A stretch of 64,000 bases of DNA from Methylophaga sp. (GTDB lineage: Bacteria; Pseudomonadota; Gammaproteobacteria; Nitrosococcales; Methylophagaceae), in NCBI GenBank assembly GCA_002733715.2, contig NVWQ02000024.1:1-64000 (forward strand), in the 5' to 3' direction. Within the stretch, counting starts at the first letter, position 1. Every line of letters starts with the position of its first letter. Shown one piece after another: positions 1-64,000 of the stretch. The notes below the pieces were generated by a model. The model searched no databases and was not told the DNA's origin. It saw only the letters and a program-made list of their open reading frames with translations. The position numbers and the translations under genes are program-made.

Positions 1-141
1 CTGGAGCAAGACCAAATAGAAGAGCAGTTTGCATGCAGACAGATACGGCCCCTATCGTTCTTGGGTAGGTTGCCTGAGGCATATAGTGATGTATGTCCCA
101 GATGAATGATTGTTCTCGACAGAACCCGGCTTATCGGCCAT
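1..141 (+). ncRNA. rnpB: RNase P RNA, 3' part (5' end outside window)
   Basis: The sequence matches the 3' third of bacterial type A RNase P RNA as I remember it from E. coli: GGAGCAAGACCAAATAGA near base 3, TACGGCCC near 44, GGGTAGGTTGCCTGAGGC near 62, AGATGAATGATTGTTCTCGA near 100, and the end ACAGAACCCGGCTTATCGG. It is the catalytic RNA that trims the 5' leader of tRNA precursors. The 5' two thirds lie before the window. In many gammaproteobacteria rnpB directly precedes mraZ; here an extra gene lies between. The exact 3' end is estimated, just after CTTATCGGCC. Confidence 0.93.
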
Positions 142-186
142 CTCTTTTTATTATACCCAAATAAAACTAAGTTAATGGGATCTCAC

Positions 187-208
187 CTACCCCCTTTTTC
201 GGGGGTGG
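187..208 (+). other. GC-rich hairpin after rnpB
   Basis: CTACCCCC and GGGGGTGG pair around a TTTTTC loop (eight pairs, one G-T). There is no run of T after it on the plus strand, so it is not a classic intrinsic terminator. It may mark the 3' boundary of the rnpB transcription unit, but this is inference. Confidence 0.35.
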
Positions 209-271
209 ACGAAATAAATATAAGAATATATTATGTAGATGCAAACACACACATAGCCTGTATTTTTTATT

Positions 272-347
272 AATCGCCAAACTCGCGTGTGAACCGAGGA
301 CGGAAAGTTACAGATCTTAAATGTATTTAAGATGGCTGGGTCGCATA
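272..347 (+). promoter_or_regulatory. Putative cyclic-di-GMP-I (GEMM) riboswitch
   Basis: The layout follows the GEMM-I aptamer. CCAAACTCG leads into a first hairpin (bases 282-298) capped by the GNRA-type loop GTGA at 289-292, with one bulged C. This is followed by GGACGGAAAGTT, close to the conserved GGACGCAAAGCC. A second hairpin follows (314-333, ATCTTAAAT paired with ATTTAAGAT), and then GATGGCTGGGTCGC, close to the conserved GGTAGC-GGGTTRCC end. TCTTAA and AGATGG sit where the tetraloop receptor is expected. It ends about 6 bases before the AGGAG of the secreted-protein gene, which suggests control of translation by cyclic di-GMP. The family call is from memory of the consensus; the G replacing C in the GACGCAAAG stretch is a deviation. 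Confidence 0.7.
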
Positions 348-365
348 TATTTAGGAGTTAATGAT

Positions 366-983
366 ATGAAAACACCTTTTCTTGTTGCAATTAGTTTTAT
401 ATTTTTTTATGTAAGTAATGTTTCGGCTGGAACTATAGATTTTAGTACATCAACGTACAATTCAACTTTCGGCCCTAATACAGCAACAGATCTTGTTGAT
501 GGTGTTAATTTCAGCATTACTGCTACAGCTAGAGGAGTGGATGGATTCAGACAATCATTCGATCATGTAGGACTAAAATTTGGTGTCCCGGGAAATGGAA
601 TGTATTCAATCAGCATCACGGCTGATCAGGATGTAACTTATACTAGTTTATTCGGGCGTGGCCATACTTTTGTTGGACGTGCTGGGCAATTACCATTTGA
701 TATTTATGCAAACGGTAGTTTGTCCATTGACAACCTAACGTTCACTCCAAGTGTTTTTAGCGCGGCATCTCTTGGAAATATTTTTCTCCTCGCTGGAGAA
801 ACATTGCTTATCGATGTTGATTTTGCCTCCCTTACAGGTAGCAGTATCTTTGCCTCTGCTACACTGGGGTCTTTAGATTTTAGCAAGGCTACGGTATCAG
901 CGGTACCTGTGCCCGCTGCATTATTTATGTTTGCACCCGCATTATTAGGCTTCTTAGGTTCCCGTCGTAAAGTGCGTGCTTAA
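366..983 (+). CDS. Secreted protein with VPVPA/PEP-CTERM-like sorting tail
   Basis: 205 residues. Residues 1-21 form a signal peptide ending VSA. The middle is rich in Ser, Thr, Gly and beta-forming residues without a domain I recognise. The last 26 residues carry VPVPA, a hydrophobic helix and the basic end RRKVRA, the tripartite pattern of PEP-CTERM/VPxPA sorting signals processed by exosortase-type systems and usually linked to surface or biofilm material. The start at 366 is chosen because AGGAG lies 8 bases before it and a signal peptide follows; an upstream in-frame ATG at 321 falls inside the riboswitch. No exosortase gene is in the window. The gene stands alone between rnpB and the dcw cluster and ends at a strong terminator, so it is probably an insertion into a conserved neighbourhood. 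Confidence 0.8.
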   Translation: MKTPFLVAISFIFFYVSNVSAGTIDFSTSTYNSTFGPNTATDLVDGVNFSITATARGVDGFRQSFDHVGLKFGVPGNGMYSISITADQDVTYTSLFGRGHTFVGRAGQLPFDIYANGSLSIDNLTFTPSVFSAASLGNIFLLAGETLLIDVDFASLTGSSIFASATLGSLDFSKATVSAVPVPAALFMFAPALLGFLGSRRKVRA

Positions 984-1023
984 ACCAGCCTAAATCTACA
1001 GCGCATTAGCACTGTAATTCGTC

Positions 1024-1061
1024 TAAAAAAAGCCACCTCGCTTGAGGTGGCTTTTTGTTTT
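1024..1061 (+). terminator. Rho-independent terminator
   Basis: A perfect 9-bp stem, AGCCACCTC with GAGGTGGCT, loop GCTT, is preceded by a run of A and followed by TTTTGTTTT. It closes the secreted-protein gene, and the A/T runs on both sides could let it act in both directions. Confidence 0.92.
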
Positions 1062-1193
1062 AAGGCCGTTTAAAAGTGGCTTCCGCTAATTCTCTTTTTC
1101 AAAGTTACCCTAGTTTAAATAAAGCTGAGGAAAGAAAATAGATTGTCGGTCATTCCCCCCAATATTTATATCTAGAATTTACTTTAACTTCCA

Positions 1194-1220
1194 ACGCCAC
1201 TTTTTTGATAAAAAAGGCGT
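1194..1220 (+). other. AT-rich hairpin upstream of mraZ
   Basis: ACGCC, two unpaired bases and TTTTTT pair with AAAAAAGGCGT around GAT. Between the terminator at 1024 and the mraZ promoter at 1312 I see no gene; this hairpin is the only clear structure. Its role is unknown. Confidence 0.3.
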
Positions 1221-1311
1221 CTTTTATGGTCACGAGCTGGACGCTTACCTCACCTTAATAAAATAACGCTAAGTCATTGACAGCAAAAGAACATTTTGTT
1301 TGTTTTGATGC

Positions 1312-1374
1312 TTGACACACCCTTGTCTCACTCCTATAGTGTTTGAAAGTGGGTAAAAGTGGATCAAAGTGGAT
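1312..1374 (+). promoter_or_regulatory. dcw promoter with MraZ-type operator repeats
   Basis: TTGACA at 1312-1317 and TATAGT at 1335-1340 are separated by 17 bases, a near-consensus sigma-70 promoter. Just downstream, TGG-starting repeats recur every 10 bases (TGGGTAAAAG, TGGATCAAAG, TGGATCACTT, from about 1350 to 1379). In E. coli MraZ represses its own operon by binding TGGG-type repeats with 10-base periodicity at this place. The repeats lie in the 5' leader, before the mraZ start at 1398, so autoregulation of the whole cluster is the likely function. Confidence 0.8.
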
Positions 1375-1397
1375 CACTTATTTTAAGAGGGCAACAC

Positions 1398-1850
1398 GTG
1401 TTTCGAGGCGTAGCAACATTTAATCTGGATGCAAAAGGACGGATGGCGATTCCAGCCAAATTCCGTAAGCTTCTTGACGATTGTTGTGAAGGCCGATTAG
1501 TGGTGACCATTGATCATAGTGAACATTGTTTACAACTATATCCTTTGCCTAATTGGGAAGAAGTTGAGAAAAAGTTATCTGCACTGCCTAGTTTAAACCC
1601 TCAAGTGCGTAAGTTAAAGCGAATGTTATTAGGTTATGCCACAGAATGTGAAATGGATAATAACGGTCGTATTTTATTGCCAGCCAAATTACGTGAGTTT
1701 GCCAACCTAACAAAAAGCACAGTGATGATTGGTCAAGGCAATAAGTTTGAAATGTGGGATGAAGACACGTGGAATGCATTAATGGATGAATGCCTGGATG
1801 AAAATTTTGACGGCATATTGCCGACCGAATTAGAAAACCTGTCCATTTAG
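1398..1850 (+). CDS. mraZ: MraZ, transcriptional regulator of the dcw cluster
   Basis: 150 residues, close to E. coli MraZ (152). It holds two SpoVT-AbrB-type DNA-binding units, with LDAKGRMAIPAKFR at about 10-23 and MDNNGRILLPAKLR at about 86-99; MraZ forms ring-shaped oligomers that read direct repeats. I chose the GTG at 1398: AAGAGG lies 8 bases upstream and translation then begins MFRGVATFNLD, matching the conserved family start. An in-frame GTG at 1359 would put coding sequence through the operator repeats and has no ribosome-binding site. It is the first gene of the dcw operon, 8 bases ahead of rsmH. Confidence 0.95.
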   Translation: MFRGVATFNLDAKGRMAIPAKFRKLLDDCCEGRLVVTIDHSEHCLQLYPLPNWEEVEKKLSALPSLNPQVRKLKRMLLGYATECEMDNNGRILLPAKLREFANLTKSTVMIGQGNKFEMWDEDTWNALMDECLDENFDGILPTELENLSI

Positions 1851-1858
1851 GAGGATCC

Positions 1859-2794
1859 ATGACTAGCCATCCTGAACATTTACCTGTCTTACTCACCGAG
1901 GCAGTTGCTTCCCTTGATGTAAAGCCAAATGGACTTTATGTTGATGGTACGTTTGGCCGTGGAGGTCATGCGCGCGCTGTATTATCCGAATTATCAGCAC
2001 AAGGTCAGTTATTAGGTTTAGATAAAGACCCTGCTGCTATTGCTGCTGGCGAAGCACTTGCTACAGAAGATTCACGGTTTAGTATTGAACAATGCTCATT
2101 TGCAGAACTGGCTACACCGATTAATGCACGCTTATGGCAGGGAAAAGTCGATGGTATTTTATTGGACATTGGCGTGTCATCACCCCAGATTGATGTAGCA
2201 GAACGTGGCTTTAGTTTTCAAAAAGACGGCCCATTAGATATGCGAATGAACCCCGATGTTGGCATAAGTGCGGCACAGTGGTTGGCGAAAGCAGAGATGG
2301 CTGATATTGAAGCGGTAATAAAAACTTTGGGTGAAGAGCGTTATGGTAAACGCATTGCTCGCGCCATTGTTGAAACACGGGAACACACGCCGATTACAAC
2401 TACTAAACAGTTGGCTGCTTTGGTTGATAAGGCAAGCCCATCGCGGGAGAAAAACAAACATCCTGCGACACGCACATTTCAAGCGATTCGGATCTATATA
2501 AATAATGAGTTAGAAGATCTAAAAGCGGGTTTAGAGCAAGCTTTAGATGTGTTGGCAGTGGGTGGACGGTTAGCGGTGATTAGCTTTCATTCATTAGAAG
2601 ATAGAATCGTAAAACGTTATTTCCGTGATCAAGCATTGGGCGATGATTATCCTTCTGACTTCCCCATTAGAGCGGCGGATCTTAATCCGCGTGTTCGTTT
2701 GATTGGTAAAGCTATTAAAGCAGGTAAGGCAGAATTAGCGGTTAACCCAAGAGCGCGCAGTGCGGTATTACGTGTGGTGGAGAAATTGGCATGA
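1859..2794 (+). CDS. rsmH: 16S rRNA (cytosine-1402 N4)-methyltransferase RsmH (MraW)
   Basis: 311 residues, usual length. It transfers a methyl group from S-adenosylmethionine to N4 of C1402 in the 16S decoding centre. VDGTFGRGGHA at about 28-38 is the SAM-binding loop; ILLDIGVSSPQID (about 100-112), the inserted helical domain and ISFHSLEDRIVKRYF near residue 240 are family hallmarks. A strong TAGGAGG precedes the ATG. Its end overlaps ftsL by four bases. Confidence 0.97.
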   Translation: MTSHPEHLPVLLTEAVASLDVKPNGLYVDGTFGRGGHARAVLSELSAQGQLLGLDKDPAAIAAGEALATEDSRFSIEQCSFAELATPINARLWQGKVDGILLDIGVSSPQIDVAERGFSFQKDGPLDMRMNPDVGISAAQWLAKAEMADIEAVIKTLGEERYGKRIARAIVETREHTPITTTKQLAALVDKASPSREKNKHPATRTFQAIRIYINNELEDLKAGLEQALDVLAVGGRLAVISFHSLEDRIVKRYFRDQALGDDYPSDFPIRAADLNPRVRLIGKAIKAGKAELAVNPRARSAVLRVVEKLA

Positions 2795-3081
2795 GTATAG
2801 CTAGCCAATTACAATCACTGCATGTATTGAAGCCGGCGATCTGGATGTTGTTAGCGGTGATGGCTTCTGCGGTGGCGGTTGTTTATAGCAAACATGTAGC
2901 GCGAACAGAATTTGTTGCATTGCAAAGCTTGGAACAACAACGCGATATGCTCAATGAAGAGTGGGGTCGTCTATTATTAGAACAAAGCACGTGGGCAAGC
3001 CCTAGCCATGTTGAGCAGCAAGCCATTAAACGTTTACATATGATCGTGCCAACAGCAGATATGACGGTGGTAATTAAGTAA
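2791..3081 (+). CDS. ftsL: Cell division protein FtsL
   Basis: 96 residues: a short cytoplasmic part, one membrane helix at about 15-34 and a periplasmic leucine-rich coiled coil (roughly 40-85). FtsL joins FtsQ and FtsB in the divisome complex that activates the FtsW-FtsI wall synthase. Sequence is poorly conserved in this family, so identity rests on size, topology and its place between rsmH and ftsI, with overlapping stop and start codons on both sides. Confidence 0.92.
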   Translation: MSIASQLQSLHVLKPAIWMLLAVMASAVAVVYSKHVARTEFVALQSLEQQRDMLNEEWGRLLLEQSTWASPSHVEQQAIKRLHMIVPTADMTVVIK

Positions 3082-4784
3082 TGGCCCGCCGTAGTAAAGT
3101 TAATCATATTGCTAGCTGGCGGCTAAATCTAGTACGTGTGGTTTTTTTAGGTTTAGTGATCGGTCTGGGTTGGCGATTAGTTGATATTCAAGTGCTCAAT
3201 ACTGACTTTTTACGAAGCCAAGGTGATGCTAGACACGTTCGAAAAGTACCTGTTGCGGCGCACCGTGGCATGATTCTAGATCGCCATGGTGAACCGTTAG
3301 CGATAAGTACTCCGGTTCATTCAGTATGGTTAAACCCACAAGAAGTTGATAGTGCTAACGTGCAATTAAAAGCATTAGCAAAACTATTAAATATCAAACA
3401 CCGTGTTATTGCCAAAAAAATAAGTAGTAATAAAACAAAAGAATTTATTTATTTAAAACGACGAATTACACCTGAGTTAGCGGTGAAAATTAAGCAGCTT
3501 GATATTGCCGGTGTAGCACTGCAACGTGAATACAAACGTTATTACCCTGTGGGTGAAGTGACATCACACTTATTAGGCTTCACTAGTATTGATGATAATG
3601 GTCAGGAAGGCTTGGAGTTAACACATAATAATACGCTATCAGGAGTGCCGGGCTTAAAACGGATGATGCGAGATAGTCGCGGAACTTATGTAGGTGGTGG
3701 CGAGCAAATAAAAGCAAGCAAAGATGGCGAGAATATTAACTTAAGTATTGATTTGCGTTTGCAATATTTAAGTTATCAATCACTCAAAGCAACGGTTAAA
3801 AAATATCATGCACGATCAGGTTCGGCAGTAATTTTAGATGTGAAAACAGGCGAAATTTTAGCCATGGTCAATCAACCTGCTTTTAACCCTAATAATCGTC
3901 GTGGATTGAAAATCAGCGATTATCGCAATCGTGCGGTAACCGATTTATTTGAGCCTGGTTCGGTTGTAAAACCGTTTACCGTAGCGAGTGGCTTAAAATC
4001 AGGAAAATTTACTACAAATACTATTATTGATACGCGCCCGGGTCTGTTTAAAGTTAGCGGGCACACCATTAAAGATTTTCGTGATTATGGTGAAATTAAT
4101 ATTGAAACCTTGATTCAAAAATCAAGTAATGTAGGTGCAAGTAAAATAGCCTTAGCAATAAAACCAGATCAGTTATGGCAAGGTTTCTCAGCCTTTGGTC
4201 TGGGCGAACCAACAGGCGCCTATTTTCCCGGTGAAGCAATGGGACGATTACCAGACCCACAATCGTGGCGCAAATTAGACCGCGCCGTTATGGCATATGG
4301 TTATGGTTTAGCAACATCAACATTACAAATAGCACGAGCTTATATGGTGTTAGCAAATGGCGGAATTTTACAGCCTGTCAGCTTTATAAAATTAGAAGAG
4401 GCTCCCGAGGGGCGACGCGTATTTTCACGTGAAGTGATGCAGCAAGTTTTGAGCATGATGGAAACTGTTGTTCAAGAAGGGGGTACGGCACGAAAAGCGG
4501 CTGTTGAAAATTATACGGTTGCAGGCAAGACCGGAACAATTAAACAAGCAGTAAAAGGCGGTTATTCCGAAGGCCATTATGTGTCACTGTTTGCGGGTGT
4601 AATTCCTGCTAGCAATCCTCGTTTAGCAATGGTGGTAATGGTTGACGATCCTCAAGGTGACAAGTATTACGGTGGTCTTATTGCTGCCCCGGTCTTTTCT
4701 GAAGTGATGGCTGGTGCAATGCGTTTATTAAATGTGGCACCCGATAATATGTCTGAACCCCGTTTGCAGGTGGCTAAAAAATGA
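3081..4784 (+). CDS. ftsI: Septal peptidoglycan transpeptidase FtsI (PBP3)
   Basis: 567 residues. An N-terminal membrane anchor at about 17-36 is followed by the PBP dimerisation domain (RGMILDRHGEPLA near 62) and the transpeptidase domain. The catalytic motifs are present: SVVK with the nucleophile Ser294, SSN at 348-350 and KTGT at 483-486. It cross-links septal peptidoglycan together with the glycan polymerase FtsW, which is encoded further along the same cluster, and is a beta-lactam target. One-base overlap with ftsL and four-base overlap with murE indicate translational coupling. Confidence 0.97.
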   Translation: MARRSKVNHIASWRLNLVRVVFLGLVIGLGWRLVDIQVLNTDFLRSQGDARHVRKVPVAAHRGMILDRHGEPLAISTPVHSVWLNPQEVDSANVQLKALAKLLNIKHRVIAKKISSNKTKEFIYLKRRITPELAVKIKQLDIAGVALQREYKRYYPVGEVTSHLLGFTSIDDNGQEGLELTHNNTLSGVPGLKRMMRDSRGTYVGGGEQIKASKDGENINLSIDLRLQYLSYQSLKATVKKYHARSGSAVILDVKTGEILAMVNQPAFNPNNRRGLKISDYRNRAVTDLFEPGSVVKPFTVASGLKSGKFTTNTIIDTRPGLFKVSGHTIKDFRDYGEINIETLIQKSSNVGASKIALAIKPDQLWQGFSAFGLGEPTGAYFPGEAMGRLPDPQSWRKLDRAVMAYGYGLATSTLQIARAYMVLANGGILQPVSFIKLEEAPEGRRVFSREVMQQVLSMMETVVQEGGTARKAAVENYTVAGKTGTIKQAVKGGYSEGHYVSLFAGVIPASNPRLAMVVMVDDPQGDKYYGGLIAAPVFSEVMAGAMRLLNVAPDNMSEPRLQVAKK

Positions 4785-6325
4785 TTACGGTTAATAAGCA
4801 ATCATTAAACAGCTTGTTAGCAGGCATGTTAATTGACCCATCGGTGTTAGAAAATATTGATGTATCGGGCATTAGTTTAGATAGCCGACAAGTTCAAGCT
4901 GGCGGATTGTTTTTGTCATTATCGGCGGATGACTCACAACGCTTAACATATCTAGAACAAGCCATTTCCTCAGGTGTGAGTGTTGTTCTTTATGAGCAAT
5001 CAGATGATTTAACGTCAAATGAGATCACAGCCTTGGCTAAAGAAAATATAGCTGCATATGCTATCAGAAACTTAGCAGATAAGGCGGGCGAAATTGCAGC
5101 ACGTTTTTACGGACATCCTTCACTGGCTTTAACCGTGATCGCAGTAACGGGCACCAATGGCAAAACATCAGTAAGCCAATTTATTGCACAAAGTTTAGAG
5201 TTATTGGGTTTGCCATGTGGCATTGTCGGTACCTTAGGTGTTGGACGTTTAAATCAGTTAGTTAACACAGGCATGACAACACCTGATCCAGTTACTTTAC
5301 AAAGTGTGTTAGCTGGTTTTTGTCAGCAAGATATTAAATATGCCATAATCGAAGCCTCATCACATGCGCTTCAGCAAGGTCGGTTAAACAGTATTACGAT
5401 TGATGTGGCGGTATTAACAAACTTAACACGCGATCATCTTGATTATCACAAAAACATGGATGATTATGCGGCTGCAAAAGCACATTTATTTAGCTTCCAA
5501 AGCCTTAAAACAGCGATCATAAATTGCGATGATGATTTTGGTCAGACTTTAATAGCAAGCTTGTCAAACACAGAAGGGCTCAATGTTTGGAGTTATAGTC
5601 GTGAAGATGAAAAGGCCACGTTCTATGCTAGAAATAGTCAAGCTACACAACAAGGTATTGAGTTTGATATTGAAAGTGAATATGGTTCAGCGACAATAAA
5701 TAGTCCATTGCTAGGTCGTTTCAATATTGATAATTTATTAGCAACAACAGCCAGTTTGTTTGCCATTGACATTCCCTTGGAAGATATTACTCGTGTTATC
5801 AAAAAATGCCATTCAGTTAATGGCCGAATGGAATCTTACGGTAATGAACAACAAGCACAAATTGTGGTTGATTTTGCCCATACCCCAGATGCACTGACTC
5901 AAGCGCTAAGCTCATTGCGAGCACATGTGCCGGCCAAGGGGAAGTTGTGGTGTGTATTTGGTTGCGGGGGAGATCGTGATGTTGGTAAGCGTGCTGAAAT
6001 GGGACGCTGTGCCGAACAAAATGCTGATAGGGTTGTACTGACCGATGATAATCCAAGAAGTGAAAACTCTGCAGAAATAGTGAGTGATGTTTTATCGGGT
6101 ATGACCGCACCAGAAAATGTATATATAGAACATGATCGTAAATTGGCAATAAGTTATGCCATTGCACATGCCACATCCAATGACATTGTATTAGTTGCAG
6201 GCAAAGGTCATGAGCAATATCAAGAAACATCCGGAGTGAAACATCCTTTTAGTGATGCAAGTGTTGTTATTGAAATGCTGGCGGCAAATGATCCGCATAG
6301 TACTCAGCTGAGAGTGGGAGCATGA
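4781..6325 (+). CDS. murE: UDP-MurNAc-Ala-Glu:meso-diaminopimelate ligase MurE
   Basis: 514 residues. It adds meso-diaminopimelate to UDP-MurNAc-L-Ala-D-Glu with ATP in the cytoplasm. The ATP loop VTGTNGKT lies at 122-129, and DNPR at 423-426 is the motif that selects diaminopimelate rather than lysine, so the wall is of the usual Gram-negative chemotype. The GKGHEQYQE segment near the end is also conserved. ATGA overlap with ftsI; four-base overlap with murF. Confidence 0.97.
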   Translation: MITVNKQSLNSLLAGMLIDPSVLENIDVSGISLDSRQVQAGGLFLSLSADDSQRLTYLEQAISSGVSVVLYEQSDDLTSNEITALAKENIAAYAIRNLADKAGEIAARFYGHPSLALTVIAVTGTNGKTSVSQFIAQSLELLGLPCGIVGTLGVGRLNQLVNTGMTTPDPVTLQSVLAGFCQQDIKYAIIEASSHALQQGRLNSITIDVAVLTNLTRDHLDYHKNMDDYAAAKAHLFSFQSLKTAIINCDDDFGQTLIASLSNTEGLNVWSYSREDEKATFYARNSQATQQGIEFDIESEYGSATINSPLLGRFNIDNLLATTASLFAIDIPLEDITRVIKKCHSVNGRMESYGNEQQAQIVVDFAHTPDALTQALSSLRAHVPAKGKLWCVFGCGGDRDVGKRAEMGRCAEQNADRVVLTDDNPRSENSAEIVSDVLSGMTAPENVYIEHDRKLAISYAIAHATSNDIVLVAGKGHEQYQETSGVKHPFSDASVVIEMLAANDPHSTQLRVGA

Positions 6326-7677
6326 AAATGACAATTATTCTTTCTGAACTCTCAGCATTATTAGCTTGTGAAGCGCCTCTTAATGATTGCGAAGTAACAG
6401 CTACTGCCATTGACAGCAGGAAAGTTGAATTAGGTTCACTATTCGTAGCACTAAAAGGTCAGTCTGTTGATGGACATGATTATATTGCATCAGCGCGGAA
6501 AGCAGGAGCATGTGCTGCTTTAGTATCCAGCAAACAAGATGATGAATTACCACAATTAGTCGTTACGGACGTGGTGAAGGCATATGGGAAAATCGCTTCA
6601 TATTGGCGCCAGCAGAGTAATGCCAAAGTAGTTGCAATTACGGGAAGCAATGGTAAAACGACCGTAAAAGAAATGGTGGCTGCCATAACTAAACAGTGTG
6701 GCAGCGTGATTGCAACGCAGGGTAATCTTAATAATGAATTGGGTGTGCCGCTTACGCTAACGCGATTAAATGATTTTACTGATTATGCCGTGATTGAAAT
6801 GGGCGCAAATCATACGGGTGAAATTGCTAAATTAGTAGCAATGGCACAACCCGATGTTGCACTCATTAATAATGTAGCAGCGGCACACCTCGAAGGATTT
6901 GGTGATATCAATGGTGTAGCGAGTGCAAAAGCAGAAATTTACGCAGGGCTAAGCACGCAAGCAACAGCCATTGTTAATAATGATATGCCATTTATTGATG
7001 ATTGGCAGGCCGTTCTAAAAGATAAGCATATTATTACTTTTGGGATAGAAAATGATGCCGACATCACTGCTCATAATTTACAATTAGATCCCGATGCTAG
7101 TCATTTTATGGTGAAGTTAGATGATGAATTTCACCATATCAATTTACCGCTACCAGGATTACATAATGTGGCGAATGCCCTAGCTGCTATCAGTGTAACT
7201 AAAGCCTTAGGTGTTCCTCCAGCAGCTATGGTGACAGGCTTGTCATCAATGACTAGTGTGCCTCATAGATTACAACTACGAGTGGGCGTAAATGGCTCAC
7301 ATCTATTGGATGACAGCTATAACGCAAATCCAGGTTCGTATCAAAAAGCATTGCAAGCCTTAACCGCTTTTCATAGCCAACATTGGCTGGTGTTAGGTGA
7401 TTTTGCTGAATTGGGTGTGACTAGTGAATCCGTCCATTATCAAATGGGAATTGATGCACATAAAGCTGGCATCACACGTCTATGGACGATTGGTGAGCAA
7501 AGTCAGAAAGCAAGTCAGGCTTATGGTGATGGCGCGCAGCATTTTGACAGTGTATCGGAGCTAGAAAATCAGCTGAAAAGCGAACTAAAAGATGGCGTGA
7601 CATGTTTGATAAAAGGCTCACGTTTTATGCAATTAGATAAGTTGGCTGATGCACTAGCCGTAGTGGGAGAACACTAA
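6322..7677 (+). CDS. murF: UDP-MurNAc-tripeptide:D-Ala-D-Ala ligase MurF
   Basis: 451 residues. It joins D-Ala-D-Ala (made by Ddl from the same cluster) to UDP-MurNAc-tripeptide. The Mur-ligase fold is clear: substrate-binding DSRKVELGSLFVAL near 35, ATP loop ITGSNGKT at 106-113, EMGANHTGEI near 171 and DDSYNANPGS near 330. It overlaps murE and is followed directly by mraY with no gap. Confidence 0.97.
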   Translation: MKMTIILSELSALLACEAPLNDCEVTATAIDSRKVELGSLFVALKGQSVDGHDYIASARKAGACAALVSSKQDDELPQLVVTDVVKAYGKIASYWRQQSNAKVVAITGSNGKTTVKEMVAAITKQCGSVIATQGNLNNELGVPLTLTRLNDFTDYAVIEMGANHTGEIAKLVAMAQPDVALINNVAAAHLEGFGDINGVASAKAEIYAGLSTQATAIVNNDMPFIDDWQAVLKDKHIITFGIENDADITAHNLQLDPDASHFMVKLDDEFHHINLPLPGLHNVANALAAISVTKALGVPPAAMVTGLSSMTSVPHRLQLRVGVNGSHLLDDSYNANPGSYQKALQALTAFHSQHWLVLGDFAELGVTSESVHYQMGIDAHKAGITRLWTIGEQSQKASQAYGDGAQHFDSVSELENQLKSELKDGVTCLIKGSRFMQLDKLADALAVVGEH

Positions 7678-8760
7678 ATGTTATTAATGTTAAGTGAATA
7701 TTTAAGCCAATTTCATAGTGGTTTTGCGGTGTTCCAATATTTAACACTGCGATCAATTTTAGGTGTGATGACTGCATTGGGCATTGCCTTAATTGTTGGA
7801 CCCACCATGATCCGCCACCTTAGTTTTAAACAAATTGGTCAAGTGGTGCGAGATGATGGTCCTGAGTCACATTTGAGTAAAGCCGGTACTCCGACCATGG
7901 GAGGTGCATTAATTTTAGTGGCGATTGCAATAAGCACTTTGCTTTGGGCTGATTTATCCAATAAATATATTTGGGTAGTGCTAGTGGTAACACTAGGATT
8001 TGGAGTTATAGGTTTCGTTGATGATTACATTAAATTAGTGCGACAAGATCCAAATGGCTTAAAAAGCCGATATAAATATTTTTGGCAGTCTGTAGTCGGT
8101 GCTGGCACGGCAGTATTTTTATTTATGGCGGCAACAATGCCAGCAGAAACAGAACTGATTATTCCTTTTTTCAAGAACATAGTTATCCCCATGGGCGCTT
8201 GGTATATGTTGCTAACGTATTTAGTGATTGTTGGCACTAGCAATGCGGTTAATTTAACGGATGGATTAGATGGTTTAGCCATTATGCCAACTGTTATGGT
8301 GGCGGGTGCTTTAGGTTTATTTAGTTATTTAACAGGTCATTCTGAATTTGCTCGCTATCTATCGATACCTTATATTTCAGGTGCTGGAGAACTGACTGTT
8401 TTTTGTGCTGCAATGGTGGGGGCGGGGCTAGGATTCCTCTGGTTTAACACCTATCCAGCACAAGTATTTATGGGAGATATTGGTGCCCTAGCACTGGGTG
8501 CCGCACTTGGAACTGTCGCGGTATTAGTCCGACAAGAATTGGTGTTGCTAATTATGGGTGGTGTGTTTGTAGTTGAAACACTATCAGTTGTATTACAAGT
8601 TGGGTCTTATAAATTACGCGGTAAGCGAGTGTTCTTGATGGCACCAATTCATCATCATTATGAATTAAAAGGCTGGCCAGAGCCTCGGATCATTGTGCGG
8701 TTTTGGATTATTACCGTGTTCTTGGTGTTAGTTGGTTTAGCAAGCTTGAAAATCAGATGA
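7678..8760 (+). CDS. mraY: Phospho-MurNAc-pentapeptide transferase MraY
   Basis: 360 residues and about ten membrane helices. It transfers phospho-MurNAc-pentapeptide to undecaprenyl phosphate, giving lipid I on the inner face of the inner membrane. Catalytic and metal-binding signatures are intact: the Asp pair at 115-116 in [17 protein letters not shown] at 192-201, [11 protein letters not shown] near 262 and the HHH cluster at 325-327. The TGA stop is overlapped by the ATG of murD. Confidence 0.97.
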
Positions 8761-10103
8761 TCCCTATGGCAGCTGAAATCTCACAACAACAATCTATTGT
8801 AATAGTTGGCTTAGGCCAAACAGGATTGTCGTGCGCACGATTTTTGGCTGAAAGAGGTTATGTGATTGCCATGATGGATAGCCGCGAACAGCCACCTGCA
8901 TTGGCTGAAATTCAACGAGAGTATCCTGAGATCTTGATAAAAACAGGTGGTTTTGATGCAAGTTGGCTGAAGCAGGCAGACATGCTTGTGTTAAGCCCAG
9001 GTGTTGATCCACGTCACGCAGATATTGAAGCAGCGAAACTGAGCGGTGTTGAAATCGTAGGCGACGTCGAATTGTTTGCACGTTATGCTAATGCGCCCAT
9101 TATTGCTATCACCGGGTCAAACGGTAAAAGTACGGTGACAACATTACTTGCTGATATGGCAAGTGAAGCAGGGAAAGGTTGTAAGGTAGGCGGTAATTTA
9201 GGCACGCCGACCTTGGATTTGATTACAGAACCAGCACCCGATTTTTATATTGTAGAGTTATCCAGTTTTCAATTAGAAACGGTTACTTCACTGAATGCTT
9301 TTGCTTCGGTCGTGTTAAACGTAAGTCCTGATCATATGGATCGCTATGATAGCGAGCAAGATTATCAAAATGCTAAAGCAACCATATTCAATGGCGATGG
9401 TGTGATGGTGATTAATTCTGATGATGTCTTTGTGAGTCAATTGGCTCAAGCAGATCGTAATCAAATTACCTTTGGTACAGATGCAGATTTTAATGTTATT
9501 AGTCACGATGGCAAACAATGGTTAGCAGAAAAAGGCCAACCGCTAATTGCTATTGATGAATTAAAAATTATTGGCAAGCATAATGTTGCCAATGCATTAG
9601 CTGTATTAGCTTTGGGCAGTGCAATGGCTTTGCCGATGCTGGCGATGTTAACCGCATTAAAGCAATATTTAGGTTTGCCACATCGTTGTCGTTTAGTGGG
9701 CGAAAATAACGGCGTACGTTGGTTTAATGATTCTAAAGCAACTAATGTTGGTGCTTGTGTAGCTGCGATACAAGGTTTAGCTGATACGGGAAATATTATT
9801 TTAATTGCTGGTGGCGAGGGTAAAAACCAAGATTTCTCAGCGTTAACAGCAACATTACAGCAACATGTTCGTGCAGTGATTTTATTGGGGCAAGATGCAG
9901 AATTAATATCTGAATCGGTTCCTAAAGATCTTGAACACTATTCAGTACGTTCGCTACAGCATGCCGTATCAAAAGCTAATGAAATAGCAATATCTGGAGA
10001 CAATGTGTTGTTATCCCCAGCGTGTGCTAGTTTTGACATGTTTAACAGTTATGCTCAACGTGGCGATGTGTTTGAAGCCTTAGTTAGGGAGCAATGTTTA
10101 TGA
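8757..10103 (+). CDS. murD: UDP-MurNAc-alanine:D-glutamate ligase MurD
   Basis: 448 residues from the ATG at 8757, which overlaps the mraY stop as ATGA; a nearby ATG at 8766 is an alternative. The enzyme adds D-glutamate to UDP-MurNAc-L-Ala. An N-terminal Rossmann-like unit ([12 protein letters not shown], about 14-25), the ATP loop ITGSNGKST at 118-126, ELSSFQLE near 168 and [10 protein letters not shown] near 325 are visible. Length and motifs fit the family. It overlaps ftsW by ten bases. Confidence 0.96.
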
Positions 10104-11233
10104 TGTCGCCCATTCTAATAGATCGTAAATTATTATTTGTGGTGACAAGCTTATTAGCATTAGGTTTAGTGATGGTGGGATCTGCATCAATCAGCACCGC
10201 CGCCAGTAAATTGGATCAGCCTTTCTATTATTTCAACCGCCAATGCATATTTGCTGTAATTGGAATTGGTTTTGCGTGGGCGGTGGCTACAATGCAGTTA
10301 TCCTTTTGGCAGAAAAATGCACCTTATTTATTAATGCTAGGTATTGCCTTGTTGGTTTTGGTATTAACACCAGTGGGTCGTGAAGTTAATGGTAGTAAGC
10401 GTTGGTTGCCTGTTGGCCCAATCAATGTGCAAGTAGCTGAGTTGATAAAGTTATTTTCTATTATCTATATTGCTGATTATTTACAACGTCATCGTGGGCA
10501 ATTGCGTGGGTCATTTTTCAAAGTGACAGGGCCTCTATTCTTATTAGGTATTGCGGCAGTATTATTATTACTACAACCTGATATGGGCTCAGTTGTGGTG
10601 ATATTGTCGGTTGTATTAGCCATGATGTTTTTAGGTGGTGCACGTTTAGATGTGTTTGTGGCATTGATGGCTATATTGGCAGGACTATTTTCACTACTTG
10701 TTTGGTTGGCACCTTATCGCTTGCAACGCTTACAAACCTTTATGGATCCATGGGCAGATCCATTCGGTAGTGGCTTCCAGTTAACTCAAGCTTTGATCGC
10801 CTTTGGACGGGGTGATTGGTTGGGCGTGGGACTAGGAAGTAGTATGCAAAAACTATTTTATTTACCTGAAGCACACACTGATTTTTTATATTCAATTTTA
10901 GCTGAGGAGCTAGGGTTGATGGGTGCGATGAGTGTGCTAATCTTGTTTGCTGTATTTATCTGGCGAGCATTTGCTATTGGACGTGCAGCAGAATTAGCTG
11001 GCCAAGTTTTTGCCTCACAAATAGCCTATGGCATAGGTCTTTGGCTTGGTTTACAGGCTTGTGTAAATATGGGCGTAAATATGGGGGCATTGCCGACCAA
11101 AGGTTTGACCTTGCCCTTGATGAGCTATGGTGGCAGTAGTTTGGTTATTGTATGTATCTCCATCGCATTATTGTTTCGAGTTGATCTTGAAACACGTTAT
11201 CCCGAAAAATCAGCAGTGAGGGTGAAGCGATGA
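10094..11233 (+). CDS. ftsW: Septal peptidoglycan polymerase FtsW (SEDS family)
   Basis: 379 residues with about ten membrane helices. SEDS proteins polymerise glycan strands from lipid II; FtsW does so at the septum with its partner FtsI. Conserved parts seen are GREVNGSKRWL (about 96-106), QPDMGS near 157, the long periplasmic loop with DPFGSGFQLTQALIAFGRGD, and PTKGLTLPLMSYGGSS near the C-terminus. Start may be 10094 or the in-frame ATG at 10100. Its stop overlaps murG. Confidence 0.96.
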   Translation: MFMMSPILIDRKLLFVVTSLLALGLVMVGSASISTAASKLDQPFYYFNRQCIFAVIGIGFAWAVATMQLSFWQKNAPYLLMLGIALLVLVLTPVGREVNGSKRWLPVGPINVQVAELIKLFSIIYIADYLQRHRGQLRGSFFKVTGPLFLLGIAAVLLLLQPDMGSVVVILSVVLAMMFLGGARLDVFVALMAILAGLFSLLVWLAPYRLQRLQTFMDPWADPFGSGFQLTQALIAFGRGDWLGVGLGSSMQKLFYLPEAHTDFLYSILAEELGLMGAMSVLILFAVFIWRAFAIGRAAELAGQVFASQIAYGIGLWLGLQACVNMGVNMGALPTKGLTLPLMSYGGSSLVIVCISIALLFRVDLETRYPEKSAVRVKR

Positions 11234-12306
11234 CAACCCAAGCACTGATTATGGCAGGTGGCACAGGTGGACATGTGTTCCCAGCATTAGCTGTAGCCGC
11301 CGCTTTGCAACAGCATGATGTCGATATTGCATGGATAGGAACAGAAAAAGGTATCGAAGCTAAACTGGTGCCTAATGCTGGTCATCCTTTACATTTCATT
11401 CATGTGCAAGGTTTACGAGGTAATGGGTTGCTAGGTTGGATATTAGCACCGTTTAAATTAGTTAAAGCTGTGTTTGAAGCACTGCGAATTATTCAACGAG
11501 TTCAACCTGATGTTGTATTAGGTCTTGGTGGTTTTGCATCGGGCCCGGGTGGGGTTGCAGCATGGTTGCTAAGAAAACCATTAGTTATTCACGAGCAAAA
11601 TGCAATTCCAGGTTTAACCAATCGTTTGTTATCAAAAATTGCGAAACGTGTATTAGAAGGTTTTGACAATAGTTTTGTCAATATCAGCACGGCACTATGG
11701 GTGGGGAATCCTGTTAGAGCCAGCATTGAAGCCTTAGCCACACCTGAAGAAAGATTTAATAATAGAACAGGTCCAATACGGTTATTAATTTTAGGCGGGA
11801 GCTTAGGTGCGAAAGCCTTAAACACTGTTGTACCACAGGCAATAATATTAACGGGACAACAAGATCTTACTGTCAGACATCAATGTGGTGAAAGACATTT
11901 AGAAGATTGTAAGTCAAATTATCAGCAGTCGAATATTAAAGCTGAAATAACAGCATTTATTGATGATATGCCAGGAGCTTATGCTTGGGCTGACTTGGTG
12001 ATTTGTCGTGCAGGTGCACTGACTATTGCCGAGCTTTCAGCTGCGGGTGTTGGCTCAATATTAGTGCCATTCCCTTATGCCGTTGATGATCATCAAACGC
12101 ATAATGCTGCAGCATTAGTTGAAGTAGGCGCCGCTTATTTGATGCCAGAAAATACACTTACAGCAGAAACATTGGCTGAGAAGATTAAGCAGTGTACCAA
12201 AGATCGCACACAATTAAAAAAGATGGCCATTGCGGCACGCACACAAGCAAAAATAGGGACAGCAGAACGCATTTCAGCTATATGTTTGGAGCTAGCACAT
12301 GGATAA
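11230..12306 (+). CDS. murG: Lipid II synthase MurG (GlcNAc transferase)
   Basis: 358 residues. This GT-B glycosyltransferase moves GlcNAc from UDP-GlcNAc to lipid I at the inner-membrane surface. [12 protein letters not shown] at 10-21 is the glycine-rich acceptor loop, [12 protein letters not shown] lies near 98, and [15 protein letters not shown] followed by [11 protein letters not shown] forms the nucleotide-sugar site in the C-terminal half. It overlaps ftsW by four bases and murC by eight. Confidence 0.97.
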
Positions 12307-13717
12307 GTTGACCTCAGCAATGCAAAGCCGTGTAAAACATATCCATTTTATTGGCATTGGTGGCGTGGGCATGGGTGGTATAGCCGAAGTATTATTGAAC
12401 TTAGGCTATCAAATATCAGGCTCTGATCTACAAGAAAATGCTTTGATTCAGCATTTACGCCAATTAGGTGCAACCGTGATGATTGGCCATGATGCTAGTC
12501 ATTTGGCAGGTACAGATGTGGTGGTGGTTACGACAGCGATTAATGCTGAAAACCCAGAGTTACTGGCGGCTAAAGAATTACGAATTCCGATAGTGCCTCG
12601 AGCTGAAATGTTGGCCGAGTTAATGCGTTTTAGTTACGGTATTGCGGTAGCAGGTACGCATGGCAAAACAACAACAACCAGCTTATTGGCAGCCTTATTA
12701 AGTGAGGGAGAATTAGATCCGACCTTTGTTATCGGCGGTCGCTTAAATAGTGCCGGTAGTAATGCACGCTTAGGCAGTGGCCGTTATCTTGTTGCCGAAG
12801 CAGATGAAAGCGATGCGTCATTTCTATACTTACAACCAGTCATTGCAGTGGTGACCAATATTGATGAAGATCATATGGCAACCTATGAAGGCGATTTTAA
12901 TAAGTTAAAAGCCACCTTTATTGAGTTTTTGCATCATTTGCCATTCTATGGGATGGCTGTGATGTGTATTGATGATCCAGTAATCAATGAAATTTTGGAT
13001 GAAGTTACCCGTCCAGTTTTAACGTATGGCAAAGAGAGTAATGCAGACTTCCAATTAATGGATTTACAACAGTCAAAAGGTGTTAGCCACTTCAAGATAG
13101 TTGATAAATCTAACAATGAACAGTTTGAAATTACACTCAACATGCCGGGTGAACACAACGCCTTAAATGCAACAGCTGCACTAGCGATTGCTAGAAATTT
13201 GGGTGTATCCATCGAGGCTTGCCAACGCGCATTAAATAACTTTGCAGGCATTGGCCGCCGCTTTAATATTATGGGCGAACTAGCAATAGATAATGGCAAA
13301 GTTCTGTTAATAGATGATTACGGTCATCACCCCACCGAGCTTACTGCAACCTTTGCTGCAACTAGAGCAAGTTGGTCTGGCCGACGATTAGTTGTGGTGT
13401 TCCAACCGCATCGATATAGTCGGACACGTGATTTATTTGATGATTTTGCACAAGTGCTGTCAACCGTCGATGTGTTGGTGATGTTAGAAGTTTATCCAGC
13501 AGGTGAAACCTTAATTGCTGGTGCAGATAGCAAAAGCTTATGTCGAGCAATTCGATTACGTGGTCAAGTTGAACCTGTATTTGCCGAAAGCGAGCAAGCA
13601 CTCTACGAAATTTTACCCGGATTGTTAAGTGATAATGATGTGCTGTTGACGCTAGGTGCAGGTGATATTGGAAGCATGGCGCGTCAATTAGAAGTAAAAC
13701 TAGGAGGGCAGAAATAA
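12299..13717 (+). CDS. murC: UDP-MurNAc:L-alanine ligase MurC
   Basis: 472 residues. It starts the peptide stem by adding L-alanine to UDP-MurNAc. [14 protein letters not shown] near 14-27, the ATP loop [10 protein letters not shown] at 118-127, EADESDASF near 174 and DDYGHHPTE near 340 are all conserved. The sequence follows E. coli MurC closely from end to end. Start overlaps murG; the stop overlaps the ATG of murB. Confidence 0.97.
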
Positions 13718-14607
13718 TGACTGCTCTACTTGAAATGCTGCAAGGTGAATTATTGATCAATGAGCCTTTAGCAAAACACACATCGTGGCGAGTAGGCGGA
13801 ATTTCCCAGCAATTCTATCGTCCTGCGAGCGCACAAGATTTAGCGGTGTTTTTATCACAACTTCCTGAAGGTGAGCCGGTACTTTGGTTAGGGTTAGGAA
13901 GTAATTTATTAGTACGCGATGGTGGTTTTGCCGGCACCGTAATTGCAACAGCAGGTGTATTAAACGCATTAGAAATAAAGGGTAATACGCTTCATGCAGA
14001 AGTAGGTGTGTATTGTGCCAAATTAGCGAAACAAGCTGCTCGCGCAGGCTTGAAAGGTGCTTCGTTTTTAGCGGGCATTCCCGGCACATTGGGTGGCGCA
14101 TTGGCGATGAATGCCGGAGCGCATGATGGTGAAACATGGCCATTGGTGTCAAGCGTAACTACAGTTGATCGTCAAGGCATATTGCGTCAACGCACACCAG
14201 AAGATTTCACCGTGTCGTATCGTCATGTAGACATTCCCGAAGGCGAATGGTTTGTTGCAGCTGAATTAACGTTAGCAGAAGGCGATGCTGAAACTGAATT
14301 GGCTGAAATTAAAGCATTATTAAAACGACGAAATAGTACACAGCCTACTAGTCAACCTTGCGCAGGCTCTGTTTTTCGTAACCCAGAAAATGACTTCTCA
14401 GGTCGATTAATCGAAGAAATGGGACTGAAAGGTTTAACCATCGGAGGTGCAAGTGTATCTGAAAAACATGCGAACTTTATCGTTAATGATGGCACTGCAA
14501 CTGCGGCAGATATTGAAGCATTGATTTTCTTATTACAGCAGAAAATTGAACAACAATATGGTGTGAGATTGCAGCCAGAAGTTCATATTGTGGGTGAAGC
14601 AGCATGA
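13717..14607 (+). CDS. murB: UDP-N-acetylenolpyruvoylglucosamine reductase MurB
   Basis: 296 residues. This FAD enzyme uses NADPH to reduce the enolpyruvyl group and make UDP-MurNAc. FAD-binding parts are LGLGSNLLVRDGGF (about 57-70) and GIPGTLGGALAMNAGAHDGE near 121. Ser218 in AGSVFRNP and Glu288 in PEVHIVGE are the expected proton donor and partner. The shorter length relative to E. coli (342) and these motifs indicate the type II form. Its placement between murC and ddl is common in this type. Confidence 0.96.
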   Translation: MTALLEMLQGELLINEPLAKHTSWRVGGISQQFYRPASAQDLAVFLSQLPEGEPVLWLGLGSNLLVRDGGFAGTVIATAGVLNALEIKGNTLHAEVGVYCAKLAKQAARAGLKGASFLAGIPGTLGGALAMNAGAHDGETWPLVSSVTTVDRQGILRQRTPEDFTVSYRHVDIPEGEWFVAAELTLAEGDAETELAEIKALLKRRNSTQPTSQPCAGSVFRNPENDFSGRLIEEMGLKGLTIGGASVSEKHANFIVNDGTATAADIEALIFLLQQKIEQQYGVRLQPEVHIVGEAA

Positions 14608-15545
14608 TGGCGCGTACTGTGTTAACAGCAAAAGAGTTTGGCAAAGTAGCTGTGTTGATGGGCGGCTGTTCTGCAGAGCGTGATATTTCGCTCATTAGTG
14701 GCGAAGCGGTATTAAAGGCTTTACAGGATCAAGCAATCAATGCTCATAAAATTGATACGGCGAATGATGTTAGTAGCCAGTTACAAACAGGTGAATTTAA
14801 TAGGGCGTTTATTGTTTTACATGGTCGTGGCGGTGAAGATGGCGAAATCCAAGGGGTATTAGAATCACTTGCAATCCCTTATACAGGTAGTGACATCACA
14901 GGTGCTGTGTTATCAATGAATAAAATGGTCAGCAAGCAAATTTGGCTACAACAAAACTTGCCGACCGCAGAATTTGAGCAAGTTACGATTAATACAAATA
15001 GTGAAGCGCTGGTTTCACGATTAGGCTTGCCATTGTTTATAAAACCGGTAAATGAAGGCTCTAGTATTGGCATGACTAAGGTGAACTCAGTTGTTGAATT
15101 AACACAAGCCATAGTATTAGCGACAAAATATGATGCTGAAGTAATAGCAGAACAATGGATTGAGGGTGAAGAATATACGGTAGCTATATTAAAAGATTCT
15201 GCTTTACCAACCATTGAATTAAAAACACCGAATGAATTTTATGATTTTGATGCTAAATATCAAGCAAACACGACCGAGTATTTATGCCCTTGTGATTTAA
15301 GTGAACAAGACGAGCAGCTTTGCCAACAAATTGCAGTGGATGCATTTAATGCTCTACGCATGAAAGGCTGGGGTCGAATTGATTTTATGCGAGATAAAGC
15401 GGGCAAGTTTTACTTGTTAGAAGCGAACAGCATTCCAGGTATGACGGATCATAGTTTAGTCCCAATGGCGGCGAAACAAGCAGGTTTGTCATTTGCTGAT
15501 TTGGTATGGCAGATATTAGAAACCAGTATGGAGGGCACCGAATAA
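14604..15545 (+). CDS. ddlB: D-alanine:D-alanine ligase
   Basis: 313 residues, ATP-grasp fold. It makes D-Ala-D-Ala, the substrate of MurF. VLMGGCSAERDISLISG near 19-35, the lid segment KPVNEGSSIGMTKV near 150 and LLEANSIPGMT with Glu273 and Asn275 (metal ligands) are visible. Position in the dcw cluster makes it the DdlB type. Four-base overlap with murB and a one-base overlap (TAATG) with ftsQ. Confidence 0.96.
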   Translation: MMARTVLTAKEFGKVAVLMGGCSAERDISLISGEAVLKALQDQAINAHKIDTANDVSSQLQTGEFNRAFIVLHGRGGEDGEIQGVLESLAIPYTGSDITGAVLSMNKMVSKQIWLQQNLPTAEFEQVTINTNSEALVSRLGLPLFIKPVNEGSSIGMTKVNSVVELTQAIVLATKYDAEVIAEQWIEGEEYTVAILKDSALPTIELKTPNEFYDFDAKYQANTTEYLCPCDLSEQDEQLCQQIAVDAFNALRMKGWGRIDFMRDKAGKFYLLEANSIPGMTDHSLVPMAAKQAGLSFADLVWQILETSMEGTE

Positions 15546-16324
15546 TGGCAAGACAAGCAAAACGAGGTGCGAGCCGTAAGGTAATGAAAACACAGCGTCA
15601 GCCAATGGTTTGGCGTAACTTATTACAACCTATAGCAATTGTTCTAATGCTAGTTGCCGCTATTGCTGGGCTTAGCTATACGCAACAAACGCCCACGTTA
15701 CCAATATTGCATGTCACAGTTGATGGCAAATTTATACATGTTGATAAAAAAGCCTTGGTAAAAGCGGTTACGCCTTATGCAACAGGCAGTTTTTTAAGTG
15801 TCAATGTGGCTAGTCTGCGAGAAGCAGGTGAAGCATTGCCATGGGTTAAACAGATTCAAGTTAGACGAGTATGGCCAGATAGCTTGCACTTAATTGTTGA
15901 AGAGCAGGTGGCGGTAGCAAGATGGAAAGATAAATGGTTTGTGAACACCAAAGGTGAAACTTTTTTATCGGAAAATAATGATATTCCTAAAGGTTTAGCA
16001 ATACTGGATGGCCCTGAAAGTAGCCATGAAGTTGTGGTGCAACGCTATCGATCAATGAGTGGTGTATTGGCAAAACATAAGTTAGTTATTACCCATTTAG
16101 AAATGGACTTACGTCGAGCGTGGAGCTTGACACTTAATAATGAAATAAAGGTAGTACTAGGTCGCGCAGAAAGTGAAAAGCGTTTTGAACGGTTTATACG
16201 GGTTTATCAAAAAGAGTTACAAAAATATAAAACACATATTGCAGTGATGGATATGCGATACACCAATGGATTATCGGTGATCTGGAAGCAAGGCCAAAAA
16301 CCAAATTTTAGCGGAAAAGTCTAA
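15545..16324 (+). CDS. ftsQ: Cell division protein FtsQ
   Basis: 259 residues from the ATG at 15545, which overlaps the ddlB stop and has GGAGG about ten bases upstream; an upstream in-frame ATG lies inside ddlB and is less likely. A basic cytoplasmic tail is followed by one membrane helix (about 25-45), a POTRA domain (LPILHVTVDGKFIHVDKKAL, then WVKQIQVRRVWPDSLHLIVEEQ) and the FtsQ domain. FtsQ links FtsL/FtsB to the divisome. One-base overlap with ftsA. Confidence 0.95.
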   Translation: MARQAKRGASRKVMKTQRQPMVWRNLLQPIAIVLMLVAAIAGLSYTQQTPTLPILHVTVDGKFIHVDKKALVKAVTPYATGSFLSVNVASLREAGEALPWVKQIQVRRVWPDSLHLIVEEQVAVARWKDKWFVNTKGETFLSENNDIPKGLAILDGPESSHEVVVQRYRSMSGVLAKHKLVITHLEMDLRRAWSLTLNNEIKVVLGRAESEKRFERFIRVYQKELQKYKTHIAVMDMRYTNGLSVIWKQGQKPNFSGKV

Positions 16325-17574
16325 TGACAAAGAAAACAGAAAGAGAATTAATCGTCGGATTGGATATTGGAACATCTAAGGTAGTAGCTATAGTTGCTGC
16401 ACCTGTTCCTAATGCGGGTCCAAATGAAAATTCACTAGAGATTATAGGGATTGGCTCACATCCTTCACGGGGAATGAAAAAAGGCGTGGTGGTTAATATT
16501 GAATCTACTGTGCAATCAATTCAACGAGCGGTAGAAGAAGCGGAGTTGATGGCAGGTTGCCAGATTCACTCTGTTTATGCAGGTATTGCCGGTAGCCATA
16601 TTCGAAGCTTGAATTCACATGGCACGGTGGCTATTCGTGATAAAGAAGTAGTGCAAAGTGATGTTGATCGTGTGCTTGACGCAGCAAAAGCGGTTCATTT
16701 TCCAGGTGATCAGCAGCTACTTCACGTTATGCCACAGGAATACATTATTGATAATCAAGAAGGCATTCGTGAGCCCATTGGTATGTCAGGTGTGCGACTT
16801 GAAGCAAAAGTACATTTGATTACAGGAGCGGTGAGTGCGGCACAAAATATTACTAAATGTATAGAACGCTGTGGCTTAACGGTAGACGGAATTATTTTAG
16901 AACAAATGGCTTCTAGTTATTCAGTGCTAGAACAGGATGAAAAAGACCTGGGTGTTTGTTTGGTTGATATCGGGGGGGGCACAACAGATATTGCGGTATT
17001 TATTGATGGTGCTATTCGACATACTGCCGTTATTCCAATTGCAGGCGACCAGGTGACTAATGATATTGCAGTAGCGTTACGCACACCGACGCAATATGCC
17101 GATGAAATCAAGATTAAATATGCCTGTGCTTTAACGCAATTAGCACGTGAAGATGAAACTATCGAAGTGCCGAGTGTAGGTGACAGGCCGCCAAGAAAAT
17201 TGGCACGACAAACACTGGCAGAAGTGGTTGAGCCGCGTTATGAAGAGCTATTAATGCTGATCCAGGCTGAATTGCGCCGAAGTGGTTTTGAAGAAATGCT
17301 GGCCGCGGGTGTGGTGTTAACGGGAGGCAGTTCCAAAATGGAAGGTGTTATTGAGTTAGCGGAAGAAGTATTTCATCTTCCTGTGCGGCTAGGATTGCCA
17401 AAGCATGTAGGTGGCTTAGTTGATGTGGTAAGAAATCCAATACATGCAACAGGTGTAGGGCTGTTGTTATTTGGTAATCAAGAAGATGAAAGTGGGCAAG
17501 CAGTATCAAAAGCGGGCGGTGGATTTAAAGTAATGATGGAGCGAATGAAAAGTTGGTTCCAAGGCAATTTTTAA
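16324..17574 (+). CDS. ftsA: Cell division protein FtsA
   Basis: 416 residues. This actin-like ATPase tethers FtsZ filaments to the membrane. Phosphate-binding loops are GLDIGTSKV at 12-20 and DIGGGTTDIAVF from Asp215; VLTGGSSKMEG near 335 is the adenosine loop. The end MMERMKSWFQGNF is the amphipathic membrane-targeting helix expected at the FtsA C-terminus. A 55-base AT-rich gap with GAGGGAG separates it from ftsZ, giving FtsZ its own strong ribosome-binding site. Confidence 0.97.
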   Translation: MTKKTERELIVGLDIGTSKVVAIVAAPVPNAGPNENSLEIIGIGSHPSRGMKKGVVVNIESTVQSIQRAVEEAELMAGCQIHSVYAGIAGSHIRSLNSHGTVAIRDKEVVQSDVDRVLDAAKAVHFPGDQQLLHVMPQEYIIDNQEGIREPIGMSGVRLEAKVHLITGAVSAAQNITKCIERCGLTVDGIILEQMASSYSVLEQDEKDLGVCLVDIGGGTTDIAVFIDGAIRHTAVIPIAGDQVTNDIAVALRTPTQYADEIKIKYACALTQLAREDETIEVPSVGDRPPRKLARQTLAEVVEPRYEELLMLIQAELRRSGFEEMLAAGVVLTGGSSKMEGVIELAEEVFHLPVRLGLPKHVGGLVDVVRNPIHATGVGLLLFGNQEDESGQAVSKAGGGFKVMMERMKSWFQGNF

Positions 17575-17629
17575 AATTTATAAAACATATATTAATAATT
17601 TAAAGTAAAAATCTGAGGGAGAAAATAAA

Positions 17630-18787
17630 ATGACATTTGAACTAATTGATACATATACACAAAATGCAGTAATTAAAGTAATTGGTGTAGGTGGTGGTGG
17701 TGGTAATGCATTAGAGCATATGGTTGAAAATGAAATTGAAGGTGTTGATTTCATTTGTGCTAATACAGATGCACAAGCACTAAGGAAAAGCTCGGCGACT
17801 ACCCAATTACAATTGGGTACTGATATTACTAAAGGTTTAGGTGCAGGTGCTAATCCTGATGTAGGTCGTCAAGCGGCATTGGAAGATCGTGAACGCATAA
17901 TGGAAGTAATAAGTGGTGCAGATATGATATTTATTGCTGCAGGCATGGGCGGTGGTACAGGTACGGGTGCAGCACCCGTGGTAGCACAAGTTGCCAAAGA
18001 GATGGGTATATTGACTGTTGCAGTAGTGACCAAACCCTTCCCGTTTGAAGGTGCAAAACGTTTAAAAATAGCCAATGCTGGTATAGAAGAGCTTGGTCAG
18101 CATGTAGATTCATTAATTACCATTCCAAATGAAAAATTAATTGCTGTGTTAGGCAAAGAAATGAGTTTGCTGAATGCATTTAAAGCAGCAAATGATGTGT
18201 TGCTTGGCGCTGTACAAGGTATTGCCGAATTAATTACTCGAGAAGGTATGATTAATGTCGATTTCGCGGATGTACGTACGGTAATGTCAGAAATGGGTAT
18301 GGCGATGATGGGAACAGGTAAAGCAACAGGTGAAAATCGTGGTATAGAGGCAGCGCGCCATGCTGTATCCAGCCCATTATTAGAAGATGTTGATTTATCA
18401 GGTGCTCGCGGTGTATTAGTAAACATTACTGCTGGTTTAGATATGACGATTCAAGAGTTTGAAGATGTGGGTAATACTATTAAAGACTTCGCATCTGATG
18501 ATGCTACGGTAGTGGTAGGAACCGTAATCGACCCTGAAATGACGGATGAATTGCGTGTAACAGTTGTGGCAACAGGACTGGGTGCTGAAAAAAAATCGGC
18601 AGTATCGTTAGTGCCAGAGGCTGAAATTCAAGAAATGGTCATCGCCAAAAAGCAGGTCGATATCGATTACGATAAACCAACAATTTTGCGTAATGAGGAA
18701 CAATCACAGCAAAAACAGGTCGTAAATGGTGAGGTAAATATGGATTATTTAGATATTCCTGCCTTTTTGCGTAGACAAGCAGATTAA
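17630..18787 (+). CDS. ftsZ: Cell division GTPase FtsZ
   Basis: 385 residues. This tubulin homologue builds the Z ring. [15 protein letters not shown] near 17-31, the tubulin signature [10 protein letters not shown] at 107-116 and the T7-loop region [15 protein letters not shown] near 205 are intact. The end [14 protein letters not shown] is the conserved tail that binds FtsA and ZipA. The linker before it is rich in Gln, Lys and Glu and short. It is the last division gene of the cluster. Confidence 0.98.
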
Positions 18788-18808
18788 AAGCGGGAGTATT
18801 GCAGGTAG

Positions 18809-18837
18809 TTGAAAAGACTAGAATTGTGATATTATAT
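18809..18837 (+). promoter_or_regulatory. Possible lpxC promoter
   Basis: TTGAAA at 18809-18814 is followed by overlapping -10-like boxes TATTAT (15-base spacing) and TTATAT (17-base spacing) in the ftsZ-lpxC gap. It would allow lpxC expression apart from the division genes. Prediction by eye only. Confidence 0.35.
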
Positions 18838-18871
18838 CTGTCATAAATATGAAACAAAGGGGTGGTACGCC

Positions 18872-19789
18872 GTGATAAAGCAACGAACATTGAAAAATGT
18901 AATTCGTGCAACAGGTGTTGGGTTGCACAGTGGTGAAACTGTATATCTAACGTTGCGTCCGGCTGCTCCTGATACAGGTATCATTTTTAGACGTGTAGAT
19001 ATTGATCCTCCAGTTGAAATAAAAGCCAAAGCAGAGAACGTGGGAGAGACCGCGCTATCTACAACATTAATGGAAAATGGCCAAAAGATTTCAACGGTTG
19101 AGCATTTGCTGTCAGCTTTTGCAGGATTAGGCATTGATAATGCCTATATTGATGTAAATGCAGCTGAAGTACCTATTATGGATGGCAGTGCGGGGCCTTT
19201 TGTATTTTTAATTCAATCTGCTGGAATCGAAGAGCAGGCTGTTGCTAAAAAATTCATCCGCATTAAGAAAGTTGTAAAGGTAGAAGAGGGTGATAAATGG
19301 GGCATATTTGAACCATTTGAAGGTTTTAAAGTAAGTTTTACTATTGATTTTTCACATCCTGCATTTTCAGGTCGGTCACAGCATGTTGAGGTGGATTTTT
19401 CATCAACATCATTTGTTCGTGAAGTGAGTAGAGCGCGCACATTTGGCTTTATGAAAGATATTGAGAAATTACGTGAAAACAATTTGGCATTAGGTGCCAG
19501 TGTAGATAATGCAATCGCCTTAGATGATTATCGCGTTGTTAATGAAGATGGCCTGCGTTATGAGGATGAATTTGTACGCCATAAAGTTTTAGATGCTATT
19601 GGTGATTTATATTTGTTAGGTTACAGCCTAATTGGCTCGTTTAATGGACATAAATCTGGGCATGAATTGAATAATAAATTGTTGCGAAAATTGTTAGAAC
19701 AGGAAGATGCATGGGAGTTAGTAAGTTTTGAAGATGAGAAAGATGCGCCTATTTCATTTAGCCGACCCGCTGCTTCGATTGTAACCTAG
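18872..19789 (+). CDS. lpxC: UDP-3-O-acyl-GlcNAc deacetylase LpxC
   Basis: 305 residues, starting with GTG at 18872 after AAAGGGGTGG. This zinc enzyme catalyses the committed step of lipid A synthesis. Zinc ligands fit the family: His78 in STVEHLLSA, His237 and Asp241 in [10 protein letters not shown]; the catalytic-loop segment [11 protein letters not shown] also matches. It closes the dcw region as in E. coli. The last bases CTAG serve as stop for lpxC on the plus strand and for dciA on the minus strand. Confidence 0.97.
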
Positions 19790-20226
19790 CCCTTAAACCG
19801 ATTAGCTAATTTCTGGAGAGAGGCACTTAACGCCTCATTATCAATAACTTGAGATGTTTGTTGAAGAGCCGTTGCCGCTGATTTAGGTAATAGAGTGGTT
19901 GATGTTTCAACTACTGTTGCATGGCTAAGCTCAGGTCGAACCTTAATTTCAATATTGCTGATAGGCATCTTCAGATGAGCGGAAAATGTTTTGCACAACG
20001 CCGGAACTTGGAAGCGAATTAAACTAGCAAATGAAGCATTATCAGTATGGATGATAAGCGTTTGATGGTTAATGTTCGCTAAACGGCAATGAGCTGAAAA
20101 TTGCAGTGGTAAAGCTTGATGTAATGTGTGATTAAGCTTTTCTATAAGTTGGGCATGTTGAGCTAGTCTAGCCAATACTTTATTGTGCTGACAAATAGAA
20201 TTTATGTGTTCTGGTTGTTTAGGCAT
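19786..20226 (-). CDS. dciA: DciA-like replicative helicase loader (DUF721)
   Basis: 146 residues, DUF721 family. The N-terminal two thirds has the short KH-like pattern of DciA: a helical start, then [20 protein letters not shown] and [14 protein letters not shown] low-complexity polar C-terminal tail follows. DciA loads or helps DnaB helicase in bacteria lacking the phage-derived DnaC. Its place between lpxC and secA is typical of gammaproteobacteria. It is convergent with lpxC and shares the CTAG stop. Confidence 0.85.
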
Positions 20227-20404
20227 GATAATTACTAGTTTGTTATTTTCTACTTGGATTATACACAGCCTTAAATAATTTTAGGATCAGTTCAAGGTTT
20301 TATGAAAAAAAAGTGCTATCCTTAATTGTGTTGAGTTGTTCAATTTAAAAATATAAAAATACATATTTCTAATATTTGGATATGTTTTAGAGGTGCTATT
20401 AAAC

Positions 20405-21316
20405 ATGCAAGTTCTCATTATATCGCCGAATAAATCGGCACATAAACATTGGACGCTCACATCATTCCACCTGATCGTAGCAAGTACTCTATTGCTAATT
20501 ATTTTTGCATGTGCTGTGTTTTATTTTTCAAAATATACAATATTACAGTCATCTTCGACAGCAATACCTCACTACGTATCATTGAATTCTGAGCCATCAT
20601 CAACACATGAAGAAAAGCTAGATAGAGAAGGTATCAAGCAAAATGTACCTGATATTTATGCGAAACGGTTAGGCATCCTGCAAGCAGAGGCAATTAGATT
20701 AAAAGCAATAACGAAGCAACTTGCAAATCTGACTGGGTTGGATTTATCAGATTATTCCATAGATTCTGAACCTGCCCAAGGTGGAATACAACAAGATGAA
20801 GTAACATTAACAGGCAGCGAATTTAATCTTAATTTGGCATCCTTGTCTGATACGTTTGACAAACAACTCCACCAATTAGAAGTGATGCAAACTTATGCCG
20901 TAACTAACGATGCAATCGCATCAACAATTCCAAGTAGAAGGCCGATTAATACGGGTTGGTTATCATCGCATTATGGTAAGCGTGTTGATCCTTTTGATGG
21001 AAAAATGGCTTTTCATTCTGGTATTGATTTTGCTGGAAAAGAAGGTGACCCGATCTATGCCGTGGCTGATGGGATAGTGAGCTGGACTGGAAGTAAAAGT
21101 GGTTATGGCAATATGGTAGAGATCGATCATGGTAACGGCTATGTTACGCGCTATGCCCACAGCGAAGAGCTTCTTGTCAGCTTAGGCGATGTGGTTTCCA
21201 AAAATCAGGAAATTGCCTTGATGGGCTCTACAGGACGTTCTACAGGGCCTCATGTTCATTTCGAAGTATTAGTTTCTGGTCATAAGGTCAACCCTGCTAA
21301 GTTTACCAAAAACTAG
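20405..21316 (+). CDS. Membrane-anchored M23 peptidoglycan endopeptidase
   Basis: 303 residues. A membrane helix at about 22-41 is followed by a short linker and coiled-coil region and a C-terminal peptidase M23 (LytM) domain. The zinc site looks active: His204 and Asp208 in HSGIDFAG, then His283 and His285 in HVHFEV. Such proteins cut peptide cross-links or activate other wall hydrolases. I prefer the ATG at 20405, about nine bases after AGAGGTG, over an in-frame GTG at 20393. It lies between dciA and secA, a common arrangement. Confidence 0.9.
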   Translation: MQVLIISPNKSAHKHWTLTSFHLIVASTLLLIIFACAVFYFSKYTILQSSSTAIPHYVSLNSEPSSTHEEKLDREGIKQNVPDIYAKRLGILQAEAIRLKAITKQLANLTGLDLSDYSIDSEPAQGGIQQDEVTLTGSEFNLNLASLSDTFDKQLHQLEVMQTYAVTNDAIASTIPSRRPINTGWLSSHYGKRVDPFDGKMAFHSGIDFAGKEGDPIYAVADGIVSWTGSKSGYGNMVEIDHGNGYVTRYAHSEELLVSLGDVVSKNQEIALMGSTGRSTGPHVHFEVLVSGHKVNPAKFTKN

Positions 21317-21375
21317 CGTTACCTTTGCTTTTGCAATAATTGGTCGTGATAAAGCAGACTCATTTCGTACGTCTA

Positions 21376-21399
21376 AGCTCACATGTTTACCTGTGAGCT
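21376..21399. other. Inverted repeat upstream of secA
   Basis: AGCTCACA and TGTGAGCT form a perfect 8-bp stem around TGTTTACC. It lies 60 bases after the M23 peptidase stop. No clear run of T follows, so it could be a weak terminator or an operator. Confidence 0.35.
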
Positions 21400-21492
21400 A
21401 AATAAAGTATCGATTTATTGTTAAATCCCCCTTGAATTTAATGGTTTTGACTCCATTTAAGAAAGAGTTTAGATCTTCTTCGAACTACGCGT

Positions 21493-21543
21493 TATAATCA
21501 CGCGGTTTTATTATAGGCATATAAGGACAATTTTTTGTTGTCC
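21493..21543 (+). promoter_or_regulatory. secA promoter -10 and leader hairpin
   Basis: TATAAT at 21493-21498 is a good -10 box with a weak -35. Downstream, GGACAA (21525-21530) pairs with TTGTCC (21538-21543) around TTTTTTG, 19 bases before the secA ATG. In enteric bacteria secA is controlled through its upstream secM; no secM-like arrest peptide is visible here, so this leader hairpin may be the local equivalent (inference). Confidence 0.4.
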
Positions 21544-21562
21544 CACAACAGGTAGTTAAGCA

Positions 21563-24295
21563 ATGGTAAGCAAGATTTTCCGCAAGATTTTTGGCAGTCG
21601 CAATGACCGAGCACTTAAGCAATTACGCAAAATCTCAGATAAAGTAAATATTTTTGAACCAGAAATAGAGCAGTTAAGTGATTCAGACTTACAGGAAAAA
21701 ACAGCTGAATTTAAGCAAAGCTTAGTTGATGGTAAAACACTTCAGGATATTTTACCTGAAGCCTTTGCTGTGGTCCGCGAAGCTGGGAAACGTGTATTAA
21801 ATATGCGTCACTTCGATGTGCAACTTATCGGCGGCATGGTACTGAATGACGGTAAAATTGCTGAAATGCGTACCGGTGAAGGTAAAACACTGGTGGCTAC
21901 ACTCGCTATTTACCTCAATGCGCTTGAAGGTGAAGGTGTCCACCTAATAACAGTAAATGATTATCTTGCTCAACGTGATTCAGCATGGATGAGCCAGCTT
22001 TATGGTTTTTTGGGGCTGACAACAGGTGTTATCGTTGCTGGAATGGATCAAGATGCACGGCGTGAAGCTTATGCGGCAGATATTACCTACGGAACAAACA
22101 ACGAGTTTGGCTTTGATTATCTGCGCGATAATATGGCGTTTAGCATCGAAGAAAAAGTACAGCGGAAATTACATTTTGCCGTTGTTGATGAAGTGGATTC
22201 AATCTTAATTGATGAGGCACGTACGCCACTTATTATTTCTGGCCCTGCAGAAGATAGCTCTGAACTTTACAAAAAAGTGAATACCTTTATTCCCTATTTG
22301 ACTAAGCAAATTGGCGGGGAAGGCGAGGATGAAGAAGTTGAAGTTGAGGGTGATTACACCGTTGATGAAAAAGCAAAACAAGTGTATTTCACCGAAGCTG
22401 GCCACGAAAAAATAGAGAACATGCTTGAAAAAGAAGGCATTTTAGATCCGCAAGACAGTCTATATGATGCTGCCAATATTAGTTTAATGCACCATGTGAC
22501 AGCGGCATTACGTGCGCATGTTTTGTTCCAGCGAGATGTTGATTATATTGTCCAAGATAATCAAATTGTTATTGTTGACGAATTTACTGGTCGAACAATG
22601 CAGGGTCGCCGTTGGTCTGAAGGTTTGCATCAAGCGATAGAAGCCAAAGAAGGTGTTGATATTCAGAATGAAAATCAAACATTAGCATCGATCACTTTCC
22701 AAAATTATTTCAGATTGTATGAAAAATTATCCGGAATGACGGGAACGGCAGACACCGAAGCATTTGAGCTACAGTCTATTTATGGCTTAGAAGTATTAGT
22801 TATTCCAACGCATCGTGAAATGCAGCGTAAAGATGAAGCTGATCAAATTTATCTGACGACTAAAGAAAAATATGATGCGATTGTTGTTGATGTAAAAGAC
22901 TGTATAGAACGTAAGCAACCTGTACTTGTAGGAACGTCATCAATCGAAAATTCTGAATATTTACATGATTTGTTAACACAAGCCAAGGTCAAGCATGAAA
23001 TTCTAAATGCGAAACAACATGAAAGAGAAGCACATATCATCGCTCAAGCAGGTGCGCCAGGATCGGTAACTATTGCTACAAATATGGCGGGACGAGGAAC
23101 AGATATTGTTTTGGGTGGTAGTTTAGATACTGAAATAGAGGCATTAGGCGAAGATGCGAGTGAAGCCGAAAAAGAAAAAGTAAGACAAGCATGGCGAGTG
23201 CGACATGATGCTGTTTTAGCCTCAGGCGGATTACATATTGTTGGTTCAGAACGTCATGAGTCTCGTCGTATTGATAACCAGCTTCGCGGTCGATCGGGCC
23301 GTCAGGGTGATGCAGGTTCTAGTCGTTTCTATTTGTCTCTTGAAGATAATCTAATGCGTATTTTTGCATCAGAACGAATGGCTGGTTTGATGCAAAAATT
23401 GGGCATGGAAGAAGGGGAAGCCATTGAGCATCCTTGGGTGTCACGTGCCATTGAAAATGCTCAAAAGAAAGTAGAAGGACATAACTTTGACATTCGTAAA
23501 CAGCTTCTTGAGTTTGATGATGTTGCCAATGATCAACGTAAAGTTATCTATGATCAACGTAATGAATTGATGGCGGCAGAAGAAGTGGCTGATGCCGTTA
23601 TTTCAATGCGTGAATCTGTAATTGGTGATGTAGTCAGTACTTATATTCCAGCTGGTAGCATTGATGAACAATGGGATGTTTCAGGTTTAGAAGAAACGCT
23701 GCGTAATGATTTCGCCTTAGATTTACCGATTGCTAATTGGTTAGAAACTGAAGATAATTTGCATGAAGAAACATTGCATGAGCGAATTATTGAAGCCGCT
23801 GAAACGGCTTGCCAAGAAAAAGAGCAAATTGTGGGCAGTGAAATAATGCGCCATTATGAAAAAGCACTAATGTTACAAACATTAGATAGTTCATGGAAAG
23901 AGCATTTGGCTCAAATGGATTATTTGCGCCAAGGGATTAATTTGCGTGGTTATGCACAAAAAGATCCTAAGCAAGAATTTAAGCGTGAAGCGTTTGAAAT
24001 GTTTACCAGCTTATTAGGTACAATTAAACATGATGTGATTTCAGTGCTCTCACGCGTGCGAGTGCGTTCAGAAGAAGATGTTGAAGCCGTAGACGAACAG
24101 CGTCGTCAGTCAGTTGAGGTTGAATACCAGCATGATCAAGCTGAAGGTCTAGCGAGTGAAGAAGCGACAGCAGAAGATGAGCATCCTTCACATCAAAAAC
24201 CTATTACTCGTGATGGAAAGAAAGTAGGCCGCAATGATCCTTGTCCATGTGGCAGTGGTAAGAAATTCAAACAATGTCATGGTGCGATTAGCTAA
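21563..24295 (+). CDS. secA: Preprotein translocase ATPase SecA
   Basis: 910 residues, normal length. SecA drives unfolded secretory proteins through SecYEG. Walker A is MRTGEGKT at 102-109 and Walker B includes VVDEVD near 207-212. The preprotein cross-linking domain, the second nucleotide domain ([23 protein letters not shown]) and the C-terminal zinc tail [13 protein letters not shown], which binds SecB and lipids, are all present. One-base overlap with argJ. Confidence 0.98.
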
Positions 24296-25521
24296 TGGCA
24301 GTTAATTTACCAGCACTTAGGCAGGCACAATTAGTAGCTGTTGCTGGTATTAAACTTGGTATTGCAAGTGCCGGTATAAAAAAAGAAAATCATCCTGACT
24401 TGGTATTACTTGAACTAGCAGAAGGTACAATAACTTCTTCGGTCTATACCCAGAATGCATTTTGTGCAGCGCCTGTTACCTTATCAAAGCAACATCAAGC
24501 ACAAACAAATCCACGCTATTTATTGATTAATTCAGGCAATGCGAATGCAGGTACAGGTGAGAGTGGTCTAAAGGCTGCAGAATTTTGTTGCCAAGCTGTA
24601 GCTGATGTCAGTAATGTAGCTATTCATAGCGTTTTACCCTTTTCAACAGGTGTAATTGGTCAACAATTACCGGCAGATAAAATCAAGCAAGCAGTGCCCA
24701 ATGCTTTTAATAATTTATCAGCAAATAATTGGTTTGATGCAGCACATGCCATTATGACTACGGATACCGTGGCTAAAGCAGTATCAAAGCAAGTTGAAGT
24801 TGATGGTGTAAATATTACGGTGACCGGCATGGCCAAAGGATCGGGCATGATTCGCCCTGATATGGCGACCATGTTAGCGTATATTGCAACCGATGCAGCG
24901 GTTGAACAAACCGTGCTGGATAAAATATTGGCTCAAGCTGTAGAACAATCATTTAATCGTATTACGGTTGATGGTGATACATCGACTAATGATGCATGCC
25001 TATTGATGGCTACAGGCAAAGCAAGAACCCCAATGATTACTGAATTTGAATCTGATGCTGCACAAACAGTTTCTCAAGTGGTTGCAGAAATTACGCAACA
25101 ATTAGCTCACGCCATTATTCGTGATGGAGAAGGTGCGACTAAGTTTGTAGAAATCAATGTAAAACAAGGTGTGGATGCCGAGGAATGTCGGCAGATTGCC
25201 TACACAATTGCCCACTCGCCATTAGTTAAAACAGCCTTATTTGCTTCTGATCCAAACTGGGGGCGTATTTTAGCGGCAGTGGGTCGGGCCGGTATCGAAG
25301 CGCTTGATGTAACCAAAATAGCTATTTATTTAGATGATGTTTGCATTGTTGAACAAGGTGAACCTTCGCAAAGTTACACTGAAGAAAAAGGGCAGCAGGT
25401 AATGGATAAGGAAGAATTCATCATCACTGTTGAACTAGGTCGAGGACAAGCAGAAGATGCGGTATGGACATGCGATTTTTCATATGACTATGTAAAAATC
25501 AATGCCGAGTATAGAACGTAA
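24295..25521 (+). CDS. argJ: Ornithine/glutamate N-acetyltransferase ArgJ
   Basis: 408 residues. ArgJ moves the acetyl group from N-acetylornithine to glutamate, recycling it in arginine synthesis; some members also use acetyl-CoA. The precursor cleaves itself before a Thr that becomes the nucleophile, here Thr192 in PDMATMLAYI. GMAKGSGMI just before and SDPNWGRILAAVGRAG near 320 are conserved. It follows secA directly with a TAATG overlap, an association seen in other gammaproteobacteria. Confidence 0.96.
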   Translation: MAVNLPALRQAQLVAVAGIKLGIASAGIKKENHPDLVLLELAEGTITSSVYTQNAFCAAPVTLSKQHQAQTNPRYLLINSGNANAGTGESGLKAAEFCCQAVADVSNVAIHSVLPFSTGVIGQQLPADKIKQAVPNAFNNLSANNWFDAAHAIMTTDTVAKAVSKQVEVDGVNITVTGMAKGSGMIRPDMATMLAYIATDAAVEQTVLDKILAQAVEQSFNRITVDGDTSTNDACLLMATGKARTPMITEFESDAAQTVSQVVAEITQQLAHAIIRDGEGATKFVEINVKQGVDAEECRQIAYTIAHSPLVKTALFASDPNWGRILAAVGRAGIEALDVTKIAIYLDDVCIVEQGEPSQSYTEEKGQQVMDKEEFIITVELGRGQAEDAVWTCDFSYDYVKINAEYRT

Positions 25522-25599
25522 TACTCAGCGCATTTATCTTTTACCTCAGCACGGCGTTAATTTTGTACTCAAATAATTATTTGCATGGATGGAATGTAT

Positions 25600-25626
25600 A
25601 CCAAAAGTGCAGGAGCAACTTTTGGT
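25600..25626 (+). other. 9-bp hairpin with GGA loop
   Basis: ACCAAAAGT and ACTTTTGGT pair perfectly around GCAGGAGCA. Further GGA motifs lie just upstream (ATGGATGGAAT at about 25585-25595). GGA in a hairpin loop is the pattern bound by CsrA/RsmA. It lies about 100 bases before the DUF3549 start, so it could be in the leader. The role is inference. Confidence 0.35.
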
Positions 25627-25729
25627 CACATATTTCAATATGCTCATATTCTCCGTGCAAAAATGCCTTGTTCTGAAGCAAAATATAAACACGCTGAATA
25701 TCACGTTTGTTTTAGGAACAATAAAATAA

Positions 25730-26779
25730 ATGACAACACATAAAATATTTACCTTAAGCGAATTTCTTCATGAAAGTGGTGCACAATACCGCGTATTTGA
25801 TATGGGGCGTCGCGTGACCAAACTAACACCAGATGAGTTTGTAGGTTTTGAGTGGGCGAAATCACCTTATCCTTATCCTTTTAGACAAGCTGCTTTATTT
25901 GGCATTATTTTTTGGGATCCTAAAAAGTCAGATCAACATTATGTTTGGTTTTTGAATTTGCCATTAGATGAGCAAGGCTTATTAAAACAAGCAGCGCGCG
26001 ATGCTTTTTTAAAAATGCTGTTGGAACGTGTAGGTGAATGCATGTTGGCAGCAGAAAATGGCCAACAAATTCAAGGTGCGCTTAAAGATAGCCCTTATAG
26101 TTTCTCTCCACGAGAAGAAAAAATGGCTGCTTTCAATGCGGTGGCAACAAAAAGTTTAGCTCTGCCGCCATCATCTCATTACAATGATGCCTTAGCTTAT
26201 TTTACGGGTGATAAACCGCTTAACCAATGGCAAACACTTGCCATGCAAGGTGTAGCTGATGTAGCAATGAGGCTAGATGAGCATGAAGAAACATTGAGTT
26301 TAATAGAGACCATTCCTAAGCTTTCAGATAAAGTATTTACGGTATTAAGCAGCTATTTAGAAAATGCACAACTGCCAATGGGGATTGTTGAAGAGCTAGT
26401 TCAGCGTGTTGAAAAAGAGTTACAGGAAGCATCACCGAATATTGAACGAATATGCGCCTGTTTAAGAGCTGCATCAAATAGCCCAGCGATAGGTTTAGTC
26501 GATCACATGGTCACACATGTACTCAAACATGACTGTAGTAATCACATTGAAATCTTGGCAACGATAGTGGGACGAATATGGCGTGTTTTGGCTGATGAAA
26601 CAATATGTCAGTTATTTGTTGAACGCTTAGCCACAAATGATGCTGGACAAGCCGCGTTTAGCCAACTATTAGCCGATGCGATGTTTATGCCTGGCCTGCG
26701 AGAGCATATTATGCATGCACTACGTTCATCCAAGCGGTCTACGGTACTTAGTCATGCGGTGGGTGAAATGTTTGGCTAA
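25730..26779 (+). CDS. DUF3549 family protein
   Basis: 349 residues, soluble and alpha-helical, no signal peptide or membrane helix. The N-terminal part (FTLSEFLHESGAQYRVFDMG, then SPYPYPFRQAALFGIIFW) fits the DUF3549 family of gammaproteobacteria. The rest looks like helical repeats (LAMQGVADVAMRLDE, ILATIVGRIWRVLADE). No catalytic motif is seen and the function is unknown. It ends two bases before the convergent def gene. Confidence 0.75.
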   Translation: MTTHKIFTLSEFLHESGAQYRVFDMGRRVTKLTPDEFVGFEWAKSPYPYPFRQAALFGIIFWDPKKSDQHYVWFLNLPLDEQGLLKQAARDAFLKMLLERVGECMLAAENGQQIQGALKDSPYSFSPREEKMAAFNAVATKSLALPPSSHYNDALAYFTGDKPLNQWQTLAMQGVADVAMRLDEHEETLSLIETIPKLSDKVFTVLSSYLENAQLPMGIVEELVQRVEKELQEASPNIERICACLRAASNSPAIGLVDHMVTHVLKHDCSNHIEILATIVGRIWRVLADETICQLFVERLATNDAGQAAFSQLLADAMFMPGLREHIMHALRSSKRSTVLSHAVGEMFG

Positions 26780-26781
26780 TT

Positions 26782-27306
26782 TTAGCTAAGTGTTTTCAAC
26801 CATTCTTGTTCCATCATAATATTGTGATTATTCTCGATACGGTCTAAAAAGACAGCGCCATTGAGATGGTCAATTTCATGTTGAAAAATACGAGCAATAA
26901 ATCCAGAATATCGAGTCTTGATCTCTTCACCACTGCGGGATAAGTATTTAACTGTTACTGAGGAGTAACGTGGAACTAGACCTCTAATGCCCGGTATACT
27001 TAAACAGCCTTCCCAATCTTCAACTAAATTATCAGAATGGCTGATAATTTCTGGGTTAATAATTACAATTGGTTCCATATTGGGTGCATTTGGATAACGT
27101 TCGTTCGGTTTAGATGCCATGATAAAAAAACGTTCAGATAGCCCAACTTGTGGTGCGGCAATCCCAGCCCCTTGCCGGCTAACAACAAAGTCTAGTAAAT
27201 CATCAAATAATATTTGATGTTGAGCGGTTATAGCTTCGATGGGTTTGGCTGCTTTTCGTAGTCTGGGGTCACCTAATTGTAATATTTCAAATGATTTTTT
27301 TTGCAT
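26782..27306 (-). CDS. def: Peptide deformylase
   Basis: 174 residues. It removes the formyl group from nascent proteins. All three motifs are present: GAGIAAPQVG at 46-55, EGCLS with metal ligand Cys101, and HEIDH with His143, His147 and catalytic Glu144. I chose the ATG at 27306; a longer reading frame upstream runs into the oxygenase gene. It begins one base after the stop of that gene and lacks an obvious Shine-Dalgarno, suggesting translational coupling. It is not next to fmt, so it may be a second deformylase. Confidence 0.93.
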   Translation of the reverse strand: MQKKSFEILQLGDPRLRKAAKPIEAITAQHQILFDDLLDFVVSRQGAGIAAPQVGLSERFFIMASKPNERYPNAPNMEPIVIINPEIISHSDNLVEDWEGCLSIPGIRGLVPRYSSVTVKYLSRSGEEIKTRYSGFIARIFQHEIDHLNGAVFLDRIENNHNIMMEQEWLKTLS

Positions 27307-27307
27307 T

Positions 27308-27907
27308 TTAAAATGGTCTATCAGTTCTAAACCAGCCTGCGATGCTATAACGGTCACGATGAGTGATGAGCACTTCGTGAGGAAAATTTTCACTTAGAAA
27401 GATCACTAATGTACCGAATGTAGGTGAAATTCTATGAAGCATTTCATTGCTATTATTTTGGTAGATAACCAGCTCACCGCCATCGTCATTTGACCAATCA
27501 TTATTGAGATAAAAAACTGTGGTTACCACGCGATTAGATCGGCCTTCAAAGGCATCAACATGGCGCTGATAATAACTGTCTTTTTTATAATGGGAGTAAT
27601 GCGCTTCGTAATCAAATAGTCCGAGAAATAGTTTCTCATTTAATTGACTGCGTAATTCATCCATTGCTGCTAGATAGGCCTGCTCACAAGGTTCTTTCCC
27701 ATCTAACCAAAGTAATACATCATTGCGGATTTCATGGTTTATTTGAAAGTTATTATCACGACCAATACCTGCTGAATCAAACTGATCAGCAGGAAGTGTG
27801 GAAACATATTGATATAGTGATTCAGTCGTTTTGGCATCTAAGAAATTGGGCAAAATAATAATGCCATCTTTTGTTAGAGTGTCAGTGATATTTTCGTAAT
27901 CAATCAT
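27308..27907 (-). CDS. 2OG-Fe(II) oxygenase family protein
   Basis: 199 residues. The double-stranded beta-helix of 2-oxoglutarate/iron dioxygenases is indicated by His116 and Asp118 (QRHVDAF), the third iron ligand His177 (NFPHEVL) and Arg186 in RYSIAGWF, placed to bind 2-oxoglutarate. Prolyl-hydroxylase-like members with such a Y-x-x-H-x-D spacing modify proteins. The ATG at 27907 overlaps the stop of the upstream membrane-protein gene (TAATG); def follows one base after its stop. Substrate unknown; modification of a translation-related protein would fit the neighbour def, but that is inference. Confidence 0.85.
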   Translation of the reverse strand: MIDYENITDTLTKDGIIILPNFLDAKTTESLYQYVSTLPADQFDSAGIGRDNNFQINHEIRNDVLLWLDGKEPCEQAYLAAMDELRSQLNEKLFLGLFDYEAHYSHYKKDSYYQRHVDAFEGRSNRVVTTVFYLNNDWSNDDGGELVIYQNNSNEMLHRISPTFGTLVIFLSENFPHEVLITHRDRYSIAGWFRTDRPF

Positions 27908-29136
27908 TAGCCAAAGAACCAATAGGCAATTGCAATAGCAGCCATAATACCGGCAATATCTGCAGCAAGTCCACAGGCGGCAGCATGGCGAATATTTTTA
28001 ATACCCACTGAACCAAAATAAACGGCCAATACATAAAAGGTAGTCTCGGTGCTACCTTGCACGATAGAAGATAGCCGCCCAGCAAATGAATCTGCACCAA
28101 AGGTTTGCATGGTATCAACCATTATTGCACGCGCACCACTGCCACTAAAGGGTTTCATTAACGCGGTGGGAAGGGCATCAATAAAGCGATCATCAAAATT
28201 CAAAGCGAGCACGATATGCCGTAGACCGCCGGCTAATAAATCCAAGGCACCACTGGCACGAAATACGCCAATAGCAACTAGCATAGCGACTAGGTAAGGG
28301 ATAATAGTGATGGCGGTTTCAAATCCTTCTTTAGCGCCATCAATAAATGCGTCATAGGCATTGACCTTTTTAATCACAGCGCCTGCAATAAATAGCATCA
28401 CTAATGAAAATAAAATCACATTACTTATTAAGGCCGATTGTGCCAACATATCGGCTTGTGGTAGTTGCGAGAAATACGATAATAAACCAGCAACTAAAAC
28501 GGTAAACCCGCCTAGATAACTCAAAATAACTTTATCGAATAAATTGATTTTCTGTACATAAGAAACGGCTAACAAGCCCATTAGAGTAGAGGCATAAGTA
28601 GCAATCAAAATGGGAATAAATACATCAGTAGGATTCACTGCACCCATCTGAGCACGATAAGTGAAGATGGTGACAGGGAATAAAGTAACGGCTGAAGTAT
28701 TAATAACCAAAAATAAGATTTGAGCATTACTGGCAGTATCTTTTAGCGGATTGAGTTTTTGTAACTCTTTCATCGCTTTGATTCCAAGCGGTGTGGCGGC
28801 ATTATCTAAGCCCAAGGCATTGGCTGACATGTTCATTACCATTGCACCGAGAGCAGGATGATTTTTGGGTATTTCTGGCACTAATTTGGCAAAAAGTGGC
28901 GTTAAACCACGGGTAAGTAAATCAATAAAGCCGCTACGCTCACCAATTCGCATAATGCCTAACCACAAGGCTAATATTCCGGTTAATCCTAATGAAATTT
29001 CAAAAGCTATTTTTGAAAGACTGAACATGGCAGTCATTAATTGACCGAATATTTCAGTATCACCAAAGGCAAGGAGCTTTATCAATGCAACGATAAAAGC
29101 GGTGACGAAAAAAAAGATCCAGATAAAATTCAGCAT
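27907..29136 (-). CDS. SpmA/SpmB-like membrane protein (nucleoside-recognition Gate domains)
   Basis: 409 residues with about ten membrane helices. The two halves resemble spore maturation proteins SpmA and SpmB fused in one chain, each with a Gate/nucleoside-recognition domain (NMSANALGLDNAATPLGIKA near 112 in the first half, GSGARAIMVDTMQTFGADS near 333 in the second). The bacterium does not need to sporulate: such fusions are common in gammaproteobacteria and are thought to be transporters of unknown substrate. I chose the ATG at 29136, after AGGT, over an ATG seven codons upstream. First gene of a three-gene overlapping unit with the oxygenase and def. Confidence 0.85.
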   Translation of the reverse strand: MLNFIWIFFFVTAFIVALIKLLAFGDTEIFGQLMTAMFSLSKIAFEISLGLTGILALWLGIMRIGERSGFIDLLTRGLTPLFAKLVPEIPKNHPALGAMVMNMSANALGLDNAATPLGIKAMKELQKLNPLKDTASNAQILFLVINTSAVTLFPVTIFTYRAQMGAVNPTDVFIPILIATYASTLMGLLAVSYVQKINLFDKVILSYLGGFTVLVAGLLSYFSQLPQADMLAQSALISNVILFSLVMLFIAGAVIKKVNAYDAFIDGAKEGFETAITIIPYLVAMLVAIGVFRASGALDLLAGGLRHIVLALNFDDRFIDALPTALMKPFSGSGARAIMVDTMQTFGADSFAGRLSSIVQGSTETTFYVLAVYFGSVGIKNIRHAAACGLAADIAGIMAAIAIAYWFFG

Positions 29137-29188
29137 GGACCTATTCTTACATGTCATGTTGAATAGTGAAAGAGATTGTTTTGTTGCA

Positions 29189-29214
29189 AAAAAAGCCCCC
29201 TAAAAAGGAGGCTT
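29189..29214 (-). terminator. Terminator after the DEAD-box helicase gene
   Basis: On the minus strand AAGCCTCCT pairs with AGGGGGCTT (one mismatch) around TTTT, followed by a run of T. It lies about ten bases past the helicase stop and separates that gene from the SpmA/SpmB-like gene. Confidence 0.85.
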
Positions 29215-29224
29215 AATTATTCAT

Positions 29225-31063
29225 CTATTTACGATTCTGGCTAGGACGACGCGCTTTATCACGAGCACGAGTACGGGGTTTACCTGAGCGTTTTGGTTTA
29301 CGATGTGTATTTTCGCCATCGCTAGAAGCAGAAGCGTCATTATTATTAACAAGACTGATTTCTAACTGTTTATTGACCACCCAAACTTTGCGTAATTGCT
29401 GGAATAAGTCTTTTGGCATACCTTGCGGTAAATCAATGGTGCTATAGTCATCTTGAAGACTGATTCGACCAATATCTTTACTATCAATACCTGCTTCGTT
29501 AGCTATTGCTCCTACGATATTTTTAACTTCAACACCGTGAGATCTGCCTACTTCAACGCGGTAAGTTTGCATGCCATCTTCGCTACGATGTGGCGCTTGA
29601 TTACCACGACGTGGAGAAGAAGGGCGTTCACCTCGGTTAGGACGTTCACCACGATCAGAGCGATCTCGACGACTACCATGTTCGCGATCTTTGCCTCTAT
29701 TATCGCCGCGTTCTGAACGGGCTGGTCGAACATGGACAACAGGTTTTAAAGGTCGTTGTTTTTGAACTAAATACGTTAATGCTGCAGCCACTTCTAGTGG
29801 ATCTGCACCATGCGATTCTTGGTAATTACTAATTACTTCTTGGAAGAAACTTAAATCTTGTGATTCAATCGTTTGGCTTAATTGTTCAGAAAACTGCATA
29901 ACACGGCGGTCAGCAATATCTTCTGTGCTCGGCAATTGCATTTTAGCAATGGTTTGACGCGTTGCTTTTTCAATCGCAAATAACATACGTTTTTCACGTG
30001 GCTGCACAAATAAAATCACTTCACCTTTACGGCCAGCACGGCCAGTACGACCAATACGATGTACATATGATTCAGTATCGTAGGGAATATCGTAGTTTAT
30101 AACATGGCTGATACGTTCAATATCTAAGCCACGAGCCGCAACATCGGTAGCAATTAGAATATCTATTTTACCTTTTTTAGTCTGATTAATGGCTTTTTCA
30201 CGTGCCGCTTGGTTCATATCACCATTAATTGCAGAGCTAGAGTAACCACGTGCTTCAAGTTTTTCAGCCAATTCTGTAGTTGCATTTTTAGTGCGAACAA
30301 AAATAATCATGGCATCAAATTCTTCTACTTCAAGAATGCGTGTCAATGCTTCTAACTTATGCATTCCCGTTACTTGCCAATAACGTTGGTTAATTGTTTC
30401 CATTGTTGATGTTTTCGATTTGATACGAATCTCAACCGGATCTTTCAAATAACGTGTAGCAACGCGATGGATTGGCCCCGGCATCGTTGCTGAGAACAAA
30501 GCTACCTGACGAGAATCAGGTGTTTCTTTTAAAATAGTTTCAACATCATCAATGAAACCCATGCGTAACATTTCATCGGCTTCATCTAAAACAAGTGATT
30601 TTAAATCACCTAGCTTTAACGTACGGCGACGGATATGATCGAGAATTCGACCAGGAGTACCGACGATAACTTGTGGGTTACGCTGTAATTGGCGCAATTG
30701 AATGCCGACACTTTGACCGCCATAAATAGGCAAAACATGTAAACCTTTCATGTGTTTTGCATAGCTTTGAATGGCTTCTGCTACTTGAATTGCTAATTCA
30801 CGTGTTGGTGCGAGTACTAGCATTTGAGGTGTTTTAGCTTTTACATCAATGCGGCTTAATAAAGGCAACGAGAACGCTGCTGTTTTACCTGTACCTGTTT
30901 GAGCTTGCCCAAGTAGATCACGACCTTCAAGAAGCGGGGGAATACTTTGTGCTTGAATAGGAGATGGAGTTTCGTAACCCGCTTGGTTTACGGCTTTAAG
31001 AACGGGTTCTGATAAACCTAGATCTGAAAATAAAACAACGGGAGTTTGTTCTGTGTCTGACAT
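29225..31063 (-). CDS. deaD: DEAD-box RNA helicase DeaD/CsdA
   Basis: 612 residues. Helicase core motifs: Q motif near 34-38, AQTGTGKT at 54-61, a DEAD box in LDEADEMLRMGF near 155, SAT near 190 and HRIGRTGRAGR near 335. After the core come the CsdA-type dimerisation region, an Arg/Gly/Ser-rich stretch (about 450-500) and an RNA-binding DbpA-like domain (VEVGRSHGVEVKNIVGAIAN), then a basic tail. This helicase unwinds structured RNA in ribosome assembly and mRNA decay, especially in the cold. Confidence 0.95.
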   Translation of the reverse strand: MSDTEQTPVVLFSDLGLSEPVLKAVNQAGYETPSPIQAQSIPPLLEGRDLLGQAQTGTGKTAAFSLPLLSRIDVKAKTPQMLVLAPTRELAIQVAEAIQSYAKHMKGLHVLPIYGGQSVGIQLRQLQRNPQVIVGTPGRILDHIRRRTLKLGDLKSLVLDEADEMLRMGFIDDVETILKETPDSRQVALFSATMPGPIHRVATRYLKDPVEIRIKSKTSTMETINQRYWQVTGMHKLEALTRILEVEEFDAMIIFVRTKNATTELAEKLEARGYSSSAINGDMNQAAREKAINQTKKGKIDILIATDVAARGLDIERISHVINYDIPYDTESYVHRIGRTGRAGRKGEVILFVQPREKRMLFAIEKATRQTIAKMQLPSTEDIADRRVMQFSEQLSQTIESQDLSFFQEVISNYQESHGADPLEVAAALTYLVQKQRPLKPVVHVRPARSERGDNRGKDREHGSRRDRSDRGERPNRGERPSSPRRGNQAPHRSEDGMQTYRVEVGRSHGVEVKNIVGAIANEAGIDSKDIGRISLQDDYSTIDLPQGMPKDLFQQLRKVWVVNKQLEISLVNNNDASASSDGENTHRKPKRSGKPRTRARDKARRPSQNRK

Positions 31064-31230
31064 GAATGCGCCTGTGGAAATCAGTTTTAGGTGTAAAACT
31101 GTGGGAGATGTTAAATTAATCGATTAATTATACGCATGTTTATCAAAAAAATATAGTCAAATCATATTGTTAAATTAGGTCTATAATCATTGTTATTTAT
31201 CCAATAACTATATTTAGCTAGGAGAATAAA

Positions 31231-31437
31231 ATGGAACATACATATAAACATATCGAGCTTACAGGCAGTTCAACAGAAAGCTCTGATCAAGCGATTCAAA
31301 ATGCCATTGCTAAAGCGGCAGAATCAGTAAAAAATATGCATTGGTTTAATGTTGTCGACACCCGTGGTTATGTTGAAGAGGGCGGTGTGAAATATTGGCA
31401 AGTGACGATTAAGGTTGGTTTTAGGATTGAGGACTAG
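31231..31437 (+). CDS. Dodecin flavoprotein
   Basis: 68 residues. The sequence (HTYKHIELTGSSTESSDQAI, then KNMHWFNVVDTRGYVEEG and WQVTIKVGFRIE) is that of dodecin, a twelve-subunit shell that stores flavin and in some species coenzyme A. The tryptophan in MHWF is the residue that stacks on the flavin. TAGGAG lies seven bases before the ATG and a TATAAT box at about 31182 suggests its own promoter. Confidence 0.93.
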   Translation: MEHTYKHIELTGSSTESSDQAIQNAIAKAAESVKNMHWFNVVDTRGYVEEGGVKYWQVTIKVGFRIED

Positions 31438-31589
31438 TTGGTAGAAGGAAGCAGTATTCCTAGAAGGACAGTACAAAAAATAAGAACTATGCTGCTACAA
31501 ACCAAACAGGCAAGTCGATAAATATGAATTGGGTCGGAATTTACGCCACCATTTTTTATCATTAGCCATAATTTATAAGCATGTACTGG

Positions 31590-31925
31590 TTACGCTGATT
31601 TCTTAAATTTATGCACCCAGACTTTGTGGCTTTCATTCCACTTCATACCTTCGTGCATTCTTAGAATAAGTGCTTTATAGGCTTCCATGCTTGGGTAGCC
31701 TTCTGCTCTGGCATCATCATCCGTCATATCACCTAAGGTTTTACGGTCGAGTGCGGTCACGGTGAACTCAATACCCTCAAGTTCAAATGTTTCACCAGGA
31801 TAGGCATAAACACCATCACGCCGTTGCTGCGTTTTTTGACCGGCTAAAGTAGCTTCAACTAGTTTCGGGTGTGTGACTAAACGATCAATTTCACAACTTT
31901 TTTCTGGGTAGTTTGTTTCTGTCAT
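31590..31925 (-). CDS. ASCH-domain protein
   Basis: 111 residues, soluble. LVEATLAGQKTQQRRDGVYAY followed by FTVTALDRKTLGDMTDDDARAEGY fits the ASCH fold, a PUA-like beta barrel thought to bind RNA or act in nucleotide or RNA metabolism. The ATG lies one base before the stop of the upstream SYLF gene, so the two are probably transcribed together. Function unknown. Confidence 0.75.
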   Translation of the reverse strand: MTETNYPEKSCEIDRLVTHPKLVEATLAGQKTQQRRDGVYAYPGETFELEGIEFTVTALDRKTLGDMTDDDARAEGYPSMEAYKALILRMHEGMKWNESHKVWVHKFKKSA

Positions 31926-31926
31926 G

Positions 31927-32487
31927 TTATTTCACTATTTTAGTAAATTTAGAACCTTCAATGGTTAAGTTGTACATTAACCCTTTATTGCTAAATATAA
32001 AGCCAACGATAGGGTCTTGAATATCAACAGTATTGATATCTTCGCCGACTCCCCATTCAATTACTGCAATGGAGCCATCAACGCCAGCCTTCCATCCTTT
32101 GCTTGCTTGAAAGCCTTTGAGGGCATCATCAGTCATAAAAATTAATATGACAGACTTTGATTGGGCACCCAGCTGGAAACCAATAGAAGCGGCTGCAGTG
32201 CTGTAATATGCCGTTGTTTTTCCTGCAATTTGAAGCGCGCCTTCACCATATTCACCACCAATACCAATGCCTGCCTTGATCACATTGGGAAAAATTAAAA
32301 TAGCCTTGGCTTGCTTTAGAAACTCTTCACCACCTGAGATCTCAGTTTTAAAGCGTTTTAGCGCTTCTTTAACACCAATATTTATTTCTGAGGCAGATGC
32401 AGCGGTTGCAACAGAGCTAAAAGATAAGCTAAGACTAGTCAATACGATAGCAAGGAAGCTAACAAGAGAAAAGCGTGTTATAGACAT
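31927..32487 (-). CDS. Secreted SYLF (Ysc84-like) domain protein
   Basis: 186 residues from the ATG at 32487; an in-frame ATG four codons upstream is possible. An N-terminal signal peptide ends about residue 29 (ATAASA). The rest is the SYLF domain: AKAILIFPNVIKAGIGIGGEYGEG, YYSTAAASIGFQLGAQSKS and VDIQDPIVGFIFSNKGLMYN. SYLF proteins bind phosphoinositides in eukaryotes; bacterial members are periplasmic or surface proteins of unknown role. Confidence 0.82.
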   Translation of the reverse strand: MSITRFSLVSFLAIVLTSLSLSFSSVATAASASEINIGVKEALKRFKTEISGGEEFLKQAKAILIFPNVIKAGIGIGGEYGEGALQIAGKTTAYYSTAAASIGFQLGAQSKSVILIFMTDDALKGFQASKGWKAGVDGSIAVIEWGVGEDINTVDIQDPIVGFIFSNKGLMYNLTIEGSKFTKIVK

Positions 32488-32589
32488 GATGAATTCCATA
32501 ATGAGAGTGAATAATCCATTACATTAGCACGGAGCAAAGATTGAATAAAGGGTTTGTAATAAGGAAGCAAGCCCTGGCCCACCAATTTC

Positions 32590-34185
32590 TTATTTCACGC
32601 CTTGGCTGGCTAAGTATTCTTCATACGTGCCGGCAAAATCAATAATGCCATCAGGCGTCATATCGAAGATACGAGTTGCTAATGAAGATACAAACTCACG
32701 ATCATGACTGACGAAGAACAAAGTGCCTTCATAGCGGTTTAATGCCATGTTTAAGGATTCAATCGATTCCATATCCATATGGTTTGTGGGTTCATCCATC
32801 ACCAGAATATTTGGTTTTTGTAGTAGCAACTTACCAAACATCATCCGGCCTTTTTCACCACCTGATAACACACTGGCTTTTTTCTCGATCGAATGACCAG
32901 AGAATAATAAGCGACCTAATGTGCCACGAATAACCTGTTCATCATCTGAGGGTTTGCCCCACTGCTGCATCCACTCGAATAAATCGAGATCATTTTCAAA
33001 GAAATTCTCATGATCTTGTGCGTAATAACCAATATTGGCATTTTCTGACCATTTAACGGTGCCAGATTGTGGGTGTAATTCATTCACCAATGTTTTAGCT
33101 AAGGTTGTTTTACCAATACCATTCGGGCCGATAATGGCAATCCGCTCGCCTACTTCCACCATACACTTAAAGTCTTCAAATAAAAGTTTTTCACCTTTAT
33201 AGCCCTGGCTAATGCTTTGAATTTCTACCGAATTTCGGAATAATTTTTTGTCTTGCTCAAAGTTGATATAAGGATTAACACGGCTTGAAGGTTTTATATC
33301 ATCAAGCTCAATTTTATCAATTTGTTTAGCACGCGATGTAGCTTGTTTCGCTTTTGATGCATTGGCAGAGAAACGTCGCACAAAATCTTGTAGTTCAATA
33401 ATTTGTGCTTTTTTCTTAGCGTTATCAGATAACTGGCGTGCCCGCGCTTGTGTTGATGCCAGCATGTATTCGTCATAATTACCGGGGTAAACACGAAGCT
33501 CGCCAAAATCCATATCAGCCATATGTGTACACACACTGTTTAAGAAATGGCGATCATGCGAGATAATGATCATAGTGCCGTTACGTTGATTGATAATATC
33601 TTCTAGCCAACGAATAGTGTTGATATCCAAATGGTTAGTCGGCTCATCTAGTAGGAAGATATCAGGCTCAGCAAACAGGACTTGAGCAAGCAAAATACGC
33701 AATTTCCAACCCGGAGCAATTTCACTCATTAGGCCAGAGTGTTGCTCAGTAGGAATGCCCACACCTAATAGTAACTCACCGGCACGTGATTCGGCAGTGT
33801 AGCCATCCATTTCAGCATATTCACCTTCAAGATGGGCGACTTTTATACCATCTTCTTCAGACATTTCTGGCAAATTGTAGATACGCTCACGTTCATGATG
33901 AACCTCCCACAATTTAGCATCACCCATAATCACAACATCAATGACACGCAGATCTTCATAAGCGAATTGGTCTTGCTTTAGAACAGCAAAGCTTTCATTT
34001 ACATCAAGACTAACATTGCCTGATGTGGGCGTTAAATCACCAGAAAGAATTTTCATGAAAGTGGATTTACCACAGCCGTTCGCGCCAATTAAGCCGTAAC
34101 GATTGCCTCCGCCGAATTTAACGGAGACGTTTTCAAATAAGGGCTTAGCGCCAAATTGCATGGTGATATTTGCAGTAGTAAGCAA
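32590..34185 (-). CDS. ybiT: ABC-F ATPase YbiT
   Basis: 531 residues from a TTG start at 34185, preceded by AGGA seven bases upstream; this start reproduces the N-terminus and length of E. coli YbiT (530), whereas the longer open frame has no counterpart. Two ATPase domains: GANGCGKST with an atypical signature [14 protein letters not shown], then GPNGIGKTT with [15 protein letters not shown]. The linker between them ([20 protein letters not shown]) is the P-site tRNA interaction motif of ABC-F proteins, which act on stalled or initiating ribosomes. Alignment to YbiT runs end to end. Confidence 0.94.
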
Positions 34186-34284
34186 GAGCGATTCCTGAGT
34201 TAAATAGTAATAAGTTTTTAGGTAACCCACCATTATACATGAGCTTATATAGCCGTGATACCTCAATTTTAAACTAACACCAAT

Positions 34285-34377
34285 CGTCACTCCCGCATGC
34301 TTTAAGCAGGAGTCTTGTTTATAGGGAGATTCCGGCTAACAGCATGCCGAAACGAAGTAACCGTAGGATCAATGACG
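34285..34377. repeat. Dispersed palindromic repeat, copy A
   Basis: The 93-base element is bounded by CGTCA and TGACG and contains GCATGC, GGAGATTCCGGCTAA and CCGAAACGAAGTAACCG. Copy B at 43212-43328 carries the same blocks in the opposite orientation. Copy A lacks about 23 internal bases present in B. Similarity may run past the right end, where both have a GGTNACGNGTATNC block. Confidence 0.8.
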
Positions 34378-34412
34378 GAGAAAATTCTGCAAATTGAATG
34401 GTCACGGGTATG

Positions 34413-34679
34413 CTATGAATTTTCGATCAGTGCTATTTTTGCTTTACGAGAGAGTTTTTTGATCGCGGCTTCACGCTTGGAGGCACTGCTACGATCGGGG
34501 TGAGGTTCATGGAATACCATTCGCTTGGCTGCACTGGTATGAAAAAAACGTGCGCCGCCTTGTTTTGATTGATGCTCAGCAAAACGACGTTCTAAATCAG
34601 TTGTTATGCCTGTATAAAGATTACCATTTTCTGCTTCAACAATATAAACAAACCAGTCATTATTATTAGTCTTTGGCAT
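34413..34679 (-). CDS. GIY-YIG nuclease-family protein (UPF0213/YhbQ-like)
   Basis: 88 residues from the ATG at 34679, overlapping the msrB end by 14 bases. FVYIVEAENGNLYTGITTDLERRFAEH at about 10-36 is the GIY-YIG core with VYI...YTGIT; Arg31 and the later basic helix (KREAAIKKLSRKAK) fit the YhbQ-like single-domain group. E. coli YhbQ is similar in size. Proposed roles are in DNA handling or repair; no specific substrate is known to me. Confidence 0.88.
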   Translation of the reverse strand: MPKTNNNDWFVYIVEAENGNLYTGITTDLERRFAEHQSKQGGARFFHTSAAKRMVFHEPHPDRSSASKREAAIKKLSRKAKIALIENS

Positions 34680-35064
34680 TAAAATCAATGGCCACAGAAT
34701 TAATACAATAGCGTAAACCGCTTGGTTCTGGTCCATCTTCAAACACATGACCAAGATGGGCATCACAATGTTGACAGCGTACTTCAGTCCGATTCATGCC
34801 ATGACTAAAATCTGGATATTGGGTGATTGCAGCTTTCTCAAGCCGAGAAGAAAAACTCGGCCAGCCGCAGCCAGAATCAAATTTATCTTCAGAAGAAAAT
34901 AAAGAATTTTGGCAACAGATACAGCGATAAGTGCCAGCATCATGGTGATCAACATAAATACCAGAAAAAGCGGGCTCAGTGCCGGCTTGACGTGTGACAC
35001 GGTATTGCTCATCTGAGAGTTGTTCTCGCCATTGAGGCTCTGTTTTGATTAGCTTTTTAGTCAT
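34666..35064 (-). CDS. msrB: Methionine-R-sulfoxide reductase MsrB
   Basis: 132 residues. It repairs oxidised methionine. Catalytic Cys120 lies in LRYCINSVA. Zinc ligands are the two CxxC pairs Cys48/Cys51 and Cys97/Cys100. DSGCGWPSF and HCDAHLGHVFEDGP are family signatures. There is no signal peptide, so it is cytoplasmic. The downstream GIY-YIG gene overlaps its end. Confidence 0.96.
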   Translation of the reverse strand: MTKKLIKTEPQWREQLSDEQYRVTRQAGTEPAFSGIYVDHHDAGTYRCICCQNSLFSSEDKFDSGCGWPSFSSRLEKAAITQYPDFSHGMNRTEVRCQHCDAHLGHVFEDGPEPSGLRYCINSVAIDFNAKD

Positions 35065-35145
35065 AACTATTACCTATATGCTCCTTGTTCTAGAGTATGT
35101 CTGTAATCACTATTTGTCAAAATATAATCTAATGAGCAATGGACT

Positions 35146-36471
35146 CTAGTGATAATTTTGCTGTTTGAACGTTTTACGCATATGCAGCAGCTGCGCACTT
35201 GCTGTTATCCATGTGGCGATGGCGATAGACCACCACACACCCAAAATAGTCGTATTAAGAATAGTGAGAGCAATAGCGATAAATGTGACAGGCAAAATGA
35301 GTTGCCGGATAATATTGAAATAGAGAGGAATCATCGGGCGTTTCATGCCTTGCAAAACCGCACCTGAGACAAACGAGATAACATAAGCAGGCAACACAAT
35401 AGCCTCAACACGTAAGTAACTAGTGCCCACCGCGATGATGGCAGGGTTGTTAGTAAATAAGGATAAAAGTAAGGGAGCCAAAATAAAGAGGGCAATACCA
35501 CTGACTATCATGATCGAGGTGCCAATAGTGATTGATTCAAGTGCGACTTTTGTCATGCGTTGATACTGTTGGCCACCAAAATTAACACTGACTATCGACA
35601 ATACCGCGATATTCAACCCCACAGTGGGAAGCAATACTAATTGTTCTATGCGCAGTGCGACCCCCAATCCTGCAACGGCATCTTCACCAAATTGTGCAAC
35701 GGCAGCGGTGATCACAATGGAACCCAGTGCCATCAAAAACATATTCATACTAGCCGGCAGAGATTGCCGAAGTAGAGGGCTGTAATAAAGCCAGCTAGGG
35801 ATTAAGTTAGAGGGAGTAAGGCTTTGACCTAGCATGCTTTGTCGCACTTTAATGGTTAAGTAGATTGCACTACCTAGCTGTGTTAACGCTGTCGCTATTG
35901 CTAAGCCATAGACTCCCCACCCAAAGCCAAACATGAATAAAGGATCAAGCACGACATTGGCTAAAAAGGCGACTAATAAGCTATTTCTAAAGCTGATGGT
36001 GTCGCCCAATGAATTAAGTATTCCGTTAGCAGCCATGCCATGAGCAAGAAAGATTAAAGTAGGCAGAATGATTGTAAGATAGCGAATGGCATCATCGGTA
36101 TAATTGCCATCAGCGCCCATCATCGCAAATAATGTCGGTGTTGATATTAATATCAACAGTCCAACAATGAGTGCGGAGATCCAAGCAAATGAAATGGCAT
36201 GGCCGGCTATTTTTTGAGCTTCTTGTTGTTTTCCTGCACCTAAAGCATTCCCTACTAAGGCATTTGCGCCTTGGCCAATACCGATAGATATCGCCAAGCC
36301 CATAAAATAAATCGGTGCGGCAAGTGAAATGCCCGCTAGTGCTGTTGATGACAGCATTCCAGCATAAAAATTATCAACGATGTAATACATGGTGTTGAAA
36401 AACATGCCAATACTGGCTGGAATAGCTAGTTTTCTAAGCAATTGGCGGATTGGATCTTTACTGAGGTTCAC
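35146..36471 (-). CDS. MATE-family efflux transporter
   Basis: 441 residues with about twelve membrane helices in two similar halves. MATE exporters move drugs, metabolites or organic cations outward using Na+ or H+ gradients. Family features seen are PASIGMFFNTMYYIVDNFYAG at the start, GIGQGANALVGNALGAGKQQEA near 62, and a matching second-half block (ALRIEQLVLLPTVGLNIAV). The substrate cannot be read from the sequence. Confidence 0.9.
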   Translation of the reverse strand: MNLSKDPIRQLLRKLAIPASIGMFFNTMYYIVDNFYAGMLSSTALAGISLAAPIYFMGLAISIGIGQGANALVGNALGAGKQQEAQKIAGHAISFAWISALIVGLLILISTPTLFAMMGADGNYTDDAIRYLTIILPTLIFLAHGMAANGILNSLGDTISFRNSLLVAFLANVVLDPLFMFGFGWGVYGLAIATALTQLGSAIYLTIKVRQSMLGQSLTPSNLIPSWLYYSPLLRQSLPASMNMFLMALGSIVITAAVAQFGEDAVAGLGVALRIEQLVLLPTVGLNIAVLSIVSVNFGGQQYQRMTKVALESITIGTSIMIVSGIALFILAPLLLSLFTNNPAIIAVGTSYLRVEAIVLPAYVISFVSGAVLQGMKRPMIPLYFNIIRQLILPVTFIAIALTILNTTILGVWWSIAIATWITASAQLLHMRKTFKQQNYH

Positions 36472-36579
36472 GCCGAATCCTAGTCGTTATAAATTTATTT
36501 CACTTTTCCACAAGTATTTAAAATACGCAAGCTTTATAGTTTGTTATTATTTTTAAGATAAACATAGTGAGGAATAAAT

Positions 36580-37266
36580 GTGGTTTTAGACAATGCACCC
36601 AGTTGGCAGAAAACATTAGCGTCTGAATTTGACTTGCCCTATATGCAATCACTTAAACAGTTTTTGCGAGAAGAAAAAAATCAACAAAAAATTATTTACC
36701 CTCATTCAGAAAATTGGTTTCACGCTTTAGAAATAACACCGCTGAATGAAGTGAATGTCGTTATTTTAGGGCAAGATCCTTATCATCAACCTAATCAAGC
36801 ACATGGCTTGTGTTTTTCCGTTTTGCCTGAAGTCAAAACACCACCATCACTTGTTAATATTTATAAAGAACTACAGTCGGATCTTGGAATTGCCCCCGCT
36901 AACCATGGCTATTTAGAAAGCTGGGCACGGCAGGGCGTATTACTATTGAATGCAGTTTTAACGGTAGAAGAATCCAATGCCAATGCCCACCAAGGCAAAG
37001 GGTGGGAACGGTTCACAGATAAGATTATTGCAACAGTGAATGAGCGCTGTGAACATGTGGTGTTTATGCTGTGGGGCAGTTATGCCCAGAAAAAAGGAGC
37101 AATGATTGATAGCGCGAAGCATTGCGTATTAAAAGCACCACATCCATCGCCACTATCTGCCTACCGTGGTTTCTTTGGTTGTCAGCACTTTAGCAAGGCA
37201 AATACTTATCTCCAACAACACGAGAAACAAGCTATTAATTGGCAATTACCTAAGATTGAACAATAA
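36580..37266 (+). CDS. ung: Uracil-DNA glycosylase
   Basis: 228 residues, GTG start at 36580 after TGAGGA. The ATG two bases earlier is out of frame and stops at once. The enzyme excises uracil from DNA. GQDPYH at 64-69 holds the catalytic Asp66; [11 protein letters not shown] from His188 is the DNA-intercalating motif; [15 protein letters not shown] near 122 also fits. The last 36 codons are duplicated about 990 bases downstream, beyond a toxin-antitoxin cassette. Confidence 0.97.
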
Positions 37267-37272
37267 TTATCA
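37160..37272 (+). repeat. ung 3'-end duplication, copy 1 (inside ung)
   Basis: These 113 bases cover the last codons of ung and six bases after its stop. They recur at 38150-38262 with no gap and about nine differences (roughly 92% identity). The intact gene uses this copy. Confidence 0.92.
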
Positions 37273-37297
37273 AACAAAGGGTAGCGTCTCTTTGAAT

Positions 37298-37390
37298 GTA
37301 AGGGTGGAGATCGAAAATCGGCGGCTTATCGTGAACGCACCAAAATCAATTGAGTGCGATTCTATTAACTATTTGACCAATCTTCAATGA
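37298..37390 (+). pseudogene. Possible remnant of a MazE/AbrB-type antitoxin gene
   Basis: The frame reads VRVEIENRRLIVNAPKSIE and ends NYLTNLQ. The run V-x-V-E-I-E-N-x-R-L-I-V resembles the second half of MazE-type antitoxins; the DNA-binding N-terminal half is missing and no start fits. It lies between the ung stop and vapC and runs against vapC's end. The resemblance is short, so this is tentative. Confidence 0.3.
37340..37355 (+). repeat. 16-base direct repeat, left copy (flanks vapBC)
   Basis: CCAAAATCAATTGAGT here and CCAAAATCAATCGAGT at 38109-38124 differ at one base and bracket the vapC-vapB cassette closely (9 bases from the vapC stop). Confidence 0.7.
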
Positions 37391-37784
37391 CTAATTCATG
37401 CACGCGTTTAAACTCTTTAACATTGTTGGTGACCAATATGCATTCTGCTGAAATAGCATGACCTGCTATCATGGCATCATTATTACCAATCATCTGTCCA
37501 GCATCACCTAAAACCTTTTTTATAATCGTTGTTGCTTCCACGGCTTCCTTATCCCAAGCAAGTACAGAATCAATGCGCTCCATAAATTCATCCACAATCA
37601 TATTATGCTTAGGTGATGCTTTTTTACCAATAGCGCCAAACCTCAGTTCAGCATAAGTAATACTAGAAATAATGATCTTATCTCTATTTTCAACATGAGA
37701 TTGTAAGACATGCAAAAGTTTATCGGGTCGATTTCTCATAATAAAGGAACAGATGTTAGTGTCGAGCATATAGGTTTTCTTCAA
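37365..37784 (-). CDS. vapC: VapC-type PIN-domain toxin
   Basis: 139 residues. PIN-domain ribonuclease: acidic residues Asp8 (YMLDTNICS), Glu46 (ITYAELRFG) and Asp103 (GNNDAMIAGHA) are in place. VapC toxins typically cut initiator tRNA or rRNA and are held inactive by VapB. Its start overlaps the vapB stop by four bases, with antitoxin first as usual. All active-site residues are present, so it is probably functional. Confidence 0.93.
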   Translation of the reverse strand: MKKTYMLDTNICSFIMRNRPDKLLHVLQSHVENRDKIIISSITYAELRFGAIGKKASPKHNMIVDEFMERIDSVLAWDKEAVEATTIIKKVLGDAGQMIGNNDAMIAGHAISAECILVTNNVKEFKRVHELVIEDWSNS

Positions 37785-38008
37785 AGCTTAACCCTATCTT
37801 CAGTCATTAAATCTGTTCGTTCTAGAAGAAAATCATCATCTGCACGATCAACAGCAGCAAAACTTGACCACGATTTGTGTTTAGGCCGCAATACCAACGA
37901 ATCACCTTCTTGCGTTATTTCGACTTCAGACACGCCTTTAAATTCAAATTCTTTTGGTAATCTTACCGCTTGATTTTTGCCATTAGTAAACAATGAGGCT
38001 GTACGCAT
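37781..38008 (-). CDS. vapB: VapB-type antitoxin (SpoVT-AbrB fold)
   Basis: 75 residues from the ATG at 38008, with AAAGGTG six bases upstream; an in-frame GTG three codons earlier is possible. The N-terminal part (RTASLFTNGKNQAVRLPKEF) is the swapped-hairpin DNA-binding domain of VapB antitoxins; the acidic C-terminal tail (AAVDRADDDFLLERTD) would bind and block VapC. The complex usually represses its own promoter upstream. Confidence 0.92.
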   Translation of the reverse strand: MRTASLFTNGKNQAVRLPKEFEFKGVSEVEITQEGDSLVLRPKHKSWSSFAAVDRADDDFLLERTDLMTEDRVKL

Positions 38009-38108
38009 ATTAATCACCTTTGCTATTTATCATCTTGCCACAAAGTATAATGCCAATCAAGACATATATCAAGCATATGCTAACAATCTAAGCATAAATA
38101 CTAGCCAA

Positions 38109-38124
38109 CCAAAATCAATCGAGT
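38109..38124 (+). repeat. 16-base direct repeat, right copy (flanks vapBC)
   Basis: CCAAAATCAATCGAGT, partner of the copy at 37340-37355. It is followed by CTTGTATCTGACCCCATTG, which is repeated in altered form after the second ung-tail copy. Confidence 0.7.
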
Positions 38125-38128
38125 CTTG

Positions 38129-38150
38129 TATCTGACCCCATTGATCTTTC
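38129..38150 (+). repeat. Direct repeat TATCTGACCCC, left copy
   Basis: TATCTGACCCCATTGATCTT here and TATCAGACCCCTTGATTCTT at 38258-38280 are nearly the same (one substitution and small indels). They flank the second ung-tail copy. Confidence 0.6.
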
Positions 38151-38262
38151 CTATCGTGGTTTCGTTGGTTGTCAGCACTTTAGCAAGGCAAATACTTATC
38201 TCCAACAACATGGAAGACAAGCCATTAATTGGCAATTGCCTAAGATTGATCAATAATTATCA
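38150..38262 (+). pseudogene. Duplicated 3' end of ung, copy 2
   Basis: A fragment of 113 bases parallels the last codons of ung. Its frame is open to the stop and reads [20 protein letters not shown] and then [10 protein letters not shown]. Its nine or so differences from the intact gene are mostly silent or conservative, so it derives from a working ung end and not from random decay. It lies on the far side of vapBC and has no start of its own. Confidence 0.9.
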
Positions 38263-38280
38263 GACCCCTTGATTCTTTTC
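38258..38280 (+). repeat. Direct repeat TATCAGACCCC, right copy
   Basis: Partner of 38129-38150; overlaps the last bases of the ung-tail copy 2. Between here and the yheS start I see only a small inverted repeat (TGATTATG at 38337 with CATAATCA at 38355) and no gene. Confidence 0.55.
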
Positions 38281-38514
38281 GCATTCAGTGGTGGGTGCAC
38301 CACACTTGTGGTTTTGCATTAATCATGCATCTCCAATGATTATGGGTATATACGCATAATCAATCAAGAGAACTTAAACTCTGAAAGTTATCATTGATCC
38401 TTGCGTTTAATGAGTCTGCGATTTGAATTAAATGGGACATTACCCTTAAAAACATTCAATATCGATACGTGTGTAATCCAGCAGGAAAGCGTTTGTCCTG
38501 CTACAATGCGCGCC

Positions 38515-40398
38515 ATGATAAAACTTCACCAACTTTCTGTTCGCCGCGGTGCGCGGCTACTATTTGAATCAGTCAATTTAACGATTCATCCTAAACAAAA
38601 GGTGGGTTTAACCGGAGCTAATGGCACAGGAAAATCTAGCTTATTTGCTTTGTTTCAAGATAAATTACATGCCGATCATGGCAGTGTATCGATTCCAGAT
38701 GCATGGGTGATTGCTCACGTAGCACAAGAAACGCCTGCAGTTGATGTCGCTGCAATTGAATATGTGTTGCAGGGTGATGCTGAATATATGTCGTTGCAAC
38801 AACGATTAGTTGTTGCTGAAGCCGAACATGATGGTCACCTTCAAAGTGAATTACACGATAAGTTAGCCGCCATTGATGGCTATACCGCACGTAGCCGCGC
38901 TGGCCGATTGTTACATGGTTTAGGATTCTCTGGTGATCAAGAAGCTCTGCCGGTGACTTCTTTCTCTGGTGGTTGGAGAATGCGGTTGAATTTGGCACAA
39001 GCTTTAATGTGTCGTTCTGATTTATTGTTGCTTGATGAGCCGACCAACCATTTAGATCTTGAAGCTGTTTATTGGTTGGAAGAATGGTTGCGTAATTATC
39101 AAGGCACGTTGGTACTGATTTCACATGACCGTGATTTTTTAGATCGTGTTGTTACTCAAATAGTGCATATTGAAAAACAAGGCATGAAAGCTTATAGCGG
39201 AAATTATTCGGCTTTTGAATTAGCGCGAGCCGAACATTTAGCGCATCAACAAGCGGCACATAATAAACAGCAGCGTGAGATTGCTCATATTCGACAATTT
39301 GTTACCCGTTTTAAAGCACAAGCGACTAAAGCAAAACAAGCACAAAGTCGGATCAAAGCATTAGAACGAATGGAATTAATTGCACCTGCGCATGTTGATT
39401 CCCCTTTTCATTTTAGTTTCTATCCTCCCTCGCGTATGACGGCGCCCTTGTTAAGCTTAGATAAAATAGCGGTGGGGTATAATGAGAAGCCCATTATTTC
39501 AGGGGTGAAATTATCGCTAGCTCCGGGTGATCGCATTGGTTTGTTGGGGCCAAACGGTGCAGGTAAATCAACATTAATAAAATTAATTGCCGGTGAATTA
39601 CCGCCATTGCAAGGCAAACGTAAAGAAGCCAAAGATATTAAAATTGCCTACTTTGCACAGCATCAATTAGAACAATTAACGATGGACGAAAGTCCATTAA
39701 AGCACCTACAAAAACTTGATCGACTTGCCTCTGAATCTGAATTACGTAATTTTATAGGTGGTTTTGGTTTTCATGGCGATGATGCATTAGCACCTGTAGG
39801 GCCCTTTTCAGGTGGTGAAAAAGCACGTTTAGTGTTGGCATTATTGGTGTATCAAAAACCTGCGCTATTATTATTAGATGAGCCGACCAATCATCTTGAT
39901 TTAGAAATGCGTTTGGCTTTGACATTAGCATTGCAAGATTTTGAAGGTGCTTTAGTGGTGGTGTCTCATGATCGGCATTTATTACGCACCGTGGCGGATG
40001 AATTGTGGCTGGTGTCAGAAGGTAAGGCGGGTGTGTTTGATGGTGATTTAGATGATTATCGTCAATGGCTATTGAACAAAGATAAACCCGTAAAATCAGT
40101 CAATGAATCTAGTTCAATTAATAAAAAGAAAGATGATCGACGTGTAGCTGCCGAGGCCAGAAAAAAATTACAACCGTTACGTAATACGGTTAAAAAGTCT
40201 GAACAGAAGATGGAAAAAATTCAGCTAACATTAGCTAAAGTAGAAGAAGAACTAGCAGACAATAGCCTGTATGAAAACAGTAATAAAGACAAACTAAAAA
40301 GTTTATTATTAGAGCAAGGCAACGTGAAGTCAGAATTAGAACAAGCTGAGATGGATTGGTTTGAAGCCAGTGAAGTATTAGAACAAGCAGAAGAATAG
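38515..40398 (+). CDS. yheS: ABC-F ATPase YheS
   Basis: 627 residues from the ATG at 38515, which matches the N-terminus of E. coli YheS (637); the longer open frame upstream is unlike the family. Domains: first ATPase ([34 protein letters not shown]), the linker with TKAKQAQSRIKALERMELIAPAHVD, second ATPase (GPNGAGKST, FSGGEKARLVLALL), then a charged coiled-coil tail. ABC-F proteins bind the ribosomal E site and relieve stalled translation. TACAAT at 38502 could be a -10 box giving a nearly leaderless message. Confidence 0.94.
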   Translation: MIKLHQLSVRRGARLLFESVNLTIHPKQKVGLTGANGTGKSSLFALFQDKLHADHGSVSIPDAWVIAHVAQETPAVDVAAIEYVLQGDAEYMSLQQRLVVAEAEHDGHLQSELHDKLAAIDGYTARSRAGRLLHGLGFSGDQEALPVTSFSGGWRMRLNLAQALMCRSDLLLLDEPTNHLDLEAVYWLEEWLRNYQGTLVLISHDRDFLDRVVTQIVHIEKQGMKAYSGNYSAFELARAEHLAHQQAAHNKQQREIAHIRQFVTRFKAQATKAKQAQSRIKALERMELIAPAHVDSPFHFSFYPPSRMTAPLLSLDKIAVGYNEKPIISGVKLSLAPGDRIGLLGPNGAGKSTLIKLIAGELPPLQGKRKEAKDIKIAYFAQHQLEQLTMDESPLKHLQKLDRLASESELRNFIGGFGFHGDDALAPVGPFSGGEKARLVLALLVYQKPALLLLDEPTNHLDLEMRLALTLALQDFEGALVVVSHDRHLLRTVADELWLVSEGKAGVFDGDLDDYRQWLLNKDKPVKSVNESSSINKKKDDRRVAAEARKKLQPLRNTVKKSEQKMEKIQLTLAKVEEELADNSLYENSNKDKLKSLLLEQGNVKSELEQAEMDWFEASEVLEQAEE

Positions 40399-40416
40399 AG
40401 TGTATAAAATGCCCTT

Positions 40417-40496
40417 CGTCATTCCCGCGAAAGCGGGAATCTAACGATAGTGGCTATTTGAACTGCCCATGGATTCCCGCTTTCGCGGGAATGACG
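40417..40496. repeat. Palindromic repeat with 25-bp inverted ends
   Basis: An 80-base element between yheS and uup. Its ends are perfect 25-bp inverted repeats, starting CGTCATTCCCGCGAAAGC and ending GCTTTCGCGGGAATGACG. Each end is itself a hairpin (TTCCCGC, GAAA loop, GCGGGAA). It is of the small MITE/REP type without coding capacity. It shares the outer CGTCA/TGACG with copies A and B. It may also end the yheS transcript. Confidence 0.9.
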
Positions 40497-40537
40497 GAGT
40501 ATTATTAGTTAACGTTTCGCGAGTATAGATTCAAAAT

Positions 40538-42424
40538 ATGGCATTATTATCATTAAAACAATTAACCGTTAGTTTTGGCGGTCCCAATTTATTAAATAAA
40601 GTAGATTTTCAACTCGATCGTGGTGAACGAGTCTGTTTGGTTGGTCGTAATGGCGCAGGTAAATCTACCTTGATGAAGGTGATTGCCGGTGAAATTAATC
40701 AAGACTCAGGTGAGGTAGTTGGTCAAGGTTTAAATATTGCACGTTTAGAACAAGAAGTGCCAGACGGTACTGAAGGTAGTGTATTTGATGTGGTTGCCCA
40801 AGGTTTAGGTGATATTGCTCCTTTATTGATTCAATATCATCATGTGATCCACCAACTGGAAACAGATAGCTCAGACAAGGTATTAGCGGCACTAGAAAAA
40901 GCCCAACATGAACTAGAAGCCGTTGATGGTTGGTCAGTTGAGCAAAAAGTAGAAGCCGTTATTTCACGCTTGTCGTTAGATGCGGATATGGAATTTACGG
41001 CACTTTCAGGCGGAATGAAGCGACGGGTGTTATTAGCTCAAGCCTTGGTAAAAGAGCCCGATGTATTATTGCTCGATGAACCTACAAATCACTTAGATAT
41101 CGCTTCGATTACGTGGTTAGAAGAATTCTTAAAAAGTTATGAAGGTACGCTATTATTTATTACGCATGATCGTATGTTTTTACAGTCATTAGCGACACGT
41201 ATTATTCAAATTGATCGTGGGAAGTTAGTGAGTTTTCCTGGCGATTACGCTAACTTCTTGGTTCGCCGTGAGGCAATGTTAGAAGAAGAAGCACAGCAAA
41301 ATGCCTTGTTTGATAAAAAATTAGCACAAGAAGAAGTCTGGATAAGACAAGGCATTAAGGCGCGTCGAACGCGTAATGAAGGCCGCGTTCGAGCCTTAGA
41401 AAAGCTACGCAGTGAACGTGGTGCTAGACGAGAAGTGCTGGGCAATGTCAAAATGAAACTGCAAGATGCTGACCGCAGTGGCAAGCTGGTGGTTGAGGCT
41501 GAAGGGCTTGGTCAGAGCTATGATGGTCGCACTTTATTTAAAGACTTTAATACCGTTATTCAACGCGGCGATAAAATCGGCTTAATTGGCCCCAATGGCT
41601 GTGGTAAAACAACCTTATTATCCATTTTGTTGGGACGTAATCAGCCTGAATTTGGTGAGGTTAAGCTCGGAACCAAGATTGAAATTGCTTATTTTGACCA
41701 ACTTCGCAGCGAATTAGATGAAGAAGTCAGTGTAGTTGATAATGTGGGTCAGGGAAAAGATTATGTCACCGTTAACGGTGCAGATAAGCATGTAATGGGC
41801 TATTTGCAAGATTTTCTGTTTACGCCGGAACGTGCACGCACGCCGATAAAATCATTATCTGGAGGCGAACGTAACCGCCTATTATTAGCAAAATTATTCA
41901 CCCAGCCTGCTAATTTATTGGTGATGGATGAACCGACTAATGATTTGGATGCTGAAACATTGGATCTGTTAGAAGATTTGTTAATGAATTATAAAGGTAC
42001 ATTATTATTAGTAAGCCATGATCGTTCATTCTTAAATAATGTGGCGACTAGTACTATCGTATTTGATGATGATGGTGAAGTGCGTGAATATGTCGGTGGC
42101 TATGATGATTGGTTACATCAACGCTCGCAAGATAAACGCGCTAAAACACCAGCAAAAGAAAAGGTAAAAACGGCTGTCAAAAAGGTGAGTAAAAAATCAT
42201 CTTTAACGTATCAAGAACAACTTGATTTAGATCTGTTACCAAAAGAAATTGAACAGTTTGAGCTTAAACAAGCAGAATTACATCAAAAAATAAGTGATTC
42301 AGGATTTTATCAGCAAGCCGCGGAGAAACAAGCTAAAATTCAAGATGAATTGACACAACTTACAACGGATCTTGAAACAGCCTATGAACGATGGGATGCG
42401 CTCGAAGCGAAGCGAGAAAGCTAA
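40538..42424 (+). CDS. uup: ABC-F ATPase Uup
   Basis: 628 residues. Two ATPase domains (GRNGAGKST, LSGGMKRRVLLAQAL; then GPNGCGKTT, LSGGERNRLLLAKL) are joined by the typical linker IRQGIKARRTRNEGRVRALEKL. A C-terminal coiled coil follows, which in E. coli Uup binds DNA. Uup affects precise excision of transposons and ribosome function. Strong end-to-end similarity to E. coli Uup (635). The stop overlaps the next gene (TAATG). Confidence 0.95.
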   Translation: MALLSLKQLTVSFGGPNLLNKVDFQLDRGERVCLVGRNGAGKSTLMKVIAGEINQDSGEVVGQGLNIARLEQEVPDGTEGSVFDVVAQGLGDIAPLLIQYHHVIHQLETDSSDKVLAALEKAQHELEAVDGWSVEQKVEAVISRLSLDADMEFTALSGGMKRRVLLAQALVKEPDVLLLDEPTNHLDIASITWLEEFLKSYEGTLLFITHDRMFLQSLATRIIQIDRGKLVSFPGDYANFLVRREAMLEEEAQQNALFDKKLAQEEVWIRQGIKARRTRNEGRVRALEKLRSERGARREVLGNVKMKLQDADRSGKLVVEAEGLGQSYDGRTLFKDFNTVIQRGDKIGLIGPNGCGKTTLLSILLGRNQPEFGEVKLGTKIEIAYFDQLRSELDEEVSVVDNVGQGKDYVTVNGADKHVMGYLQDFLFTPERARTPIKSLSGGERNRLLLAKLFTQPANLLVMDEPTNDLDAETLDLLEDLLMNYKGTLLLVSHDRSFLNNVATSTIVFDDDGEVREYVGGYDDWLHQRSQDKRAKTPAKEKVKTAVKKVSKKSSLTYQEQLDLDLLPKEIEQFELKQAELHQKISDSGFYQQAAEKQAKIQDELTQLTTDLETAYERWDALEAKRES

Positions 42425-43203
42425 TGACAATAGTTGAACCTAGAATTTTATTTGATCAAAAGACAGATGATGGTGAGATTCGGGTATGGCAACAATATGA
42501 CCGACGCTGGTTAGAATTCAATGATGGTTTAATTCAATCTGAAATTATTTTGAATCGCCCTGAAATTTTACCCTCAGTGCTCAATCGAGCGATGTTGGCA
42601 GGAATGATGTTTTCTCAGCAGCCCAAACGGGTGCTGCTAGCAGGTGTCGGTGGTGGAGCAACGACACGCTATTTTTCTGGATGTTTTCCTGAAGTGACAG
42701 GAGAGGCAGTAGAAGTTTCAGAAGTGGTGAGCCAGATTGCCAAAGATTTTTTTGAATTTCCCATAAGTAAAAATTGGCAGCTTATCACTGAAAATATTTT
42801 GGATTATATGCAAAATTGTCAGCATAAATATGACTTAATTATTATTGATATTGCAGTAGAACAAATAACACCTGAGTGGATTATAGAGCAAAATTTTTTA
42901 CAACAGTGCCGTGCCATTCTCACTGAAAATGGTCAATTATCACTGAACTTGCTGGTGGATAATGAAAATTATTTTAAACGCGGCTTATCTGCAGTTCGAG
43001 ATGTGTTTGATCGCCAAACAGTTTGTTTGTCTTTAGCTAACCATCGCAATACAGTCATTTTTGCATTTAATAATGCCCCTCAAATACTCCCAGCAGAATT
43101 AGAGAAACATATACCCATACTTGAGTCATTATGGGGACTAGAATTTGGTGAGTTTTACCAACAGATGCTGAAAGATAATCCTGTTAATAGTGGTATTTTT
43201 TAA
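42424..43203 (+). CDS. Spermidine-synthase-like methyltransferase-fold protein
   Basis: 259 residues from the ATG overlapping the uup stop. The core RVLLAGVGGGATTRYF (about 68-83) is a glycine-rich SAM or decarboxylated-SAM site, followed by GEAVEVSEVVSQIAKDFF and YDLIIIDIA, the pattern of polyamine aminopropyltransferases. The length is close to spermidine synthase, but the catalytic Asp-containing loops are not clear enough to claim that reaction. Coupled to uup; role unknown. Confidence 0.75.
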   Translation: MTIVEPRILFDQKTDDGEIRVWQQYDRRWLEFNDGLIQSEIILNRPEILPSVLNRAMLAGMMFSQQPKRVLLAGVGGGATTRYFSGCFPEVTGEAVEVSEVVSQIAKDFFEFPISKNWQLITENILDYMQNCQHKYDLIIIDIAVEQITPEWIIEQNFLQQCRAILTENGQLSLNLLVDNENYFKRGLSAVRDVFDRQTVCLSLANHRNTVIFAFNNAPQILPAELEKHIPILESLWGLEFGEFYQQMLKDNPVNSGIF

Positions 43204-43211
43204 TTTTTACA

Positions 43212-43328
43212 CGTCATTTATCCTGCGGTTACTTCGTTTCGGTATGCTTACCCAATCGAGCTGAGCACAAGCTTAGCCGGAATCTCCTTACAGAATAAGA
43301 CTCCGGCTAGAAGCATGCCGGAGTGACG
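43212..43328. repeat. Dispersed palindromic repeat, copy B
   Basis: A 117-base element bounded by CGTCA and TGACG. On the minus strand it reads through GCATGCTTCTAGCCGGAGTC, GGAGATTCCGGCTAAGC and CCGAAACGAAGTAACCGC, parallel to copy A at 34285-34377, with an extra block of about 23 bases. It fills most of the gap between the methyltransferase-like gene and the symporter gene. Confidence 0.8.
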
Positions 43329-43414
43329 GAGGGGGAAAGCCGAAAATGGGACGGTAACGAGTATACTTTTAAGTTGATGTTAGAATAAGCCAACACCACA
43401 TTTAGGATAACAAA

Positions 43415-44758
43415 ATGGAATTAATTACCAATCTAATTAAGCAGCTTAATGACATTGTTTGGGGCCCAGTAATGCTGGTGCTTATTCTCGGCACTGGTCT
43501 TGTTTTAATGATTGGTTTAAAAGGAATGCCCATTGCCAAGCTCGGTTATGGCTTCAAAATGCTGTGGCGTGGTCGTGATTATAAATCTAAGGAAGAGGGC
43601 GACATATCACCTTTTAATGCCTTAATGACCTCACTTGCAGCCACTATTGGTACGGGTAATATCGCCGGCGTAGCGACTGCAATATTTCTAGGTGGCCCCG
43701 GTGCATTATTTTGGATGTGGATGACGGCATTGGTCGGTATGGCAACTAAATATGCTGAAGCAGTACTGGCAGTACATTTTCGTGAAACTGATGAAAAGGG
43801 TAATAAAGTTGGCGGCCCAATGTATTACATCAAAAATGGTTTAAGCAGTCGTTTCGCATGGTTGGGTACAAGCTTTGCTATCTTTGGTGCCTTAGCTGGT
43901 TTTGGCATTGGTAATACCATTCAAGCTAATTCTGTGGCGGATGTTTTATCGTCAAATCTTGGTGTATCTCCATTATTAACAGGCTTAGTAATGGCTGTTC
44001 TAGTCGCTCTGGTTCTGCTGGGAGGGATTAGACGTATTGCTGAAGTGGCAGGTAAATTAGTCCCATTTATGGCAATAAGCTATGTCTTAGCCGGCATTGT
44101 TATTTTAGCCATGCACGCATCTCAAATTCCTGCTGCTTTTGATCTTATCTTTACCTATGCGTTTACTCCCATTGCAGCCACTGGTGGTTTTGCCGGTGCG
44201 GCAGTGTGGGCCGCAATTCGTTTTGGAGTAGCGCGAGGTGTTTTTTCAAATGAAGCAGGTTTAGGTAGTGCCCCTATTGCACATGCTGCAGCGAAAACAA
44301 ATAGTCCTGTGCAACAAGGCACTATCGCTATGCTGGGCACATTTATCGATACGATTATTGTTTGTTCAATTACAGGCTTAGTCATTATCGTATCAGGCGC
44401 GTGGACAAGCGGAGAAACGGGAGCCACATTATCATCACTTGCATTTGAATCTGTTTTACCGGGCTTTGGTGGGGCGATTGTGGCCATCGGGTTATGTGTG
44501 TTTGCCTTCACCACAATATTAGGCTGGAGTATTTATGGTGAAAAATGTGTGGAATATTTATTTGGCGTGAAGTCGATTATTCCATTTCGAGTGTTATGGA
44601 TTATTGCCGTGCCACTAGGTGCAATGGCAAACTTAGAGTTTATTTGGCTGGTGGCAGATACGTTAAATGCCTTGATGGCTTTGCCAAACCTTATCGCCTT
44701 ATTGCTACTTAGTCCGGTGGTGTTTAAGTTAACCAAAGACTACTTTAATAAAGGGTAG
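43415..44758 (+). CDS. Alanine/glycine:cation symporter (AGCS family)
   Basis: 447 residues with about eleven membrane helices. The family signature GTGNIAGVATAIFLGGPGALFWMW lies near 77-100, and NEAGLGSAPIAHAAA near 285 is conserved. AGCS proteins import alanine or glycine with Na+. TTTAGGATAA precedes the ATG. No glycine-riboswitch core is seen upstream. Confidence 0.93.
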   Translation: MELITNLIKQLNDIVWGPVMLVLILGTGLVLMIGLKGMPIAKLGYGFKMLWRGRDYKSKEEGDISPFNALMTSLAATIGTGNIAGVATAIFLGGPGALFWMWMTALVGMATKYAEAVLAVHFRETDEKGNKVGGPMYYIKNGLSSRFAWLGTSFAIFGALAGFGIGNTIQANSVADVLSSNLGVSPLLTGLVMAVLVALVLLGGIRRIAEVAGKLVPFMAISYVLAGIVILAMHASQIPAAFDLIFTYAFTPIAATGGFAGAAVWAAIRFGVARGVFSNEAGLGSAPIAHAAAKTNSPVQQGTIAMLGTFIDTIIVCSITGLVIIVSGAWTSGETGATLSSLAFESVLPGFGGAIVAIGLCVFAFTTILGWSIYGEKCVEYLFGVKSIIPFRVLWIIAVPLGAMANLEFIWLVADTLNALMALPNLIALLLLSPVVFKLTKDYFNKG

Positions 44759-44762
44759 TTAA

Positions 44763-44844
44763 TGTAGCTTGGGTTGAGGAACGAAACCCAACGATTACAA
44801 TAACGGCAAGGTGCTGGGGGGTTCTTATATTACCTCAACCTACA
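44763..44844. repeat. Small repeat-like element with inverted ends
   Basis: About 82 bases between convergent genes. TGTAG, three extra bases, then GGTTGAGG at the left pair with CCTCAACC-TACA at the right. The left part also holds TTGGGTT and AACCCAA. GGGTTGAGG-ACGAAACCCAACG is a type of sequence found dispersed in many proteobacteria. The right end overlaps the yaeQ stop codon. Only one copy is in this window. Confidence 0.5.
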
Positions 44845-45376
44845 GTAGTGCTGTTAGGCGATCAAGCGTAATGCTTATATTAGACTCATCATCACTCAAA
44901 TAAAGATCACCATCTTGAATAGTGCATTGTAATTGCATAGCTCGCTGCTTCATTGAGTCGATGCCATCAGCATTAATATGAATAACACTGAGGTTATTAA
45001 AGCGTTGTAGCTTTTCTTTATTTTGTTGCCACCATACTTTGGCTTTGCCTTCATGATAAGTGTAAATAATCACCTGTTTGGCTCGGCCGCAGGCTTTGCG
45101 AATACGTTTTTCATCTAACTGGCCAAAATCAATCCATAGCTCAATTTCACCGGACAATGATTTCTGCCAGAGTTCAGCTTCATCGTCACTATTCATGCCT
45201 TTGGTGAAACTAAGTTGTTCATTGGCGTTAAGCATAAAGGCAATAAGCCGAATCATGAATCGGAAGTTATTTTCAGAAGGATGTTGTGCCATGGTGAGCT
45301 CATGGCTTTGATAATAATGCCGATCCATATCGGCAATATTGACGGAGATTTTATTGATTGTTGAATTGACGGCCAT
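44840..45376 (-). CDS. yaeQ: YaeQ family protein
   Basis: 178 residues, colinear with E. coli YaeQ: STINKISVNIADMDRHYY, SENNFRFMIRLIAFM, ELWIDFGQLDEKRIRKACGR, KVWWQQNKEKL and TIQDGDLYLSDD. The fold is related to PD-(D/E)XK nucleases; a transcription-antitermination role was suggested from E. coli work, but the activity is not settled. Convergent with the symporter gene. Confidence 0.93.
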   Translation of the reverse strand: MAVNSTINKISVNIADMDRHYYQSHELTMAQHPSENNFRFMIRLIAFMLNANEQLSFTKGMNSDDEAELWQKSLSGEIELWIDFGQLDEKRIRKACGRAKQVIIYTYHEGKAKVWWQQNKEKLQRFNNLSVIHINADGIDSMKQRAMQLQCTIQDGDLYLSDDESNISITLDRLTALL

Positions 45377-45489
45377 AATAAATTTACAAAGTTTAAGCTA
45401 AAGGAAAACAGTTGCATTGGCTATTAACGACTGTCAATATCGCTATTTTCCTATTAAATTGTGACATAAATTATAGAGAATAAAGTGCT

Positions 45490-46260
45490 TTATTCATCCA
45501 ATAACGCAGCACGTGTATCACAGACTTTTCGTGGCATGATCCACATTTCATACATTGATACGATCCACATAAAGGCAAATGACAGTGCCATTGCACCACC
45601 ACCGATAATCACTAGCCATGCAAAGATAGGGTTGAGCTTAGTCAACCACCACGATGAAATATCAATAATTAAGAAGACGTAAGGCATAACGATTACGCCT
45701 GCTTTTAGATATTTTGGTACACCGGCTGCAAGACTGAAAATCAACCCGACAAACATAAAGATGAATGAAATACCAAATAGGTGAATATGTGATACGCGGG
45801 CTAATGATGAGAAGCTGGCACCGGTATCTGTTTCAGCACGTTTGGCGACATTTTCAAATTTAGTAAAATCAGGAACAGGCATGCCGGAATCTGGGCTGTG
45901 ACACATAATACAGTTTGTATCCATGATTTTACGGATTCCCATATCGTGGAAGGCTTGTTCTTCTGCACCTTTGTGCACCCAGTTAATAATTTTTAGCCGA
46001 TCCGCATCGGGTGCCATTACTTGCATTGAGCCATTTAATTTGGCTTCAATCACTGAGCCGGAGCGTTTTCCATAATAACTGTAAACAATATCATCAACAG
46101 ATAAACCTAATTCACCATCCGCCAAGCCATGGGTAAATTGAATTTGAACTAATGCCATGGCATAACCAATGGCGACCACGACTAAGTAACCTGTAAACAG
46201 TGCTTTTAGCGCGAGACCTTGGTTACATAAATTGATCTTGTGTGTGGCTTGGGATATCAT
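45490..46260 (-). CDS. Membrane-bound c-type cytochrome of unknown family
   Basis: 256 residues. One membrane helix at about 20-40 is followed by a loop of about 110 residues holding one haem-c motif, CIMCH at 117-121, then three more helices (about 160-180, 187-208, 213-236). His158 and His160 stand at the edge of the second helix, and Met127 in SGMPVP or another Met could be the second haem ligand. AAAGGAAATTT precedes the ATG. It diverges from cydA across 304 bases, so a role in electron flow linked to quinol oxidation is possible. I do not recognise a named family. Confidence 0.75.
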   Translation of the reverse strand: MISQATHKINLCNQGLALKALFTGYLVVVAIGYAMALVQIQFTHGLADGELGLSVDDIVYSYYGKRSGSVIEAKLNGSMQVMAPDADRLKIINWVHKGAEEQAFHDMGIRKIMDTNCIMCHSPDSGMPVPDFTKFENVAKRAETDTGASFSSLARVSHIHLFGISFIFMFVGLIFSLAAGVPKYLKAGVIVMPYVFLIIDISSWWLTKLNPIFAWLVIIGGGAMALSFAFMWIVSMYEMWIMPRKVCDTRAALLDE

Positions 46261-46564
46261 AAATTTCCTTTGTTAAACAGAGGTTAGCTATACGTAGTTT
46301 ACACCAGTTACATGATAAAAATGTACTTAAAATTATGAGTAAGTTAGCAACTAAATAGGTAAATCGTGGCGCTGCGCTTTATGTAGGGTTTTGTTGGAAG
46401 CATTCAAGTACTATCAATTTTTTTTATGGTAAACATAAAAAAATATGCTTATGGAATGTTAGTAGATAAGGTAGTATTAGTATTTTCTAATGTTTATTTA
46501 CAATTTAGTGTGATGCTCTTCTTGTGGCGAAGATCGAAACCCGAGAAAATTAAGGAATAAAAAT
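46261..46564. promoter_or_regulatory. Divergent control region between the cytochrome c gene and cydA
   Basis: This AT-rich stretch must hold promoters for both sides. I see small inverted repeats (for example CATAAAAAAATATG near 46429) and a good ribosome-binding site before cydA (AAGGAATAAAA). I could not find an FNR-type TTGAT-N4-ATCAA box or a near-consensus promoter by eye. Confidence 0.4.
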
Positions 46565-48157
46565 ATGATAGCTGAAGAACTTGTTGAGATATCGCGGCTC
46601 CAGTTTGCGACGGTTGCACTGTATCACTTCTTGTTTGTGCCCTTAACTTTAGGCCTTTCTTTCATCCTTGCCATCATGGAATCGGTTTATGTAATGACCG
46701 GTCGTCAAATTTATAAAGACATGGTGAAGTTTTGGGGTAAATTGTTTGGAATCAACTTCGCATTAGGTGTGGCAACAGGCCTGACCATGGAGTTCTCATT
46801 CGGCACTAACTGGGCTTATTATTCTCATTATGTCGGAGACATCTTCGGTGCGCCACTGGCGATAGAAGGTTTAATGGCTTTCTTCCTTGAATCAACCTTT
46901 GTCGGCATGTTCTTTTTTGGTTGGGATCGCATGTCGAAAAATCAACACTTGATGACGACGTGGTTAATGGCTATAGGAACCAGTTTCTCTGCACTATGGA
47001 TTTTAATTGCCAACGGTTGGATGCAAAACCCGATTGGTGCCGAGCTGAATATTGAAACCATGCGGATGGAGATGACTAGCTTTACCGATATTTTGCTTAA
47101 CCCGGTCGCCCAAGTTAAGTTCATTCATACCGTCGCGGGTGGTTATGTCGCAGGCTCAATGTTTGTGTTGAGCATTAGCGCGTGGTATTTGTTAAAAGGG
47201 CGTGATATTGGCTTTGCGAAACGATCGTTTGCAGTGGCGGCAGGTTTTGGTACCGCGGCAATATTCTCAGTTATCTTATTGGGTGATGAAAGTGGCTATG
47301 AAGCAGGGCATTTACAGAAATATAAACTAGCCGCTATTGAGGCAGAATGGGAAACAGAAGAAGCGCCCGCAGCATTTACTTTGTTTGGTATTCCTGATCA
47401 AGAAGCTCAAGAAACGCATTATGCCATTAAAATCCCCTATGCACTGGGCATTATTGCAACCCGATCATTAACCGAAGAAGTGACGGGCTTAAAAGATATT
47501 ATCAAAGAAAATGAACAACGCATTAGAAATGGCATGATTGCTTATGGTGTTTTTGAAAGCATCAGAAAAGGTGAGGCGACAGAAGCAGATAAAATACGTT
47601 TTAAGGATGAATTAAGTCAAGATTTTGGCTATGGCTTATTATTAAAACAGTATACAGACGATGTCGTTAACGCAACGGAAGAACAGATAAAACTAGCAGC
47701 TAAAAATAGTATTCCTCAAGTGGCACCACTCTTTTTTACCTTTAGAGCGATGGTGGGAGCGGGGGTATTTATGCTGGTGGTTTTCCTGCTAGCCTTTTAC
47801 TTTACCGCTAAACGAACAGCATTTAACAAGCGCTGGTTGCTCCGGCTATGCTTTTATAGTTTGCCATTACCTTGGATTGCCATTGAATGCGGTTGGTTTG
47901 TTGCCGAGTATGGTCGACAACCTTGGGCGGTCGGTGAAGTTTTGCCTACGGCGATGGCAGTTTCCAGCCTAGAGTATAGCGATGTATTCAATAGCTTGAT
48001 TGGTTTTATTATTTTCTATACTTTCTTGCTTATTGTTGAAGTTTATTTAATGTTGAAGTTTGTTAGGCTGGGGCCAAGCTCGCTTCATACTGGGCGTTAT
48101 CATTTCGAGATTGGTGAGCATAGTCCTACACCAACTCAAACTAATCATTTGCTATAA
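46565..48157 (+). CDS. cydA: Cytochrome bd quinol oxidase subunit I
   Basis: 530 residues, nine or so membrane helices. It holds all three haems of the high-affinity terminal oxidase. His21 (b595 ligand), His188 and Met396 (b558 ligands) are at the expected places; GRQPW at 450-454 is the family signature. The periplasmic Q-loop is long (about 250-390), so it is the L-type as in E. coli. It allows respiration at low oxygen and resists sulfide and nitric oxide in other species. Confidence 0.97.
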   Translation: MIAEELVEISRLQFATVALYHFLFVPLTLGLSFILAIMESVYVMTGRQIYKDMVKFWGKLFGINFALGVATGLTMEFSFGTNWAYYSHYVGDIFGAPLAIEGLMAFFLESTFVGMFFFGWDRMSKNQHLMTTWLMAIGTSFSALWILIANGWMQNPIGAELNIETMRMEMTSFTDILLNPVAQVKFIHTVAGGYVAGSMFVLSISAWYLLKGRDIGFAKRSFAVAAGFGTAAIFSVILLGDESGYEAGHLQKYKLAAIEAEWETEEAPAAFTLFGIPDQEAQETHYAIKIPYALGIIATRSLTEEVTGLKDIIKENEQRIRNGMIAYGVFESIRKGEATEADKIRFKDELSQDFGYGLLLKQYTDDVVNATEEQIKLAAKNSIPQVAPLFFTFRAMVGAGVFMLVVFLLAFYFTAKRTAFNKRWLLRLCFYSLPLPWIAIECGWFVAEYGRQPWAVGEVLPTAMAVSSLEYSDVFNSLIGFIIFYTFLLIVEVYLMLKFVRLGPSSLHTGRYHFEIGEHSPTPTQTNHLL

Positions 48158-48169
48158 GGAGGGCTGGTC

Positions 48170-49315
48170 ATGGAATTTTTAAGCTACGAATTTTTAAAAC
48201 TAGCCTGGTGGATCCTTATTGGAATTCTTTGGATAGGCTTTGCCTTAACCGAAGGTTTTGATATGGGTGTGACCATGATCTTGACTTTTGTGGGTAAAAC
48301 AGACGAAGAACGTAGGATAGCCATTAATGCCATTGCACCCCATTGGGATGGTAACCAAGTTTGGCTTATTTTAGCGGCGGGGGCATTGTTTGCTGCTTGG
48401 CCTACGCTATATGCGACTTCTTTTTCAGCGATGTATCTGGCCTTATTGATATTATTATTTTCGCTGTTCTTACGTCCGACGGGCTTGGACTACCGCTCTA
48501 AATTGCCTAGTCAGAAATGGCGTAGTTTTTGGGATTGGGCGTTATTCTTCCCCGGTGTAGTGCCTCCACTTATTTTTGGTGTAGCGATGGGTAACATGTT
48601 CCTAGGGATAGGCTTTGAATATGATGAATATATGCGTTCATCATTGGACACTAGTTTCTTGCAATTATTGCATCCGTTTGCGGTGTTATCTGGCTTGTTA
48701 GCAATAGCGATGTTTGTTATGCATGGCGCGAGTTACTTAATGTTACGATCAGAAGGTCCGGTACATGAACGCTCTAGAAAAATCCTTGCCGTGGCAGCTA
48801 TAGCAGTTATTGCATTGTTTGCAATTGAAGGTGTCTGGTTATGGCAGTGGATTGATGGTTATTCGATAACAAGTAATTTGGATATAGCTGGTGTAGGGAA
48901 TCCAATGAATAAAACCGTGGCAGTGGGTGAAGTGACTTGGTTACACAATTACACAGTGTATCCTCTCTCCATTATTGCCCCCTTACTTGGTTTTGGCGGT
49001 GCTATTATTGCTTGGACAATGGGGAATATTGAAAAACCATTGCTTGCTTTCTATGGTTCTTGCTTAAGCTTAGTCGGTATTATTTTGACTGCTGGCTTTT
49101 CGCTATTTCCGTTTATTTTTACATCCAGTTTAAACCCGAATCATAGCTTGACTATGTGGGATGCAACTTCTAGTGAGTTAACATTACATATTATGTTCTG
49201 GTGTGCGCTTTTCTTTGTTCCTCTTATTTTGGCTTATACCTCTTGGTGCTATAAAATGATGTGGGGTAAACAGACAGTGGAAAGTATTCGTGAAAATGAA
49301 CACTCACTTTATTAA
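48170..49315 (+). CDS. cydB: Cytochrome bd quinol oxidase subunit II
   Basis: 381 residues with about eight membrane helices. GFALTEGFDMGVTMIL near 23-38, NAIAPHWDGNQVWLI near 59 and EVTWLHNYTVYP near 255 match CydB throughout. It forms the heterodimer with CydA. AAGGAGGGCTGG lies before the ATG, 12 bases after cydA. Confidence 0.97.
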   Translation: MEFLSYEFLKLAWWILIGILWIGFALTEGFDMGVTMILTFVGKTDEERRIAINAIAPHWDGNQVWLILAAGALFAAWPTLYATSFSAMYLALLILLFSLFLRPTGLDYRSKLPSQKWRSFWDWALFFPGVVPPLIFGVAMGNMFLGIGFEYDEYMRSSLDTSFLQLLHPFAVLSGLLAIAMFVMHGASYLMLRSEGPVHERSRKILAVAAIAVIALFAIEGVWLWQWIDGYSITSNLDIAGVGNPMNKTVAVGEVTWLHNYTVYPLSIIAPLLGFGGAIIAWTMGNIEKPLLAFYGSCLSLVGIILTAGFSLFPFIFTSSLNPNHSLTMWDATSSELTLHIMFWCALFFVPLILAYTSWCYKMMWGKQTVESIRENEHSLY

Positions 49316-49338
49316 CGTCAGCATTAAGGAGAATTAAT

Positions 49339-49440
49339 ATGTGGTATTTTGCATGGTTATTGGGTGTTTTGCTGGCCTGTTCTTTGGGCATAATTAATGT
49401 CATGTGGTTAGAACTTAGTGGGCTAGAAGACGATGAATAA
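49339..49440 (+). CDS. cydX: Cytochrome bd small subunit CydX
   Basis: 33 residues beginning MWYFAWLLGVLLACS, almost the same as the start of E. coli CydX, with one membrane helix and an acidic end (LSGLEDDE). CydX stabilises the haems of the oxidase. AAGGAG lies nine bases before the ATG, 23 bases after cydB. Confidence 0.96.
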   Translation: MWYFAWLLGVLLACSLGIINVMWLELSGLEDDE

Positions 49441-49546
49441 AAAGCTTTAGTGGCTTTCAATACATAATAAATATCTCATAAATAAAAACTTATAAAGTGT
49501 TTATTATGCATACTGTCGCTCTGACATTTTTCAAATTTCCCGCTTT

Positions 49547-51274
49547 ATGAACATATCTGACTTTTTAAAGTCACAAAAATCTTTTACTCAAAATTATCTA
49601 TCCATTGCTATTGGTTTGGGGTTAGCATCAGGCTATCTGCTTATCTTACAAGCGTGGCTACTTGCTAATATTATAAATGGTGTGATTTTTGAGAACTCTT
49701 CACTTAGTGATGTCCAGTCGTGGATTTTTGCTATGTTGGGTGTATTTCTGCTACGTGCATTATTGACATGGTCTTCGGAAATCGTTGCATTCAAAGCGGC
49801 CGCACAGGTTAAGCTAACACTTAGGAACAACTTACATCAGCATTTACTTTCACTTGGCCCTATTGCTATTGATGGTGAGCGAAGTGGCGAGATCATTAAC
49901 ACGCTGGTAGATGGTGTTGAAGCGTTAGAAAGTTATTACGCACGTTATTTACCTACTATGTCGTTAGTGGTATTGATTCCGTTGTCTATTTTAGTGTTTG
50001 TTTTTCCGATTGATTGGATCTCGGGTGTGGTGCTGTTAGTAACAGCACCGCTGATCCCTTTCTTTATGATCCTTATCGGTAAAGGCACTGCCCATTTAAA
50101 TAAAAAACAATGGCGAAAAATGGCGAGAATGAGTGCCCATTTTCTAGATATGATCCAAGGTTTAAGCACCCTGAAAATATTTAATGCTAGCCAGCGTGAA
50201 GCTGATGCGATTAAGCGAATTTCAGCAGACTATCGAAAATCTACTATGTCTGTATTACGCGTGGCCTTTCTTTCATCACTGGTGCTTGAATTTCTTGCTA
50301 GTGTGAGCATTGCTATCGTTGCCGTGCTAGTTGGTTTTAGGTTGCTCTACGGTGAGATTGATTTTTTCTATGGTTTTTTTGCCTTACTGTTAGCTCCAGA
50401 GTTTTATTTACCACTACGAAATATGGGTACACATTATCATGCCCGTCTTGAAGCTATTGGTGCGGCAGAAAAGATGTTGGATATTTTAGATAAACCTTTA
50501 CTTGAACAAGTCAGCAATGGCCAATCACTACCAATGACTAAAGATGTAGCTATAGAATTTGATAATGTATCTTTTTGCTATGGTGATAGGGGAGATGTGT
50601 TGAGTGGCTTTAGCCTGTCAATTTCAGCAGGAAGCCGTGTGGCCTTAGTCGGCACAAGTGGTGCAGGTAAAAGTACTGTCATTCGACTGTTAGCAGGTTT
50701 TATTCAGCCGACCCAAGGTAAACTACTTATTAATGGTATATCGCTTGAAAGCCTTAATATAAAAGACTGGCGGCAGCAAATAGCATGGGTTCCACAAGAA
50801 CCGCATTTATTTCAGGGTACGATACGGGAAAATATTGTACTTGGGATGGCAACACACAGCGATGAACAACTTTATTTGGCAGCAAAACAGGCTCATATTG
50901 ATCATTTTATCGAAGCTTTACCAGAGCGTTATGACACAGAAATCGGAGAAAAAGGCCAAGGTTTATCAGGTGGGCAAATCCAACGCATTGCTTTGGCACG
51001 TGCTTTTATCAAGGATGCGCCGGTGATCTTATTAGATGAAGCGACGGCAAATTTAGATGTTGAGAGCGAGCAAGCTATTCAGCAGGCTATTGAACAATTA
51101 GCACAAGGTAGAACAGTAGTGATGATTGCCCATCGCTTAGCAACGGTTAAAAATGCCGATCAGATTATAGTGATGGATCATGGCAAGATTATACAGAGCG
51201 GAACACATCAGCAGTTACTTGCAGAATCAGGCTTATATGCTGAGTTGGTTAACACGTTTACGGATGGTATTTGA
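49547..51274 (+). CDS. cydD: Heterodimeric ABC exporter subunit CydD
   Basis: 575 residues: six membrane helices, then an ATPase domain with Walker A GTSGAGKST, signature LSGGQIQRIALARA and Walker B VILLDEATANLD. CydDC is needed to assemble cytochrome bd; it has been reported to export cysteine/glutathione and more recently to act on haem. Directly after cydX and overlapping cydC by four bases, forming a complete cydABX-DC set. Confidence 0.95.
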   Translation: MNISDFLKSQKSFTQNYLSIAIGLGLASGYLLILQAWLLANIINGVIFENSSLSDVQSWIFAMLGVFLLRALLTWSSEIVAFKAAAQVKLTLRNNLHQHLLSLGPIAIDGERSGEIINTLVDGVEALESYYARYLPTMSLVVLIPLSILVFVFPIDWISGVVLLVTAPLIPFFMILIGKGTAHLNKKQWRKMARMSAHFLDMIQGLSTLKIFNASQREADAIKRISADYRKSTMSVLRVAFLSSLVLEFLASVSIAIVAVLVGFRLLYGEIDFFYGFFALLLAPEFYLPLRNMGTHYHARLEAIGAAEKMLDILDKPLLEQVSNGQSLPMTKDVAIEFDNVSFCYGDRGDVLSGFSLSISAGSRVALVGTSGAGKSTVIRLLAGFIQPTQGKLLINGISLESLNIKDWRQQIAWVPQEPHLFQGTIRENIVLGMATHSDEQLYLAAKQAHIDHFIEALPERYDTEIGEKGQGLSGGQIQRIALARAFIKDAPVILLDEATANLDVESEQAIQQAIEQLAQGRTVVMIAHRLATVKNADQIIVMDHGKIIQSGTHQQLLAESGLYAELVNTFTDGI

Positions 51275-52935
51275 TGATCGAACAATTAAAACTAATTGGA
51301 CGTTTATTGCTATTATTTCGACCTTACTGGGGCTGGATGGCATTAGGGATCCTATTGTCGATTATCACCATTATTGCAAATGTTGGCTTGTTAGCATTAG
51401 CAGGCTGGTTTATTACTATGATGGGGATAGCCGGTGCGGCAGGGATCCTTACAGTAAATTATTTCACACCTGCTGCGGTTATTCGCGGCTTTGCCATTGT
51501 TAGAACTGCGGGGCGCTATGCTGAAAGAGTGATCACCCATGAAGCAACCTTTAGGCTGTTAGCGGGCTTGCGTTTATGGCTATACCAGCATTTAGAACCT
51601 TTAGCGCCTGCTATTTTACAAAATTATCACAGTGGTGATTTATTAAGCCGACTTCGCTCAGATATTGATTATTTGCAAAATTTTTATCTTAGAATTGTCT
51701 CGCCAGTGATTGTCGCACTCATTGCGGTGGTACTGTTTTCCTTGTTTTTAGCGCGCTATGATACAAAATTATTGATTGTTGAATTAGTGCTATTAACGAT
51801 TGCGGGAATATTTATCCCTTTAATTGTAAATAGACTAGCAAAGCGATCGGGCGAACGTATGGTGCATACCAAAGCAGAACTGCGTACTAGTGTCGTTGAT
51901 AGCATGCAAGGTATGGGCGAGTTATTGATCTATGGCGCGGCGGATCGGCAAACGGAGAAAATTTTACAATTAAGTCATAAATTGGTTAAGGATCAACAGC
52001 AACAAGCGGCACTGACAGGTTTTTCACAAGGCTCGGTCGGTTTATGTGCCAATTTGGCGATGTGGATGATGCTTATCATCACTATTCCCCTAGTGAATAG
52101 TCAACAACTAGCCGCAGAAAACATTCCCATGTTAGCGCTATTTGCGCTCGCTAGCTTCGAGGCAATAGCCCCTTTACCTTTAGCATTTCAGATCTTGCCT
52201 GAAACATTAGCGGCAGCAAAAAGGATCTTTGAAATTGTTGATACTCAACCCATGGTGATAGAACCTAAGCAGCCATCGCCACAAGCAAGAGATAGTGATA
52301 TTGAATTTAAAAATGTGAGTTTTCGCTATCCTAATATGGAAACAGATGTTATTCAAAACCTTAGCTTTAAGCTAGTGCAAGGTGGGAAGTTAGCCATCGT
52401 AGGTCAAAGTGGGGCAGGTAAAACTAGCATAGTGCATTTATTGCTAAAATTTTGGCCAATAACAACAGGTAGAATCACTTTGGGTGGACATGCTTTAGAA
52501 CAATACCATAGTGATGATTGCCGTCAACATTTCAGTGTGGTCAGTCAACATACTATTCTATTCAATAGTACAATTAAACGAAACTTACTACTGGCCAATG
52601 CGGATGCCAGTGATGATGAGATAGAGCAAGCATGTCGCGCTGCACAGATCCATGAGTTTATTAGCTCTCAACCTGATGGCTATGAAACATGGGTCGGTGA
52701 GGCCGGCTTAAAACTATCTGGCGGTCAATCGCAACGTATTGCTGTCGCCAGAGCCTTACTTAAAAATGCACCTATCTTAATATTAGATGAGCCGGGCGAA
52801 GGGCTGGATACGACTACTGAAAAAAAAATGCTCGATGCTATTATTAATTACAGCCCAAATACCAGTATTTTGTTAATCACGCATAAACAAGCGGGTCTTG
52901 ATACTATGGACGAGATCATTACTTTGGCAAACTAG
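51271..52935 (+). CDS. cydC: Heterodimeric ABC exporter subunit CydC
   Basis: 554 residues, partner of CydD. It has a six-helix membrane domain and an ATPase domain with GQSGAGKTS, LSGGQSQRIAVARA and ILILDEPGEGLD. In the last motif the residue after the catalytic Glu is Pro-Gly rather than the usual Ala-Thr, as in other CydC proteins. Convergent with the DUF4197 gene 12 bases away. Confidence 0.94.
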   Translation: MMIEQLKLIGRLLLLFRPYWGWMALGILLSIITIIANVGLLALAGWFITMMGIAGAAGILTVNYFTPAAVIRGFAIVRTAGRYAERVITHEATFRLLAGLRLWLYQHLEPLAPAILQNYHSGDLLSRLRSDIDYLQNFYLRIVSPVIVALIAVVLFSLFLARYDTKLLIVELVLLTIAGIFIPLIVNRLAKRSGERMVHTKAELRTSVVDSMQGMGELLIYGAADRQTEKILQLSHKLVKDQQQQAALTGFSQGSVGLCANLAMWMMLIITIPLVNSQQLAAENIPMLALFALASFEAIAPLPLAFQILPETLAAAKRIFEIVDTQPMVIEPKQPSPQARDSDIEFKNVSFRYPNMETDVIQNLSFKLVQGGKLAIVGQSGAGKTSIVHLLLKFWPITTGRITLGGHALEQYHSDDCRQHFSVVSQHTILFNSTIKRNLLLANADASDDEIEQACRAAQIHEFISSQPDGYETWVGEAGLKLSGGQSQRIAVARALLKNAPILILDEPGEGLDTTTEKKMLDAIINYSPNTSILLITHKQAGLDTMDEIITLAN

Positions 52936-52947
52936 CTTTAGTTCAGC

Positions 52948-53700
52948 TTATTTAGCAAATACTTGTTTTAATAATTCAGTCGTTCTAGCTGCTGGGTTTT
53001 CACGAATTTTCTTTTCTTCTAAAGCTATCATGGCGAACAAACCACTTAAGGCCTGCTCGGTAACATAATCGCTAAGATTCATATCAATGTTTTCACCTAC
53101 CAGCGGTATTGCAGCTACTTTATCAGTTAAATCATTATAATATTTAGTGGTGCCTACTTCATTGAGTGAACTATCAATTGTAGGGCGGAATAATTCAGTT
53201 AATTGTGGTGTGGTTTTTTCACGAAAATATTGAGTGGCAGCATCATCTTCACCTTGAAGAATCGTCTGTGCATCTTCAATACTCATATTTTTAATGGCAT
53301 CAATGATTAGTGCTGTTGCGGCAGGTGCGGCTTTTTCTGCTGCGTGATTCATGCTCTGCTCAAATGTATCAGCGTATGAACTTAAGCCAAACTTACGCAT
53401 CAAATCACCGGCCTGTTTTAATTTTGGCGGCATAGCTATTTTAATAAGCTCGTTTGAAAGATAACCATTTGGTTTACTTACGGCTTTGACTGCTCGCTCA
53501 CTACCAATACTAAGCGCTTCTTTTAAACCAGAAATAATGGTGCTGGAATTTAAAGATGAACCGCCACTATCATCTGATAATATGTCACTACCTACCTCGG
53601 TAATATCTTTAAGAAGTGATCTCCAATCAGCATTGGATGGTGTACTTATTAATGCCATGATCACAAATAGCGATGCTGAAATATTGTTTGGGAATGCCAT
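52948..53700 (-). CDS. DUF4197 family secreted protein
   Basis: 250 residues. A signal peptide ends near residue 24 (STPSNA|DW). The rest is the DUF4197 domain: GLKEALSIGSERAVKAVSKP, YLSNELIKIAMPPKLKQAGD and FREKTTPQLTELFRPTID. These are mostly helical envelope proteins of unknown role in proteobacteria. It follows the cbb cluster in the same direction after a hairpin. Confidence 0.83.
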   Translation of the reverse strand: MAFPNNISASLFVIMALISTPSNADWRSLLKDITEVGSDILSDDSGGSSLNSSTIISGLKEALSIGSERAVKAVSKPNGYLSNELIKIAMPPKLKQAGDLMRKFGLSSYADTFEQSMNHAAEKAAPAATALIIDAIKNMSIEDAQTILQGEDDAATQYFREKTTPQLTELFRPTIDSSLNEVGTTKYYNDLTDKVAAIPLVGENIDMNLSDYVTEQALSGLFAMIALEEKKIRENPAARTTELLKQVFAK

Positions 53701-53763
53701 TGGGTATTGTCTTTGTTTAAAAGGGTTAAGATCATTATACCCACAATTTGAACGAATACCCGT

Positions 53764-53799
53764 GATCCACTCATTTTTAAGAGTTATTAAAAATGGATC
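53764..53799 (-). terminator. Hairpin at the end of the cbb cluster
   Basis: On the minus strand GATCCATTTTTAA pairs with TTAAAAATGAGTGGATC (with a four-base bulge), three bases after the stop of the 84-residue gene. It lacks a long T run, so it may be a weak terminator or a 3'-end stabiliser. Confidence 0.4.
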
Positions 53800-53802
53800 G
53801 AT

Positions 53803-54057
53803 TTAGCGTGGTGGAAATAATATAGATTTGATAGCTTGATAATTAGTAGCAATATTGCGTAGCTTATCTTCACCTTTCTCTGTGCTAATGAGTCCTTTTG
53901 CTATGTCTTTTACTTGCTCGGCATACATTTTCTTCAATGTATCCAAAGTGGCGTTGATCTCATAAATGGTTGGATTGTCACTATCCTTCCAATCTTGGGG
54001 GAGTGTATGCGGATATTTGGGCTTGAATTGCAGTAAATTATCATTGTTTTCAAACAC
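53803..54057 (-). CDS. Small unknown protein after cbbO
   Basis: 84 residues, soluble. A proline-rich start (FKPKYPHTLPQDWKDSDNP) is followed by two predicted helices (TIYEINATLDTLKKMYAEQV, then KGEDKLRNIATNYQAIKSIL). No domain or catalytic motif is recognised. It lies 12 bases after the cbbO stop on the same strand, so it is probably the last gene of the cbb unit. Confidence 0.65.
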   Translation of the reverse strand: MFENNDNLLQFKPKYPHTLPQDWKDSDNPTIYEINATLDTLKKMYAEQVKDIAKGLISTEKGEDKLRNIATNYQAIKSILFPPR

Positions 54058-54069
54058 TATCTACCCGAC

Positions 54070-56415
54070 TTATGCTGTAAGACTTGCAAATAAAGTGGGC
54101 AATTGTTCCGGTAATTTATCTACATTATCAATAATGGTGTAATTATTGGCACCAAATATTCTTTTCACATAATCATCCGCATTTGGATCTAAGGTTAAAC
54201 AATACGTCAGTACTCCAGTGCTGTAGAGTTCTTCAACTGCTTTTTTCGAATCGTGCCGCAAATGTTGAGGATCGCGTTCATCAATATCAGCAGGCTCACC
54301 ATCGGTGACAAGTAAAACCAATTTACGCCTTTCTGGCTGTCTTAAAAGGTGAGTTCCAGCATGGCGTAAGGCTGCGCCCATACGGGTTGATAATCCCCCT
54401 TTCATGCCCGCAAGACGTGATTTTGCTTCATCATCGAAGTTTTGATTAAAATCTTTAAAACGGTAATATTGAACATCATGACGACCGTCGGATGCAAAGC
54501 CATGAATAGCGTAAGGATCACCGATACCTTCAATGGCGGTGGCTACTAAAGTACAGGCTTCACGTGTCAGTTGTAATACGGTTTTATCAGAACCTTGTAT
54601 TGATTCATTGGTAGACTCTGATAGATCGAGTAGAAGAACCACTGATAGATCACGTGTTTTTAATACATTGCGCATTGTAATGCGAGTATTTGGCTGTTCC
54701 CCCATGCGAATTGCAATCATCGCATCGATAGCGGCATTGAGATCCACTTCATCACCATCTTCCATGTTGCGGACACGTTGAACGCCTTCTGGTGTGAGCA
54801 GATCAATGATCTGTTTGATGCGATGTGCGACGGGTCGATAGGCATCAATAATAGCTTGTATATCTTCGAGATGGCCGCGAGGTTGACGGCGTTCATAAAC
54901 AGTTACCCAGTCAGGGCGATGCAGTTGGATCTGGTAGTCCCATTCTTGGTAATGATATGGATCTGATATGGGTTCCTTGCCCCACATATCATTAAAACTG
55001 ACTTGCTCATCGGTCAGATCGTCTTCATAAGGACGGAAATTTGTTTGGCAAATCCAAATTTCTTGGGCGTCGTCCCCCGCAAGTTCACAATCGACTTCAT
55101 TTGCCATGTCAATAACACTAACGTGTTTTCGTACCTGACGTTGGCTGGCGGGGACATAATCATATTCTGTTTCCCAAGTAAATTCCTCAAATTCCCATAC
55201 ATAGCGATTATCATCGCGGTAAGGAATGTCGATGCGTTCTAGAATACGTAAACTTGGTACTTCCTTGCGGCTGGAAAATAGGTTAAAAACGTCTAGGCCA
55301 AGATGCCAGCAAAAGTTATTGTTATCTTGGTTTTCCTCAATTTCTTGATGAAATTTTGCTGCCAGTGTAGCAAGCCCAGGATCGTTTGAAGTAAAGTTAT
55401 CATCCAACAACATAAGAGAGAAATGCACCAGCAATGGCATGGTTGGATGTTCAGCTTGATTTTCATGATCCGCTTCTTCCATTAAACGGCGCCAAAGATT
55501 TTTCAGCCCTGGGAACTCTTGGATTGCCTTGAACTCGACGCGGGCATCCTCAATTAACCCAATGAAAAAAATCTGCGCGGGGCTTAAACCTTCTGCGGAA
55601 ATGGGTTTACTGGAATAAACCATATGCGATGCCATATGTGCAGCAGTAGCTCGGTAGACTTCTAGTCCAGGGATATCTCCATAGTCATCTAAGGCATCAG
55701 GCAGGTGTAATATACGGTGTTCAATATAAGGGCGAAAGTCTGCAAAATCAGCACCGGTCGGGCGTAAGAAAAAATCTCTTCCCCACAGCGCACGTAAATA
55801 AAAATTTAGCTTGCGTTGCGTTTTGTTAAATAAAATACCACGGCGTTCTTTTTGTAAAACAGCACGGCTATCTGCTGATTCGAGATTAAAATAAGCGGTT
55901 AGATTATTATAATCTCGACGGTAGGCTTGTGAGCCAAAACTAGCCCATCGGCGCAGGCCGCTTAGTGTAAGTTTAGATAATAATTCGTCAATATGATTGA
56001 GCATCGGTCTGACACCACGTGATGCCGTTGATGCAAGTTGATGTATTAACGTCAGATACCCACGAAATAATTCAGCATCACCTAGATTTCGTGCAGCTGT
56101 AGGCATACTACTGAATAATAGTGTAACCACTTCAGCTGAAGTCATCGATGATAATTTCATCGCCGCGGTTAGACAATCACCAATAACATCCTCACCACAC
56201 TCTTTTGCCACAAGTGGCATTTCTTGTAGGTAGGAAATAACGACCCCAGAACCTCGGCCAAGATTACTGAGTGTTTTGGCACCATCCATATATTCTTGCA
56301 GGCCTGTGGGTGACATAACACGTGTTGCTTCTTGAAAAGTGCTTTCTAGTACATCACGGATCTCAGGTGAGGTCTCTGAGAGAAAATCTTCATATTCTTC
56401 TAACTTTATTGACAT
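54070..56415 (-). CDS. cbbO: RuBisCO activase component CbbO
   Basis: 781 residues. CbbO is the adaptor of the CbbQO activase, which removes inhibitory sugar phosphates from form I RuBisCO. The C-terminal von Willebrand A domain carries a metal site DLSES from Asp597 and VTDGEP near 705; the long N-terminal part is typical of the family and contacts CbbQ. Encoded after cbbQ, with a 214-base gap containing a hairpin. Confidence 0.95.
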   Translation of the reverse strand: MSIKLEEYEDFLSETSPEIRDVLESTFQEATRVMSPTGLQEYMDGAKTLSNLGRGSGVVISYLQEMPLVAKECGEDVIGDCLTAAMKLSSMTSAEVVTLLFSSMPTAARNLGDAELFRGYLTLIHQLASTASRGVRPMLNHIDELLSKLTLSGLRRWASFGSQAYRRDYNNLTAYFNLESADSRAVLQKERRGILFNKTQRKLNFYLRALWGRDFFLRPTGADFADFRPYIEHRILHLPDALDDYGDIPGLEVYRATAAHMASHMVYSSKPISAEGLSPAQIFFIGLIEDARVEFKAIQEFPGLKNLWRRLMEEADHENQAEHPTMPLLVHFSLMLLDDNFTSNDPGLATLAAKFHQEIEENQDNNNFCWHLGLDVFNLFSSRKEVPSLRILERIDIPYRDDNRYVWEFEEFTWETEYDYVPASQRQVRKHVSVIDMANEVDCELAGDDAQEIWICQTNFRPYEDDLTDEQVSFNDMWGKEPISDPYHYQEWDYQIQLHRPDWVTVYERRQPRGHLEDIQAIIDAYRPVAHRIKQIIDLLTPEGVQRVRNMEDGDEVDLNAAIDAMIAIRMGEQPNTRITMRNVLKTRDLSVVLLLDLSESTNESIQGSDKTVLQLTREACTLVATAIEGIGDPYAIHGFASDGRHDVQYYRFKDFNQNFDDEAKSRLAGMKGGLSTRMGAALRHAGTHLLRQPERRKLVLLVTDGEPADIDERDPQHLRHDSKKAVEELYSTGVLTYCLTLDPNADDYVKRIFGANNYTIIDNVDKLPEQLPTLFASLTA

Positions 56416-56517
56416 ATCAGGTTTCCATCATTTAGTTGAACACACGAGATCACTGCTAAACAAAGCATCAGCTGATGCTATTTTAATAAAAGGGCTCTTA
56501 TATTGAAGCTAACAACA

Positions 56518-56541
56518 GCTAGATTAGATATTTAATCTAGC
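56518..56541 (-). other. Hairpin between cbbQ and cbbO
   Basis: GCTAGATTA and TAATCTAGC form a perfect 9-bp stem around GATATT in the 214-base gap. AACAA and TTGTT outside it may lengthen the stem. A T run follows only on the plus strand, so for the operon direction it is more likely a processing or stabilising element than a terminator. Confidence 0.45.
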
Positions 56542-56629
56542 CTTGTTTTTAAATCTAAATATACTGGCTACCATTTTTATTTTAAACATAGTCAGCGAGC
56601 CATTAAATCGGGTGTTCTAAATACTACAT

Positions 56630-57451
56630 TTAGCCAAAAAATGTTTCAACCGCAGCGTTGAGTGTGTCACGCATATCCGGATCATCCGTTAGCGGCGTTA
56701 CCATTGTCATACTACACGCATCTAGTGGGGATACGCCTTTAGCAATTAACTGACCAGAATAAACCAATAAACGGGTAGAAATACCTTCATCCAGACCGTG
56801 ACCTTTTAGGTTACGAGCGCGATGCGCAATATGGACTAGCTTTTCTGCAGTCGCAATATCAACACCTGATTCTTTAGCAACAATATTTATTTCGGTTTTT
56901 TCTTCAGGGTAGTCAAAGTCTAGGCCGCCAAAACGCTGTTTGGTCGACTGTTTTAAATCTTTCATCAAACTTTGGTAGCCTGGGTTATATGAAATAACTA
57001 ATTGGAAATCAGGATGTGCCTGAATTAATTCACCTTTTTTATCTAAAGGCAAACTACGACGGTGATCCGTCAGTGGATGAATAACCACTGTGGTATCTTG
57101 GCGTGCTTCAACTATTTCATCAAGGTAACAGATTGCACCGATCCGTGCTGCGGTAGTCAGCGGACCGTCTTGCCATTTCGTACCATCCTTATCAAGCAGG
57201 AAGCGACCGACCAGATCAGAAGCGGTCATATCTTCATTACAGGCAACGGTAATTAATGGTTTGCCTAATTTCCATGCCATATATTCAACAAAACGTGATT
57301 TACCACAGCCAGTAGGGCCCTTAATCATCATCGGCATACGGACTTCATAGGCCGATTCGTATAAGGCAATTTCTTTATTAACCGGTTCGTAATAAGGTTC
57401 ATCTTTAATTATATATTGTTTAGCATCTACGATATTTTCAGTAACGGACAT
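56630..57451 (-). CDS. cbbQ: RuBisCO activase AAA+ ATPase CbbQ
   Basis: 273 residues, MoxR-type AAA+ protein. Walker A GPTGCGKS at 45-52; Walker B ends in Asp111-Glu112 (ICYLDEIVEA); VISYNPGYQS near 152 is sensor 1. CbbQ forms hexamers which, with CbbO, remodel RuBisCO using ATP. It shares high similarity with the NorQ/CbbQ group; the neighbouring cbbL, cbbS and cbbO assign it to RuBisCO. Confidence 0.96.
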   Translation of the reverse strand: MSVTENIVDAKQYIIKDEPYYEPVNKEIALYESAYEVRMPMMIKGPTGCGKSRFVEYMAWKLGKPLITVACNEDMTASDLVGRFLLDKDGTKWQDGPLTTAARIGAICYLDEIVEARQDTTVVIHPLTDHRRSLPLDKKGELIQAHPDFQLVISYNPGYQSLMKDLKQSTKQRFGGLDFDYPEEKTEINIVAKESGVDIATAEKLVHIAHRARNLKGHGLDEGISTRLLVYSGQLIAKGVSPLDACSMTMVTPLTDDPDMRDTLNAAVETFFG

Positions 57452-57551
57452 AGCTACCCTCTCTTTTCAATTAACTGCATTTTAAGGAAATGAACATTTA
57501 TTCAGTAACTCATTTTTACTGTATAAATAATCACTTAAGTAATTATGACGG

Positions 57552-57863
57552 TTATGGTTCATCATCTGTTTCGGATTCGCCACTCCAACCGACAGCTTTA
57601 GCTTCTACTATGGCTTTATCATGAATGCGTTTATGTTTTTCAAATAATTCGGCAGGTAACTGACTTGCCAAGCAGCCATATTTATCCCATTCAAGATTGA
57701 CCTTATCAAGTAGAGAATCAATGCCTGCGGCATTCCAGCCTTCGCATGTCTCTGATTCTTCAAGTAAACCAAAAACCCAAGCATCACGAATGATCTTGGC
57801 AATAGGTGTCATGCCGCCATTAACTTCATTATTAACTCCTACGTATTTTTGTGGTCGTTTCAT
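57552..57863 (-). CDS. Unknown 103-residue protein between cbbS and cbbQ
   Basis: 103 residues, soluble, acidic at the C-terminus (SGESETDDEP). The N-terminal part reads KYVGVNNEVNGGMTPIAKII and then WVFGLLEESETCEGW, which could form a helical segment with two cysteines in the chain. It lacks any motif I know. It has the strand, spacing and codon use of its cbb neighbours (97 bases after cbbS, 100 before cbbQ), so it is a real gene of the cluster, possibly linked to RuBisCO assembly or activation (inference from position only). Confidence 0.7.
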   Translation of the reverse strand: MKRPQKYVGVNNEVNGGMTPIAKIIRDAWVFGLLEESETCEGWNAAGIDSLLDKVNLEWDKYGCLASQLPAELFEKHKRIHDKAIVEAKAVGWSGESETDDEP

Positions 57864-57887
57864 TTTTTATTATTTCTATGTTGCGAA

Positions 57888-57925
57888 TTAAAAAATGCCC
57901 CTGTCCGACAGGTCGAAGCAGGGGC
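57888..57925 (-). terminator. Terminator or attenuator after cbbS
   Basis: On the minus strand GCCCCTG (57925-57919) and CAGGGGC (57903-57897) form a stem, followed by ATTTTTTAA. It lies about 36 bases past the cbbS stop. It could reduce transcription from the abundant cbbLS message into the unknown gene, cbbQ and cbbO. Confidence 0.75.
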
Positions 57926-57960
57926 TATAAAGCTAAAATTATGGGTTCACTCTGGCGCTG

Positions 57961-58320
57961 TTAAACAGAAACGCCGCGGTAAATTACCATTGATGCCCCT
58001 GCTGATTGTGCAAAGTTGTCAAAACCTAACAAACGAACATGGTTGTCTGGGTGCGCTTTATGACAGGCTTCTAGTTCAGCTAGAATCACGTCAATATCGG
58101 TTTCACCAAACAGTGGCAATTTCCACATATACCAGTAGTTGCTAATAGCATGTTCTGGTTCTGTATGTTCAATACCTGGGTTCCAGCCTTTATCAACAAT
58201 GTACTGGATTTGAGCGCGAGTAGACTCTTTGCTCAATGGCGGTAGGTATGAAAAAGTTTCGTATTTACGGCTTACAGCTGCATCGCCTAAGCTTGATTCG
58301 TAATCTTGTACATCACTCAT
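57961..58320 (-). CDS. cbbS: RuBisCO small subunit, form I
   Basis: 119 residues. The family pattern is clear: [20 protein letters not shown], then [24 protein letters not shown] and an end region with [14 protein letters not shown]. It caps the L8S8 hexadecamer. It lies 137 bases after cbbL with a stem-loop in between and has ATTTTGGAGAAATCAC before the ATG. Confidence 0.97.
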
Positions 58321-58372
58321 GTGATTTCTCCAAAATATTTAGTTATATGTGTAAAAGTGTTAGATAGTGCGT

Positions 58373-58437
58373 TCTGGCAAGGCGCGAAAAGGTGAGCGTA
58401 TTATTAATACATGATCCTTTTCAGCAACGCTGCCAGA
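58373..58437 (-). other. Stem-loop between cbbL and cbbS
   Basis: TCTGGCA (58373-58379) pairs with TGCCAGA (58431-58437), and GAAAAGG (58386-58392) with CCTTTTC (58416-58422); the loop holds the small palindrome GTATTATTAATAC. No T run follows. Such a structure could protect the 3' end of the cbbL message or set the ratio of large to small subunit. Confidence 0.6.
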
Positions 58438-58457
58438 GCCCGCGCTAGATGATGCTT

Positions 58458-59876
58458 TTACTTATGGGCTACGTCAATCTTGTCAACCGTATCAAATTCA
58501 AATTTGATCTCTTTCCAAGTTTCCATCGCAATCTTAAGTTCTGGGCTATGGGAAGCGGCTTTAGTAAGAATGTCCTTACCTTCTTTCTCAAGCTCAACAC
58601 CTTGGTTACGTGCTTCAACACAAGCTTCAACCGCAACACGGTTAGCAGCAGCACCGGCAGCATTACCCCAAGGGTGACCCAATGTACCACCACCAAACTG
58701 TAATACAGAATCATCACCAAAGATGCTCACTAATGCTGGCATATGCCAAACGTGAATACCGCCCGATGCTACTGGGATAACGCCAGGCATTGAACCCCAA
58801 TCTTGATCGAAGAAGATACCGCGTGAACGATCTTCTTTGATGTATGAATCGCGCATAATGTCGATCCAACCCAATGTTGCTTCACGATCACCTTCTAATT
58901 TACCTACAACGGTACCTGAATGTAAGTGATCACCACCCGACAAACGTAATACTTTAGTTAATACGCGGAAGTGAATACCGTGGTGCGGGTTACGATCAAG
59001 TACTGCATGCATAGCACGATGAATATGTAATAACATACCGTTGTCTTGACACCATTGTGCTAGACCTGTGTTTGCAGTTAAACCACCTGTTAGGTAGTCA
59101 TGCATGATGATGGGTGAGCCAATTTCTTTTGCATATTCAGCACGTTTCATCATTTCGTCAAAAGTAGGTGCTGTAACGTTTAAGTAATGACCTTTACGTT
59201 CACCCGTTTCAGCTTCTGCTTTTACAATTGCTTCTTGTACGAAGTCAAAACGTGCTCTCCAACGCATAAAGGGTTGAGAGTTTACATTTTCATCATCTTT
59301 AGTGAAGTCGAGACCACCACGTAGACCTTCATAACAGGCACGGCCGTAGTTTTTAGCGGACAGACCTAATTTAGGTTTGATGGTACAACCTAACATTGGG
59401 CGACCATATTTGTTCATGATGTCACGTTCTAACGTGATACCTTGAGGTGGACCATTACATGTCATAACGTAAGCAACAGGGAAACGGATATCCTCTAGAC
59501 GAAGAGCACGTAATGCTTTAAATCCAAATACGTTACCAACTAATGAAGTAAGGACGTTTACAACAGAACCTTCTTCGAAAAGGTCAATTGGATAAGCGAT
59601 AAACGCGTAAAAACAAGTATCATCACCGGGTACATCTTCAATTGCGTAACAACGACCTTTGTAGTAGTCAAGGTCAGTTAATAAATCCGTCCATACTGTG
59701 GTCCAAGTACCTGTTGAAGATTCAGCAGCTACCGCAGCAGCAAGCTCTTCACGAGGCACACCTTCTTGAGGTGTGATTTTGAAACAAGCCAAGATATCTG
59801 TTTCTTTAACAGAATAATCTGGCTCCCAATATGTTTCGCGGTAGTCTTTAACGCCCGCGTTATAAGTCTTAGCCAT
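58458..59876 (-). CDS. cbbL: RuBisCO large subunit, form I (green-like, probably IA)
   Basis: 472 residues, starting at the ATG at 59876 after GGAG; a TTG four codons earlier is less likely. It fixes CO2 onto ribulose-1,5-bisphosphate. Lys167 in [11 protein letters not shown] is the catalytic lysine; Lys193 in FTKDDE is the one carbamylated; HRAMHAV near 288 and the loop-6 segment [13 protein letters not shown] near 320 are intact. Sequence style and the accompanying cbbQ and cbbO without carboxysome genes indicate the cytoplasmic IA type (IAq). Confidence 0.97.
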
Positions 59877-59922
59877 GTGTTTCTCCAATGTGTTTTTAAT
59901 TTATAAGTTAATTAAGTCACAA

Positions 59923-59970
59923 CGCGGTTGTCCGCGGTACGTTTTTATAACGTGTCCTTAGTTTAGGACA
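59923..59970. promoter_or_regulatory. Probable CbbR operator between cbbL and cbbR
   Basis: TGTCCT (59953-59958) and AGGACA (59965-59970) form an interrupted palindrome of the T-N11-A type read by LysR regulators. A second repeat, CGCGG-TTGT-CCGCG, lies at 59923-59936. Both are in the 159-base gap between the divergent cbbL and cbbR, where CbbR is known to bind in other autotrophs. Confidence 0.6.
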
Positions 59971-60035
59971 TTTTTAACATAAACAACAGTCAAATATTTT
60001 GATTTAAGCTATAAGAAATGTTTATAATGTAATTT

Positions 60036-60938
60036 ATGAATATAACTATACGCCAATTTCAGATATTTGAAATGGTTGCCCAGAATTTAAGCTATACCCG
60101 TGCGGCTGAATTACTCTACCTAAGTCAGCCAGCGGTGTCTATGCAAATAAAACAATTAGAAAGTGAAGTGGAAATGCCTTTATTTGAAAGGCTAGGTAAA
60201 AAATTATTTTTGACTGAAGCGGGTGATGAGTTACTTGTATACGCCCGTAATATTTCACAGCAACTGGTCGAATTGGACGATGTGTTAAATGAAATTCGTG
60301 GTAGTGAGAGAGGGCGTTTAACGATAGCTGTAGCAACAACGGCGAATTATTTTGCCTTAAAATTATTAGGTGAATTTTATAAACGTTTTTCAAGGACTAT
60401 TATTAGTTTTGATGTCACCAACCGTGAAAGTTTATTAAATCATTTAAACGACAATACGGCAGATATGGTGATTATGGGTCAGCCGCCAGAAGGTCTAGAT
60501 GTTGAAGCGACCTATTTCTTGGATAATCCTTTGGTTGTTATTGCACCGAAAGGACATAGATTGGCAAATGAAAAACAGATTCCATTATCAGTTTTGCAGC
60601 AAGAAACTTTCATTATGCGTGAGAACGGTTCAGGTACACGGATTGCTGTGAAACGCTTTTTTGAAGAAAGTGGTTATAGTATTAGCTCGGTTATGGAAAT
60701 GAGTAGTAATGAGGCCATTAATCAGGCCGTTGAGGCTGGGCTAGGATTAGGCATTGTGTCACGGCATACTTTAGAATTAGAATTGGCCTTGGATCGATTA
60801 GAGATTCTAGATATTGAATCATTTCCAATTATGCGTCATTGGTATTTAGTACATCGAAAAGGCAAGCGCTTAACTGCTTTAATGAATGCTTTTAAGCGAT
60901 TAGTGGTAGATGAAGCAGGAACAATATTAAAGGCTTAG
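60036..60938 (+). CDS. cbbR: LysR-type regulator CbbR
   Basis: 300 residues. An N-terminal winged helix-turn-helix (RQFQIFEMVAQNLSYTRAAE, LSQPAVSMQIKQLE, about 6-42) is followed by a LysR substrate domain. It is divergent from cbbL, the standard place of CbbR, which activates the cbb operon in response to Calvin-cycle metabolites or NADPH. Convergent overlap of 12 bases with the next gene. Confidence 0.93.
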   Translation: MNITIRQFQIFEMVAQNLSYTRAAELLYLSQPAVSMQIKQLESEVEMPLFERLGKKLFLTEAGDELLVYARNISQQLVELDDVLNEIRGSERGRLTIAVATTANYFALKLLGEFYKRFSRTIISFDVTNRESLLNHLNDNTADMVIMGQPPEGLDVEATYFLDNPLVVIAPKGHRLANEKQIPLSVLQQETFIMRENGSGTRIAVKRFFEESGYSISSVMEMSSNEAINQAVEAGLGLGIVSRHTLELELALDRLEILDIESFPIMRHWYLVHRKGKRLTALMNAFKRLVVDEAGTILKA

Positions 60939-61370
60939 AGAACTGGGATCTAACCATTTTATTTGACCAAAGCCAGCAACCAAACGAATTTTTGTCAGTT
61001 TTAATAAGTAAAAGTTAAAACCTGGTAACTCTAATGTCATTGACGCGGTTGGAAATTGCTCTAGATATTGCTTACGCAGCTGATTTTCATCTTGAGCCAA
61101 TTTTGCTATAGCTAAGCAGGTAACGCGAGCGCCAGCACTAGGATCATCAGCATCTGCAGGATCGAAAATAGTCAGCGAGACTTTAGCATTCGCATTAATA
61201 TTATGAGTGTGCTCTGCTAGATGGCTGATAAATATAGCGATGTCACCTTCTTTGCTGATGATATAAGGTGTAATGGACCCAAAAGGAAAACCTTCTTCAG
61301 ATTTTGAATGAGTAGATAGCACACCGTAATTTTGTGCTTGAATGAATTGTTTTGGATCGAGTTTATTCAT
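60927..61370 (-). CDS. Pyridoxamine-5'-phosphate-oxidase-fold protein (HugZ-like)
   Basis: 147 residues from the ATG at 61370, which overlaps the stop of the upstream gene as ATGA. The split-barrel flavin fold is indicated by NYGVLSTHSKSEEGFPFGSI, IFISHLAEHTHNI and VSLTIFDP. Members bind FMN or haem; HugZ-like ones act on haem, but the key residues are not certain here. No signal peptide. Coupled to the metzincin-like gene. Confidence 0.78.
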   Translation of the reverse strand: MNKLDPKQFIQAQNYGVLSTHSKSEEGFPFGSITPYIISKEGDIAIFISHLAEHTHNINANAKVSLTIFDPADADDPSAGARVTCLAIAKLAQDENQLRKQYLEQFPTASMTLELPGFNFYLLKLTKIRLVAGFGQIKWLDPSSLSL

Positions 61371-62140
61371 GGTGTAAGGATCCAATTAATTTCTTTGGCA
61401 GTTATTTTTCCTACTTTACAAAAACGGAGATCTTTTGGTATTTCAAATTGTGTTTCGGATATGGGAATGCGACCTGCCATAATTTCGCAATAGCGCTGAG
61501 GGTAACGGGGGCTTTTATCTGGCTTAACATAACCTGCGGGATAAATAGGTTGGTTATCACTGGCGCCAACAGTATGCAATATTTCATGCGCCATAACCAG
61601 TGCATTCTGCCTATTTTGTTTTGGCAAAGAGTAGGCGTGGATAATACCTATTAAACCTTTTTGTAAACCAAGTGAATGTTCAAGCGCTTGGTTATTTTTG
61701 CCCTGATGATACAGTACAAACAGTCTGATACGATCCGTGTTTGATTTACTATCAGGTGTGTTTTTATAAGCCCAGTAGCGTAGTTCTATGCTCCACCACA
61801 TAACTTGAAAGGTTGCATTGCGATCTTTGGGAGGAGAAGGAGGATGCGCTGTGACGGTCGAACCTAGACGTGTAATAATCGGCCTAACAACGGTAAGCTG
61901 ATATTGTTTTGCACCTTTGATAAAGAAATTATCAATATCGACAAAGTGCTTTTTAGATAATGCATTGATATAAGCTTCAGTTGCAGCGCTACCATCACCA
62001 TTGATCGGAAAAATAACAACCTCAATGGGTTGATACCATGACGTAGTGTTGAGTCGTTGGTTTTGTGTATAGATGGCAACGCTAGCTAAGAGGAGCAGTA
62101 AAAATACAACACGGAAATTTCTAAAGCTAAATACTTTCAT
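61367..62140 (-). CDS. Membrane-anchored metzincin-like metalloprotease
   Basis: 257 residues. An N-terminal signal anchor (about 9-25) leaves the rest outside the cytoplasm. HEILHTVGASD from His185 is the HExxHxxGxxD zinc motif of metzincins (Asp in place of the third His, as in some snapalysin/archaemetzincin-like groups), and CEIMAGRIP about 35 residues later could hold the Met-turn. Otherwise I do not recognise the family. Its start codon lies in a long palindrome and the next gene is coupled by an ATGA overlap. Confidence 0.72.
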   Translation of the reverse strand: MKVFSFRNFRVVFLLLLLASVAIYTQNQRLNTTSWYQPIEVVIFPINGDGSAATEAYINALSKKHFVDIDNFFIKGAKQYQLTVVRPIITRLGSTVTAHPPSPPKDRNATFQVMWWSIELRYWAYKNTPDSKSNTDRIRLFVLYHQGKNNQALEHSLGLQKGLIGIIHAYSLPKQNRQNALVMAHEILHTVGASDNQPIYPAGYVKPDKSPRYPQRYCEIMAGRIPISETQFEIPKDLRFCKVGKITAKEINWILTP

Positions 62141-62174
62141 AATATACCCAAGTTACTTGGGTATATTATGAAAG
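62134..62174. repeat. 41-base perfect palindrome over the metalloprotease start
   Basis: Arms CTTTCATAATATACCCAAGT and its exact complement lie on either side of one base (T). The metalloprotease start codon is at 62138-62140, inside the left arm. In RNA the start site would be buried in a hairpin of 20 pairs. Confidence 0.9.
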
Positions 62175-62194
62175 GTGAACTTATTTCTGGCAAT

Positions 62195-62234
62195 AAAAAA
62201 GGCCGGATAGATAAATCTAATCGGCCTTTCATAT
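62195..62234 (-). terminator. Terminator after the cold-shock gene
   Basis: On the minus strand AAAGGCCG pairs with CGGCCTTT, followed by TTTATT. It lies about 20 bases past the cold-shock stop. The run of A/T on both sides may make it work in both directions. Confidence 0.85.
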
Positions 62235-62252
62235 TTTGTGCTTAGGTTCTAA

Positions 62253-62462
62253 CTAGGCTGGAACAACGTTCTCAGCTTGTGGACCTTTAGCGCCCTGAGT
62301 AACTTCCATCGTTACTGCTTGGCCTTCTTTCAAAGATTTAAAACCATCTGATTGAATTGCACTGTGATGAACGAATACATCTGGACCACTTTCTTGCTCG
62401 ATAAATCCAAAACCTTTTGCATCATTGAACCACTTAACGGTTCCTGTAACTTGATCTGCCAT
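62253..62462 (-). CDS. Cold-shock protein, CspA family
   Basis: 69 residues from the ATG at 62462 with GAGGT seven bases upstream; a longer frame upstream is the leader. This single cold-shock domain binds single-stranded RNA and [22 protein letters not shown] carries RNP1 (KGFGFIE) and VFVHHSAI is RNP2. Such proteins melt mRNA structure in the cold or act in general RNA handling; the exact paralogue cannot be told. Confidence 0.95.
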
Positions 62463-62775
62463 AACTACCTCAAAAATTTTACTTGTGTATCTTAAAATAT
62501 TAACTAACATTCATTAGAAGCTAGCCTAACGTAACTCCTAACGAGAAGCTCACCGCATTGTACACGTTTATTCATGTCAAACCTAATTACTATACAAAAT
62601 AACGGGGTTTCATAGGGTTTTATATGATAAAGTTAAAATGTTTATCGTTTAAGCTGTTGATATTTAATCGGTTAACATGAGGTTTTATGTCAAAAACCCA
62701 AAAAAGTCAGAATAATTTGTTTTAGGCGAACTTTTCATTCAATAGGACGTTTAGCGCAAATTAAGCGGTAAAGCT
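62463..62775 (-). promoter_or_regulatory. Leader and promoter region of the cold-shock gene
   Basis: No gene is seen here. On the minus strand TTGACA (near 62573-62578) and TACAAT (62562-62557) are present, though only 12 bases apart, so they cannot pair as one promoter. With TACAAT as -10 box the transcript would start near 62550, giving a leader of about 90 bases, as is usual for cold-shock genes. Confidence 0.4.
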
Positions 62776-63042
62776 TTATTCTGGAACGAAATCTGTGGGA
62801 GGCTCTGAGCCGTCACCGAAGAAAAACTTTTCTAATTCTTCTTTTAAAAATTGCTGTGATTTAGGATCAGCTAAAGAGAGGCGGTTTTCATTAATTAACA
62901 TGGTTTGCTGGCCTAACCATGATTGCCACGCTTCTTTTGAAACGGATTGGTATATCTTTTTACCCAACTCACCGGGATAGGGTGGAAAATCTAGCCCTTC
63001 AGCTTCTTTATTTAGTTTTATGCAATTAACAGTATGTGCCAT
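62776..63042 (-). CDS. yggX: YggX, Fe(II)-trafficking protein
   Basis: 88 residues. [20 protein letters not shown], then [17 protein letters not shown] and [12 protein letters not shown] match E. coli YggX end to end. It protects iron-sulfur proteins from oxidation and is linked to iron supply. It follows mutY by seven bases, the same order as in E. coli, where the partner is itself an iron-sulfur enzyme. Confidence 0.96.
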
Positions 63043-63049
63043 GGTATTC

Positions 63050-64000
63050 TCATAATGATTGTATTAATAATTTTACTGGTGCAGGTAAGCCCAGTTGTAA
63101 TGCTTCGTCTATTTTAACCCATTTGAGTTTATTATTGTCAGCGATATGATCCAAGTTACATGTGCAGTTTATGAGATGGGGATGAATGTTAAGCTTAAAA
63201 TGGCTAAAGACATGTTTTATAGTTGCAAGAGGCTGGATTGTATTTGTAGAGAAATGTATATTTAATTTGCAGTAATCATCAAGTTCACCAATAGTTTTTG
63301 TTTCTGGAAAACTCCAAAGTCCTCCCCAAATTCCCCGATTATCTCGTTGCTCGAGTAATAATTCGCCGTTGGATGATTGAGCAACAATCCAATGTGATTG
63401 ACGTGTAGGATTTGTTTTTTTAGGTTTAGGCGTGGGGTATTTTTTGGGATTACCTTGCGTGAATGCTTGGCAATCATGATTAACGGGGCATGCAGAACAA
63501 TTAGGCTTGCTACGAGTACATAAGGTTGCGCCCAGATCCATTTGTGCCTGAATATAGTCTGCAAAGCGATGTTGAGGTAATAACTGCTCGGCAAAATTCC
63601 ACAATTTAGTTTCAACTATTTTACTACCTGGCCAGCCTTCAATGGCCGCATATCGAGTTAATACGCGCTTTACATTGCCATCAAGAATAGGGGAACGTTG
63701 ATGGTAAGCTAATGCCATAATGGCGCCAGCAGTAGAACGGCCAATTCCGGGTAAAGCAACTAAATCATCAATATTTGAAGGCATATTACCTTGATGCGAT
63801 TCGGTAACAATTACTGCGGTTTTATAAAGGTTTCTAGCTCTTGCGTAATAGCCTAACCCTGTCCAAAGTGCGAGTACATCGTCAACTGAAGCGTTAGCTA
63901 AGGCTGTTATATCAGGGAATTGTTGGATAAACCGTAGGTAATAGGGGATAACCGTAGCAACCTGAGTTTGTTGTAACATAATTTCAGATAGCCACACATG
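63050..64000 (-). CDS. mutY: A/G-specific adenine glycosylase MutY (5' end outside window)
   Basis: At least 317 codons; the frame stays open to the window edge (HVWLSE), so about 30 N-terminal residues are missing. MutY removes adenine paired with 8-oxoguanine. Catalytic Glu in SEIMLQQTQ, the helix-hairpin-helix [12 protein letters not shown], the catalytic Asp in ILDGNVKRV and the four-Cys cluster ([17 protein letters not shown]) are present. The C-terminal Nudix-like domain ([12 protein letters not shown]) recognises 8-oxoguanine. Confidence 0.96.

Follow-up and report, generated by a model that had tools for sequence, protein, structure and literature searches.

In the window, that is, the whole stretch of 64,000 nucleotides that was analysed, the genes for form IA RuBisCO and for its activase lie together on the reverse strand. 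The gene for the large subunit, cbbL (58458..59888; PF00016 and PF02788), which probably begins at the ATG at 59876, is followed by cbbS, encoding the small subunit (57961..58320; PF00101), by a small gene that is called X in what follows (57552..57863), by cbbQ, encoding the AAA+ subunit of the RuBisCO activase (56630..57451; PF07728, AAA_5, and PF08406, CbbQ_C), and by cbbO, encoding the VWA adaptor subunit of the activase (54070..56415; PF00092). The divergent gene on the forward strand (60036..60938) codes for a LysR-type regulator, assigned as cbbR on the basis of its LysR domains and of its top NCBIfam model, CbbR, which it matches under that model's cut-off. The window CbbO is 63-85% identical to the CbbO of most syntenic loci, and the window CbbL ends in KIDVAHK, containing the HK motif, which CbbQO recognises and needs at the CbbL C-terminus according to a published study (PMC8718961). 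A sequence-only reading of the stretch had described a 103-residue open reading frame with no recognised domain between cbbS and cbbQ, on the same strand as both, and this description is confirmed: the ATG of X is at 57863 and its stop at 57552.

The gap between cbbS and X holds a terminator- or attenuator-like element on the reverse strand (57890..57925), composed of a hairpin (57897-57925; -18.0 kcal/mol, with a z of -2.4 for the fold of the gap) that precedes a U-tract (57890-57895) and has no match in Rfam. A hairpin with a U-tract is present in the cbbS-X gap of 30 of 37 loci, where the stem is kept although the sequences differ, but in only 3 of 111 shuffles and 4 of the 37 gaps between X and cbbQ. 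Since this conserved element separates cbbS from X, X is placed in the downstream cbbQO unit. The hairpin is probably an attenuator that splits an abundant cbbLS message from the message for X and CbbQO, in which case X would probably be made together with CbbQO and in smaller amounts than RuBisCO.

It is of note that a second small unknown gene, of 84 aa and with a GTG start, lies immediately after cbbO in the window (53803-54057, reverse strand). Its close homologues are confined to Thioglobus-type genomes (L006 4345-4596, 71%; G706, 67%), the homologue in L006 likewise directly following cbbO, and none was detected in 30 other genomes tested.

Conservation and predicted fold of X

The earlier description of X as conserved-looking was correct. 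Its nearest relative, found in the same position in the MAG UBA652 (L002), is 87% identical, with a dS of 0.58 and a dN of 0.077 between the two genes (dN/dS ~0.13), while in other pairs dS is high or saturated and dN ranges from 0.06 to 0.17; 16 diverse homologues share the same Met start and the same length, and their alignment contains 21 invariant columns. Judged from these sequence comparisons, X is a genuine gene, more than a chance open reading frame, and is under strong purifying selection. The conserved frame across 73 members reads Y-x-G ... G-G-M-T-x-x-G-K-I-I-R-D-A-W-V-F-G-L-I ... E-T-C-E-G-W ... W ... L-P-x-E-L ... G-W, followed by an acidic tail. The conserved polar residues are few, and Cys40 (C40) is nearly invariant but missing in some members, which argues against catalysis.

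Searched alone, X had no match among the domains of Pfam and NCBIfam, where the members of the 16-row and of the 73-row alignment, each taken in turn, gave nothing credible either; the same held for the 16 rows in PHROGs. A sequence profile run against the PDB had as its top match a protein entered under the name 'H12' (E 5e-5, over 48 residues in two repeated stretches), which was judged to be a chance helical-repeat match. The AlphaFold2 model of X has three helices (20-31, 45-61 and 71-90; pLDDT 85), and that of a distant member has an identical helix order (pLDDT 89.5). Comparison of these two models with the PDB by Foldseek returned no match at E<=0.001, the best Z being 2.4, a result with which a missed shared fold would still be compatible; one of the models had no significant match in BFVD, a set of viral structures. 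A viral origin was rejected, as X had no match in IMG/VR or in a phage collection, and so was the use of fusions as a clue to the partner: the long open frames upstream of some X copies, judged by eye rather than by domain search, resemble low-complexity read-through of the frame more than a fused domain.

No name for the family was found in the freely accessible literature, to which the search was limited. One name considered was that of 'CbbN' from a cbbLSQON operon in Nitrosomonas europaea. This identity is not claimed: in G102, an AMO-positive genome, the X copy is unlinked, and none stands after cbbO. The literature on N. europaea describes a four-gene cbbOQSL operon (PMC6967387).

Co-occurrence with form IA RuBisCO and gene order

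X was sought by profile search in 369 evenly drawn genomes, whose class, Gammaproteobacteria, is inferred from the sampling, and was present in 112 of them after the removal of one spurious match (G571). Where RuBisCO forms are classed by E-value rather than by tree, with form IA-like CbbL taken as E<1e-240 and the absence of form I as nothing at E<=1e-100, X is found in 100 of the 129 genomes with form IA and in 12 of the 240 others (Fisher p ~3e-49); in the loose sense of such co-occurrence, it is a form IA RuBisCO accessory protein. The others include 15 whose top CbbL match falls in the form IC range. Four of these have X, and each of the four encodes a full-length CbbO that is 65-81% identical to that of the window, so that their form IA cluster is probably fragmented in the draft or absent from it; in the 11 with only a form IC-range match and nothing to suggest a form IA cluster, X was never found (0/11). 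Among genomes with no detected form I, 8 of 225 have X, and most of the eight carry CbbO, CbbL fragments or form II. One of them (G617) has X together with only a form II-like RuBisCO, and two (G442 and G667), both incomplete drafts, have X with no RuBisCO found. X is thus a family of ~100-residue proteins present in about three-quarters of the sampled form IA gammaproteobacterial species. Two genomes of the same genus as the window and one of the same family have neither RuBisCO nor X. The family spans at least two classes, being also found in the family f40 of another class of the phylum, by inference probably the Zetaproteobacteria, and X is present on plasmid 1 of Nitrobacter hamburgensis (L018) as well.

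X is absent from 29 of the 129 form IA genomes, and its presence is patchy inside genera (for example g252, g280, g283 and g349). It is therefore dispensable, and its absence from about one-fifth of form IA genomes favours a modulator rather than an essential part. The genome-wide tie to form IA RuBisCO would suit a factor for the assembly or stability of the enzyme, with a role like that of acRAF, RbcX or Raf1 and no sequence relationship to them, and the predicted low-level expression behind an attenuator would be appropriate for a chaperone. Such a function is nonetheless improbable: the same patchiness within genera speaks against it, and published work on the pure form IA enzymes from A. 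ferrooxidans and H. neapolitanus, and on their CbbQO complexes made in E. coli, does not mention X in its accessible part (PMC8718961).

The order cbbL-cbbS-X-cbbQ(-cbbO) is found in 26 of the 30 best-scoring loci and in most of the f40 genomes. X also lies between cbbQ and cbbO (L142, L143), after cbbO (L062, L074, L075, L141), convergent to cbbO (L138, L140) and divergent from a carboxysomal cbbL (L090). By hand count, ~53 of 117 copies are within ~5 kb of cbb genes and ~63 within 25 kb, whereas about 0.5% and 2%, respectively, would be expected if copies were placed at random. The expectation that homologues would always lie by cbbLSQO fails, however: roughly half of the family shows no linkage to cbb genes, and the neighbours of these copies are mostly housekeeping genes with no common functional theme. 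In a tree of 118 copies, in which many forks are weak owing to the short protein, the clade of the window is mostly of the cbbS-X-cbbQ type (37 of 49 rows) and two other groups comprise mixed and unlinked copies; the tree requires 26 or more switches between position classes, fewer than with shuffled labels.

In other loci X adjoins DabB (L109 and the N. hamburgensis plasmid) or, within carboxysome clusters, SulP (L004, L069). These neighbours could indicate that X serves the supply or sensing of inorganic carbon, through DAB or SulP bicarbonate uptake or carboxysome function, its link to RuBisCO being indirect. This is the most doubtful of the readings considered here, as most linked copies lie in plain cbbLS-X-QO operons that adjoin no transporter or shell genes.

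Three further observations concern individual loci. One operon (L060, in G428) contains two different X paralogues in the order cbbLS-X-QO-X'. On the N. hamburgensis plasmid, the DabA-DabB operon for an inorganic-carbon transporter is tandemly duplicated in near identical form, X standing beside one copy. In L108, L114 and L068, decayed cbb operons with only CbbL or CbbO fragments retain an apparently intact X.

RuBisCO or activase as the possible partner of X

The position of X in a putative X-cbbQ-cbbO unit, with the conserved hairpin after cbbS and a short, usually hairpin-free gap before cbbQ, could be that of a dedicated third component or modulator of CbbQO, such as an adaptor on the ring of CbbQ, a brake on its ATPase or a selector of clients. 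Co-variation within 32 operons, being strongest between X and CbbQ (r 0.47, versus 0.23-0.30 for the others, including 0.23 for CbbL and 0.25 for CbbS; bootstrap at least 0.986), speaks for such a role, as does the C-terminal HK or HR, the recognition motif of CbbQO, that all X-linked operon CbbLs possess. In addition, among form IA genomes X is present in 81 of the 96 that have CbbO but in only 19 of the 33 that lack it (odds ratio 4, p 0.003). However, these 19 of the 100 X-positive form IA genomes, most of them near-complete, have no CbbO at E<=1e-60, carboxysomal CbbLs linked to X are devoid of the HK motif, and the CbbQO of both A. ferrooxidans and H. neapolitanus was reconstituted without X (PMC8718961). 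For these reasons, and since X persists beside decayed operons, RuBisCO is ranked first as the partner and the activase second, and we regard a dedicated CbbQO component as rather unlikely. That these published reconstitutions did not need X also makes it likelier to be a modulator than an essential part.

The explanation that we prefer, with a confidence falling just short of even, is that form IA (green-type) RuBisCO has in X a small, soluble accessory protein without catalytic activity, which is made at a lower level behind the attenuator and tunes the enzyme; on the best reading, X is usually made with the activase yet does not depend on it. X would be expressed below the level of RuBisCO, in a presumably sub-stoichiometric amount, from the X-cbbQ-cbbO unit behind the conserved attenuator. 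It would probably bind the RuBisCO holoenzyme or the encounter complex between RuBisCO and CbbQO, and modulate the activity of the enzyme, its activation or its turnover, whereas neither folding nor the activase cycle would strictly require it. This explanation is supported by the fact that X tracks form IA RuBisCO genome-wide and is linked to it repeatedly at several positions, and by the occurrence of X without the activase, its intact state beside decayed cbb operons and the purifying selection acting on it. It is weakened by the 29 form IA genomes that lack X and the half of the family that is unlinked, by the genomes with only a form II-like RuBisCO or with none found, and by the closer co-variation of X with CbbQ than with CbbL or CbbS, which leans towards the activase. 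The proposal of the sequence-only reading, a factor for RuBisCO or the CbbQO machine, holds for the link to RuBisCO, which has strong support from genome co-occurrence and is also backed by repeated linkage to cbb and carboxysome genes at different positions, but not for an obligatory part of CbbQO, X being present in form IA genomes without CbbO.

Comparison with known RuBisCO accessory systems

Sulfur, iron and nitrogen oxidisers owe much of their dark CO2 fixation to form IA RuBisCO, which also serves in efforts to transfer bacterial RuBisCO and carboxysomes to plants. If RuBisCO is the true partner, X would be a missing, unannotated item on the form IA parts list, often located in the activase operon, and its role is directly testable through purified-protein assays that are already working. 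A broader proposal, which we advance only tentatively, is that X founds a new and widespread class of form IA RuBisCO-binding regulators, apart from the known chaperones and the activase, and common to free RuBisCO and that of carboxysomes in a diverse range of autotrophic proteobacteria.

Like X, the proteins RbcX, Raf1 and CP12 are small or dedicated accessories of the CBB cycle. A scan of 73 members against Pfam-A gave no match to RbcX, Raf1, acRAF or CP12, and fold comparison of the X models, which may miss a shared fold, provided no tie to RbcX, Raf1 or CP12; furthermore, CP12 has paired redox cysteines, whereas X has one nearly invariant Cys, C40, which some members lack. A small hypothetical protein has been noted near the CsoCbbQ and DAB genes of Halothiobacillus neapolitanus (PMC4633670) and, like X, is the product of a small unknown gene in an extended carboxysome and activase locus, but the positions differ, the H. 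neapolitanus gene following PII and X preceding DabB in L109. The alpha-carboxysome assembly factor acRAF, which resembles pterin-4a-carbinolamine dehydratase, is likewise small and tied to form IA RuBisCO or carboxysome loci, and occurs in the same clusters as X in L069, L070 and L109; X is unrelated to it in sequence, with no match to PF01329, and is predicted to be all-helical. With regard to the CbbQO activase, formed by the AAA+ protein CbbQ and the VWA protein CbbO, X differs in having no AAA+ (CbbQ_C) or VWA domain in Pfam or NCBIfam, in not always accompanying cbbQ and cbbO, and in not being needed in the published reconstitutions. What X and the activase have in common is the operon, the putatively attenuated transcription unit and form IA RuBisCO as the client.
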